Shown here in pieces: positions 1 to 42,587 of a stretch of 42,587 nucleotides of DNA. Position numbers and translations under genes: made by a program. The notes under the pieces are model-generated. The model saw only the letters and a program-made list of their open reading frames with translations. It did no database searches and was not told where the DNA came from. Source of the DNA: Myxococcales bacterium. GTDB lineage: Bacteria > Myxococcota_A > Polyangia > Polyangiales > Polyangiaceae. The DNA lies in assembly GCA_020430845.1 (NCBI GenBank), contig JAGQJA010000271.1, positions 1 to 42,587 on the forward strand, written 5' to 3'. Each line of letters begins with the position of its first letter. Position 1 is the stretch's first letter.

Positions 1-2
1 CC

Positions 3-548
3 CCCGCCGCCAGGACCGCGGCCCTCCCCGCCCCTTCGACGACGCGCGCGACCGCCGACCCCCCCGCGGCCGCGCCCGCCGTGGCCACGTCGCTCGCGCT
101 GACCAACACGCCGCCGCCCGAGGTCCCCGCCAAAAAGGGTGTACCTACATGGATGATCGCGGGCGTCGCGCTGGTCGTGCTCGGAGGCGGCGGCGCGGCC
201 GTCGTCGCCTCGCGCACGCCCACCTCGCCGACGGGCGGCGTCGTGCAAGTGCCCGAACCGAGCGCCGACCCGCTGCCCAGCGCCAGCGTGGCCCCTCTCG
301 CGACCGCGCCGTCTGCGGCGCAGCCCGAGCCGTCGACGCCTGCCTCGGCGACGGAGGCGCCCGCCCCGATCGCGTCCGCCGCCGCGAGCGCAGCTCTGCG
401 CGCGCCCGCGACCCACACCTCGACGCACAAGAAGCCACCGCCCGCGATCCCGCCGGTGAAGAGCGCCGCACCGCCTCCGCCTCCCCCTCCGTCGGTCGCG
501 CCCGCGCCGACCCCGACGACCAATCCGCTGAAGGTCAAACTCAAGTAG
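3..548 (+). CDS. C-terminal part of a single-pass membrane protein with Pro/Ala-rich tail (5' truncated)
   Basis: The reading frame is open from the window edge, so this is the end of a longer gene; the first start codon (GTG at 81) is probably internal. The visible part is a low-complexity Ala/Pro/Thr stretch, one hydrophobic segment beginning WMIAGVALVVLGGGGAAVV, then about 120 residues rich in Pro, Ala and Ser ending NPLKVKLK. No catalytic domain is visible. In Myxococcota such a segment plus tail often ends Ser/Thr protein kinases, but nothing here proves this. It lies 7 bp before a PEGA-domain gene on the same strand, so the two are probably co-transcribed. Codons around 131-151 are unusually A/T-ending for this gene. 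Confidence 0.6.
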   Translation, partial: PAARTAALPAPSTTRATADPPAAAPAVATSLALTNTPPPEVPAKKGVPTWMIAGVALVVLGGGGAAVVASRTPTSPTGGVVQVPEPSADPLPSASVAPLATAPSAAQPEPSTPASATEAPAPIASAAASAALRAPATHTSTHKKPPPAIPPVKSAAPPPPPPPSVAPAPTPTTNPLKVKLK

Positions 549-555
549 GAGCCCG

Positions 556-1647
556 ATGAACCTCCGCGCCACCCTCGCCGCCGTCTGCCTCTCTCTCGGC
601 CTCACCGTGACGGCGAGCCCTGCGCTCGCGCAGCAGCCCGCCAAGCCGGCGCCGGCCAAGCCCGCTCCTGCCAAGCCCGCCCCGAAGCCGGGCGACAAGC
701 CCGTCGAGGCCGCCGCCGACAAGCCCGCCGACGGCGCAGAGCCCTCCGCACCGGCCGCGCCGGCGATCCCAGCGCTCGCCGATACGCTGACCGGCGACGC
801 GAAGGCCGACTACGACTCGGGCAAGCTCCTCTACGGCGACGGCGACTTCGCCGGCGCGCTCGTGAAGTTCGGCGCGTCGTACGACAAGTCCAAAGACGCG
901 CGGCTCTTGTGGAACATGGCGGCGTGCGAGAAGAACCTGCGCCACTACGCCAAGGCGCTCGCGCTCGTGCGCCGCTACCAAGCAGAGGGCGGCGCGCTCC
1001 TCACAGAAGAAGACAAGAACGACGCGGCCGAGCTCATCAAGGTCATCGAGCCGCTCACGGCGAAGCTGCGCCTGCGCGTCAACGAGCCCGGCGCGAGCGT
1101 CAAGGTCGACGACGAGGTGATCGGCGACACGCCCGTCGAGCCGGTCACCGTCGACATCGGCACGCGCCGCGTGCAGATCACCAAGGCGGAGTTCGAGCCG
1201 TACACCAAGGAGGTCGCCGTGGGCGGCGCCGCGGAGATCGCCGTCGACGTGAGCCTCGTGAAGATCGTCCACGAGGGCAAGCTCATCGTGCGGGCCCCGG
1301 CCGACAGCACGATCTACATCGACGGCAAGGTCGTGGGCACGGGCACGTACACGACGACGCTCGCGAGCGGCGGTCACTCGCTCCGCGTCACGGCGCCCAA
1401 GATGGTCCCGTACCAGTCGGAGCTCTACATCCAAGACAAGCAGACGCGCGAGGTGCCCGTGACCTTGCAGCCCGAGCCTTCGAAGGGCTTGCCGCTGTGG
1501 GCCTGGATCGCGGGCGGCGCGGTCGTCGCCGGTGGGCTCGTGGCGGGCGGCATCGCCGCGTTCGGCAACCCCGCCGACAAGTACGAGGGGCCGAGCGGGA
1601 CGCTGAGCCCCGGCGTGGTGCAGGCGAACCACCCGTTCCAGTTCTGA
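556..1647 (+). CDS. Secreted or membrane-anchored PEGA-domain protein with TPR-like N-terminal region
   Basis: The 363-residue product starts with a Sec signal peptide (residues 1-25, ending PALAQ), followed by a Lys/Pro/Ala spacer built from repeated AKPAP units. Residues about 80-165 look like a helical TPR-type region (YDSGKLLYGDGDFAGALVKF). Two PEGA-type beta domains follow, near 173-225 (GASVKVDDEVIGDTPVEPV) and 237-305 (STIYIDGKVVGTGTYTTTL). A Gly/Ala-rich membrane segment lies near 313-335. PEGA domains are surface-associated modules common in Myxococcota; the partner or ligand cannot be read from sequence. The ATG at 556 follows an AGGAG ribosome site and lies 7 bp after the upstream gene, which suggests an operon. 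Confidence 0.85.
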   Translation: MNLRATLAAVCLSLGLTVTASPALAQQPAKPAPAKPAPAKPAPKPGDKPVEAAADKPADGAEPSAPAAPAIPALADTLTGDAKADYDSGKLLYGDGDFAGALVKFGASYDKSKDARLLWNMAACEKNLRHYAKALALVRRYQAEGGALLTEEDKNDAAELIKVIEPLTAKLRLRVNEPGASVKVDDEVIGDTPVEPVTVDIGTRRVQITKAEFEPYTKEVAVGGAAEIAVDVSLVKIVHEGKLIVRAPADSTIYIDGKVVGTGTYTTTLASGGHSLRVTAPKMVPYQSELYIQDKQTREVPVTLQPEPSKGLPLWAWIAGGAVVAGGLVAGGIAAFGNPADKYEGPSGTLSPGVVQANHPFQF

Positions 1648-1693
1648 GCGCCGCGACGCTCGGTCGAGCGCGGGCGCGCGGCCCGATCTGTAG

Positions 1694-1718
1694 GGTGACG
1701 TAGGCTCATGTAGTCACC
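1694..1718. promoter_or_regulatory. Candidate operator upstream of serA
   Basis: A GGTGAC / GTCACC inverted repeat with 13 nt between the arms lies about 50 bp before the serA start. It is in a non-coding gap of about 120 bp that also repeats TGTAG at 1689 and 1709. A role in serA control is inferred from position only. Confidence 0.3.
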
Positions 1719-1768
1719 AGGTGGCTCGCGCCCCATCGCGCCGCAAACGGTGCTAACTCAGCGAAACG

Positions 1769-3004
1769 ATGAGCCAGCAGCCGCCGCGCGCGTTCCCCAA
1801 GGGCGAGATCAAGGTCCTCCTCCTCGAGAGCATCCACGCCACCGCCCACGAGCTCTTCGCGACCGAGGGCTTCCAGGTCGAGTCCGTGCCCGGTGCGCTC
1901 AGCGAGGACGAGCTCTGCGCGCGCGTCGGCAAGTTCGACCTCATCGGCATCCGCAGCAAGACACGCCTCACCGCGCGCGTGCTCGAGGCCGGAAAGAACC
2001 TGCTCGGCGTCGGCGCGTTCTGCATCGGCACCAACCAGATCGACCTCGAGACCGCCAACCGCCTCGGGATCCCCGTCTTCAACTCGCCGTTCAGCAACAC
2101 GCGCAGCGTCGCCGAGCTCGTCATCTCCGAGATCGTCGCGCTCTCGCGCCACCTCGGGGATCGCTCGCGCGAGATCCACGAGGGCAAGTGGCGCAAGACG
2201 GCGGCCGGCTCGTTCGAGGTGCGCGGCAAGACGGTGGGCATCATCGGCTACGGGCACATCGGCTCGCAGGTGGGCGTGCTCGCCGAGAACATGGGCATGC
2301 GCGTCGTGTCGTACGACATCCGCACGACGCTCCCCATGGGGAACAACCGCGCCGTGGGCTCGCTCGACGAGCTGTTCGACGAGGCCGACTTCGTCACGCT
2401 GCACGTGCCCGAGACGCCCGAGACGCGCATGATGATCGGCAAGGCCGAGCTCGCCGCGATGAAGAAGGGCGCGTGCCTGCTCAACCTGAGCCGCGGGTCG
2501 GTCGTCGACATCGCGGCGCTGGCCGACGCGCTCAAGGCCAAGCACATCGGCGGCGCGGCCATCGACGTCTACCCCGAGGAGCCCGAGGGGAACACCGACG
2601 ACTTCAAGACGCCGCTCCAGGGCCTGCCCAACGTCATCCTGACGCCGCACATCGGCGGCTCCACGCTCGAGGCGCAGGCCAACATCGGTCGCGAGGTGGG
2701 CACGTCGCTCATCCGCCTCACCAACGCCGGCGCGACGACGGGCGCGGTGAACTTTCCTCAGATCGAGCTGCCGCCCAAGCGCGAGACGCACCGCGTGCTC
2801 AACGTGCACAAGAACGTGCCCGGCGTGCTCAGCGACATCAACAAGATCGTCTCCGAGAAGAGCGCCAACATCATGGGGCAGGTGCTCTCGACCGACCCCA
2901 ACATCGGCTACCTCATCATGGACCTCGACAAGGAGGTCGCCGGTGACGTCAACACGGCCATCGCGGCGCTGCCCGCGTCGATCAAGACGCGCATCCTCTA
3001 CTAG
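1769..3004 (+). CDS. serA: D-3-phosphoglycerate dehydrogenase
   Basis: This NAD-dependent cytosolic enzyme oxidises 3-phosphoglycerate to 3-phosphohydroxypyruvate, the first step of serine synthesis. The 411-residue length matches the short E. coli-type SerA, not the longer intervening-domain type. Visible motifs are the substrate-domain segment GAFCIGTNQIDLETANRLGI, the NAD-binding GIIGYGHIGSQVG, the catalytic Arg/Glu region (LNLSRGSVVDI, DVYPEEPEG) and the catalytic His in LTPHIGGST. A C-terminal ACT domain (from HRVLNVHKNVPGVLSDINK) predicts serine feedback. E. coli-type SerA can also reduce 2-oxoglutarate to D-2-hydroxyglutarate, which may explain the nearby D-2-hydroxyglutarate dehydrogenase-like gene at 4337-5737. 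Confidence 0.95.
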   Translation: MSQQPPRAFPKGEIKVLLLESIHATAHELFATEGFQVESVPGALSEDELCARVGKFDLIGIRSKTRLTARVLEAGKNLLGVGAFCIGTNQIDLETANRLGIPVFNSPFSNTRSVAELVISEIVALSRHLGDRSREIHEGKWRKTAAGSFEVRGKTVGIIGYGHIGSQVGVLAENMGMRVVSYDIRTTLPMGNNRAVGSLDELFDEADFVTLHVPETPETRMMIGKAELAAMKKGACLLNLSRGSVVDIAALADALKAKHIGGAAIDVYPEEPEGNTDDFKTPLQGLPNVILTPHIGGSTLEAQANIGREVGTSLIRLTNAGATTGAVNFPQIELPPKRETHRVLNVHKNVPGVLSDINKIVSEKSANIMGQVLSTDPNIGYLIMDLDKEVAGDVNTAIAALPASIKTRILY

Positions 3005-3007
3005 CAA

Positions 3008-3028
3008 GCCCCGCGGCGCGCGCGGGGC
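3008..3028. terminator. Bidirectional hairpin between convergent genes
   Basis: A perfect 8-bp stem GCCCCGCG / CGCGGGGC with a 5-nt loop begins 3 bp after serA and ends 6 bp before the end of the convergent lipoprotein gene. No T-tract is present, so it is not a classical intrinsic terminator, but position and stability suit a transcription end for both strands. Confidence 0.6.
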
Positions 3029-3034
3029 CGCCTC

Positions 3035-4333
3035 TCAGGGCGCGGCGGCCGAGAGCCGGTCGCGGTAGCCCAGCACCCAGAGCGTCTGCAGGTTGCACCC
3101 CGCGCAGAAGAAGCTCGCGTCGGTCGGGAGCGCGAGACGCCCGTCGATGACGTGGTGGAGGATGCCCTCCTGACAGCGGTCGTCTCCGCACACGCCTTTG
3201 CCGCCCGACGGCGCGCAGACCGACGGCGCGAGACACGCCGGCGTGCAGGCCTTGGCGTCGTGCACGTGCGACACGCACCACCGCCCGCGCATGGCGGCGA
3301 TCCCGTCGATGACGCGATCGGCCTCGGCGACGAACCGCGCCTCGCCCGTGATCTCGAAGAGCAAGAGCAGCGCGAGGGCGAGGTAGTTCTGGCTCGAGAG
3401 CGTCGCGTAGTCGTTCGTCTTGGCGCCCATCTCGGCGGCGCTGTACGGCGAGCGATACCGCGCCGGCGCGTCGGAGAGCTTGAGCGGCTGGATCGACGAG
3501 AAGACGCTCCGCGCGGTCACGCGGTAGAGCTCGTCTTTCGTCAGGCGATAGAGGCGCGCCTCGAGCGCCAGCATGGCGATGTTGGGGTACAAGAAGAGCT
3601 CACCGCGCGACGGCGAGAAACGATACGCGCGCACGCTCTTGACGCCCGCGTCGATGTCACCGAACGCGCGCTCGGTGGTGCGGCGCTCGAGCTCCTTGGC
3701 CCACTCGAGGCGCTCTGCGGCGCGCGGGCCCCCCACAGAGAGCGCGTACTCGGCGTTGAGCAGGCCGATGAGCGCGGAGATGGCCGTGGGGCCGTACGTG
3801 CGCAGCGCCCAGCTCGTGTCGGGGCTCAGGTCGAGGTAGTAGCCGAACGATCCCGCGAGGCGGTCGAGGCGATCGACGAAGTCGTCGAGGAGCGGCAAGT
3901 CGGCCCGATCGCCCGTCGCGGCCACGTGCTCCACGAGGCCCAGGCCGCTCATCACCATCTCTTGCAGATCGCCGTCGAGCAGGCTGCCGGCGATCACCCG
4001 GCGGGCGCGGGCCAGAGACGCGTCGCGGCGCGCGGCGTCCTCGGGGCGGGCCGACGGACCCGCCGCGGCGCGCGTGTGGTGCGCGAGCCCGTAGAAGGGC
4101 GCGTCGCCGTAGTCCTCGAGCCAGTCTCCCTCGAAGAAGCCGAGCCCCGCGGCCTCGTCGCGGAGCGTCGCGGTGAGCGCCGCGTGCGGCGACGGCGGGG
4201 CGGGAGCCACGGGAAAGCGCTCGGGAGCGGTGGGCTCGCTGCTGCACGCGCCGGCGAGGAGCACCGCGAGCCCGAAGGCCGCCGTCGCGCGCGAGAGCCC
4301 CGAGATCACCGCCGCGCCCCTCCCCCATTGCAT
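3035..4333 (-). CDS. Predicted lipoprotein of unknown function
   Basis: The 432-residue product has an N-terminal hydrophobic segment ending LLAGACSS, a lipoprotein signal with lipidated Cys. The mature part is mostly helical with several internal Trp/Tyr-rich turns. Its last 90 residues are Cys-rich (WCVSHVHDAKACTPACLAP, then CGDDRCQEG and FFCAGCNLQTLWVLGYRDR). The repeated helical pattern recalls alpha/alpha-barrel proteins of the six-hairpin type, but no catalytic motif is recognisable and I assign no function. The ATG at 4333 lies 3 bp after the stop of the flavoprotein gene, so it is probably the last gene of a rhodanese-flavoprotein-lipoprotein operon. Confidence 0.75.
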   Translation of the reverse strand: MQWGRGAAVISGLSRATAAFGLAVLLAGACSSEPTAPERFPVAPAPPSPHAALTATLRDEAAGLGFFEGDWLEDYGDAPFYGLAHHTRAAAGPSARPEDAARRDASLARARRVIAGSLLDGDLQEMVMSGLGLVEHVAATGDRADLPLLDDFVDRLDRLAGSFGYYLDLSPDTSWALRTYGPTAISALIGLLNAEYALSVGGPRAAERLEWAKELERRTTERAFGDIDAGVKSVRAYRFSPSRGELFLYPNIAMLALEARLYRLTKDELYRVTARSVFSSIQPLKLSDAPARYRSPYSAAEMGAKTNDYATLSSQNYLALALLLLFEITGEARFVAEADRVIDGIAAMRGRWCVSHVHDAKACTPACLAPSVCAPSGGKGVCGDDRCQEGILHHVIDGRLALPTDASFFCAGCNLQTLWVLGYRDRLSAAAP

Positions 4334-4336
4334 GCG

Positions 4337-5737
<1,401 letters not shown>

Positions 5738-5739
5738 GA

Positions 5740-6105
5740 TCACTCCGTGGGGCCGTCCGCGGCCTTCCAGCCGCGGAAGCCGCCGTCCATCGAGGCGACG
5801 CGGGTGTAGCCCATCTTCTGCAGGCTCTCGGCGGCGAGGGCCGAACGGAAGCCTCCGCCGCAGTAGAGGACGATGTCCGCGTCGAGGTCGGGGATCGCGG
5901 CCTCGATGTCGCGCTCGATCACGCCCTTGCCGATGTGCATGGCGCCCTTGATGCGGCCGGCCTCGACCTCGCGGTCCTCGCGAGTGTCGACGAGGTAGAA
6001 GGTCTCTCCCGCGGCGAGCCGCGCCTTGACCTGGTCGACCGTGACCTCGCGGATGCGAGCGCGAGACTCGTCACAGATTTTGAGAAAGCGAGCAGAGTGC
6101 GCCAT
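5740..6105 (-). CDS. Single-domain rhodanese-like sulfurtransferase
   Basis: The 121-residue cytosolic protein is one rhodanese domain. It shows the family segments FYLVDTREDREVEAGRIKGA and MDGGFRGWKAADGP. The active-site loop is CGGGFRSAL, with Cys82 in the position of the persulfide-carrying cysteine. The six-residue loop fits a sulfurtransferase rather than a Cdc25-like phosphatase. It is the first gene of a three-gene minus-strand run with the flavoprotein and the lipoprotein. The longer open frame upstream is a shadow of GC-rich DNA; the ATG at 6105 gives exactly a domain-length protein. Confidence 0.9.
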   Translation of the reverse strand: MAHSARFLKICDESRARIREVTVDQVKARLAAGETFYLVDTREDREVEAGRIKGAMHIGKGVIERDIEAAIPDLDADIVLYCGGGFRSALAAESLQKMGYTRVASMDGGFRGWKAADGPTE

Positions 6106-6204
6106 GGCCGCGTCATACACCCGTGCCGCGCGGGCGAGAAGGCGACGCGGCCCGTCGACCGACCACACCTTGCGCGGACGCCGCGCCCTCCGCAAAGTAG
6201 AGAG

Positions 6205-7122
6205 ATGCCCACTGGCCTCTACCGCGACGCGCACCTGGGCATCCGCGCACGGCTGAGAGAGCTCGAGGCGCGCATCCGCGACCGCGAGGCCGAGGTGACC
6301 GACGCGTTCTGGGAGAGCCTCGACGCCGAGGTACGCGCGCACCTCGCGCGGCTCAAGGCGTCTGTGGGCAAGATCGACGCGACGTCGCTCGACGAGCTCG
6401 CCGCGGCCGAGGGCGCCCTGTCGCAGTACGCGAGCAAGCTCGACGCGCTCATCCGCCAGCTGCCCGCGGTCGAAGAAGAGTGGCGAGAGGTGCCCGCCGA
6501 CGTGGCCGATCCGCCCGACATCCGCCCGCGGCCGTGGGCCCTGCGCTTCGACGCCGAGGGCGCGCACCAGGCCGAGCGACTCTTCGAGGCCGCCGTGCGC
6601 GAGCGCGACCGCGCCGCGGAGATCATGGCCCCGCGTCGCGGCGCCATGCTGGCGCGTTTTCGTGATCGCGACGCGCCGTTCGCGCTGCGCGGTCAGGTGA
6701 TCAGCGACAACAACGGGAACGTCGTCGACGTCGCGCTCCACCTCGTCACGAGCATCTCGCGCGCCACGCCACCGCTGTCGCTGCGCCACGAGACGATGCT
6801 CCACGCGTTCGGCAAGGTGCTCGGGGTCAAGCGCGAGGTCGACGTGGGCGACGACTCGTTCGACGGCCTCTTCTTCGTCGAGTCGACCAAGGACGCGGTC
6901 GAGCGGCTGCTCCCGCCGCAGGTGCGCGCGCAGCTCATGGCGCTCGCGCGCTACGACATCCCCACCTTGGTGGTCGACCCGCGCGCGCAGACGGCGTCGC
7001 TGCGCTGGCGCTTCGAGCCCAACGCAAAGGCGCTCGACGCGGCCGTCCGGGTCCTCGCGAGCATTCGCGAGGCCGGAGGGGTCGTCAGGTTCCTCGCGTC
7101 GAGCCTTCGCGCGAGCGGGTGA
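6205..7122 (+). CDS. Conserved hypothetical protein with coiled-coil N-terminus
   Basis: The 305-residue soluble protein begins MPTGLYRDAHLG; the ATG follows a GTAGAGAG ribosome site. Residues about 10-90 are charged and heptad-like (ELEARIRDREAEV, ARLKASVGKID), predicting a coiled coil. The remainder is a mixed alpha/beta region with no motif I recognise. It has no signal peptide or membrane segment. It is divergent from the rhodanese gene and ends 4 bp before the end of the convergent lipoprotein gene, so it appears to be monocistronic. Coding status rests on codon bias and the ribosome site; no function is assigned. Confidence 0.7.
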   Translation: MPTGLYRDAHLGIRARLRELEARIRDREAEVTDAFWESLDAEVRAHLARLKASVGKIDATSLDELAAAEGALSQYASKLDALIRQLPAVEEEWREVPADVADPPDIRPRPWALRFDAEGAHQAERLFEAAVRERDRAAEIMAPRRGAMLARFRDRDAPFALRGQVISDNNGNVVDVALHLVTSISRATPPLSLRHETMLHAFGKVLGVKREVDVGDDSFDGLFFVESTKDAVERLLPPQVRAQLMALARYDIPTLVVDPRAQTASLRWRFEPNAKALDAAVRVLASIREAGGVVRFLASSLRASG

Positions 7123-7126
7123 GCGA

Positions 7127-8380
7127 TCAGCGCGGCGGGCGCACGGTGCCGGTCGTGACGGCGCCCTCGGCCCACTGGAAGTTGTCGAGGAGCACGCTCG
7201 AGTCGAGCACGCCGTCGCCCGTGTCCCAGATGATGAACTCGAGCGTGAACGTCTCACCCGGCTCGACCGGCGCCTGCGACTGGAGCCAGCCCGTCGCGCC
7301 GCCGTTGGTCGACTGCTGGGGACCACCCTGCGGCGGGTCGAACGCGTCGCACCACTTGCCGTTCTGGCCGAAGCCCGTGCCCTCGAGCTCGGCGACGCCG
7401 CCGGGGCACACCGAGTCCTTCTGCGTCTTGCCAGCGCAGCCCGTCTTGACCGCGGGGGTACAACGGTCGAAGAAGCCGTTGTTGACGCTGACGGGGTTCT
7501 TGTCCTTGTCGAACGAGATGTTGTCGGCCGTGCCGTTGTTGAAGCCCTTCGCCTTGAGGTACGCGATGAACCCGTCGTTGAAGTCGGAGCAGATGTAGGC
7601 CGGCCACTCGCCCGAGTAGAAGTTGAAGTCGAACTTGATGCCCTTCGCGTTCTGCGGGGCCTTGAGCTCGAGCTTGAGGTTGATGACGTCTTTGACGGTC
7701 TTGTTGATCGGGCAGTTGCCCGCGGGCTTTGGATAGTCGGGCGGGAGGGTGAACTTGGGCGCGCCAATCGGGCCCCACCAGTCCTTGCCGTTGATCTGCG
7801 GAGGATTGAAGAGGTCGCACGGCGGGTTCGTGCAGAGCACCCCGCCGAACGGCTGCTGGCCGTTCCCGTTGAATTCCTTGGCGTAGCCGGTGGAGAGCAC
7901 GCCGATGCGCTTGCCCTCGCGCGGCACGATGACGTTTCCGAACTTGGGGAGGACGCCGTGCTGCTCGGCCTTGGGCGCCCCCGTGTCGTTGTACCCGCGC
8001 GTGAAGGTGGCCGAGACGAGGCCGTAGCCCTTGTCGGACGCCTTGGTGCAGATGCCGAGGGCGCGCGCGAACTCCTCGGCCGAGCCGGCCTCGGCGAGCG
8101 AGTCGTCGCAGCTCGGGGCGTTGTCGACCACGCCGTCGCCGTCGTCGTCGCAGCCGTTGCCTGGGATCTCGGCGTTCTTGGGATCGGGGATGCAGGGCAG
8201 CCCGCCCGACGATCCGCCGCCGTCGGTCCCGCCGAAGCCGCTCGACCCGCTGCTGGTGCCGCTGCTGCCGGAGCTGCTGCCGTCCTCGAAGCCCGACTCA
8301 CGGCTGGAGCTGCAGGCGAAGGACGTGGCGACGAGGGCGGTCGAGACCAAGACGAGCGAAGGAAAAACGGGACTGCGCAT
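7127..8380 (-). CDS. Lipoprotein with choice-of-anchor L-type domain
   Basis: The 417-residue product has a lipoprotein signal (LVATSFAC, lipidated Cys) and a flexible Ser/Gly linker with repeated SSGSSG-type units, then an Asp-rich calcium-like stretch (NGCDDDGDGVVDN). The main domain shows the choice-of-anchor L pattern: VIVPREGKRIGVLSTGYA, then GIKFDFNFYSGEWPAYIC and DFNDGFIAYLKAKG, ending with LEFIIWDTGDGVLDSSVLLDN. Such domains occur on surface proteins of Myxococcota and are thought to be extracellular beta-sandwich modules. It probably sits on the outer membrane surface; the ligand is unknown. Confidence 0.85.
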   Translation of the reverse strand: MRSPVFPSLVLVSTALVATSFACSSSRESGFEDGSSSGSSGTSSGSSGFGGTDGGGSSGGLPCIPDPKNAEIPGNGCDDDGDGVVDNAPSCDDSLAEAGSAEEFARALGICTKASDKGYGLVSATFTRGYNDTGAPKAEQHGVLPKFGNVIVPREGKRIGVLSTGYAKEFNGNGQQPFGGVLCTNPPCDLFNPPQINGKDWWGPIGAPKFTLPPDYPKPAGNCPINKTVKDVINLKLELKAPQNAKGIKFDFNFYSGEWPAYICSDFNDGFIAYLKAKGFNNGTADNISFDKDKNPVSVNNGFFDRCTPAVKTGCAGKTQKDSVCPGGVAELEGTGFGQNGKWCDAFDPPQGGPQQSTNGGATGWLQSQAPVEPGETFTLEFIIWDTGDGVLDSSVLLDNFQWAEGAVTTGTVRPPR

Positions 8381-8531
8381 GCTGCCTCTTTCTAGTGGAC
8401 CCCAGCGCGTAGTCTACCCTCCGACAGGGCCCTGCGCCGCCCTACAAAGTCGCCGAGACGCGCATGGGGCGCGCCGTAAGTCTCCGGAACTCGACGACAA
8501 TGGGCGGTTCGTTCATACTGGAGGGACTTAC

Positions 8532-9434
8532 GTGTGTAGGTTCCTCGCGGTCGTCGCATCCGAGCCCACGCGCTTCGCGCTCACGCTGCGCGAGGCCCCT
8601 CGAAGCCTCGCTCACCTCTCGCACGAGCACCCCGACGGCTGGGGTCTGGCCGCGTACGACGACGACGCGGGGCGGTGGCAGCTCGACCGCGGCACCGATC
8701 GCGCGGCGCACTGTCCGCGCTTCGCCCAGATCGCCGGGCAGCTCCACGGCCAGCTGCTGCTCGCGCACGTGCGCCAGAAGACCGTCGGACCGACGCGGCT
8801 CGAGAACTCACACCCGTTCGCGCGCGGGCGGTGGGCGTTCTGTCACAACGGCACCATCAAGGACACCGACGCGGTGCGCAGGCGCACGTCCGCCGCGCGC
8901 CTGGCCGAGGTCGAGGGCGACACCGACAGCGAGCTGCTGTTCGCCGCGCTCCTCACGGCGCTCGACGCCGAGGGCCTCACGCCCGATCGGGCGGCGACCG
9001 ACGCCGACGAGGCCGCGCGACGCGACGCGGTCTGTCGCGTGACGGGCGAGCTTGCCGAGGAGCTGCGCGTGCTGGCCGTCGGCGCGTTCAACTTCTTGTT
9101 CTCGGACGGCGAGATGTTGCTCGCGCACCGCTTCGGCCGGTCGCTCTTCGTGCTCGCGCGCGGGCCGCGCGACGAGGTGCGGTCGGAGCGGCGCATCGCG
9201 ATCGACGCGGAGCTCACGACCGAGTGGACGCAGCGCCGCCGCGCCATCTTCGTGGCCTCGGAGCAGGTCACCGACGAGCCGTGGCGCGAGGTCACCGAGG
9301 GTAGCCTGCTGCGTGTCGACCGCCGCCCGGTGCGCGCCGCGCAGGGCGACGCGTCGGGCCCGCGCCTCGCGCGTGACGCGGGCCCCGAGCTGGTGCTCGT
9401 CGACGGAGAGATCCTCAGCCGGCGCTCGGGCTAA
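8532..9434 (+). CDS. Class II glutamine amidotransferase (YafJ-like)
   Basis: The product is a 300-residue N-terminal-nucleophile glutaminase domain. The start is GTG at 8532, with GGAGGG 6 nt upstream and Cys as codon 2, which gives the required catalytic N-terminal Cys after methionine removal (CRFLAVVASEP). Other family features are HPDGWGLAAY, the glutamine-binding HVRQKTVGPT, NSHPFARGRWAFCHNGTI and GDTDSELLFAALLTAL. The C-terminal part continues the YafJ-like fold without a separate synthase domain, so the ammonia acceptor is unknown. It is divergent from the choice-of-anchor lipoprotein across about 150 bp of shared promoter DNA. Confidence 0.9.
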   Translation: MCRFLAVVASEPTRFALTLREAPRSLAHLSHEHPDGWGLAAYDDDAGRWQLDRGTDRAAHCPRFAQIAGQLHGQLLLAHVRQKTVGPTRLENSHPFARGRWAFCHNGTIKDTDAVRRRTSAARLAEVEGDTDSELLFAALLTALDAEGLTPDRAATDADEAARRDAVCRVTGELAEELRVLAVGAFNFLFSDGEMLLAHRFGRSLFVLARGPRDEVRSERRIAIDAELTTEWTQRRRAIFVASEQVTDEPWREVTEGSLLRVDRRPVRAAQGDASGPRLARDAGPELVLVDGEILSRRSG

Positions 9435-9450
9435 CGGCGCATGAGCGGAG

Positions 9451-9801
9451 CTACTTGACGACGACCGGGCCGTGATCGTCGCAGTGACCGCCGTGCGCGT
9501 GGTGCAGGTGGCCGTCGACGAGGTAGTCGGTGTGGTCTCCGTGCGGCACCGCGTCGTGGCCGCAGCCGGGGCCGTGCGTGTGCGCGCCGTCGTGCGCGCC
9601 GCACGCGTGTGAAGGCGTGCAGTCGGCCGGGTTCTTACCGCCGACCTCGAGGGTGTGCTCGTCGACGTGATCGCCGTGCGTGTGGTGCAGGTGCCCGTCG
9701 TGCAGGTAGTCGACGTGCCCCGCGTGCTCGATGGCCTTGTGACCGCAGTCGGCCCCGTGAACGTGCCCCTCGTGACCCTCGTGCGCCTTGTGATCGCTCA
9801 T
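9451..9801 (-). CDS. Histidine-rich metal-binding protein with two tandem repeats
   Basis: The 116-residue cytosolic protein contains 28 His and 5 Cys. It has two near-identical units, residues 15-49 and 76-110, each running HGxxCGHxAxxH, then xDYLxDGHLHHxHGxH and DxH. The linker (ADCTPSHACGAHDGAH) also offers metal ligands. It has no signal peptide. Such composition fits binding or buffering of zinc, nickel or a similar metal. It lies 30 bp downstream of an ArsR-family metal sensor on the same strand, so it is probably repressed by that sensor and induced by metal excess. The start has a GAGAGAGGAA ribosome site. Confidence 0.85.
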   Translation of the reverse strand: MSDHKAHEGHEGHVHGADCGHKAIEHAGHVDYLHDGHLHHTHGDHVDEHTLEVGGKNPADCTPSHACGAHDGAHTHGPGCGHDAVPHGDHTDYLVDGHLHHAHGGHCDDHGPVVVK

Positions 9802-9831
9802 CTCGGTTCCTCTCTCTGTTGTCGTGCAGGC

Positions 9832-10302
9832 TCAGTCTTCGTCTGCCGCTTCGTGCTCGTGACGGTGCGGCTCGCCGGCGTGCTCGATCGCCGTGCGGAT
9901 CAGGTCGATGACGTGCGCGTCGGCGAGCGAGTAGAAGATGTGCTTGCCCGCGCGGCGCCGCGTGACGATGCGCTCGGCGCGCAACAGCCGCAGCTGCTGC
10001 GACACCGTCGACAGACCCGAGCCCGCCGCGTCGGCGAGCTCGGTCACGCACCACTCGCCGTCGCAGAGGCGATCGAGCAGCTTGAGGCGCGACACGTCGC
10101 CCGCCGCGCGGAAGAGCGCCGCGGTGCGCTCGAGCTGCTCGTCCGACACGTGCGACGTGCGGAGGCGTCGGGCGTGCTCCTCGGGCCCGCAGCGGTCGCC
10201 GTCGCGGTGCCGATCGGCCGCGCGCGAGGCGGCGCCGTTCGACCGCGTGCGTGCGGCGGAGGCCTGGGGGATGTCTGCAGCGGTCGTCTTGGCGCGCGCC
10301 AT
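9832..10302 (-). CDS. ArsR/SmtB-family metal-responsive transcriptional repressor
   Basis: The product has 156 residues. The winged-helix core runs from LFRAAGDVSRLKLLDRL through the recognition helix GLSTVSQQLRLL to the wing RRRAGKHIFYSL. The last helix carries D-A-H, ten residues, then H-A-G-E, the alpha-5 metal site of SmtB/CzrA-type zinc sensors (DxH-x10-Hx2E). A His-rich tail (PHRHEHEA) follows. There is no ELCVCDL-type arsenic site; the equivalent reads GEWCVTEL with one Cys. It should bind operator DNA without metal and release it on zinc, cobalt or nickel binding. ATG 10302 is chosen over the TTG just upstream. It is first in an operon with the His-rich gene. Confidence 0.9.
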   Translation of the reverse strand: MARAKTTAADIPQASAARTRSNGAASRAADRHRDGDRCGPEEHARRLRTSHVSDEQLERTAALFRAAGDVSRLKLLDRLCDGEWCVTELADAAGSGLSTVSQQLRLLRAERIVTRRRAGKHIFYSLADAHVIDLIRTAIEHAGEPHRHEHEAADED

Positions 10303-10340
10303 CAATTCACCGTTTCATGAAGTGTTGCATGGTCCAGAGA
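10303..10340 (-). promoter_or_regulatory. Probable promoter/operator of the ArsR-His-rich operon
   Basis: This is an A/T-richer stretch just before the regulator start. It contains the 8-bp palindrome TTCATGAA (10314-10321) and ATG/CAT-type half sites close by. SmtB-type operators are imperfect inverted repeats with similar half-sites, so autoregulation is likely; the exact site is inferred. Confidence 0.35.
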
Positions 10341-10374
10341 GAGCGTCAACCGCCCGTCATGGTAGCGTGTGGAC

Positions 10375-10893
10375 ATGGTCGTCACGTGCCGCACTGCGCT
10401 CGCGCTCTCACTCTTGTCTGCCGCCTGCATGGCCGCCTGCGCGCCACCCCCGGAGCCCAAGACCGCCAAGAGCGAGGACACCGAGGAGGTGCCGGCCAAC
10501 AGCGGCACCGACCCCGACGTGCAGACGGCGAAGGAAGCCAAGAAGGACGAGGGGCCGAAAGAAGCGAAGACCGAGCCCCTCACCACGCCCCTCGCGCAGA
10601 CCGACGACGCAGACGGCGACAAGCCCGCCGCGGGCGCGAAGAAGAAGCCGAACCGCGGCGGACCGCGCGCGACCAAGGCCCAGTGCTCGGCGGCGTTCGA
10701 CAAGTACCTCGATCTGGCGATCGGGTCCGACGCGCGCCTCGCCGGCGTCACGCCCGAGCTGATCCGTCAGGCCAAGGAGCAGGCGCGCGGCATGAAGGGC
10801 GATCCGTGCTCGGGCAACCCGCCGAGCAAGAGCCAGTACGACTGCGCGATGGGCGCCGCGACGACGAGCGAGTGGGAGACGTGCATGAAGTGA
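10375..10893 (+). CDS. Small predicted lipoprotein with Lys/Glu-rich spacer
   Basis: The 172-residue product begins with a lipoprotein signal (ALSLLSAACMAACAPP). A long charged, low-complexity spacer rich in Lys, Glu and Asp follows, about residues 25-100. The C-terminal domain of about 65 residues has four Cys (KAQCSAAFDKYLDLA, GDPCSGNPPSKSQYDCAMG, EWETCMK), probably forming disulfides in the periplasm. No known family is recognised. ATG 10375 is used; GTG 10369 is a possible alternative. It is divergent from the ArsR gene and convergent with the ureohydrolase gene, with a hairpin between. Confidence 0.7.
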   Translation: MVVTCRTALALSLLSAACMAACAPPPEPKTAKSEDTEEVPANSGTDPDVQTAKEAKKDEGPKEAKTEPLTTPLAQTDDADGDKPAAGAKKKPNRGGPRATKAQCSAAFDKYLDLAIGSDARLAGVTPELIRQAKEQARGMKGDPCSGNPPSKSQYDCAMGAATTSEWETCMK

Positions 10894-10910
10894 GGCGCCG
10901 GTCGCGCCTC
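10892..10910. terminator. Hairpin between convergent genes
   Basis: A perfect 7-bp stem GAGGCGC / GCGCCTC with a 5-nt loop overlaps the stop codon of the lipoprotein gene and lies 3 bp before the end of the convergent agmatinase-type gene. It has no T-tract; a shared transcription end is inferred. Confidence 0.5.
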
Positions 10911-10912
10911 CG

Positions 10913-11962
10913 TCACGGGAGCAGACGCGCCCGCCCCTGGCTCGCGAGCGTGAAGCCGACCAGCTTGTAGAGCAGGCGCGCGCCCACGTTGCCGTCCCAC
11001 TCGTCGCCCGGATCGGCGAGGTTCGGCGCGACCTCGTTGAGATCGAAGCCGACGATGCGCTTGCCCGCCGCGCACACCTCGCGCAGCACGCGCACGGCCT
11101 CCCAGAAGTCGAGGCCGCCCGGGACCGGCGTGCCGGTGTGCGGGCAGAGCCTGGGGTCGAGGCCGTCGATGTCGAACGAGACCCAGACGCGCTCGGGCAA
11201 CGCCGCCGCGATCTCGCGGGCGACGGCGCCGAACGGCTCGCCGTCTTGCTTGCGACGGGCGAGGTCGCGGTCGAAGAAGGTGCGCACGCGATCGCCCGCG
11301 GCCCGCGTGTAGGCGATCTCCTCTTCGCACACGTCGCGGATGCCGACCTGCACGAGGCGCGAGACACGCGGGATCTCCTCGAGGACGTTGAACATGATCG
11401 AGGCGTGCGACCGCGCGAAGCCTTCGTACGCGCGGCGCGTGTCGGAGTGCGCGTCGAAGTGCAGCACGCCGAGGGGGCCGTGGTGGTCTGCGGCGGCGGC
11501 GATGGCGCCGAACGGGACCGAGTGGTCACCGCCCACGACGCCCACGATCTTCTCCCGGCGCATGTGCTCGAGCGCGGTCGCGCGCACCCACGCGTCGAGA
11601 TCGCGCCCGAGCGCGTCGACCTTGGCCAGGGCGCCCGCGTGCTCGTTCCCCGCGCCGCCGGCGTCGATGATGGGCTGCGCGAGCGCCTTGCCCTCGGCGT
11701 TCCAGCGGCGCACCTCGGCCGGCTCGTCGAGCATGACGATGCCCGCCTCGTACGGCCGCTCCACGTCGAGATCGAAGAGGTCGACCTGCCGGCTCGCCGC
11801 GAGGATGGCGCGCGGCCCCTCGGACGTGCCCCCGCCGTACGACGTGGTGACCTCCCACGGGACCGGGACGAGCACGACGGCGGCGTCGTCCACGCCGTGC
11901 GGGAGGCCGAAGACCCCCGAGTCAGAGGACGACGCTGCGTTGGGATCGAAGTCGGCGCTCAT
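10913..11962 (-). CDS. Agmatinase/arginase-family ureohydrolase
   Basis: The 349-residue cytosolic enzyme belongs to the binuclear manganese ureohydrolases, which release urea from a guanidino compound. All metal-ligand motifs are present: GVVGGDHSVPFG, LHFDAHSD and VSFDIDGLDP. The N-terminal PVPWEVTTSYGGGTSEGP segment is typical of the agmatinase/guanidinobutyrase branch. The exact substrate (agmatine, guanidinobutyrate, formiminoglutamate or another) cannot be fixed from motifs. No polyamine gene is adjacent. It is probably transcribed alone, divergent from nothing and 23 bp downstream of the Cys-rich lipoprotein gene on the same strand in reverse order. Confidence 0.9.
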   Translation of the reverse strand: MSADFDPNAASSSDSGVFGLPHGVDDAAVVLVPVPWEVTTSYGGGTSEGPRAILAASRQVDLFDLDVERPYEAGIVMLDEPAEVRRWNAEGKALAQPIIDAGGAGNEHAGALAKVDALGRDLDAWVRATALEHMRREKIVGVVGGDHSVPFGAIAAAADHHGPLGVLHFDAHSDTRRAYEGFARSHASIMFNVLEEIPRVSRLVQVGIRDVCEEEIAYTRAAGDRVRTFFDRDLARRKQDGEPFGAVAREIAAALPERVWVSFDIDGLDPRLCPHTGTPVPGGLDFWEAVRVLREVCAAGKRIVGFDLNEVAPNLADPGDEWDGNVGARLLYKLVGFTLASQGRARLLP

Positions 11963-11985
11963 GCGCCGCGGACGCTAGCCGAGGC

Positions 11986-13668
11986 TCAGGGCGTCGGGAA
12001 GCACTTGGGCTTGCCGATGTTCTGCGCGTCGCACCCCGGCTCGTTGGCGCTGGTGCAAAGGATGGCCGGCGACTTGGGGGCCGCGTTGTCCTCGCGGCGG
12101 CAGAACGTGCCCGCCGCGCACTGACGGCCCTCGGCCACCTGCAGCGCGCCGTTGCCTTCGCAGCGGTAGCCGCCCTTGGCGCGGTCGTCGAAGCAGTACC
12201 ACTTGGCCTCGCGGAACTCGCACGTGTCGGGCGAGCAGGTCTTGCGGGTGCAGTAGAGGTCGACGTCCCTCTTGCACTGCAGGTCCCACTCCTTGAGGCA
12301 GCAGTAGCTGTCCTTGGCGCAGACCTCGGCGACGCAGGCGCCGCAGTTGAGGCCCATCGACGCGCCCTCGGTGCACTCGTCGTGGCACGGGCCGTCGGTC
12401 GGGAGCGGATCGCCGCCGCCCTTGCCGCAGCGCGAGAGGATGCTCGGGCACGGCAGGCACGCGCCGTAGTCGCCCGCGACGTTCTCGCAGTACATGTGGA
12501 TCTTGCGGTCGTTGGGCCCGAAGGCCTTGTCGAGCAAGATGGCCGCGCCGACGCTGCCGAGCGGGCCGAACGCGTCGCCGGCGAGCTTGACCACGTCGAT
12601 GTCCTGGCAGTCGGTGTCCTGCTTGCAGGGCACGCAGACGCCGCAGCTCTTGTCGAGCACCTCGACCGACGCGCACGCGTGCATCGCGTACGACACGTTG
12701 GCGTCCTTGATGCCGCCGATCCCGGTGACGTCACGCACGATCTTGCCGACGTTCACGTCGGCGCTCACGTTGGCGCAGTCGTTGTCGTTGGAGCACGTGT
12801 TGGTGAAGCGGCTGAACGGCTCGGGCAGGACGACGACGCTCTTGCCGATGTCGGAGCAGCCGTTGACGGGCGCGACGCACGTGCCCTCGCCGCCGTTGAC
12901 CGGGAGCTTGCACTTGGTCGTGCCCTGGCAGCCGGCGCAGTTGCCGTCGACCGTGCAGAGCTTCTCGGCGCCGCGCGCGCCGGTACCGCACTGCTTCTTG
13001 CAGACGCCGTGCACGAAGTCACAGGCGTCGCCGTTGGCGCAGGGCTTCGTGGGTGAGCACTGCGAGCAGATGTGGTTGTTGCAGGCGTGCGCCTCCTTGC
13101 CGGGCACGCCGCACTGGTCGCAGTCGCCGTCGACCTTGCAGTCGTTGGGGCACGCCGGCACGCACGCGTTGCCCTTGCACACGTCGGTCGACTGGCAGTT
13201 GGTCTGGTCGACGTTGGGCAGGCAGCCCACGCACTTCGACGTCGCCGTGTCGCACACGCGGAACTTGGGGCCGCACGCTGCGCAGTCGGCCGTCGTGCGG
13301 CACGTGCCCGTCGGAACCCCGTTGGCGTCCTCGTCGCACTTGACGCCGTTGGGGACGCAGTCGCCGTACTTGGTGCACTGCTGCCCCGACTTGCACCCCT
13401 TGCCGCCGGCGGCCGCGCCGCACGCGATGCACCGGTGCTCCTTCTGGTTGCAGACGGTGCGGTCGCCCGTGCAGTCGGCGCACTCGCGATCGGTGTCGCA
13501 GTTGTTGAGCAGGCATATGCCGTCGCCGCCGGGACCTCCGCCGTCGGTTCTCCCACCGTCGAACGGGAACGGGTCGCCGCTGGGATCGTCGCCTCCGCAC
13601 CCGGGAGCGGAGAGAGCCACGGCAAAAAGGCAGACGAGCGTCACGGGAAGCAACCGAGCGAGCTTCAT
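11986..13668 (-). CDS. Cys-rich repeat lipoprotein
   Basis: The 560-residue product begins MKLARLLPVTLVCL and has a lipoprotein signal ending ALSAPGC. A Gly/Asp linker follows, then about a dozen short modules with spaced Cys pairs (NCDTDRECADCTGDRTVC, TADCAACGPKFRVCDTATSKC, KVDGDCDQCGVPG). The modules resemble the disulfide-rich repeats of myxobacterial surface lipoproteins. There is no catalytic motif. It is probably an outer-membrane or cell-surface structural or adhesive protein. The longer open frame upstream of 13668 is ignored because the signal peptide fixes the start. It is divergent from the STM4013-family gene. Confidence 0.8.
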   Translation of the reverse strand: MKLARLLPVTLVCLFAVALSAPGCGGDDPSGDPFPFDGGRTDGGGPGGDGICLLNNCDTDRECADCTGDRTVCNQKEHRCIACGAAAGGKGCKSGQQCTKYGDCVPNGVKCDEDANGVPTGTCRTTADCAACGPKFRVCDTATSKCVGCLPNVDQTNCQSTDVCKGNACVPACPNDCKVDGDCDQCGVPGKEAHACNNHICSQCSPTKPCANGDACDFVHGVCKKQCGTGARGAEKLCTVDGNCAGCQGTTKCKLPVNGGEGTCVAPVNGCSDIGKSVVVLPEPFSRFTNTCSNDNDCANVSADVNVGKIVRDVTGIGGIKDANVSYAMHACASVEVLDKSCGVCVPCKQDTDCQDIDVVKLAGDAFGPLGSVGAAILLDKAFGPNDRKIHMYCENVAGDYGACLPCPSILSRCGKGGGDPLPTDGPCHDECTEGASMGLNCGACVAEVCAKDSYCCLKEWDLQCKRDVDLYCTRKTCSPDTCEFREAKWYCFDDRAKGGYRCEGNGALQVAEGRQCAAGTFCRREDNAAPKSPAILCTSANEPGCDAQNIGKPKCFPTP

Positions 13669-13765
13669 TGTCGTGAAGAATTGCACCAAAGCTGCGCTTG
13701 CGCCAAGCGTCGATGGGGTGGATCGTGATCGCACCACCGTGAATCCGCCCCATTTTTCAGCCGAC

Positions 13766-14563
13766 ATGAACGAAATCGCGGCGACGCACGATCTGGTGCT
13801 CATCACGCTCGACACGCTCCGCTACGACGTCGCGGCCGAGCTGGCCGAGGCCGGGCGCACGCCCAACCTGACGGGGCGCGTGGGCCCGTGGGAGCGGCGG
13901 CACACCCCCGGCTCGTTCACGCTGGCGGCCCACCAGGCCTTCTTCGCGGGGTTCCTGCCCACGCCGGCGCGGCCGGGGAAGCACCCGCGGCGCTTCGCGC
14001 TCCGCTTCGAGGGCAGCGAGACCACGTCGCCCGAGACGCTCGCGCTCGACGCGCCCGACATCGTCACGGGCCTGCGCGCGCGCGGGCACCACACCATCTG
14101 CATCGGCGGCGTGGGGTTCTTCAACAAGCAGAACCCGCTGGGGTGCGTGATGCCGTCGCTCTTCGACGAGAGCCACTGGTCGCCCGAGCTCGGCGTGCGC
14201 GATCCCCGTTCGACCGAGCACCAGGTCGCGATCGCGACGCGGCGCCTCGCCGAGATCCCGCGCGAGCGCCGCGTGTTCCTCTTCGTCAACGTGTCGGCGC
14301 TGCACCAGCCCAACCGCATGTACCTCGAGGGCGCGACCGAAGACTCGCGCGCGTCGCACGCGGCGGCGCTCGAGTACGTCGACGGCGCGATGGGGCCGCT
14401 CTTCGACGCGCTCGAGCAGCGGGGACCCGCGTTCGTGATCGTGTGCTCCGACCACGGCACCGCGTACGGAGAGGACGGCTACGAGGGGCACCGCCTCGCG
14501 CACCCCGTGGTGTGGGACGTGCCGTACGGAGAGTTCGTGGTCGGGTTGAGCGGGAGACGTTGA
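13766..14563 (+). CDS. STM4013/SEN3800-family hydrolase
   Basis: The 265-residue protein belongs to the alkaline-phosphatase/sulfatase superfamily branch named after Salmonella STM4013. It shows LITLDTLRYDVAAELAEAG with a metal-binding Asp, HTPGSFTLAAHQAFFAGFLP around the nucleophile region, ICIGGVGFFNKQNPLG, FDESHWSPELGV, NVSALHQPNRMYL and the C-terminal metal motif CSDHGTAYGEDGYEGHRLAHP. No signal peptide is visible, so it is probably cytosolic. The substrate is unknown. In many genomes this gene sits beside the STM4011, 4012, 4014 and 4015 genes; here the others begin about 7 kb downstream. The ATG at 13766 starts right at the conserved N-terminus. Confidence 0.9.
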   Translation: MNEIAATHDLVLITLDTLRYDVAAELAEAGRTPNLTGRVGPWERRHTPGSFTLAAHQAFFAGFLPTPARPGKHPRRFALRFEGSETTSPETLALDAPDIVTGLRARGHHTICIGGVGFFNKQNPLGCVMPSLFDESHWSPELGVRDPRSTEHQVAIATRRLAEIPRERRVFLFVNVSALHQPNRMYLEGATEDSRASHAAALEYVDGAMGPLFDALEQRGPAFVIVCSDHGTAYGEDGYEGHRLAHPVVWDVPYGEFVVGLSGRR

Positions 14564-14612
14564 GCGCGGCTGCGCGTGCATGCGACAAGGCGGAACGCGA
14601 GCGCCACACGCG

Positions 14613-15083
14613 CTAAGGGGGACCGCCGGCCTCCGGGGCTCCGCCATCGGCGTTGCACGCGCCGCAAGTCCCCGCGCCCAGCGAGCTCTTGATCCACGAG
14701 CAGGACCACGTGCCGGCAGCGCAGCGACAGACCACGCCGCTGCGCGGTCCAGTTCCGGTACCGCAGCACTGCACTTGGAGTGCGAACGCGCACTCGGGCT
14801 CCGACGCTTCGCAGGCACCGCTGGGCACGGATTCCACGCCCAAGAAGACGTCGCCTTGGATGATGCTGCCCCCGCAGCGAGGGACGCAGAGGGGTCGACC
14901 GCTTGCCGGCACGTCCTCGATGGCAAACTGAGCGACGATCGACTCCCACGTGCGCGGAGCGCCGGTAGAGCAAGAGCCTTGGGTGACCGCAGTTCCTGCC
15001 GGCTGACTCTGGTCGGAACTCGTGCATGCAGGGAGCAGAAGAACCCCGCCGAGCACGAGACCGATGATTCCTCTCGCCCTCAT
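14613..15083 (-). CDS. Small Cys-rich lipoprotein
   Basis: The 156-residue product has a lipoprotein signal (LGGVLLLPACTSSDQ). Its C-terminal half carries about 14 Cys (CVPRCGG, VQCCGTGTG, VVCRCAAGTWSC, GTCGACN), likely disulfide-bonded outside the cytoplasm. No family is recognised. Its ATG overlaps the stop of the upstream gene by 4 bp, so it is the third gene of the 14.6-17.2 kb operon. Wobble positions are less GC-rich than in flanking genes. Confidence 0.75.
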   Translation of the reverse strand: MRARGIIGLVLGGVLLLPACTSSDQSQPAGTAVTQGSCSTGAPRTWESIVAQFAIEDVPASGRPLCVPRCGGSIIQGDVFLGVESVPSGACEASEPECAFALQVQCCGTGTGPRSGVVCRCAAGTWSCSWIKSSLGAGTCGACNADGGAPEAGGPP

Positions 15084-16000
15084 GGCCTCGCGTCCCCAAC
15101 CGGGTCATCCCAGCTTGTCATTGTCACCTCCTGCCCGGTGATATCGAAGTGGCGCACCGTCGTTTGGTCAAGCACATCCCACGTGACGGCCGCATACCAG
15201 CGGTGACCGAGCGGAAGCGCATGGTGTACCCGAACTACGCCGTCCCTCCCCGCAAACGTCGCTGGCAGGAGCGTCCGAAAATTGCCCGTCAAAGCCCCCT
15301 TGAATTCCGCAATCCGCGCCCGAATATCACCCGGCAGCTCCGGCCACCAGATACGCTCCGCAACGACCACGTCATTCGTATTTAGCCTTGCCCACGCGAA
15401 TGAGTCTGAAACCTCCACGCCGTCGACAGACCGATGCAGAACCGTGGTCACCCCCTGAGAACTTCGTTTGTCGGAGGAACGGTCCATCGGCCCAGTCATG
15501 TCCACGCCCACGGTCACGCTCGCTCGGCCAACCTGCTCAGTGGGCAAGCCCGCCCCAGCAAAATAGCCACGCACCCTCACCTCGTGTGCCTCTGGCGACC
15601 TATAGAACGGTCCAGCTCGCAACGCTGCGTTGGCATGGGGCGATGTCTCGGAATACCCGTTGGCCCAAGCGACGAAGGCCTGTGAAGGACCGACAAGGCG
15701 CACTCCGAACGGAGTCTGTTCCGTTTTCTCGACCTCTGCCATCTTGTGCGACGTGGCGCGCGTCTGGCGGAAACCTGCGATCGAGTCAACGCCAAGTCCA
15801 CCGGCGGCGAGCAACCGCCAGGGAGCGCGCGCGGCACCGGCCGCACGAACTGGCTGCGCATGCCGGCCCAGTCCAGAGCCTGCGCCTTCCCCCCGCTTCT
15901 GCTGACGAGGCGGCTCATCGACGCCCGCGCTACAGTGAAGACCTGCAACAAGGAGAGCGCTCACGACCAGAACGACTACCAATGCACTGAGGCGCTTCAT
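15080..16000 (-). CDS. Secreted protein of unknown function
   Basis: The 306-residue product has a signal peptide (MKRLSALVVVLVVSALLVAG) followed by LHCSAG, an imperfect lipobox with His before the Cys. Residues about 30-75 are unusually Arg/Gly/Ala-rich; this could be a linker or hide compensating frameshifts. The rest is a mixed alpha/beta domain (FGVRLVGPSQAFVAWANGY, GVTTVLHRSVDGVEVSDSF, RWYAAVTWDVLDQTTVRHF). No function is recognised. Its ribosome site is a run of eight G on the coding strand 6 nt before the ATG. It lies 15 bp after the DUF6345-like gene and overlaps the next gene by 4 bp. Confidence 0.65.
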   Translation of the reverse strand: MKRLSALVVVLVVSALLVAGLHCSAGVDEPPRQQKRGEGAGSGLGRHAQPVRAAGAARAPWRLLAAGGLGVDSIAGFRQTRATSHKMAEVEKTEQTPFGVRLVGPSQAFVAWANGYSETSPHANAALRAGPFYRSPEAHEVRVRGYFAGAGLPTEQVGRASVTVGVDMTGPMDRSSDKRSSQGVTTVLHRSVDGVEVSDSFAWARLNTNDVVVAERIWWPELPGDIRARIAEFKGALTGNFRTLLPATFAGRDGVVRVHHALPLGHRWYAAVTWDVLDQTTVRHFDITGQEVTMTSWDDPVGDARP

Positions 16001-16006
16001 CGCCCG

Positions 16007-16014
16007 CCCCCCCC
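16007..16014 (-). repeat. Poly(G)8 tract acting as Shine-Dalgarno
   Basis: A run of eight C on the plus strand reads as eight G on the coding strand, 6 nt before the ATG at 16000. It is the only plausible ribosome site for that gene. Mononucleotide runs of this length can change by slippage, so translation could vary. Confidence 0.6.
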
Positions 16015-16015
16015 T

Positions 16016-17201
16016 TCAGTATCCAAACGGATAGGTGTCGCAATCGAAATTGCACATCCACCTAGCATGAAAATATCCCGTACCCTTGGCATCATTGAAA
16101 TCTGGACGTACGGAAAACCAGTTTTCGAAGATCAGCGATGACGCTTCTGCTGACGTCGCACCAAGGGAGGTGATGATGTGCCCACCGCAGCCGTTGACAC
16201 CGTGTCCTCCACCGTAGATCTGCCCGGAGGAGTTCCTACAGCGAGAGAATGGATCGCCAGCGTCGTCCGGCATACTCGGAACTGCAGCCATCCAAGCGTC
16301 GCTCACCGCGCCTGATGGGTTCGCCGCGTAGCTAACGCCGAACCAGAAGCCACGCGAGGGCTCATCACGAGTGTCTCCTTCGTGAACGAGGACATTCGCG
16401 AGCATGTGAATTCCGCCAAAGGACGGCCACACCTCCTGCCCGCGATTGCTCATCTCCGCAAAGGACGCGGCAAGCACGACAACGTTTGTCCCACCAACGG
16501 CACCGGCGCCACCCCACGCGCCCGACCAGTTACTTTCCCCCCAGTTCACCCACCCACCATTGGTATAGTTGACGTATCCGCCTCGCGAAGGACCAGCACT
16601 GCAGTTCCCAAGTGCGAGTATGCGCCCCACCGTACTCGTGTAGCTACACGTACCCGTCTGGTCGCCAGGGAGATAGCGGCAAAACCCAGGTGTCGTGCTG
16701 TTTGGAATCGGTGGCCACGCGCCAGGCAGACCGCTTCCACACTGCCAGCCGGCGACGCATGGCTGACAGTTTGGAGGGTTTGCGCCATCGCAACGAGCAT
16801 CCGCTACGCTAGGATAGCCGTGCCCAGCGAAGTAGGAAAAAGCTGTCCCGCGCTTGTCGAAGTATGAATCATCCGAGTCGACGCCGCCACACCCTGTATT
16901 GCCCGGCACGCAGCCGGTACCTTCTGGGTCATAGAAGTCAGTTGTCCAGACGTTGCTGTCTAGAAATGAAAACCCATATTGATAGTTTGCCGGGTTCCCT
17001 GGATAGACAAGCGCGTCACGAAAACCCACGGCATTCGTAATCGACCCGGACAGGGAAGGCCCGTTGCATTGGGTGTAGTCGTTGACTGCCTCAATGGTGA
17101 CGAACGGACCGGCTTCAGCGTCCTTGTGTGCCGCAATGGAAGCACACAAGCAGGATACTGCTAGGGCGAGGCGAGGCGAGGCGAGGCGAGGCGAGGCGCA
17201 T
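16016..17201 (-). CDS. Secreted DUF6345-like (clan CD-like fold) protein, out of frame at its start repeat (phase-variable candidate)
   Basis: The body (about 377 residues) resembles DUF6345-type secreted proteins. It has a His motif (FSYFAGHGYPS), a later strand NVVVLAASFAEMS where relatives tend to have Cys, then FGGIHMLANVLVHEGDTRD and AVSDAWMAAV. The only well-placed start is ATG 17201, with six G forming its ribosome site. Between it and the body lie six CGCCT units. As sequenced, this ATG is one frame off and stops after 28 codons. Adding one unit or removing two restores a full signal peptide; with four units it reads MRLASPRLALAVSCLCASIA. TTG 17149 would give the body without a leader. 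It is the first gene of the 14.6-17.2 kb operon. Confidence 0.7.
17169..17198. repeat. Pentanucleotide tandem repeat (AGGCG)6 inside a signal-peptide region
   Basis: Six perfect AGGCG units on the plus strand (CGCCT on the coding strand), plus one imperfect GGGCG unit at 17164-17168, sit directly after the ATG at 17201. Unit length is not a multiple of three, so each change shifts the reading frame. Confidence 0.9.
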
Positions 17202-17338
17202 GATTCCCCCCAGATAACAGGCGACTACGAACCGTCGAGCCGGAAATCCAACACTGACGTTCACCGTCAGGCCAAAAACCCTAGCAGTCGCGCTCGCCAT
17301 TGCAACACTTGAGTCGCGCCAAAATTGGCGCTCCCCGT

Positions 17339-17386
17339 GCATGCATCCCTGCGCGAGAGAGGCTGGCTCAGGGGCTGAGCATGCAT
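17339..17386. promoter_or_regulatory. Symmetric element in a divergent promoter region
   Basis: Two copies of the palindrome GCATGCAT lie exactly 40 bp apart (17339-17346 and 17379-17386). The second is abutted by a perfect 6-bp hairpin GCTCAG / CTGAGC with a 3-nt loop (17366-17380). The gap separates the phase-variable operon from the LRR gene. A regulator site is plausible but unproven. Confidence 0.35.
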
Positions 17387-17429
17387 GATCCCGCCTGCGG
17401 GTTGCCTCGCGCGCCCGGTCGGGGGCACC

Positions 17430-18422
17430 ATGCGCGGAGCCATGCCGTCGTACATCGAGATCGACTCGTTCGACTGGACCCGCTGGGTCGCGCTCGTCGA
17501 GACCGGCGACGCCGCCGACACGCGGCTGCGCGGCGCGAACGTCGCGCTCGAGCTCCCCCTCAAAGAGCTTGCGCCGTACTTCGCACCCCTCGTCCCCAAG
17601 GGCTTTCGCACCTTCGAGCGCAAGAAGGGCACGTGGAGCATCTCGCCCCGCGTCACGGCCGCCGAAGATCGACGCCACATGGTGCTCGAGGTCCCGAGCG
17701 ATCACCCGCTGGCCGACGCCGCGTTCACGCCCGCCATGAGCGCGTTCGCGTTCGGACGTCGCCGCGATCTCGCCGAGCTCGAGTCCGCGCTCGATCCCGC
17801 GGCCATGGCCTGGCGGTCTGCCGTCGTCGCCGACGAGCGCGCGTTCGCCTTCGGCGGTGCCCGGCCGTCGGCCAAGGACCTCGAGACGGCCGAGAAGATC
17901 TTCGCCAAGCTCGACGATGACGCGGGCGTCATCGCCGTGGAGAAGAAAGAGAAGCTCCGCTGCCTGCCCGAGGACCTCTCTCGCTTCACCAAGGCGAGCA
18001 GCCTCAGGATCTACAACACCGGGCTCAAGGCGCTGTCGGCGGGCGTGGGCACGGCCCCGGCCATCCAGGACATCAGCGTGTGGTACTCGCCCCTCTGCAG
18101 CGTCTCGCCCGAGATCGGCAAGCTGAAGGACCTGCAGCGCTTCGAGATCAACTGCGGATCGATCCACGAGCTGCCAGAGGAGATGGGGGATCTCCCGCTG
18201 CAGTCGATCGTCCTCGCCACGTGCGCGTACCTCGAGATCCTGCCCGAGTCGTTCGAGCGGCTTCGCACGCTCAAGTGGCTCACGCTGCGCGACACCCCGG
18301 CGAGCGGCGACGCGTTCTTCGGGTCGGGCAACTTCCCCGATCGCCCCGAGAACGCGGCAGCCCGCGCGCGCGTCGAGAAGATCCTCGCGAACAACCCCGG
18401 CTGCGAGCTCCGCAAGAAGTGA
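17430..18422 (+). CDS. Leucine-rich-repeat-like protein
   Basis: The 330-residue cytosolic protein has an N-terminal alpha/beta region (MPSYIEIDSFDWTRWVALVE) and a C-terminal set of LRR-like units from about residue 185 (LRCLPEDLSRFTKASSL, LHELPEEMG-like SIHELPEEMGDLP, LEILPESFERLRTLKWLTL). No enzyme motif is seen. Such proteins usually bind other proteins. I choose ATG 17430, preceded by GGGGGCACC; ATG 17442 is a near alternative that starts at MPSYIEID. It is 7 bp before the renalase-like gene, so both may share a transcript. It differs from the STM4015-like LRR protein at 25937-27283. Confidence 0.75.
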   Translation: MRGAMPSYIEIDSFDWTRWVALVETGDAADTRLRGANVALELPLKELAPYFAPLVPKGFRTFERKKGTWSISPRVTAAEDRRHMVLEVPSDHPLADAAFTPAMSAFAFGRRRDLAELESALDPAAMAWRSAVVADERAFAFGGARPSAKDLETAEKIFAKLDDDAGVIAVEKKEKLRCLPEDLSRFTKASSLRIYNTGLKALSAGVGTAPAIQDISVWYSPLCSVSPEIGKLKDLQRFEINCGSIHELPEEMGDLPLQSIVLATCAYLEILPESFERLRTLKWLTLRDTPASGDAFFGSGNFPDRPENAAARARVEKILANNPGCELRKK

Positions 18423-18429
18423 GATCGCG

Positions 18430-19488
18430 TTGAACGCGCAAGAGCACGTGCGCCGTCGCGTCGTCGTCGTGGGGGCGGGGCTCTCTGGCCTCGCCTGCGC
18501 GCGCACGCTCGTCGACGACGGCTGGACGGTCACCGTGGTCGACAAGGGGCGCCGCCCGGGAGGTCGCGCCACGAGCCGTCACGACGACGACGGCACGTTC
18601 GACCACGGCGCGCAGTTCTTCACCGCGCGCGGGGCGTGGCTCCAGCAGCGCCTCGGGTCGTGGGAGGCGGGCGGCGTCGTCGCGCAGTGGGCGCCGCGCC
18701 TCGCGCAGACGGGCGGAGCACGACCGCGTCAGCCGTCGACGTGGTGGGTCGGGACGCCCTCGATGGGCGCGCTGGCGGCGCACCTCGCGAACGGGCTCGA
18801 CGTCGCGCAAGGCGTCACGGTGACGAGCCTCTCTCGCGCCGACGACGGAGTCTGGTCGATCTCTGCGACGGGGCCCGACGGCGGCGCGCTCGCCCCCCTC
18901 GTCGCGGACGCGGTCGTGGTGACGGTCCCCGCCGCGCAAGCCTCCCGGTTGCTCGGCGCGGCGCACAGCGCGCTCACGCGCGAGATCGCGCGCGTGACGC
19001 AGACGCCGTGCTGGGCGGTCATGCTCACGGCGCGCGGCGTCGGCGATCTCGGCGCCGATGTCTTCGAGGACGGCGAAGGCCCGATCGCGTGGGCCGCCCG
19101 CGAGGCGAGCAAGCCGGGCCGAGAGGGCTCGCGACGCGACTTCGATGCCGCGGGCGGCGAGGAGCGATGGCTGCTGCACGCGTCGGCGGCGTGTTCCGAG
19201 GCGCACCTCGAGGACGAGCCCGACGTGGTGGCGCGCGCGCTCACCGACGCGTTCTTCCGCCAACACCAGAGGGCCGAGCGCGCCGAGATCGTCCGCGTAC
19301 GCGCGCATCGCTGGCGCTACGCGCAAGGCCACATGCAGCAGCCCCGCGGCGCCCTCTACGACGCGAGCGCGCGCCTCGCCGTGTGCGGCGACTGGGTCAA
19401 CGGCTCACGCGTCGAGGGCGCGCTGACGAGCGGCGTCGCCGCGGCCGAGCGGCTCATGGGCGTCGGCAACGAAGACGCCGACACCTAG
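18430..19488 (+). CDS. Renalase-like FAD-dependent oxidoreductase
   Basis: The 352-residue flavoprotein has an N-terminal Rossmann fold (RRVVVVGAGLSGLACARTL, then VVDKGRRPGGRATSR). DHGAQFFTARG follows, a signature of the renalase/amine-oxidase-related branch. A C-terminal segment (RWRYAQGHM and LAVCGDWVNGSRVEGALTSG) closes the FAD site. The family acts on dihydronicotinamide isomers or amines; the substrate here is unknown. Start is TTG 18430 or GTG 18448, neither with a strong ribosome site. The 3' end overlaps the convergent kinase gene by 4 bp. Confidence 0.85.
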   Translation: MNAQEHVRRRVVVVGAGLSGLACARTLVDDGWTVTVVDKGRRPGGRATSRHDDDGTFDHGAQFFTARGAWLQQRLGSWEAGGVVAQWAPRLAQTGGARPRQPSTWWVGTPSMGALAAHLANGLDVAQGVTVTSLSRADDGVWSISATGPDGGALAPLVADAVVVTVPAAQASRLLGAAHSALTREIARVTQTPCWAVMLTARGVGDLGADVFEDGEGPIAWAAREASKPGREGSRRDFDAAGGEERWLLHASAACSEAHLEDEPDVVARALTDAFFRQHQRAERAEIVRVRAHRWRYAQGHMQQPRGALYDASARLAVCGDWVNGSRVEGALTSGVAAAERLMGVGNEDADT

Positions 19489-20924
19489 ACCCTCGCCTCC
19501 CGATCTTTTTCGTCGTCGTCGAGATCGTCGTCTTCCCCGTCGGCGATGTCTCGTGCGCGATCCACGTGTACGCGCGCGCCTCGCTCGGCGGGGGGGCCGT
19601 CGGCGACGCGCACGCGGTCCGCCTGCTCTTCGTCGGGCGAGCCCTCGCCGGCGACCCGCACCTCTACGACGCCCTCGAGCTCGGGGGACGTGCCCCGCAC
19701 GCGACCGATCGCGCGCACGATCGCGGCGTCCGCCCGCTTCTGTGCAGCGCGCACGTTCTCGGCGGCGACGCGCAGGCGAGCGCCGAAGACGATCGACAGG
19801 AGGTAGAGCACCGTGGGCACGATCAGGCCGACGACGACGCCGACCACGAGCGCCGCGACGAAGAGCCCCATCATCGCGAAGACCCGCGCGAACATCGGCG
19901 GCCCGCGACGCCCGGCTCGTCGCGCTCTTCGCGCGTCGTCGCGCCGCGCTCTTCGTTCGCGCCGGCGCTCTCGGCGTCGTCCTCGCTCGGGCTCGGGATC
20001 GCGCGGGCGCTCCGGCTCGCGCGGACGCCGGGCCTTCGCCCGCTCGCTCGGCGCCTCTCGCGGCTCCTCCGCGCGCAGCATCGTGAGGGCCTCCTCGATG
20101 GAACCGACGCGCGCGTCGGGATCGGGCGTGAGCATCGCGGCGAGCGTCTTCACCAAAGCGCGCGGCGTGCCGCGAGGGAGCGACGCCTCGACGTCGATGC
20201 CGAGGCCCGTGTGCGGCAGGTCCTCGGGCTGACGCCCGGTCATCATGGCGAGCGCGGTCGCGGCGAGACCGTAGAGGTCGGACTGCGTCGACGCGCGGCC
20301 TTGGAACTGCTCTGGCGCCATGTACCCGAAGGTCCCGACGACGGTGCTTCCGCCGCTCGCCTCGAGCCGATGGCGCACGGCCCCGAAGTCGACGAGCGCG
20401 TAGGAGCCGTCGGGGCGACGGATCACGTTGGCCGGCTTCACGTCGCGGTGCACGATCGGCGGCGTTCGACTGTGGAGGTACTGGAGCGCGTCGCCGAGGT
20501 CCTCGAGCATGCGCACGACGTCGACGCCCTTCGTCTCGCCGGGCACGAGGCTCTCGCCCTCGATCTTCTCCATCACGAGGTAGAGCGCGCCGTCCTCCTC
20601 GAAGTGGTCGAGGTACACGGGGAGGTTCGGGTGGCTCAACGTCGCGAGCGTGGTCGCCTCGCGCTCGGCCAACTCGACGTCCTTCCACGACTTGGCCGTA
20701 CCGACGCGGAATCGTTTGACGGCGACGAGGCCGCGCGGGCTCGGGTTGTCGGGGGCGTCGCGCTTTGCGCGCTTGACGTACGCCTCGAAGTCGCTGGCGA
20801 GCCTCTTGGGGTCGGGACGCGCGAGGGCTCCCTCGTCGCGCGCCTCCCACGTCTCGCCTTGCGAGCCGGAGCCCAGCGTCCGCAACAGGGTGTAGCGGCC
20901 GTTCTTGATCGTCTTGTCGTTCAC
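19485..20924 (-). CDS. Membrane-associated Ser/Thr protein kinase
   Basis: The 479-residue Hanks-type kinase shows the Gly-rich loop LGSGSQGETW (residues 17-26), ATP-binding Lys70 (VAVKRF), the catalytic loop HRDVKPAN (159-166), DFG (179-181) and GYMAPEQFQG. All key residues are present, so it should be active. An extra stretch of about 35 residues (31-66) between the Gly loop and Lys70 is unusual. After the kinase lies a highly basic Arg/Pro-rich linker, then two adjacent membrane segments (FAMMGLFVAALVVGVVVG, IVPTVLYLLSIVF) and an acidic tail. Both ends are probably cytoplasmic. Substrates are unknown. It lies downstream of the small lipoprotein gene. Confidence 0.9.
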   Translation of the reverse strand: MNDKTIKNGRYTLLRTLGSGSQGETWEARDEGALARPDPKRLASDFEAYVKRAKRDAPDNPSPRGLVAVKRFRVGTAKSWKDVELAEREATTLATLSHPNLPVYLDHFEEDGALYLVMEKIEGESLVPGETKGVDVVRMLEDLGDALQYLHSRTPPIVHRDVKPANVIRRPDGSYALVDFGAVRHRLEASGGSTVVGTFGYMAPEQFQGRASTQSDLYGLAATALAMMTGRQPEDLPHTGLGIDVEASLPRGTPRALVKTLAAMLTPDPDARVGSIEEALTMLRAEEPREAPSERAKARRPREPERPRDPEPERGRRRERRRERRARRDDARRARRAGRRGPPMFARVFAMMGLFVAALVVGVVVGLIVPTVLYLLSIVFGARLRVAAENVRAAQKRADAAIVRAIGRVRGTSPELEGVVEVRVAGEGSPDEEQADRVRVADGPPAERGARVHVDRARDIADGEDDDLDDDEKDREARV

Positions 20925-21031
20925 GCGACGCAGGCGGGCGAAGGCCCGACGCGTGCAAGCGTACGTCCGAATCGCGGGGCGTGGGCCGCGCTTTCACGCC
21001 GCCGGTGTGCCCGCGCCCGCGCGCGTCGCGA

Positions 21032-21538
21032 TCAGCCGCAAGGACCGCAGGGCCCGAACGACTTGCCGTCCGCGTTGCACAACTTCGTGGCTTCGGACGC
21101 GTCGGGGCAGCGACAGAACACGTAGGCGCCGGGCGTGCAGATCGTGCTCGCCTGGCACTGCGCGTTCTCGCCGGGGGCCGGCGCGCGGACGTCGTACCTC
21201 CAGACCGGGCAACCGAGCGCGTCCTTCTCGATACGCCAACGTTCGGAGCACCAGAAGTCGTAGGTGCGCGAGCACTTGCCGTCTCGTGCGGCTCCGCCGA
21301 GGTACATGCTGCCGCTCGGCTTCGGATCGGGGGGGCAGCACGTCACCCCCGGCGCAGCGGCCGCTCCCGTCGAGGGTCGAGACGACGCTTCGTCTCGCGA
21401 GCCGTCGTCGCGAGAGGCCGCGCTCGGCGGGTCACCACCGTTCGCGCTCGACCCATCGTCGACCGCGCCGCCGCACGCGATAAGGCCCAGGGCGAGCGCG
21501 AGGAGCACCATCGAACCGCGCGTGAACGTTCTCGTCAT
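21032..21538 (-). CDS. Cys-rich lipoprotein
   Basis: The 168-residue product has a lipoprotein signal (SMVLLALALGLIACGG), a Ser/Asp/Gly linker and a C-terminal domain of about 105 residues with 11 Cys (VTCCPPDPKPSG, RTYDFWCSERWRIEKDALGC, YVFCRCPDAS, FGPCGPCG). It is probably disulfide-rich and surface-exposed; no family is recognised. ATG 21538 is set by the signal peptide. It is followed after 107 bp by the kinase gene on the same strand, and is divergent from the STM4012-family gene across about 210 bp. Confidence 0.8.
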   Translation of the reverse strand: MTRTFTRGSMVLLALALGLIACGGAVDDGSSANGGDPPSAASRDDGSRDEASSRPSTGAAAAPGVTCCPPDPKPSGSMYLGGAARDGKCSRTYDFWCSERWRIEKDALGCPVWRYDVRAPAPGENAQCQASTICTPGAYVFCRCPDASEATKLCNADGKSFGPCGPCG

Positions 21539-21749
21539 GGGGCCGCGCCTCAGCAAAGCCCGTGCCCACTGGCTCACAGAGGATCACCGCGTCTTTGCGC
21601 GAGATCGCGAGCTCGCACTGCGCCGGATCGCTCCCACCCGCGACACTGCGATCCGACCCCAGCCCCGAGCTCGACGCGCGATGGGGCGCCCGCCCTCACG
21701 CCCGGTCTCCCTAGAACCGACGCTCTGCCCCGCCTATGCTCGGCCCACG

Positions 21750-23114
21750 ATGACCGCCGCCGCGTCCCCTCCCCTCGCCGCGCCCGCGCCTCTGCGCACG
21801 CGATCGCTCGAGGAGAGGCTCGCGGGCACGCCGTACGACGCGTACCTCTACGGCTACCCGCACAAGACGGCGTACCGCGAGCTCTCGCCGGCGCGCGCGC
21901 TCTCGGACGTGTGGTCCGGCGAGCGCAAGGACGCCCTCTTCTTGTACCTGCACGTGCCGTTCTGCGAGATGCGCTGCGGCTTCTGCAACCTCTTCACCAC
22001 GCCCGACACGCGAGAGGATCGCGTCTCGCGTTACCTCGACGTGCTCGAGCGCCAGGCCCGGATCGTGCGCGCCGAGATCGGCCCCGGTGCGTTCTCGCGC
22101 ATGGCGATCGGCGGCGGCACGCCCACGTTGCTCGACCCGGCGGGGCTCGAGCGCGTGCTCGACGTGGCCGAGGGGGTGTTCGGCGTGGCTCCCCGGGCGA
22201 TCCCCGTGAGCGTCGAGACGAGCCCCGAGACGTGCACGCCCGACAAGATGCGCTTGCTCGCGCGACGCGGCGTCGACCGGGTGAGCATCGGCGTGCAGAG
22301 CTTCGTCGAGGCCGAGTCGGCCGCGGTCAAACGTCCGCAGCGCCTCGCGGACGTCGAGCGCGCCATCGACGCGATCCGCGACGCGGGCGTGCCCACGCTC
22401 AACGTCGATTTGATGTACGGCCTGCCCGGTCAGACGCCCGACACGTGGCGCGCCTCGCTCGAGAAGGCGGTCGCCCTCCGCGCCGAAGAGCTCTACCTCT
22501 ACCCGCTCTACGTACGGCCCGTGACCACCCTCTCGCGGCGGCCGCGAGACTGGGACGACGAGCGCCTCGCGCTCTACCGACAGGCCGTGACCTTCTTGAA
22601 AGGTGCAGGATACAAGCAGCTCTCGATGCGCATGTTCCGCGCCGCGCACGCGCCCGGCGAAGAGGGCCCCGTGTACTGCGTACAAGAGGACGGCATGGTC
22701 GGTCTGGGCGTGGGCGCGCGCTCGTACACGCGGGCGCTGCACTACGCGAGCGACTGGGCCGTGGGCGCGCGCGGCGTGCTCGACATCGTCGACCGCTGGC
22801 TCGACAGCTCCGACGCCGACCTGGCGCGCGCCTCTCACGGCTTCGAGCTCGATGGCGACGAGCAGCGGCGCCGCCACGTGGCGCTCGGCCTCTTCGTCGA
22901 CGGCGGGCTCGACCTCGCCAGGTACCGTGCACGCTTCGGCACCGACGCCGCGACGGATCTGCCCCTGGGCGAGCTCGTCCGGCTCGGCGTGGCGCGAGAG
23001 GAGCGCGGCGTGCTCTTCCTCACCGAGCTCGGGCTCGAGCGCTCCGACGTCGTGGGCCCGTGGCTCTTCAGCGATCGCGTGCAGGCGCTGATGCGCGGCT
23101 TCGACCTGCGGTGA
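21750..23114 (+). CDS. STM4012-family radical SAM protein
   Basis: The 454-residue enzyme is related to the HemN (oxygen-independent coproporphyrinogen oxidase) group of radical SAM proteins. The iron-sulfur motif is CEMRCGFC (Cys72, 76, 79). The SAM-binding AIGGGTPTLL and VDRVSIGVQSF follow, then NVDLMYGLPGQTPDTW and YLYPLYVRPVTTL. The family is named after Salmonella STM4012 and its reaction is unknown; heme synthesis is unlikely because it travels with STM4011, 4013, 4014 and 4015. Its stop overlaps the STM4011-family start by 4 bp, indicating coupled translation. A perfect 5-bp-arm inverted repeat TGTAC-TGC-GTACA lies within it at 22672-22684. Confidence 0.92.
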   Translation: MTAAASPPLAAPAPLRTRSLEERLAGTPYDAYLYGYPHKTAYRELSPARALSDVWSGERKDALFLYLHVPFCEMRCGFCNLFTTPDTREDRVSRYLDVLERQARIVRAEIGPGAFSRMAIGGGTPTLLDPAGLERVLDVAEGVFGVAPRAIPVSVETSPETCTPDKMRLLARRGVDRVSIGVQSFVEAESAAVKRPQRLADVERAIDAIRDAGVPTLNVDLMYGLPGQTPDTWRASLEKAVALRAEELYLYPLYVRPVTTLSRRPRDWDDERLALYRQAVTFLKGAGYKQLSMRMFRAAHAPGEEGPVYCVQEDGMVGLGVGARSYTRALHYASDWAVGARGVLDIVDRWLDSSDADLARASHGFELDGDEQRRRHVALGLFVDGGLDLARYRARFGTDAATDLPLGELVRLGVAREERGVLFLTELGLERSDVVGPWLFSDRVQALMRGFDLR

Positions 23115-24082
23115 ACGGCGTGGACCTCTCCGTTCTCTACCGAGGTCCGCTCGAGAGCTGCAACTACGCCTGCGCGTATTGCCCGTTCGCCAAGAAGAAG
23201 GACTCACGCGCCGACCTCGCGCGAGATCGCGCCGCGCTCGAACGTTTCGTGGCGTGGGTCGGCGCGCGCACGAACGACCGCGTGAGCGTGCTCTTCACGC
23301 CATGGGGTGAGGGGCTCGTGCGAAGCTGGTACCGAGACGCGCTCGTCGCGCTCACGCAGATGCCGCACGTCGACAAGGCGGCCATCCAGACGAACCTCTC
23401 GGCACGCCTCGACTTCGCGCGCGACGGCGTCGCGTCCAAGCTCGGGATCTGGGCGACCTTCCACCCCGACTGGACGACGCGAGACCGGTTCGTCGCCCAG
23501 GTGGCGCGCCTCGTGGACCTGGGGGCGCGCGTGAGCTGCGGCGTCGTGGCGATGCGCGAGAACGTGCGCGAGATCGAGCTCTTGCGCGAGGCGCTGCCCC
23601 GCGCCGTGTACCTTTGGGTCAACGCCGCCAAGAGCGAGGCGCGCCGCTCACAAGATGTATATTACACCCCCGAGCTCGTCGCGCGCCTGTCTGCGGTGGA
23701 CCCGCTGTTCGAGGTCAACGCCGCGGATCACCCGAGCGCCGGCGCGAGCTGTCGCGCGGGGGCCTCGGTCGTGTCGGTCGACGGAGACGGCGACGTGCGA
23801 CGATGTCACTTCGTCCGCGAGGTGATCGGCAACCTCTACGACGGCTCGTTCGACGCCGCGCTGCGCGAGAGGCCCTGCCCGAACGCCACGTGCGGGTGCC
23901 ACATCGGCTACGTACACCTCGACAGGCTCGAGCTCCGCGCCACGTTCGAGGGCGGCGTGCTCGAGCGCATCCCCGCGGGCTGGCCCGCCGCGCCGAGGGC
24001 GGTCGCCTCACGCTCCGCGACAAGACGCGCGTTGCCCATCGCACGCGTCGCGGGTCAGTCCTCGCGGCCAGACGTTCGATAA
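23111..24082 (+). CDS. STM4011-family radical SAM protein
   Basis: The 323-residue radical SAM enzyme begins at a GTG that overlaps the STM4012 stop. The cluster motif is CNYACAYC (Cys17, 21, 24). A C-terminal group of Cys (ASCRAGASVVSVDGDGDVRRC, RPCPNATCGCHIGYV) resembles SPASM-type auxiliary cluster ligands, as seen in peptide- and protein-modifying enzymes. Substrate and product are unknown. The end overlaps the convergent zinc-ribbon membrane gene by 28 bp. One TGTA-N3-TACA site lies at 23656-23666, using GTA and TAT codons that are rare elsewhere in this gene. Confidence 0.92.
   Translation: MNGVDLSVLYRGPLESCNYACAYCPFAKKKDSRADLARDRAALERFVAWVGARTNDRVSVLFTPWGEGLVRSWYRDALVALTQMPHVDKAAIQTNLSARLDFARDGVASKLGIWATFHPDWTTRDRFVAQVARLVDLGARVSCGVVAMRENVREIELLREALPRAVYLWVNAAKSEARRSQDVYYTPELVARLSAVDPLFEVNAADHPSAGASCRAGASVVSVDGDGDVRRCHFVREVIGNLYDGSFDAALRERPCPNATCGCHIGYVHLDRLELRATFEGGVLERIPAGWPAAPRAVASRSATRRALPIARVAGQSSRPDVR
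23656..23666. promoter_or_regulatory. Intragenic TGTA-N3-TACA inverted repeat (site 1)
   Basis: TGTATATTACA lies inside the STM4011-family gene. It is one of four identically spaced sites in this window. Function is unknown. Confidence 0.35.
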
Positions 24083-24609
24083 GGAGCGAGCGACGGCACC
24101 GACGGGCGCGGCGGTGACGGCTCGGACTCGGCGGCGCAGAGCGGCGCGCCGTCGACGAGGCCGAGGAGCAGGCGGCGCTCTTGTGACTCGTCGGTGAGTG
24201 CGGCCAAGGCGAGCAGCCCCAGCGCGATCCCCGAGAGCAGCGTCACCACGGGCACCGGGAGCCACGCGAGCGACGCCTCGTACATCGTCATCGAGCTGAG
24301 GCAGCGGGCGGCCGACACGGTCGGGACCGCGAAGATGCACGCCGCCACCATCGCACCGACGACGCGGCGCGCGCGGTGCGACCGCTCGTCGAGGCGCGTG
24401 ACGAAGTGCGAGAGGAGCGTGATCTCGGGCGGACCGAGCGCGCACGGCGGCTGTCGCACGACGAGCTCGGCCCCGCAGTCGGCGTGCACACACACGGCGC
24501 GCACGACGTGCGAGCCATCGGTCATCGGTACGGGCGCGCTCCGCGAGCGGATCTTGTGGAGCGCGCGCGCGCATCGGGGGCATCGAGCTCCGGCCGTGTG
24601 CTGACTCAT
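24055..24609 (-). CDS. Small zinc-ribbon membrane protein of unknown function
   Basis: The 184-residue product has an N-terminal zinc-ribbon-like pair (ARCPRCARAL and VCVHADCGAEL) and two hydrophobic segments (VVGAMVAACIFAVPTVSA and PVPVVTLLSGIALGLLALAAL). A Pro/Ser-rich cytoplasmic tail follows. No family is recognised. I choose ATG 24609; a GTG at 24639 would add ten residues. It overlaps the end of the STM4011-family gene and is downstream of the STM4014-family gene on the same strand, so it may belong to that transcript. Whether it takes part in the STM pathway is an inference from position alone. Confidence 0.65.
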   Translation of the reverse strand: MSQHTAGARCPRCARALHKIRSRSAPVPMTDGSHVVRAVCVHADCGAELVVRQPPCALGPPEITLLSHFVTRLDERSHRARRVVGAMVAACIFAVPTVSAARCLSSMTMYEASLAWLPVPVVTLLSGIALGLLALAALTDESQERRLLLGLVDGAPLCAAESEPSPPRPSVPSLAPYRTSGRED

Positions 24610-24757
24610 GCAGACGACGTTTTGCGAGCCGCGTGCCACGGCGGATGAGCCCGCAAGTCAGCGAGATCACACGAGGGCGGCGCGAGGCCGCGCGACGCTT
24701 CGTCACGGAACCGGCTCGGGCGCGCGCGACCGTTGCCACTTCGTCAAACGGACGGCG

Positions 24758-25936
24758 TCACGGCTGAGCTGGCCAGCGCCCGTCGGTCAGCGCGCGCACC
24801 TGCCAGGCGTAGACGCCGAGCCCGTCGCGCTCGAGGTTGGGCAGCAGATCGCCGAAGGCGTTGGCCTCGAGCACGCGGTGCGCTCCGCTCGGCTCGAACA
24901 TCACGTCGACGCCTACGTGCAGACATCGGTGCGCGCGGGCGACGCGCTCGCAGCTCTCGTACGCGGCGCGCAGCGCGTCGTCGCCCACCCGCGCGCGGAG
25001 CTCCTCGTGCGTGCCGCGGACGCCGCCGAGGTGCAGGTTCGTCATCGGGTGCCGGCTCTTTCGCATCACGGTGAAGGCGGCCTCGCCGGCCACCACGAGC
25101 ACGCGACAGTCGAAGTACGAGCCGCCGACGCGCGCCTTGGGCACGAGCGCCTCGACGTGCGAGCCCTCGCGGAGCAGGTACGCCAAGAGGTGGTCGACGG
25201 TCGGGCGATCGCGGTACCTGCGCGGGCGCAGCGAGTTGTAGAGCCGCGGGGCGTGCCCCGATCGCTTGACGCCGCCCTCGACCTCCATGCTGGTGAAGAG
25301 CCACTCACCGCCCGGCGCGTCTCGGGCAAAGAGCGCGAGACACGACGCCGACGAGCCGCACGACAGCTTGACGAACGCGCGCCCGACCCCGGCCGCGGTC
25401 ATCGCGTCGCGCAGATCGTCGGGGGACGGCGCAGCCGGCAGCGGCGGGGCCATGGGCACGCCCAGCTCGGCGAAGAGCGTGGCGCACGCACGTTTGTCGA
25501 ACAGGCGCGCCACGCTCGCGGGCTCGTTGAGGCACACGACGTCGGGGCGCCGCGCGAGCACGCCTTCGAGCTGCCCGAGCCCGCGCTCGAAGCCCAGGTG
25601 GAGCTGACGCGGCGCGAGGATGCGGCCGCGTTCGTAGGCGAGCGCGTCGACCGACGCCGGTTCGACCCGCTCGACGTCGACGTGCCTCGCCGCCTCCCAC
25701 CCCATGCGCAAGAGCGTGCGCTCGACTTCGAAGCTCTCGCCGAACGAGTCGACGCGTAGCCACGCCGGCCCGGCGAGCGCGTCGGCCAGCGCGGACGGAT
25801 CGCGCAAGAAGTCGAGCCACGAGACGACGCGCGCGGGCGCGTGCCCGAGCTCGCCGAGCGCCGCCTGGAAGAGCGCGACGCGTCGGTTGTCGGGGTTACC
25901 GAGGACGACGAACGGCAGCGTCTCGGCGCGGCTCAA
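24758..25936 (-). CDS. STM4014-family ATP-grasp-like protein
   Basis: The 392-residue protein matches the STM4014 family and has an ATP-grasp-like layout. Its N-terminal domain (FVVLGNPDNRRVALFQAAL) is followed by an ATP-binding region with AFVKLSCGSSASCLALF, CRVLVVAGEAAFTVMRKSRHPMT-type strands, and the metal-binding end VGVDVMFEP and VLEANAFGDLLPNL. ATP-grasp enzymes join a carboxylate to an amine or thiol, so a ligase step on the unknown STM product is plausible. Its ATG is directly adjacent to the stop of the WGR/LRR gene upstream, indicating coupled translation. It is on the opposite strand to STM4012 and STM4011. Confidence 0.88.
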   Translation of the reverse strand: MSRAETLPFVVLGNPDNRRVALFQAALGELGHAPARVVSWLDFLRDPSALADALAGPAWLRVDSFGESFEVERTLLRMGWEAARHVDVERVEPASVDALAYERGRILAPRQLHLGFERGLGQLEGVLARRPDVVCLNEPASVARLFDKRACATLFAELGVPMAPPLPAAPSPDDLRDAMTAAGVGRAFVKLSCGSSASCLALFARDAPGGEWLFTSMEVEGGVKRSGHAPRLYNSLRPRRYRDRPTVDHLLAYLLREGSHVEALVPKARVGGSYFDCRVLVVAGEAAFTVMRKSRHPMTNLHLGGVRGTHEELRARVGDDALRAAYESCERVARAHRCLHVGVDVMFEPSGAHRVLEANAFGDLLPNLERDGLGVYAWQVRALTDGRWPAQP

Positions 25937-27283
25937 CTACTCGGCGACCTGGACGTACCGGTCCTCGGGATCCTCTTCGTCGCCCTGCTCCTCGACGTTC
26001 ACGCCCGCGCAGACGTCCTTGAGCTTGTCGCACAGCTCGTCGGGGATGTAGTTCTCGGAGAGGTCGAGCGTCTCGAGGTGCTTGAACGCGGCGGCGTTGG
26101 CCAGGATCGCCTGCGCGCCCGCCTCGCCCATCGCGCCCTTGGACAAGTCCAGGTGCTTGATCTGCTTGAGGATCTTGGACTTGGGCAGCGCCTTGGCGAT
26201 GTCGTCGGCGAACTTGGAGTTGCAGAGCCCGAGCTTCTTGACGCCCCAGATGCCCGAAGCGTCGAACAGCGGCGCCAGGTCTTTGACCTTGCAGTCGCAG
26301 CCGTACTCGTCGTCGCCGAAGTAGAGCACCAGCGACTCGAGCCGCGGCCACTGCGCCTCGACGATGCTCTTGAGGTTCTTCTTGGTGAGGCCGCCGGTGA
26401 CGACCTCGAAGCTCTTGAGGTTGCGGAGCGCGATGCGCCCGAGATCCATGTGACCCATCTGGATGGAGAGCTCCTCGAGCAGGTCGAGGTTCGCGTAGAG
26501 CGGCGAGAGGTCTCCGAGGTAGGTCCACGAGATCTGATAGCCGAAGCACGAGATCACGAGCTTGCGGAGCGTCGGCAGCGGGCTCTTGGCCATCGCCGCG
26601 AGGACCGGTCCCCAGTTGGGCTCGCCCGACTCCTCGTCGTCGAAGATGCCGAGCGTGAGCTCGCGCAAGAAGCGCGACGCCGGCGAGCTCACCAGGTGGT
26701 TGTAGAGCTCGACGCCGTTCTGCTCTCCCCACTCTTCGGTGTTGCCGAGCGTGGCCGTGTGGAAGAAGCCGTAGCGCCAGGTGAGCTCGACGTCGTCGGC
26801 CCCGTCGAGCCCGCGGAGCCAGCGCTCCTTGTTCGCCGCGATGAGCTCGGCCGCCTTCTTCTCGAGCGCCGCGTCGGCCCCCTGGGCGAGCTTGCACTGG
26901 ATGGCCACGAGCTCCCCGAGCGGGTCGCCCTGCGACTGGAGCCAGTCGCCGTACACCAGGTATCCGTCGACGGCGTCGGGGTCGGCGAGGATGGCGTCGG
27001 CGAGCTCGGGGTTGTCGGGCCCGCGCGCCGCGGCGGGGGCCGCTGCCGCGCCACCAGAGGAGCCCTCGTCGTCCCCCTCTCCCACGAGCGAGTACCCCTT
27101 CTTCTCCTTCTCGGCGATGATCTTCTCGTACTGCTTGCGCGCCTCGTCGTCGGACTTGAAGGTCTTGGTCGACGTCTGGCCGCCCGTGCCGATGCGCCCG
27201 AACCGCGTGGTGAACGAGCTGCCCTCGAGCTCGATTTCCCAGAACTTGTTGCTGTTGCCTTCGCTGAGCTCGTAGCGTCGCAT
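25937..27283 (-). CDS. WGR-TIGR02996-STM4015-like leucine-rich-repeat fusion protein
   Basis: The 448-residue cytosolic protein has three parts. Residues 1-65 are a WGR domain (KFWEIELEGSSFTTRFGRIG), a nucleic-acid or ADP-ribosylation-linked module. Residues about 88-130 match the TIGR02996 companion domain (YLVYGDWLQSQGDPLGELVAIQ region). Residues about 230-448 are LRR-like with the pattern of STM4015 proteins, ending HLETLDLSENYIPDE and an acidic tail. It is read as the STM4015 member with an added N-terminus. The gene abuts STM4014 with no gap and lies 92 bp after the vWA-like gene of the 27.4-37.9 kb operon on the same strand. Confidence 0.85.
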   Translation of the reverse strand: MRRYELSEGNSNKFWEIELEGSSFTTRFGRIGTGGQTSTKTFKSDDEARKQYEKIIAEKEKKGYSLVGEGDDEGSSGGAAAAPAAARGPDNPELADAILADPDAVDGYLVYGDWLQSQGDPLGELVAIQCKLAQGADAALEKKAAELIAANKERWLRGLDGADDVELTWRYGFFHTATLGNTEEWGEQNGVELYNHLVSSPASRFLRELTLGIFDDEESGEPNWGPVLAAMAKSPLPTLRKLVISCFGYQISWTYLGDLSPLYANLDLLEELSIQMGHMDLGRIALRNLKSFEVVTGGLTKKNLKSIVEAQWPRLESLVLYFGDDEYGCDCKVKDLAPLFDASGIWGVKKLGLCNSKFADDIAKALPKSKILKQIKHLDLSKGAMGEAGAQAILANAAAFKHLETLDLSENYIPDELCDKLKDVCAGVNVEEQGDEEDPEDRYVQVAE

Positions 27284-27375
27284 CGGTCCCTCCTCGTCGA
27301 TCGGGAGCGAGGCTACGAGAGGGCGACCGCGCGATCAACGGACGACGGCGACGAGCCCTCGGCGCCCGCCGGCGG

Positions 27376-28800
27376 TCACAGGAGCGTGACGAACAGCGCC
27401 CGCAGCGCGTCCCTCCAGGCTGCAAGGTCGGGGTGCACGGGGGCGAAGGTCTCGCGCTGTACGCGCGTCGTCGCCGCCGGCGCGAGCGCCTCGCCGAACG
27501 TCACGAGCTGCACGAGCGCGCGACGCGACGCGGCCTCGAGGAGGGCGTCCTCGGCCTCGAGCGTGCCGGAGCAGATCTCGACCGTCCCTTTGTCTCTCCA
27601 CTCCTGCAGCAAGAGCTCCGACAGCCCGCGCTCGTCTCCGAGGGGGCTCGGACGCCCGCCGTCGTCGACGAAGACGACGCGCATCGAGAGCGCCTCCTCG
27701 CCCAACATCTCGGAGAGCTTCTTCACCGAGGCGAGCACGACGCCCAAGACGAGCACGATGCGCTGCCAGCGCACACCGGCGTCCTTGACGCGCGCGCGCG
27801 CGAGCGCGGCCGGCAGGTGAAAGGTGATGACACGCCGCGGACGGACGAAGATCGCCTCATCGCGTGTATAATACAAGAGCTCTCCCTCGACGTACCGCAT
27901 GTCGAAGAGGTCGACGTCGCCGGTCCGCTCTCCCGGCGCGTCCATGTAGATGAGCTCGCTCGACACGAGGTTCTCGATGCTGCCCGACGTGGACACGCTC
28001 GAGAAGCCACCGACCGGGTACTCGCTCTCGTCCTCGAGCGCCGTCGCCGCGCTGCCCGCCGGCCGCGGCTTGCGCGGGAGGCGCCGCGGCAGGTCGGCCG
28101 TGAGGGCCTCTTGTGCGTCGACCACCTCGGCGATGGCGAGCCGCTGGGACGCCAGGCCGAGCACCGGCAGGTTCTCCAGCGCGAAGACATCGGCCTCCGA
28201 GAGCAGCTCGCGCGCGCGCTGCGCGCCACGCACCAGCGCCTCGTATCCGTCCGCGAGGCGGCCGCGGACGGCGGCGTCTTCCATCAGCGCCACGCGTCCC
28301 CGCGCGATCGTGTCGACCGGCGCTCGCTCCGTGAGCGTGCGCACGAGCCCGGGCTGCACCTCGACGCCGCCCGAGAACGCCAGGTGCCCGAGCACGCTCG
28401 CGGCGAGCACCCCCACGGCCTGCGCGTGCATGTGCGGTGGGAGCCGCGCGACGGCGAACCCGGCCGACGAGAGGCGCGGATCGGCCGCGAGCCTCGAGAG
28501 CACCGCGTCCTCGTACCGACGCAGCGCCGCCACGAGCCGCGCGTCGTCGATCCCTCCGGCCACGCGCCGCTTGGCGTCGAGCGCGCCGCCCAAGAGCAGC
28601 TCGCCCAGGTCGGTGATGACCCCGAGCGGGGGGAGGTCGAGGCGCTCGCCGAGCGTGGCGACGAGCCACGGGGCGACGCGCCGGAGCGACTCTGGCGACG
28701 GCGGCGAGAGCGACGCGCACACGAGGCCCGCGGCGGCCCACCGCTCGAGGTGGGCGCGCGAGGGCGCGGCGGCTTCGCGCGTGGCCTCCGAGCCGGTCAC
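27376..28800 (-). CDS. vWA-like partner protein of the MoxR ATPase (degenerate vWA)
   Basis: The 474-residue protein starts at GTG 28800, overlapping the MoxR stop by 4 bp. The N-terminal half is helical, with Leu/Ala-rich segments such as RRVAPWLVATLGERLDLPP. The C-terminal half has an alternating strand-helix pattern like a vWA fold (RRVITFHLPAALARARV, WQRIVLVLGVVLASVKKL, SMRVVFVDDGG), but the DxSxS metal site is missing. MoxR ATPases usually act with a vWA protein coded next to them, and order and overlap fit that role. The vWA assignment is inference. It contains TGTA-N3-TACA site 2 at 27865-27875. It is the last gene of the eight-gene operon. Confidence 0.65.
   Translation of the reverse strand: MTGSEATREAAAPSRAHLERWAAAGLVCASLSPPSPESLRRVAPWLVATLGERLDLPPLGVITDLGELLLGGALDAKRRVAGGIDDARLVAALRRYEDAVLSRLAADPRLSSAGFAVARLPPHMHAQAVGVLAASVLGHLAFSGGVEVQPGLVRTLTERAPVDTIARGRVALMEDAAVRGRLADGYEALVRGAQRARELLSEADVFALENLPVLGLASQRLAIAEVVDAQEALTADLPRRLPRKPRPAGSAATALEDESEYPVGGFSSVSTSGSIENLVSSELIYMDAPGERTGDVDLFDMRYVEGELLYYTRDEAIFVRPRRVITFHLPAALARARVKDAGVRWQRIVLVLGVVLASVKKLSEMLGEEALSMRVVFVDDGGRPSPLGDERGLSELLLQEWRDKGTVEICSGTLEAEDALLEAASRRALVQLVTFGEALAPAATTRVQRETFAPVHPDLAAWRDALRALFVTLL
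27865..27875. promoter_or_regulatory. Intragenic TGTA-N3-TACA inverted repeat (site 2)
   Basis: TGTATAATACA lies inside the vWA-like gene and uses non-preferred TTG, TAT and ACA codons on the coding strand. It also contains a TATAAT hexamer on the plus strand, without a clear -35 box. Confidence 0.35.
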
Positions 28801-29867
28801 GACGAGGCGCCGTCGGCCGAGAGCCCGAGGAGCTTGGGCACCTTGCTCTCGAGCAGATCGATCTCGTCCTTCGTCTCCCCCAGATACGAGAGCAGGAGCA
28901 GATCTTGACGCTCGACAGCCCCCCCGTGCAGCACCCACGCGCGCGTGCGCAGCAGCCGATAGAGCTTGATGATCTTCCTGTCGCTGACGAAGACGTTGTC
29001 CTCGCGCACGAGCGTCTTGAGCACGCGCCGCAGCTCTCGGAGCAGGTCATCCTTGAAGAACAGGTGGCGGTCGTTGACGACGCCGCCGTCGGGCCCGGGC
29101 TCCTCGCGCGCCATCATGAGCGTCATGTACCGGTGCGCCTTGAGGAAGTCCTCGAGCGACGCGTGGCCCTCGGCCCAGGGCTTCTGGTTGGTGTCGCGGT
29201 ACGACTGGAGCTTGAGCCCGCAGTCGAGCAGGTCGACGAAGTGCTCGTCTTGCACCGATCGGCACGCGGCCTTGAGGCAGAAGCGGTCCTTGAGCGCCCC
29301 GAGCTCCGCGTGCTCGGGGATCTCGTTGGTCGCGCCGAAGAGCACCTTGAGACCCACGGGCACGGGCACGCCGTCCTGGTAGAACTTCTTCTCGTTGATG
29401 ATCGTGAGCAGCGAGTTGAGGATGGCCGAGTTGCTCTTGAAGATCTCGTCGAGGAACACGAGGCGCGCCGTGGGCAGCTTGCCGCGCTCGCGCCTCACGT
29501 AGCGACCTTCGCGCAAGAGGTTGATGTCGATCGGTCCGAGCACCTCGCTCGGCTCGGTGAAGCGCGTGAGCATGTACTCGAAGTAGTCCCCCTCCCCGAG
29601 CCCGAGCGCGTCCTTGAACTTGAGCACGAGATCGCTCTTGGCCGTGCCGGGCGGGCCGACGAGCAGGAGCGGCTCTTGGGCGACGGCCGAGATGGTCATC
29701 AGGTCGACGAGCGGCTGCTTGGCGACGAAGAAGCGGCCGAGCCCGAGGCGAAAGCGGTTGATCCGATCGCGCAGCGCAGGCGCCTCCTTGGCGAGATCGG
29801 CGAGCGGGATCTCGGCGATCTTGTCGAGCGCGTCCCGCGGGCTCGACGTCTGTGCTCGTGTCGTCAT
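28797..29867 (-). CDS. MoxR-family AAA+ ATPase
   Basis: The 356-residue AAA+ ATPase has Walker A GPPGTAKS (71-78) and Walker B LVFLDE (136-141) followed by IFKSNSAILNSLL. The segment RFTEPSEVLGPIDINLL and the sensor region LFGATNEIPE are typical of the MoxR/RavA group. These ATPases work with vWA proteins as chaperones or remodelling machines. All nucleotide-binding residues are intact. It starts 19 bp after the 1097-residue protein and its stop overlaps the vWA-like gene, which supports a MoxR-vWA pair in a larger machine. Confidence 0.92.
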   Translation of the reverse strand: MTTRAQTSSPRDALDKIAEIPLADLAKEAPALRDRINRFRLGLGRFFVAKQPLVDLMTISAVAQEPLLLVGPPGTAKSDLVLKFKDALGLGEGDYFEYMLTRFTEPSEVLGPIDINLLREGRYVRRERGKLPTARLVFLDEIFKSNSAILNSLLTIINEKKFYQDGVPVPVGLKVLFGATNEIPEHAELGALKDRFCLKAACRSVQDEHFVDLLDCGLKLQSYRDTNQKPWAEGHASLEDFLKAHRYMTLMMAREEPGPDGGVVNDRHLFFKDDLLRELRRVLKTLVREDNVFVSDRKIIKLYRLLRTRAWVLHGGAVERQDLLLLSYLGETKDEIDLLESKVPKLLGLSADGASS

Positions 29868-29886
29868 CGGTCGCTCCTCGTCTCGT

Positions 29887-32800
29887 TCATCCGGCCGCCG
29901 TGTCCCGGTGGATCCTGCGGCGGAGCAGGTACTCGTCCTCGTCGAGCCACTGGCGGGCTTCGGGCCCGAGCACCAGATCCTCGCTCGCGTACCCCAGCAC
30001 CAACGACTCGACGTAGTCCACCACGGACAGGCACACGTGGCTGTTGGTGTTGAAGCTGTCGGTGACCGCGTCGAGGCGCGGCCAGAGCGCGTCGAGGCCG
30101 GCGACGGCGACGTCGAAGGGCGCGCTCGCCAGCGCCTTCGCGCACGCGCGCGTCATCTGGAGCCGCGCGGGCACGGGGACCTCCCCCTGCAAGAGGCCGA
30201 GCACCTGCTCGAACACGGGCCGCGCAAGGTCGAGATCGCCGAGGTACGCGAGCGCGGCGGACGCGTGCAGGCGCGCCACGACGTGCTCTGGGCGCTCGCC
30301 CGCCGACCCACGCTGGATCGCCGAGAGCAACGCGCGCGCCTCTTCGCGCAGACCTACGCGACGGAGCGTGCGCATCGTGCCTCCGAAGACCGGCGCCACG
30401 TCGGCGACGCTGTCGGGTGGCAAGGCGAGCACGAGCGGCTCGAGCCTCGCGAACACCGACCGGGCGAACGCGTGGTCGCCCAGGTGGCCCGCGAGCATGA
30501 GCGCCTCCTCGAGCAACTGCGCGCGCCGGAGCGGCGGCACGTCGTCGACGCCCCCGGTGATCTCCTCGAGGTGCTCGCGTGCCCGCTCGGCCACGAGCAT
30601 GGGGAAGAAGTCCATCACGCCGTCGTAGAGGCGCGCGCGCTCGTCCGGCTCGCTCGCCTTGGCCTTGGCCATGATGCCCTGCACGTGACGCTCGACCTCG
30701 GCGCCGTCGGCGAGCCCGCGCAGCGCGGCGAACTCGGGCCCGCGCGGGTCGGCCTCCCCTCTCTGGAAGGCCGCGATGGGGTCGAGCCGCTCGTGAGGCT
30801 CGAGCACCGTCGAGTACTGGCGCACGCGGTCGACCTTGTAGCGCTCGAGCTTGCCCAGGTCGTTGAGCAGCGCCGAGAGATGCGGCGGCAGGGCCGTCTC
30901 GGGCGGCAGTCCTTCGAGCGCCTGCTCCACGCGCGCGGTGAACGCCGACGACAGGAACGCGTGGACCTTGTCCTTCTGATCGACCGCGCGCGTCGCCTCG
31001 GCCACGAGGGCGCGCGCCCGATCGCTGCGGCCGAGCCGGGCGAGCCCGCTCGCGACCACGAACGTGACGTAGGCCAACGTGAGCGCCACGGGGGCCTCGG
31101 TGGCCGAGCGCTTGCGCTTCACCTTCTTGGCGTGCGTCACCAGGCGCTCGAGCCGATCCGCGAGCGCGTCGACCTGCGCCGCGTCACGCCCACCGCCCAC
31201 CATGCGGAGGAGCGACGGCACGTCGCGCTCGATCGACAGCCCGCCGCGCAGTCGCGAGAGCATCCGGTCACGCGCGCGCGCGAGACCGAGGCGATCGCCG
31301 CCGACGGCGCGCGAGAGGGCCACGCGGACGAGCCACGCCGTCCGCGTGTCGAGCGCTTCGTCGTGCCGATCGAAGAGCACGGTGAGGTCCTGCGCGCGTG
31401 ACGCGAGATCGTGGCCGCCGATCGAGGCGAGGCCGTCGCGGATGACGAGGCTCGCGAGCGCGCGCACGCGCTCTGTCGAGGGCGACGCGGCCCCCAGCGC
31501 GTCGGGGATCCCGCCGCCGCGCGCGTCGTCGTCCGCCGCGCACCACATCTCGCTGACCCCGCGCGCCTCCGCGAGCGGGAGCTCGAAGACCGCGCGCGAC
31601 CACGCGAGGGTCGCGTCCTTCTTCTGTCCGACCTCGGCGTAGAGCGCGCCGAGGTCCGCCCATGCCATCGACCGCTCGCGCGCGTCGGGGGCGGCGTCCA
31701 TCGAGAGCATCTCGCGTTCCTTGTCGGCGAGTCGCGTCGCGGCGTCGCCGAGCGCGGCCGCGGGCCCCGAGAGGTCTACCTTTGCGGGCGTTCTCGGCGT
31801 CGGCGATGTCGCCGGGCGCGCGGCGCCGCGGCCCGAGGGCGCACGTTCGGGCTCTCGGCGCGAGCGCGCGCGTGGCTTGGCGGGCTCGTCTTCGTCGCCC
31901 TCGGCGCGGTCGCGCCCGCCCGATCCCGAGAGGTCCGCGTCGACGCCCACGAACGCGTCGAAGTCGAAGCGCGCGCTCTTCACCCACGCGTCGAGCTCTG
32001 GGCCCGCGCGGTCGACGACGTACTCGACCCAATCGGTGAGCGGCTTGAAGGCCGCGTCGGCGACGCGCTCGACCGCGAAGGCGCCGCCGGAGAGCGCGCG
32101 CGTCCACGTGAGCACGTCGGGGCTCGGCGAGAGAAGCTCGCGGAGCCGATCGCGTCGCACGGGGGGCTCGAGGAGCGCGTCGCAGGGGATGAAGAGGTTC
32201 GAGATGGCCGGGTGCGCGCGGTACGCCTCGCCGTCGAGCTCGAGCGTGGGGGCACGCGGGCCCGCGCGCGCGCGCAGCACGACCGTCGGCCCGTCGTCGC
32301 CGTCGACCGCCGCGAACAAGAGGGCGTGCGCGAGCTCGTCCGGCAACGTGCGCAGCAGCGCCTCGACGCGCGCGACGGCGTCTCCGCGCAGGACCCACAG
32401 CGTCGGCGCATCGACGGCGCCCGCGCGGGCGAGGCGAAGGGGCACTTCGAGGCGCGGCAAAGACACGGGCGCTCGGGGCGGCTCGTCGACGCGTGCGCCC
32501 GGCACCGTGAGCTCGACGATCGTGTACATGTCGCGCCACTCACCCCCGCGCGCGAGGTGGAACCCGCGGTCGGGCGAGAGCAGGACGGCGTCTCCTTCGG
32601 CCGGCGACAGCAGACGCGCGAGCGGGTGCTCGTGCCCCACCTCGACGAAGACGCGATCTTGCCCGCGCGGCGACGGCACGAACGCCCTGAGGTCGTCGAC
32701 GCGATCCATCGCTCGCACCAGCGAGAAGTACGGCGGGCTCACGACGCGCAAGAACGCGACCTCGCGCGGGTCGTCGCTGCCGACGGCGGCAAGGGTGCCC

Positions 32801-33180
32801 AGCCGGTACTCGAGCCTGTCGCACCCGAGGCGAAGGAGCTCGCCCGCGAGGTCGACGAGCGCCGCCCCGCCCTCGGCGACGAACAGCACGAGCCCGTCGC
32901 CCGCCTCGGCGCTCGGGTCTTCGTGCATCGGGACGAGCTCGGCCCAGCAGCCCACGCGCGCGGCAGACGATGCCGGCTCGACGACGTCGACCCCGTCGCG
33001 CACGGCGGCGCGCAGCGCTTCGAGGGCTCGCTTCGTCACCTTGACGTCGGGCGCCACCACGATCGCCCCGTCGGAGTGGCGCTCGACGCGCGCCGGAGCG
33101 CGGAGCACCTCGTCCGGCACCAAGCCCGACGTCACGGTGAACCGGAGCGCGTCGACGCTCGCGAAGCGAAGGGCCGTCAC
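29887..33180 (-). CDS. 1097-residue ternary-system protein with helical repeats
   Basis: This is the largest gene of the window. Residues 1 to about 415 form a globular alpha/beta region without known catalytic motif (GDGLVLFVAEGGAALVDLA, VSPPYFSLVRAMDRVDDL, LWVLRGDAVARVEALLRTL). Residues about 415-480 are a disordered Arg/Pro/Glu linker. Residues 480-1097 are TPR-like helices (AWADLGALYAEVGQKKDATL, AALAYLGDLDLARPVFEQVL). It has no signal or membrane segment. The TPR half suggests a scaffold and the N-terminal half a target-recognition or effector domain; both are inference. The ATG overlaps the small YukD-like gene stop by 4 bp. Confidence 0.8.
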   Translation of the reverse strand: MTALRFASVDALRFTVTSGLVPDEVLRAPARVERHSDGAIVVAPDVKVTKRALEALRAAVRDGVDVVEPASSAARVGCWAELVPMHEDPSAEAGDGLVLFVAEGGAALVDLAGELLRLGCDRLEYRLGTLAAVGSDDPREVAFLRVVSPPYFSLVRAMDRVDDLRAFVPSPRGQDRVFVEVGHEHPLARLLSPAEGDAVLLSPDRGFHLARGGEWRDMYTIVELTVPGARVDEPPRAPVSLPRLEVPLRLARAGAVDAPTLWVLRGDAVARVEALLRTLPDELAHALLFAAVDGDDGPTVVLRARAGPRAPTLELDGEAYRAHPAISNLFIPCDALLEPPVRRDRLRELLSPSPDVLTWTRALSGGAFAVERVADAAFKPLTDWVEYVVDRAGPELDAWVKSARFDFDAFVGVDADLSGSGGRDRAEGDEDEPAKPRARSRREPERAPSGRGAARPATSPTPRTPAKVDLSGPAAALGDAATRLADKEREMLSMDAAPDARERSMAWADLGALYAEVGQKKDATLAWSRAVFELPLAEARGVSEMWCAADDDARGGGIPDALGAASPSTERVRALASLVIRDGLASIGGHDLASRAQDLTVLFDRHDEALDTRTAWLVRVALSRAVGGDRLGLARARDRMLSRLRGGLSIERDVPSLLRMVGGGRDAAQVDALADRLERLVTHAKKVKRKRSATEAPVALTLAYVTFVVASGLARLGRSDRARALVAEATRAVDQKDKVHAFLSSAFTARVEQALEGLPPETALPPHLSALLNDLGKLERYKVDRVRQYSTVLEPHERLDPIAAFQRGEADPRGPEFAALRGLADGAEVERHVQGIMAKAKASEPDERARLYDGVMDFFPMLVAERAREHLEEITGGVDDVPPLRRAQLLEEALMLAGHLGDHAFARSVFARLEPLVLALPPDSVADVAPVFGGTMRTLRRVGLREEARALLSAIQRGSAGERPEHVVARLHASAALAYLGDLDLARPVFEQVLGLLQGEVPVPARLQMTRACAKALASAPFDVAVAGLDALWPRLDAVTDSFNTNSHVCLSVVDYVESLVLGYASEDLVLGPEARQWLDEDEYLLRRRIHRDTAAG

Positions 33181-33440
33181 GCGCCCTCCTTCGACCCCTC
33201 GCGCGCCTCCTCCTCCGAGGCGGGCTCGGGGGCAGCCGCGAGGGTCCCCTCGCCCTCGCGCTCGACCACGATGGTGTCGCCCGCCTTGGCGATCCCTCCC
33301 TCGAAGAGCTTGTCGACGATCGCGCGGTGCTCGTCCTCGTGCTCCATCGGGAGCGCGTCGGCGTCGCTCTCGTACTTCACCACGATCGTGCGCTTTCTTG
33401 TCGCCGCGTCGACCACGATGCGCAGCGTGACGCTAGCCAT
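33177..33440 (-). CDS. Small ubiquitin-like (YukD-like) protein
   Basis: The 87-residue protein begins MASVTLRIVVDAATRKRTIVV and continues with a helix and strand (EHRAIVDKLFEGGIAKAGD, TIVVERE), the order of a beta-grasp YukD/ubiquitin-like fold. An acidic disordered tail follows (AAAPEPASEEEAREGS). Pfam, from memory, holds a YukD-like family linked to FtsH ternary systems; this match needs a profile search. It overlaps the AAA+ peptidase gene by 8 bp and the 1097-residue gene by 4 bp, so translation is closely coupled. It could be an adaptor that marks substrates for the peptidase, which is inference. Confidence 0.65.
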   Translation of the reverse strand: MASVTLRIVVDAATRKRTIVVKYESDADALPMEHEDEHRAIVDKLFEGGIAKAGDTIVVEREGEGTLAAAPEPASEEEAREGSKEGA

Positions 33441-35559
33441 GCGAAGCCCCCGCCGTGGGCGCGCGCGAAGGGCGCTTGGGGAGCACGCCGTCGAGGCCGG
33501 CGCTGTCGATCACCTTGCGCTCCAGGAGGAGGTCGCGGAGCGCCTCGAGCTCGCCCCGGTGCTCGCGGAGCAGGCGCGACGCGCGCTCTCGCTGAGACTC
33601 GAGCACCGACCGGATGGCCTCGTCGACGGCGAGCAGCGTGGGATCGGCGAGCTGCCTCTCGTGCCCCGGCGCGCGCGCCGCGTAGCGCTGGACGCTGACG
33701 CCGTGACCGCCCATGCCCAGCTCCTCGACGAGCGAGCGGGCGATGTCGGTGGCCCGCTCGAGGTCGTGCGCCGACCCGATCGACAGATCGTCGAGCAAGA
33801 GGCCCTCGGCCTCGCGACCTCCGAAGAGCACGCAGATCGAGTCGAGCAGCTGGGCGCGCGTCACGACGTAGCGGTGCGCGCGGTCGGCGTACTGCACGAA
33901 ACCGAGCGACCCGCCCACGTCGCCGCGGATCGAGATCCGATCGATCGGCGGCGCGTGCTCGCACAGGATCGCGCAGATGGCGTGGCCCGCCTCGTGGGTC
34001 GCGACGACGTGCTCCTCGGCCGTCGTGAGCTCGGGTCTCTCGAGGTAGGCGGTCATCGCGGCCTCGACGTCGTCGGGCTCGACGGGGCCGGACGCGCCGG
34101 TGCGCAGGCGCGTCCGCGCGATCTGACGGCACAGCGCCTGGAGGTGATCGCCCGAGTAGCGCGACTCGGTGCCCTCGACGAGATCGCCGGTGCGCCGGAC
34201 CGCCCACTCGAGCGCGCGCGGGCTCATCGAGAGGCCGAGCTTCTGGTCGTGAACACCCAAGATGGCGCGCCGGTCGTCCGCGTCGGGGAACGGTACGTGG
34301 AGGTGGAACTCGAAGCGCCCGGGGCGTAGCAGCGCGTGGTCGAGCGACTCGACGAAGTTCGTCGTGCCGACCACGAACACGAGCTCCTCCTTGCGGAAGC
34401 CGTCCATCTCGGTGAGGAGCTGGTTGACCATCGAGTGCTCGACGCCCGACCCCGTGAACGTGCCACGCGCCGCGGCGAAGGAGTCGAGCTCGTCGAACAC
34501 GATGATGCTCGGCGCGCTCTGGCGCGCACGCAGGAACACCTGCCGGATGTTCTCTTCGCTCTCGCCGACCCAGCGGCTCTTGAGCTCGGGGCCGCTGACG
34601 ATGATCACCGCCGCGCCGAGGGCGGTGGCCATCGCCTTGGCAAAGAGCGTCTTGCCCGTGCCGGGCGGCCCCCAGAAGATCATGCCGCGCGGCACGAGCG
34701 CCTCGACGCGTCGGATCGCCTCGGGGTCGTCGAGCGTCGACTTGTGCGTGAGCACGTCGAGGATCTCACGACGGAGGCGCTCCTTGACGCGCGCGTAGCC
34801 GCCGATGTCGTCGGTGAGGTCGACGTCGGGCAGCTCGAGGTCGGCGGTCAACGTGGCCCCTCGCAGCTGACCGAGCGCGCCCTTGGCGTCCTCGGGGTAG
34901 TCCTCTCCGTCGAGCGCCGAGAGCAGCCGCCGTAGGCGCACGGCGTTGAGCCCGGACACATACTTGTAGAGTACATACGGATCGAACGACGTCGCCCGCG
35001 AGAGCTTGCGGCTCTCGCGCTGCGTGACGAGGTGCGCGAGACGCTCGCGGCCCACACCCAGGATGTGCACGTGCCGCGCGAACAGGTTCGCGATGACCTT
35101 GGGAACGGCGAACGACGGGTCCTTGAAGCCGAGCCAGAGGATCTGCGGGTTCTCGTACAGGAGCGGTATGACCTCGCGCGCCTCCGCCGTCAGGCCGCCC
35201 GAGCCCGTCGTGAGCAGGTCGAGGTGGGGCAGCACCACGACGCGCTCGCCCACGGGGCCGCGCACGGCGTCGCGGAGCTGCCCGATCATCGTGGCCATCA
35301 CGCCCATCGCCACGCCCTCGGGAGCGCCCGGGGCGGGTCGCCCGTCGAGGTAGGCGCACGCGAGGGAGCGCTTCTTGAGACGCGCGCGGAGCTCCGCGTA
35401 GAAGTACGGGACCAGCTCCTTGTCGCACTCGACCAGCACGGGCAGGCGCTGCGCGAGCGCCAGCTCGGCGGTCGCGAGCTCGTCGGGGTACGCGGCGCGG
35501 ACGGCCTGCGCCGGCGTGAGCTCGAGCGGGAGGTCGGCCTCTGCGACGCTGCATGTCAT
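33433..35559 (-). CDS. Soluble FtsH-like AAA+ zinc peptidase with Ycf46-like N-terminal domain
   Basis: The 708-residue protein has a degenerate AAA-type N-terminal domain (about 1-200, including VVVLPHLDLLTTGSGG) like that of Ycf46 proteins. An intact AAA+ module follows: Walker A GPPGTGKT (297-304), Walker B IIVFDELD (352-359) and an arginine-finger region DHALLRPGRFE. The C-terminal M41-type peptidase has HEAGH (522-526) and the third zinc ligand in SAHDLERAT (Asp599). It lacks the FtsH membrane segments, so it should be cytosolic. ATG 35559 has a GAGGG ribosome site. It probably unfolds and degrades proteins. It carries TGTA-N3-TACA site 3 at 34965-34975. Confidence 0.9.
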   Translation of the reverse strand: MTCSVAEADLPLELTPAQAVRAAYPDELATAELALAQRLPVLVECDKELVPYFYAELRARLKKRSLACAYLDGRPAPGAPEGVAMGVMATMIGQLRDAVRGPVGERVVVLPHLDLLTTGSGGLTAEAREVIPLLYENPQILWLGFKDPSFAVPKVIANLFARHVHILGVGRERLAHLVTQRESRKLSRATSFDPYVLYKYVSGLNAVRLRRLLSALDGEDYPEDAKGALGQLRGATLTADLELPDVDLTDDIGGYARVKERLRREILDVLTHKSTLDDPEAIRRVEALVPRGMIFWGPPGTGKTLFAKAMATALGAAVIIVSGPELKSRWVGESEENIRQVFLRARQSAPSIIVFDELDSFAAARGTFTGSGVEHSMVNQLLTEMDGFRKEELVFVVGTTNFVESLDHALLRPGRFEFHLHVPFPDADDRRAILGVHDQKLGLSMSPRALEWAVRRTGDLVEGTESRYSGDHLQALCRQIARTRLRTGASGPVEPDDVEAAMTAYLERPELTTAEEHVVATHEAGHAICAILCEHAPPIDRISIRGDVGGSLGFVQYADRAHRYVVTRAQLLDSICVLFGGREAEGLLLDDLSIGSAHDLERATDIARSLVEELGMGGHGVSVQRYAARAPGHERQLADPTLLAVDEAIRSVLESQRERASRLLREHRGELEALRDLLLERKVIDSAGLDGVLPKRPSRAPTAGASHG
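34965..34975. promoter_or_regulatory. Intragenic TGTA-N3-TACA inverted repeat (site 3)
   Basis: TGTAGAGTACA lies inside the FtsH-like gene within an A/T-rich run of codons for YVLYKYV. Codon choice here is unlike the rest of the gene. Confidence 0.35.
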
Positions 35560-35569
35560 CGGTGTGCCC

Positions 35570-36133
35570 TCATACGCGGACCTTGATGGTGAGCTCACCG
35601 GTCTCGGCGTCCTCACGCAGCTCTTCGATCTCTCCGAGCGAGCGCGCCTTCTCCTTGAGCGCTTCGGCCGCTACGCGCGCCGAGACCCGGTCGAGCTCTT
35701 CGCGCACGTCGGCGAGCCGCTTCTCGAGCGCCTTGGTGAGCGTCTCGCGTGATCTCTCGGCGGCCTCGCGCGCCTCCCGCTCGAGGTCGCGGTCGAGGCG
35801 CTCCTGGAGCTTGGCGCGCCCCTTGACGTCGTTCTCTTCGTACACCGATCCGGTGCGCTCCCGCTCGACCTCGATCTGCTGCTCGCGCTCGGCCGTGATC
35901 CGCACCTCGCCGGTCGCGAGGTCGACCTCGATGCTCACGCCTTCGCCCTCGTCGCGGCGCGCGCGGCCCGCGTCCACCGTGAATCCCCGGGCCTCGAGGG
36001 CCGCGGCGAGCAGCTCGCTCGTGCGCTCGCGCGACACGATGGGCAACAGCTCGATCGCCCCGCACACGCCGTCCTCGACGTGGACGACACGCCGGACAGA
36101 ACCACGGATGCTGACGCGATACGCTCGGCTCAC
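35570..36133 (-). CDS. Coiled-coil ternary-system protein (possible DUF1257/DUF2997-related)
   Basis: The 187-residue protein begins at GTG 36133, overlapping the stop of the upstream gene by 4 bp and preceded by GGAGGA. Residues 1-85 are alpha/beta with beta strands (YRVSIRGSVRRVVHVEDG, VSIEVDLATGEVRITAE). Residues about 90-170 are a long charged coiled coil (EREQQIEVERE, KLQERLDRDLEREAREAAE). The last strand reads TGELTIKVRV. Placement just before a Ycf46/FtsH-type AAA gene is typical of DUF1257 and DUF2997 proteins, so a relation is suggested but not shown. It lies 10 bp before the peptidase gene. Confidence 0.65.
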   Translation of the reverse strand: MSRAYRVSIRGSVRRVVHVEDGVCGAIELLPIVSRERTSELLAAALEARGFTVDAGRARRDEGEGVSIEVDLATGEVRITAEREQQIEVERERTGSVYEENDVKGRAKLQERLDRDLEREAREAAERSRETLTKALEKRLADVREELDRVSARVAAEALKEKARSLGEIEELREDAETGELTIKVRV

Positions 36134-37302
36134 TCGCTCTCCTCCCGGCGCGTCGCGCCCGCGTCGATGGCGTCGAGCTCGCGGACCACTTCGCGCACGC
36201 GCGCGAAGCCATCTTTTCCCAGCACGTCCCACGCGGCAAGCGTCGCCTGCGCCAGCTCGTAGCCCTCGTCGAAGAAGCGCACGTGCGCGAGCTGCTCGCG
36301 ATCGACGTCGAGCGTCGCGACGACGCGCAGCAACGCGCAGGCGTGACGGCGCGCGCGAGAGCGATCTCGCAGCGGACCGCCTTCGGCGAGCCCTCTCGTG
36401 AGCGCCTCGGCCGTCACTGCGGCGCTCGCGCCCGCCGGCACGACACGCGCGGCCGCGGTGACCAAGAACGTCGCGAGATCGAGCCGCCCCGCCTCGCGCG
36501 CGGCGTCGACGAACGCGGAGAGCACGTGACCGCGAGCCACGGCGACGTGCGCCGCCCCGAGCGCGTGCGGCAGGCGATCGGACGGCGCGGGCATCGCCGC
36601 CGCGTTCGTCCACGCGCGAGACAGATCGTCGCGCATGGCGTCGACCACGACGGCCCGCTCCGCGCGGACGAGCGCCGACATGCGCGCCGCCGTCACCTCG
36701 ACCGGGGGCGCGAGTTCGGTGGGTCCTTCGGGCACGCGCGGCGGCGCGGTGGCCCATGCGAGCGCGTCGACGTGACCGAGCCACGCGAACGCGGACGCGC
36801 GGACGCCGGGCTGCGTGACGATCTCCGCCTCGAGCGGCGTGCCCGCGACGAGCCGAAGCAACCCCTCGCAGACGAGCTCGTCTCCGACCGTCTCCGGCGC
36901 GACGTCGAGCGGCGCGGGCGTGTCGGCGCGCGGCCCAGCGCGGAAGCCGAGCGACGCACCGAGCGGCTGCTCGACCAGCCAACGCAGCAGCTCGAACGTG
37001 AACCGGCCGAACGCGAGCGACAGGTCTGGCGTGATCTCCCAGGCGCGACCGCGGCGCAGCTCTCCGGCGGCGAATCGCGGCTCCACGCGCGCGCCGCCGC
37101 CCCGCGCGAGCTTCCACACCGCGGCGGTGGCGAGCGCGCGCCGCAGCGCGCCCATCGCGGTCGGACCGAGCGAGGCGACGCGGGCGCGACCGCGCAGGAT
37201 CCCCTCGACGAACGCGAACGGCTCTCGGCCCATCACGGCGCGCGCGACCACGAGCAGATCGCGCTCGGCGAGCGTCACGCGGATCGGCGCCACTTGGGTC
37301 AT
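36130..37302 (-). CDS. Ternary-system protein of unknown function
   Basis: The 390-residue protein begins MTQVAPIRVTLAERDLLVV; its ATG overlaps the radical SAM stop by 4 bp. It is Ala/Arg-rich and mostly helical, with an N-terminal alpha/beta part (AWEITPDLSLAFGRFTFELL) and a later region of paired helices (LGAAHVAVARGHVLSAF, LDLATFLVTAAARVVPAG). It has no signal, membrane segment or catalytic motif. It is coded between a radical SAM enzyme and the coiled-coil protein, so it may be the modified substrate, a scaffold or a recognition protein; the sequence does not decide. Confidence 0.65.
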   Translation of the reverse strand: MTQVAPIRVTLAERDLLVVARAVMGREPFAFVEGILRGRARVASLGPTAMGALRRALATAAVWKLARGGGARVEPRFAAGELRRGRAWEITPDLSLAFGRFTFELLRWLVEQPLGASLGFRAGPRADTPAPLDVAPETVGDELVCEGLLRLVAGTPLEAEIVTQPGVRASAFAWLGHVDALAWATAPPRVPEGPTELAPPVEVTAARMSALVRAERAVVVDAMRDDLSRAWTNAAAMPAPSDRLPHALGAAHVAVARGHVLSAFVDAAREAGRLDLATFLVTAAARVVPAGASAAVTAEALTRGLAEGGPLRDRSRARRHACALLRVVATLDVDREQLAHVRFFDEGYELAQATLAAWDVLGKDGFARVREVVRELDAIDAGATRREESE

Positions 37303-37931
37303 CGGCGCCGCTCGAGGCGCGCCGACGCGCTGGGCCAGCCGTTGATCGACAGCTCGGTGCGTCGCAGCCGGATCTCGACCGTGTTCGGCGCCGTGAAGCA
37401 CGGCGCGCCCTCGGCGTAGCGCGCGGAGAGAAAGTGCATGCGCTGGTTGGACGAGCCGATCCACCGGCGCGCGCGCTCGGGGCGGGCGCGGTCGAACGGG
37501 CCGTCGACGAGCAGATCGGTCGCGGCGAGGAGGGCGGCCACCTCGGGCTCGCGCGCGGCGCGGGCCTCGAGCGCCGCGAGCTCGTAGCCGGAGAACACCA
37601 TCACGCCGAGACCGAGGGCGCGCGCCGCCTCGGCGAGCTCGGCGCAGGCCTCGGGTTGCTCGAAGGGCTCTCCGCCCAGCAGGGTCACCCCCTCGACCCC
37701 GGCGGCGTGCGCGGCGGCGGCCAGCGACGCGGGGGCCATCTCCTCGCCCCCGGCCGCGTCGAACATCTGCGGGTTGCAGCACCCCGCGCACCGGATGGAG
37801 CAGCCCTGCACCCAGACGGCGTACCGGTGGCCCGGCCCCTCGGCCTCGGTGTCGGCGACGATCTGGGCGACGCGGAGGGCCGGCACGATGGGCCGATGGT
37901 ACGCGCGTCGGGCGCGCGCCGCCGGTCGCAT
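37299..37931 (-). CDS. Radical SAM activase-type protein (NrdG-like), first gene of the ternary operon
   Basis: The 210-residue protein has an activase-type N-terminus with VWVQGCSIRCAGC holding the CX3CX2C cluster motif, and the SAM-binding GVTLLGGEPFEQP. It resembles NrdG-like 4Fe-4S single-cluster proteins rather than large radical SAM enzymes. No glycyl-radical enzyme gene is nearby, so the target is not ribonucleotide reductase; a protein of the same operon is possible. I choose ATG 37931 (GGTGAT 6 nt upstream); GTG 37886 is a shorter alternative with the same domain. It is the first gene of eight, and a 17-bp palindrome lies about 100 bp upstream. Confidence 0.8.
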   Translation of the reverse strand: MRPAARARRAYHRPIVPALRVAQIVADTEAEGPGHRYAVWVQGCSIRCAGCCNPQMFDAAGGEEMAPASLAAAAHAAGVEGVTLLGGEPFEQPEACAELAEAARALGLGVMVFSGYELAALEARAAREPEVAALLAATDLLVDGPFDRARPERARRWIGSSNQRMHFLSARYAEGAPCFTAPNTVEIRLRRTELSINGWPSASARLERRR

Positions 37932-38027
37932 TGGTGGATCACCCGTGGTCCATCCGCGCCCTCGGGAACGCAGGCGGCGGGGCGACCGCGCGTGGCAAGT
38001 CTTCGGAATCACAAAGGTCTTCCGGCA

Positions 38028-38044
38028 CACTTACAGTGTAAGTG
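38028..38044. promoter_or_regulatory. Perfect 17-bp palindrome, probable operator in the divergent promoter
   Basis: CACTTACAGTGTAAGTG has two perfect 8-bp arms around a central G. It lies in an A/T-richer gap between the ternary operon (start 37931) and the lipoprotein gene (start 38075). A dimeric repressor of the TetR or GntR kind is a reasonable guess; no such gene is in the window. Confidence 0.6.
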
Positions 38045-38074
38045 AAAGGCGTACATTGTGCATACGGGGCGGCC

Positions 38075-39643
38075 ATGTCGAACCGCCTCCGCTGCGCCCT
38101 CGCCGTCTTCGCCCTCGCCTCCGTCGCCGCGTGCGCGGCCCCCTCGGAGGACGCGACGAACGAGACCGAGGACGATCTCACGAGCCTGACCGCGCGCTCA
38201 CGCCGCCTGTGGTTCCAGGGCAAGGTGTTCGTCGCGCCGGGGTCGAGCGACGCGCAGATCCTGAGCGCGGTGCGCGCGCAGGCGCAGACGGCGTTCGGCG
38301 CGATGCGCACGGACGACATCGCGGTCAACAGCCGCGAGCTCAAGGAGATCGACACGGCGACCTTCCGCAAGCGCGACGTCCAGGTCGTCGACACGAGCCG
38401 CGAGGGCGACCCGGGCACGCCGATGCTCGAGGTCAAGTACACCTACAAGGACGACGCCGTCGTCGGCATGCGTCACGCGACGCGGACGAGCGTGCCGCTC
38501 GCCGTCATGAGCCCGGGCTACCGCTCGCAGACCGAGCGCATCCTCCGCGAGTGCACACCCAACGACTCGCACTCGCGCGACTTCGCCAGCACCGCCTGGT
38601 ACATCTTCGAGCCGTCGCTCCGCCAGTGCCAAGAGGCCATCAAGAAGGAGCAGGACGCCATCACCCAGGACCGCGCCAAGCTCACCGATCGGCGCGCACA
38701 GGTGACCAAGAGCGAGGTCGACCGCCTCTATCTGCCCATCACGGCCCGCCTCGGCGCCGACAAGACGAACCGCGGCGCCTCGTACCCGGACTACCACCGG
38801 CTCTACAAGGGCGGCGTGAAGGAGAACAAGCTCGTCGTGTCGCTCGTGTACGGGCTCATCGACCACGACCACGGCGGCCCGGCCGACGACTACAACTTCG
38901 GCGAGCTGATGACGACGCTCGACAAGGTGATGGCGGCGCGAGGCGAGTTCAAGGTCATCGACGCCCCGGTCGACCTGGGGCGCTTCGAGCTCCCTTCGGG
39001 CCGCGTGCTCGAGGGCGTGTCGTTCGCCGACGCCGTCCGCTGGAAGACGTCGTGGAGCACGCCGCCGGGCATGTCGAGCGCCGACAAGACCGCCGCCATC
39101 AAGCTCTTCGCCGAGAAGATCTACCGCAAGTGGATCACGGTCGAGCGCACGGTGAACGTGAAGATCGGCGACGAGGCGCCCAAGGACGTGGGCGTGCAGC
39201 TGATGTTCTACTACGGCGCGGACCGCGACTCGGCGCCCCACAAGTTCGCCACCAAGAACAGCGACGTCATCCTCTACAACGGCCACTCGTACATCGGCAG
39301 CGGGCCGCTCGACCCCACGCGCTTCACGCGGGACGACTTCTCGAAGGCGTACCAGATCCTCTGGGTCGACGGATGTGTATCTTACAACTATTACCACAAG
39401 GACTACATCCCGCTGAAGGAAGGCGGCACGAAGAACCTCGACCTCATCACGAACGGTCTCGAGGCGCCCTCATACCGCAGCGGGCTCGCCATGGGTCAGT
39501 TCCTCGCGCGCTTCCTCGACGGTCAGGGCGCCAGCTACAAGGACCTGCTCGAGGCCGCCGACGACACCGACGCCCTGCGCGTGGTCGACGGCGAGCTCGA
39601 CAACGAGTGGCGCCCCGAGCGCTTCCCGCTCGTCGTGCGCTGA
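38075..39643 (+). CDS. Lipoprotein with possible clan CD-like cysteine protease dyad
   Basis: The 522-residue product starts with a lipoprotein signal (ALASVAACAAP). The middle is charged and helical. Near the C-terminus, DVILYNGHSYIGSG (His404) and ILWVDGCVSYNYY (Cys434) look like the His and Cys motifs of clan CD peptidases (caspase/gingipain type), each ending a hydrophobic strand. The pairing is inferred from pattern only. It is probably in the periplasm or on the cell surface. The ATG at 38075 is set by the signal peptide; GTG 38042 is less likely. It is divergent from the ternary operon and shares its promoter palindrome. TGTA-N3-TACA site 4 overlaps the Cys motif codons. Confidence 0.7.
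   Translation: MSNRLRCALAVFALASVAACAAPSEDATNETEDDLTSLTARSRRLWFQGKVFVAPGSSDAQILSAVRAQAQTAFGAMRTDDIAVNSRELKEIDTATFRKRDVQVVDTSREGDPGTPMLEVKYTYKDDAVVGMRHATRTSVPLAVMSPGYRSQTERILRECTPNDSHSRDFASTAWYIFEPSLRQCQEAIKKEQDAITQDRAKLTDRRAQVTKSEVDRLYLPITARLGADKTNRGASYPDYHRLYKGGVKENKLVVSLVYGLIDHDHGGPADDYNFGELMTTLDKVMAARGEFKVIDAPVDLGRFELPSGRVLEGVSFADAVRWKTSWSTPPGMSSADKTAAIKLFAEKIYRKWITVERTVNVKIGDEAPKDVGVQLMFYYGADRDSAPHKFATKNSDVILYNGHSYIGSGPLDPTRFTRDDFSKAYQILWVDGCVSYNYYHKDYIPLKEGGTKNLDLITNGLEAPSYRSGLAMGQFLARFLDGQGASYKDLLEAADDTDALRVVDGELDNEWRPERFPLVVR
39376..39386. promoter_or_regulatory. Intragenic TGTA-N3-TACA inverted repeat (site 4)
   Basis: TGTATCTTACA overlaps the codons for Cys-Val-Ser-Tyr in the lipoprotein at 38075-39643, using TGT, GTA and TCT, all unusual in this gene. 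Confidence 0.35.
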
Positions 39644-39708
39644 GCCTCCCGACACCCTCGCGCCAAGGCGTCGCGCGGCCCCACGTTGTCGCGTAGAGTG
39701 CGCCGAAC

Positions 39709-40959
39709 GTGCTCCGCCGCATCCCCGACCGCAACATCTGGATCATCTACGGGGCCGTGCTGATGCTCGGCGTCGCGTACGGCGTGTCGATCGCCGTGCT
39801 CGCCCTGCACCTCGACGCGCTCGGCATCGGGAAGATCGCGATGGGTGGGCTCGCCGCCACGTTCGCCGGCGGCATCGTCGTGATGGCGATCCCCGCCGGG
39901 TGGCTCATCCGCCGCTTCGGCGCCAAGCCGGTCATGGTCGCCGCGCTCTTCGGCTACGCGGCGTGCGTCGGCGTCTTCCCGTTCTTGAAGACGGCCGGGG
40001 CGCTGTCGGTGGCGCGCTTCTTCGACGGAGCGTTCTCGGTGACCGTCTGGGTGTCTGCCGAGACGGCGCTGCTCGTGCGGGCGCGCCCCACCGACAAGGC
40101 GTTCGTCATGAGCCTCTACGCGATGTCGCTCGCGGCCGGCTACGTCGTCGGCCCGATCATCAGCGCGATCGTCGTGCCGCACGCCGGGACGGGCGTGACG
40201 TTCCTGATCGCCGGCGCGCTCGCCGCGCTCGCCGGGGCGCTCGTGCTCTTGCGGCTCGACGGCGCGCCCGGAGGTGAGTCCGCCCACGGGGAGTCGCACG
40301 ACGCGCCGCCATCCTCGGACGAAGCGGCGCCGAGCCCGACCGCGCCGCGCGCCTCTCCGCTCGCCGTGCTGTGGCGCGTCAAGACGGCGTGCGCGGCGAC
40401 GTTCTCGTACGGCTACTTCCAGGCGTCGCTGGTGCTCTTCTTGCCGCTCTACCTGGTGGGCCCCAAGCACGTGCCCGAGGACAAGACGATCCTCGTGACC
40501 GCGTTCTTCGCCGCCGGAATGCTCTCGCTCTCGATCGTCGCGGCGCGCCTCGGCGACAGGCTGGGTCACCTCGCCGTGATGCGCGCGCTCGCGTTCGTCG
40601 GCGGCGTGATGGTGGCGCTCTTCGTCGCGCTCAGCTCCTTCGCCGCGATGTGCGCCGCCGTGTTCGTCGCGGGCGCGACGCTGGCGTCCATCTCGCCGAT
40701 AAGCCTCGCGCTCCAGGGCGTCGTGACGCCCGCGCAAGATCTCAGCCGAGCGAACGCCTTCTACAACGCGGCCTACGCGTGCGGGATGCTGCTCGGCCCC
40801 CCGGTGTCGAGCGTGCTCTTCACCCGGTGGGGCGGCGGCGCCATGCTCTTTCACCTGACGGGCCTCTGGGCCGTCTTCGTCACGTTCACGCTCGTGTTCG
40901 CGGGCGACGATCCGCGCACAGCGGCGCGCCGACGCCAGGGCGCCGCCCTCGCGCGATGA
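39709..40959 (+). CDS. Major facilitator superfamily transporter
   Basis: The 416-residue inner-membrane protein has about 12 hydrophobic segments, beginning IYGAVLMLGVAYGVSIAVLAL. The loop after the second segment reads GWLIRRFGAKPVMV, the MFS motif A region, and a long hydrophilic central loop (SAHGESHDAPPSSDEAAPS) separates the two halves. The second half has RLGDRLGHLAVM in the equivalent loop. Export of a small molecule or drug is likely, but the substrate is unknown. It starts at GTG 39709. The stop overlaps the beta-lactamase-fold gene by 4 bp, so they form an operon. Confidence 0.9.
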   Translation: MLRRIPDRNIWIIYGAVLMLGVAYGVSIAVLALHLDALGIGKIAMGGLAATFAGGIVVMAIPAGWLIRRFGAKPVMVAALFGYAACVGVFPFLKTAGALSVARFFDGAFSVTVWVSAETALLVRARPTDKAFVMSLYAMSLAAGYVVGPIISAIVVPHAGTGVTFLIAGALAALAGALVLLRLDGAPGGESAHGESHDAPPSSDEAAPSPTAPRASPLAVLWRVKTACAATFSYGYFQASLVLFLPLYLVGPKHVPEDKTILVTAFFAAGMLSLSIVAARLGDRLGHLAVMRALAFVGGVMVALFVALSSFAAMCAAVFVAGATLASISPISLALQGVVTPAQDLSRANAFYNAAYACGMLLGPPVSSVLFTRWGGGAMLFHLTGLWAVFVTFTLVFAGDDPRTAARRRQGAALAR

Positions 40960-42110
40960 GGGGTCGCGGCGCGGTCGTCCTCGTCCTCGCCCTCGCCGCG
41001 TGCGACGGCCGGTGCGGCGAGCTCCCTGCCCCGCGCGGCGCAGACCTCCCCACGGACGCGACGGTCGAGGGTCCGCCTGCGCTCCCTGCGAGCCGACACG
41101 ACGCCCACCTGCACGCGCTCGCAGAGCGCGCCCGCCTCGGCGCCCGCGTCCCGTCGATCGCGTACGGACGCCACACCGCCGAAGGCACGTCGACCAGCGC
41201 GGTGGGGCTGGCCGACGTGGCGGCCGCTCGGCCCAGCACCGACGAGACGCGCTACCAAGTCGCCTCGATCGCCAAGATCGTCGTGGCCCTCGCGGTCATG
41301 CAGCTGGTCGACGCGGGCCGGGTCTCCCTCGACGGCGACGTGTCGCCCATCGTCGGCTTCGCCGTCGGCGCGGGTCGCCGCGTGACGCTCCGCGCGCTCC
41401 TCTCGCACACGGCAGGCCTGGCCGACCGCACCGCCGAGCTCGAACGCGCGACGCGCGACACCGCGCTCGACGCCTTCTCGCGGGCGTACTGGGCCGACGC
41501 GCGCGCGACACGTGGGGGCCCGGACGCGGGGACGTACGCGTACTCCAACGCCGGCGTCGCGCTCGCGGCCCTCGCGGTGGAGCGAATCGTCGGGGAGAGC
41601 TACGCCGATCACGTGCATACGCACGTGTTCTTGCCCGCGGGGATGACGTCGTGCTCGTTCGCGCCCGCTCCCTCCGACGCCGTCCCGCACGCCGCGCGCG
41701 ACGGCGGGACCCAAGAGCGCCTCGGGCACGCGTCGCACGCGGTGTACCCGGTCGTCGACCTGTGGTGCACCGTCGGCGACGTCCTTCGTCTCGGCCGCGT
41801 GCTGCTCGGCCGCGGCGCCGTCGACGGGCGTCGCGTCGTGTCTTCCGTCCGCGTCGCCGACATGGTGACCCCGGTGGTGGGGACCGCCGACGATGGCCAG
41901 GGGCTCGGCGTGCAGCTCCGCACCATCGGCGGCCGCCGCGTCGTCGGTCACGAGGGCGAAGACCGCGGAGCGACGTCGGCGCTGTACGTCGACCTCGAGC
42001 GCGGCGTGGTGATCGCGGCGATCGCGAACGGCGACGCGTTCGGCAGCGGCGAGCGCGCGCGCGTCCGCGCCTTCGGCGATCTGGTCGACGGCCTCGCGAC
42101 GCGACCGTGA
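40956..42110 (+). CDS. Serine beta-lactamase-fold lipoprotein (class C/DD-peptidase type)
   Basis: The 384-residue product has a lipoprotein signal (VVLVLALAACDG) and a penicillin-binding-type domain. It shows YQVASIAKIVVALAVMQL with the SxxK nucleophile (SIAK), YAYSNAGVAL with the YxN motif (YSN) and GHEGEDRGATSALYVD in the third-motif position (HEG rather than KTG). These are features of the class C beta-lactamase/esterase/D-peptidase group. It may hydrolyse a peptide, ester or beta-lactam in the periplasm; activity is not predictable. The ATG overlaps the MFS stop, suggesting paired function, for example with an exported compound. Confidence 0.88.
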   Translation: MRGRGAVVLVLALAACDGRCGELPAPRGADLPTDATVEGPPALPASRHDAHLHALAERARLGARVPSIAYGRHTAEGTSTSAVGLADVAAARPSTDETRYQVASIAKIVVALAVMQLVDAGRVSLDGDVSPIVGFAVGAGRRVTLRALLSHTAGLADRTAELERATRDTALDAFSRAYWADARATRGGPDAGTYAYSNAGVALAALAVERIVGESYADHVHTHVFLPAGMTSCSFAPAPSDAVPHAARDGGTQERLGHASHAVYPVVDLWCTVGDVLRLGRVLLGRGAVDGRRVVSSVRVADMVTPVVGTADDGQGLGVQLRTIGGRRVVGHEGEDRGATSALYVDLERGVVIAAIANGDAFGSGERARVRAFGDLVDGLATRP

Positions 42111-42129
42111 CGCGTCGGCAGGTGGGCGT

Positions 42130-42155
42130 AAACCTACCGACCGGTTGACAGGTTT
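42130..42155 (+). promoter_or_regulatory. Probable promoter with overlapping inverted repeat
   Basis: AAACCT (42130-42135) and AGGTTT (42150-42155) form an inverted repeat with a 14-nt spacer. A consensus TTGACA -35 box (42145-42150) lies between; the -10 region (near 42167) is weak. It should drive the vWA lipoprotein gene. Confidence 0.4.
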
Positions 42156-42195
42156 TGCCAGAGTGCTACTCCCTCGCCACCAAGAAGGTGTGGTC

Positions 42196-42587
42196 ATGAG
42201 CATCCGTCCGCGCGTCACGTCGTGCTTCGTCAGGTCCTCCGCCGCGTCGTGCGCAAGCGCGATCGCGCTGCTCGGCGCGCTCTCCGCCGGCGCCGCGTGC
42301 TCGTCCGAGCGCCCGTCCTTCGCCGACGGGGTCGACGCGGGCAACGCCGTCGAGGCCGTCGAGGCGGGCAGCGGCACGTTCGGCGTCCCCGACGCGGCCG
42401 CCCCCGACGCGGCCCCGCCCGACGAATGCCAGAAGATGGACGTCGTCTTCGTGGTCGACGACTCGGGCTCGATGGGCCCCAAGCAGCAGAAGCTGCGCGC
42501 GAACTTCCCGCGTTTCGTCGACGTGCTCGACAACTACCGGACCAAGGCGGGCTCGCTCCTCGACTACCGCTTGGCCGTCACCAGCAC
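42196..42587 (+). CDS. vWA-domain lipoprotein (3' truncated by window edge)
   Basis: The visible part is 130 residues. A signal region ends SAGAACSS (lipoprotein type) and an Ala/Asp/Pro-rich linker follows. A von Willebrand A domain then begins VVFVVDDSGSMGPKQQK, with an intact DxSxS metal site. The rest of the domain lies beyond the window. Such lipoproteins are common in Myxococcota and are probably surface-exposed. The start ATG has an AAGGTG-type ribosome site. Confidence 0.8.
   Translation, partial: MSIRPRVTSCFVRSSAASCASAIALLGALSAGAACSSERPSFADGVDAGNAVEAVEAGSGTFGVPDAAAPDAAPPDECQKMDVVFVVDDSGSMGPKQQKLRANFPRFVDVLDNYRTKAGSLLDYRLAVTS

Follow-up and report, generated by a model that had tools for sequence, protein, structure and literature searches.

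The question raised by this locus is whether a run of pentanucleotide repeats placed directly behind a start codon serves to turn an exported protein on and off by changing its reading frame. The window, that is, the whole stretch of 42,587 nucleotides that was analysed, corresponds to contig C102 of a draft assembly of 8.56 Mb in 806 contigs (genome G000 in what follows), and the gene of interest is the first of a three-gene operon on its minus strand.

The repeat tract and the reading frames at the window locus

Read on the minus strand, the start of the gene is GGGGGGAATC ATG (CGCCT)x6 CGCC CTAGCA, and the operon consists of the following features.

17278 to 17322, minus strand: conserved upstream block (TTGGCGCGACTCAAGTGTTGC ... 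CGACTGCTAGGGT) with a promoter-like TTGCAA-16-TAGGGT, from the alignment with the upstream region of the paralog
17206 to 17211, minus strand: GGGGGG ribosome-binding-like stretch, 5-10 nt 5' of the ATG, from the sequence; GGGGG is kept in the paralog
17199 to 17201, minus strand: ATG start codon of the OFF frame, from the sequence; the equivalent ATG in the paralog on contig C201 opens a full-length in-frame gene
17165 to 17198, minus strand: pentanucleotide tract (CGCCT)6 CGCC of 34 nt, 6.8 copies with 100% match, from TRF and direct reading
17115 to 17201, minus strand: OFF product of 28 codons (MRLASPRLASPRPSSILLVCFHCGTQGR) and TGA stop, from translation
17111 to 17164, minus strand: core (hydrophobic) and cleavage site of the body-frame signal peptide (LAVSCLCASIAAHKDAEA, then GPFV), read in frame with 7 or 4 units
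16016 to 17149, minus strand: body of 377 codons and stop, predicted exported DUF6345 protein (PF19872), from Pfam match, alignment and fold comparison
15080 to 16000, minus strand: operon gene 2, predicted lipoprotein of 306 aa of no known family, with a homolog beside the DUF6345 gene in seven loci
14613 to 15083, minus strand: operon gene 3, Cys-rich predicted lipoprotein of 156 aa; a 54% identical protein occupies the same place in C201

An earlier note on this DNA had placed six perfect CGCCT units right after the ATG at 17201, and both direct reading and TRF agree with these coordinates. Its further claim, that this start is out of frame with the 377-codon body and runs into a stop after 28 codons, is borne out by translation, the ATG frame being closed by the TGA at 17117-17115; and its expectation that one unit more or two fewer would restore the gene holds in silico, where the addition of one unit gives 396 codons and the removal of two gives 391 codons, both with the signal peptide joined to the body. 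The joined product has the h-region LALAVSCLCASIAA and a cleavage site between AEA and G, and the unit numbers that produce it are 7, 4 or 1. With one unit fewer or two more (five or eight), the reading frame runs in silico into a stop where the tract ends (CCC TAG), which would leave the gene OFF in two frames of three. The tract itself is stop-free in all three frames, each of which reads as a permutation of RLASP. The body frame is open in the 5' direction as far as an upstream TAG, and between this TAG and the TTG at 17149 it contains no ATG, GTG or TTG; this first TTG, from which the body length of 377 aa was counted, sits inside the signal-peptide core.

In 770 kb of the source assembly, the window tract and the paralog tract are the only pentamer tracts of at least four copies, and no pentamer tract reached 20 nt in 4 Mb of order-3 Markov sequence; the CGCCT tract is therefore far beyond chance. 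The promoter-like TTGCAA-16-TAGGGT was not called by a stricter promoter scan, and the predicted folding of the leader RNA is unremarkable (z +0.9). A terminator-like hairpin (CTGACGGTGAACGTCAG then TGTTGGATTT; 17254-17270, minus strand) separates the conserved upstream block from the ATG and is missing in the shorter leader of the paralog.

Both genes downstream of the DUF6345 gene are intact. A homolog of the 306-aa gene adjoins the DUF6345 gene in C201 and in genomes G003, G111, G031, G023, G143 and G072; for the 156-aa Cys-rich lipoprotein, the matches outside C201 are weaker. The GC content of the operon (14613-17201) is far below that of its neighbours (58% in the body, with a GC3 of 0.61 compared with about 0.9), which is what one would expect of genes that were acquired or are of the surface type. 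Elsewhere in the same genome (locus L066, 6626-6636, contig C7) a C11 run, which is a G11 run on the minus strand, lies just 5' of the ATG of a response-regulator-like ORF, and possibly represents a second switch.

From the sequence of the locus and its relatives, we consider it highly probable that the CGCCT tract is a translational phase-variation switch. Slipped-strand mispairing in the tract would add or remove units, and each change would alter the frame in which signal peptide and body are read from the fixed ATG. A tract of 1, 4 or 7 units would give the whole exported DUF6345 protein (ON), while the 6 units present here would yield the 28-residue peptide only (OFF); the untranslated OFF message may also, via polarity, lower the two downstream lipoproteins. 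Cells within one population would then differ in their export of the DUF6345 protein, provided that slippage is frequent and reversible, as we infer. The (GACGA)4 tract of Haemophilus hsdM switches at a high rate (PMC2651432), from which it follows that four to seven pentamers are enough in principle.

The paralog, the DUF6345 relatives and the predicted product

A second copy of the operon, with 80% aa identity, is found on contig C201 of the same assembly. Its start, GGGGGAAACC ATG CGCT (CGCCT)4 CTGGCG, is in frame and opens a gene of 390 codons, the product of which begins with MRSPRLASPLALMCLCLTLSAGRAAYA and is cleaved before GPFV. In the whole 8.56 Mb assembly (CGCCT)4 occurs at the window locus and in C201 only, and the two copies also share an upstream block (TTGGCGC.ACTCAAGTGTTGC ... 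CGACTGCTAG.GT) and a G-run 5' of the ATG. The tetranucleotide composition of C201 fits the bin, which makes a true paralog likely; C201 could also be a contig of a co-binned relative. ON and OFF lengths are thus found at equivalent positions, with 6 units (OFF) in the window and 4 units (ON) in C201, in paralogs and not in clones; in draft assemblies such as these, the tract length given may be one chosen from several.

Comparison of the bodies in the window and in C201 gives a Ka of 0.13 with saturation at synonymous sites (pS 0.80); the repeat has thus persisted far longer than neutral sequence would, and the body is under purifying selection. It is accordingly improbable that we are looking at a decaying gene, in which one slip has turned expression permanently off and a pseudogene is in the making. 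The given sequence cannot yield the full protein from any canonical start, and the low GC3 of the body would also suit such a gene; however, 377 codons without a stop or frameshift, amino acid change held at this level against saturated synonymous change, and two intact downstream genes all argue against decay, as do the CGCCT repeat kept by the paralog and the tracts that recur at the equivalent position in other loci.

Under the phase-variation reading, the homologs of the gene are of interest. A profile search found about ten related loci, nearly all in Polyangiaceae; a protein search of the GTDB r220 contigs gave no relative, and a literature search found no paper naming DUF6345. The tract is missing in six homologs (G111, G003, G023, G143, G105 and G074), which means that the switch is not essential to the DUF6345 family; those in G003, G111, G143 and G105 begin with an ordinary, repeat-free signal peptide, and the G023 homolog starts without a tract. 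In the G031 homolog, from another genus and about 30% identical at the amino acid level, the gene begins with ATG(ATCACGC)6 and a TGA follows immediately in the ATG frame (OFF); the gene would be restored by one unit more (366 codons) or two fewer (359 codons), in either case with a signal peptide. No other run of three ATCACGC heptamers is present in the 108 family genomes. The G070 homolog (L188 and L056, contig C1 at about 743,300) carries a G12 run 13-24 nt 5' of its ATG, directly after TTGACAACC; in 400 kb of G070 no other homopolymer reaches nine, and the run possibly reflects transcriptional or RBS-spacing phase variation. The (CGCCT)n, ATCACGC and G12 cases together indicate that unrelated repeats came to lie at the 5' end of one gene family. 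In G072 (L189/L051, contig C114 at about 790-835), a hexamer tract, (TCCTCG)7.5, precedes the DUF6345 homolog by about 250 nt and could vary promoter spacing, not frame.

In the ON frame the sequence contains a signal peptide with an A-x-A cleavage site, and the A-x-A preceding G is common to the window, C201, G003 and G111 homologs; the product is predicted to be exported. The match to PF19872 (35.7 bits against a cut-off of 26.9, E 8e-9) covers the N-terminal part only, residues 19-114, and a PDB sequence search found nothing. An AlphaFold2 model built from 17 sequences reached modest scores (pLDDT 57, pTM 0.67). With this low-confidence model, the folds listed by VIA-align were of the clan CD type (CHAT, caspases, metacaspase, legumain, gingipain, separase and C11; best Z 9.8, rmsd 3.7, 183 aligned), and the best Foldseek E value was 2.4e-3. 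The alignment has one invariant His (His94), kept in the window protein, with a His-Gly after one core strand, and a Cys column after a later core strand that holds Cys in most relatives and Phe in both G000 copies. The body may resemble clan CD proteins (CHAT, caspases, metacaspases, gingipain, C11) in its low-confidence predicted fold, its His-Gly and its Cys column, and differs from them in the Phe that replaces Cys in both G000 copies. As the catalytic His-Cys pair of clan CD peptidases is not found in the window protein, peptidase activity is not expected of either copy, and the window protein is probably an exported protein of predicted caspase fold that has lost peptidase activity, and not a peptidase.

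Similar tracts at other exported genes

Across the family, pentamer, tetramer and heptamer tracts stand right after an ATG, some of them in frame and most out of frame. The (ACGC)5 repeat occurs at four places in 108 genomes, and all four lie just 3' of the ATG of an exported or lipoprotein gene, ON in G031 C20 and OFF in G031 C12, G031 C8 and G070 C3. CGCCT tracts follow the ATG of lipoprotein genes on two contigs of G060, ON in C11 (with an FGE-sulfatase domain) and OFF in C157, and that of a trypsin-like lipoprotein gene in G074 C105, which is OFF; another trypsin-like lipoprotein gene, in G070, has (CGCAGCA)32 at its start and is also OFF. The OFF gene that follows (ACGC)9.5 in G031 C8 (L238) is subtilase-like, just below the Pfam cut-off (19.7 vs 21.8 bits).

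In G060, CGCCT tracts are present on at least five contigs (C11, C157, C346, C690 and C707; L180, L181, L182, L183 and L184), which form a predicted multi-locus switch family within one genome. On C11, C157 and C707 the tract comes after a common leader (TTTCTGGACATGATGCCTCGAGGTTAA...), with different genes behind it. We rejected G060 C690, G060 C707 and G003 C155 as switch genes, where ATG and repeat are present and a clear exported body is absent; likewise, many CGCCT tracts of the family (G029, G122, G123, G126, G035, G084, G098, G006 and G107) showed no clear exported-gene start.

A survey of 1.97 Mb from three genomes, for units of 4, 5, 7 or 8 in at least four copies, gave six tracts, five of which begin at most 7 nt from an ATG and, in one frame and no other, lead into a long ORF with a signal-peptide-like stretch; of these five, three come from regions picked because they hold the homologs and two from elsewhere. 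A search of GTDB r220 for an ATG followed by 0-6 nt and (CGCCT)4 yielded 20 stretches, of which about nine are myxobacterial or deltaproteobacterial. At the planctomycete loci L210, L211 and L213, exported-protein genes with ATG and CGCCT tract are OFF, one unit short; the L211 and L213 bodies resemble each other. A bias of OFF tracts towards 'one unit short' fell to about 10:4 after the ACGC loci were added, and we do not claim it.

These out-of-frame tracts, and the in-frame tract of the paralog, would be left unexplained if the unit number in the window were an assembly or sequencing error and the real gene were in frame, an alternative that we regard as very improbable. A draft of 806 contigs lends it some weight, tandem repeats being a known weak point; however, the tract of 34 nt is shorter than a short read, the loss of a 5-nt unit is atypical for base calling and, even with a wrong count here, slippage of the tract would still be expected. 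Barely credible is the proposal that another start or programmed ribosomal frameshifting yields the complete protein whatever the repeat number, with the tract as a peptide spacer (RLASP) or RNA element: the stop-free RLASP permutations and the TTG at 17149 in the body frame would allow it, but no ATG, GTG or TTG precedes the signal-peptide core in that frame, a start at 17149 would cut off the n-region, an RNA structure in the leader was rejected as not special (z +0.9), and programmed frameshifting was rejected because pentamers need +1 and tetramers or heptamers another frame, so that one frameshift signal cannot serve all.

Instead, frameshifting tracts appear to make up a recurrent set of phase-variation switches in Polyangiaceae, acting on exported proteins that are for the most part peptidase-like. 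The broader proposition is that Polyangiaceae, perhaps with planctomycetes and other large-genome soil or water bacteria, carry an opa-like switch set, in which unrelated repeats of 4, 5 and 7 bases arose independently, each directly behind the start codon of a gene for an exported and in most cases peptidase-like protein, and each cell would secrete a random subset of these proteins; on this we find the case evenly balanced.

Comparison with known contingency genes

The earlier note had seen in this locus the classical layout of a phase-variable contingency gene, rarely reported in myxobacterium-like genomes. That layout is supported by the in-frame repeat of the paralog, the different repeat in a homolog, the tracts at exported-gene starts in the family and the intact body under purifying selection; as in opa-type contingency genes, a unit that is not a multiple of three lies in the 5' coding region of an intact, constrained body with a predicted exported product. 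The claimed rarity fits our literature search, which found no report of phase variation by simple sequence repeats (SSR) in myxobacteria; in a myxobacterial genomics review, phase variation comes up only in a reference. The mechanism is already known, and the setting, a soil myxobacterium, is apparently new.

SSR contingency genes have been studied almost only in host-adapted pathogens; a review of 2025 points to a gap where soil and ocean bacteria are concerned (PMC11868660). If the phase-variation reading is true, randomisation of part of the secretome extends to free-living bacteria that are probably predators, and the benefit would lie in a population whose cells differ in their exported or surface-exposed proteins, for example during predation or phage attack. 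The loci listed here allow direct length assays, and they carry a warning for annotation, where such genes show up as truncated or N-terminally wrong ORFs.

Among known systems, the yellow/tan phase variation of Myxococcus xanthus is similar in being a reversible population heterogeneity in a myxobacterium; it is not known to depend on a repeat at the 5' end of a gene. The tetra-, penta- and heptanucleotide SSR loci of Haemophilus influenzae share with ours short frameshifting coding tracts of equal unit sizes, but are mostly LPS, adhesin and restriction-modification genes, whereas here they are exported proteins and lipoproteins, many of them peptidase-like. The closest likeness is to the opa genes of Neisseria, whose expression is switched by CTCTT repeats within the codons for the leader peptide (PMC3960869, PMC4534519): in both, a pentamer lies in the 5' leader-peptide codons, the unit number sets the frame, the product is exported, and several loci per genome include ON and OFF copies. 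The tract described here, in contrast, is made of CGCCT units that begin immediately after the ATG, the proteins have no relation to Opa (DUF6345, with a predicted caspase-like fold), and the host is a free-living soil bacterium in which switching is predicted.
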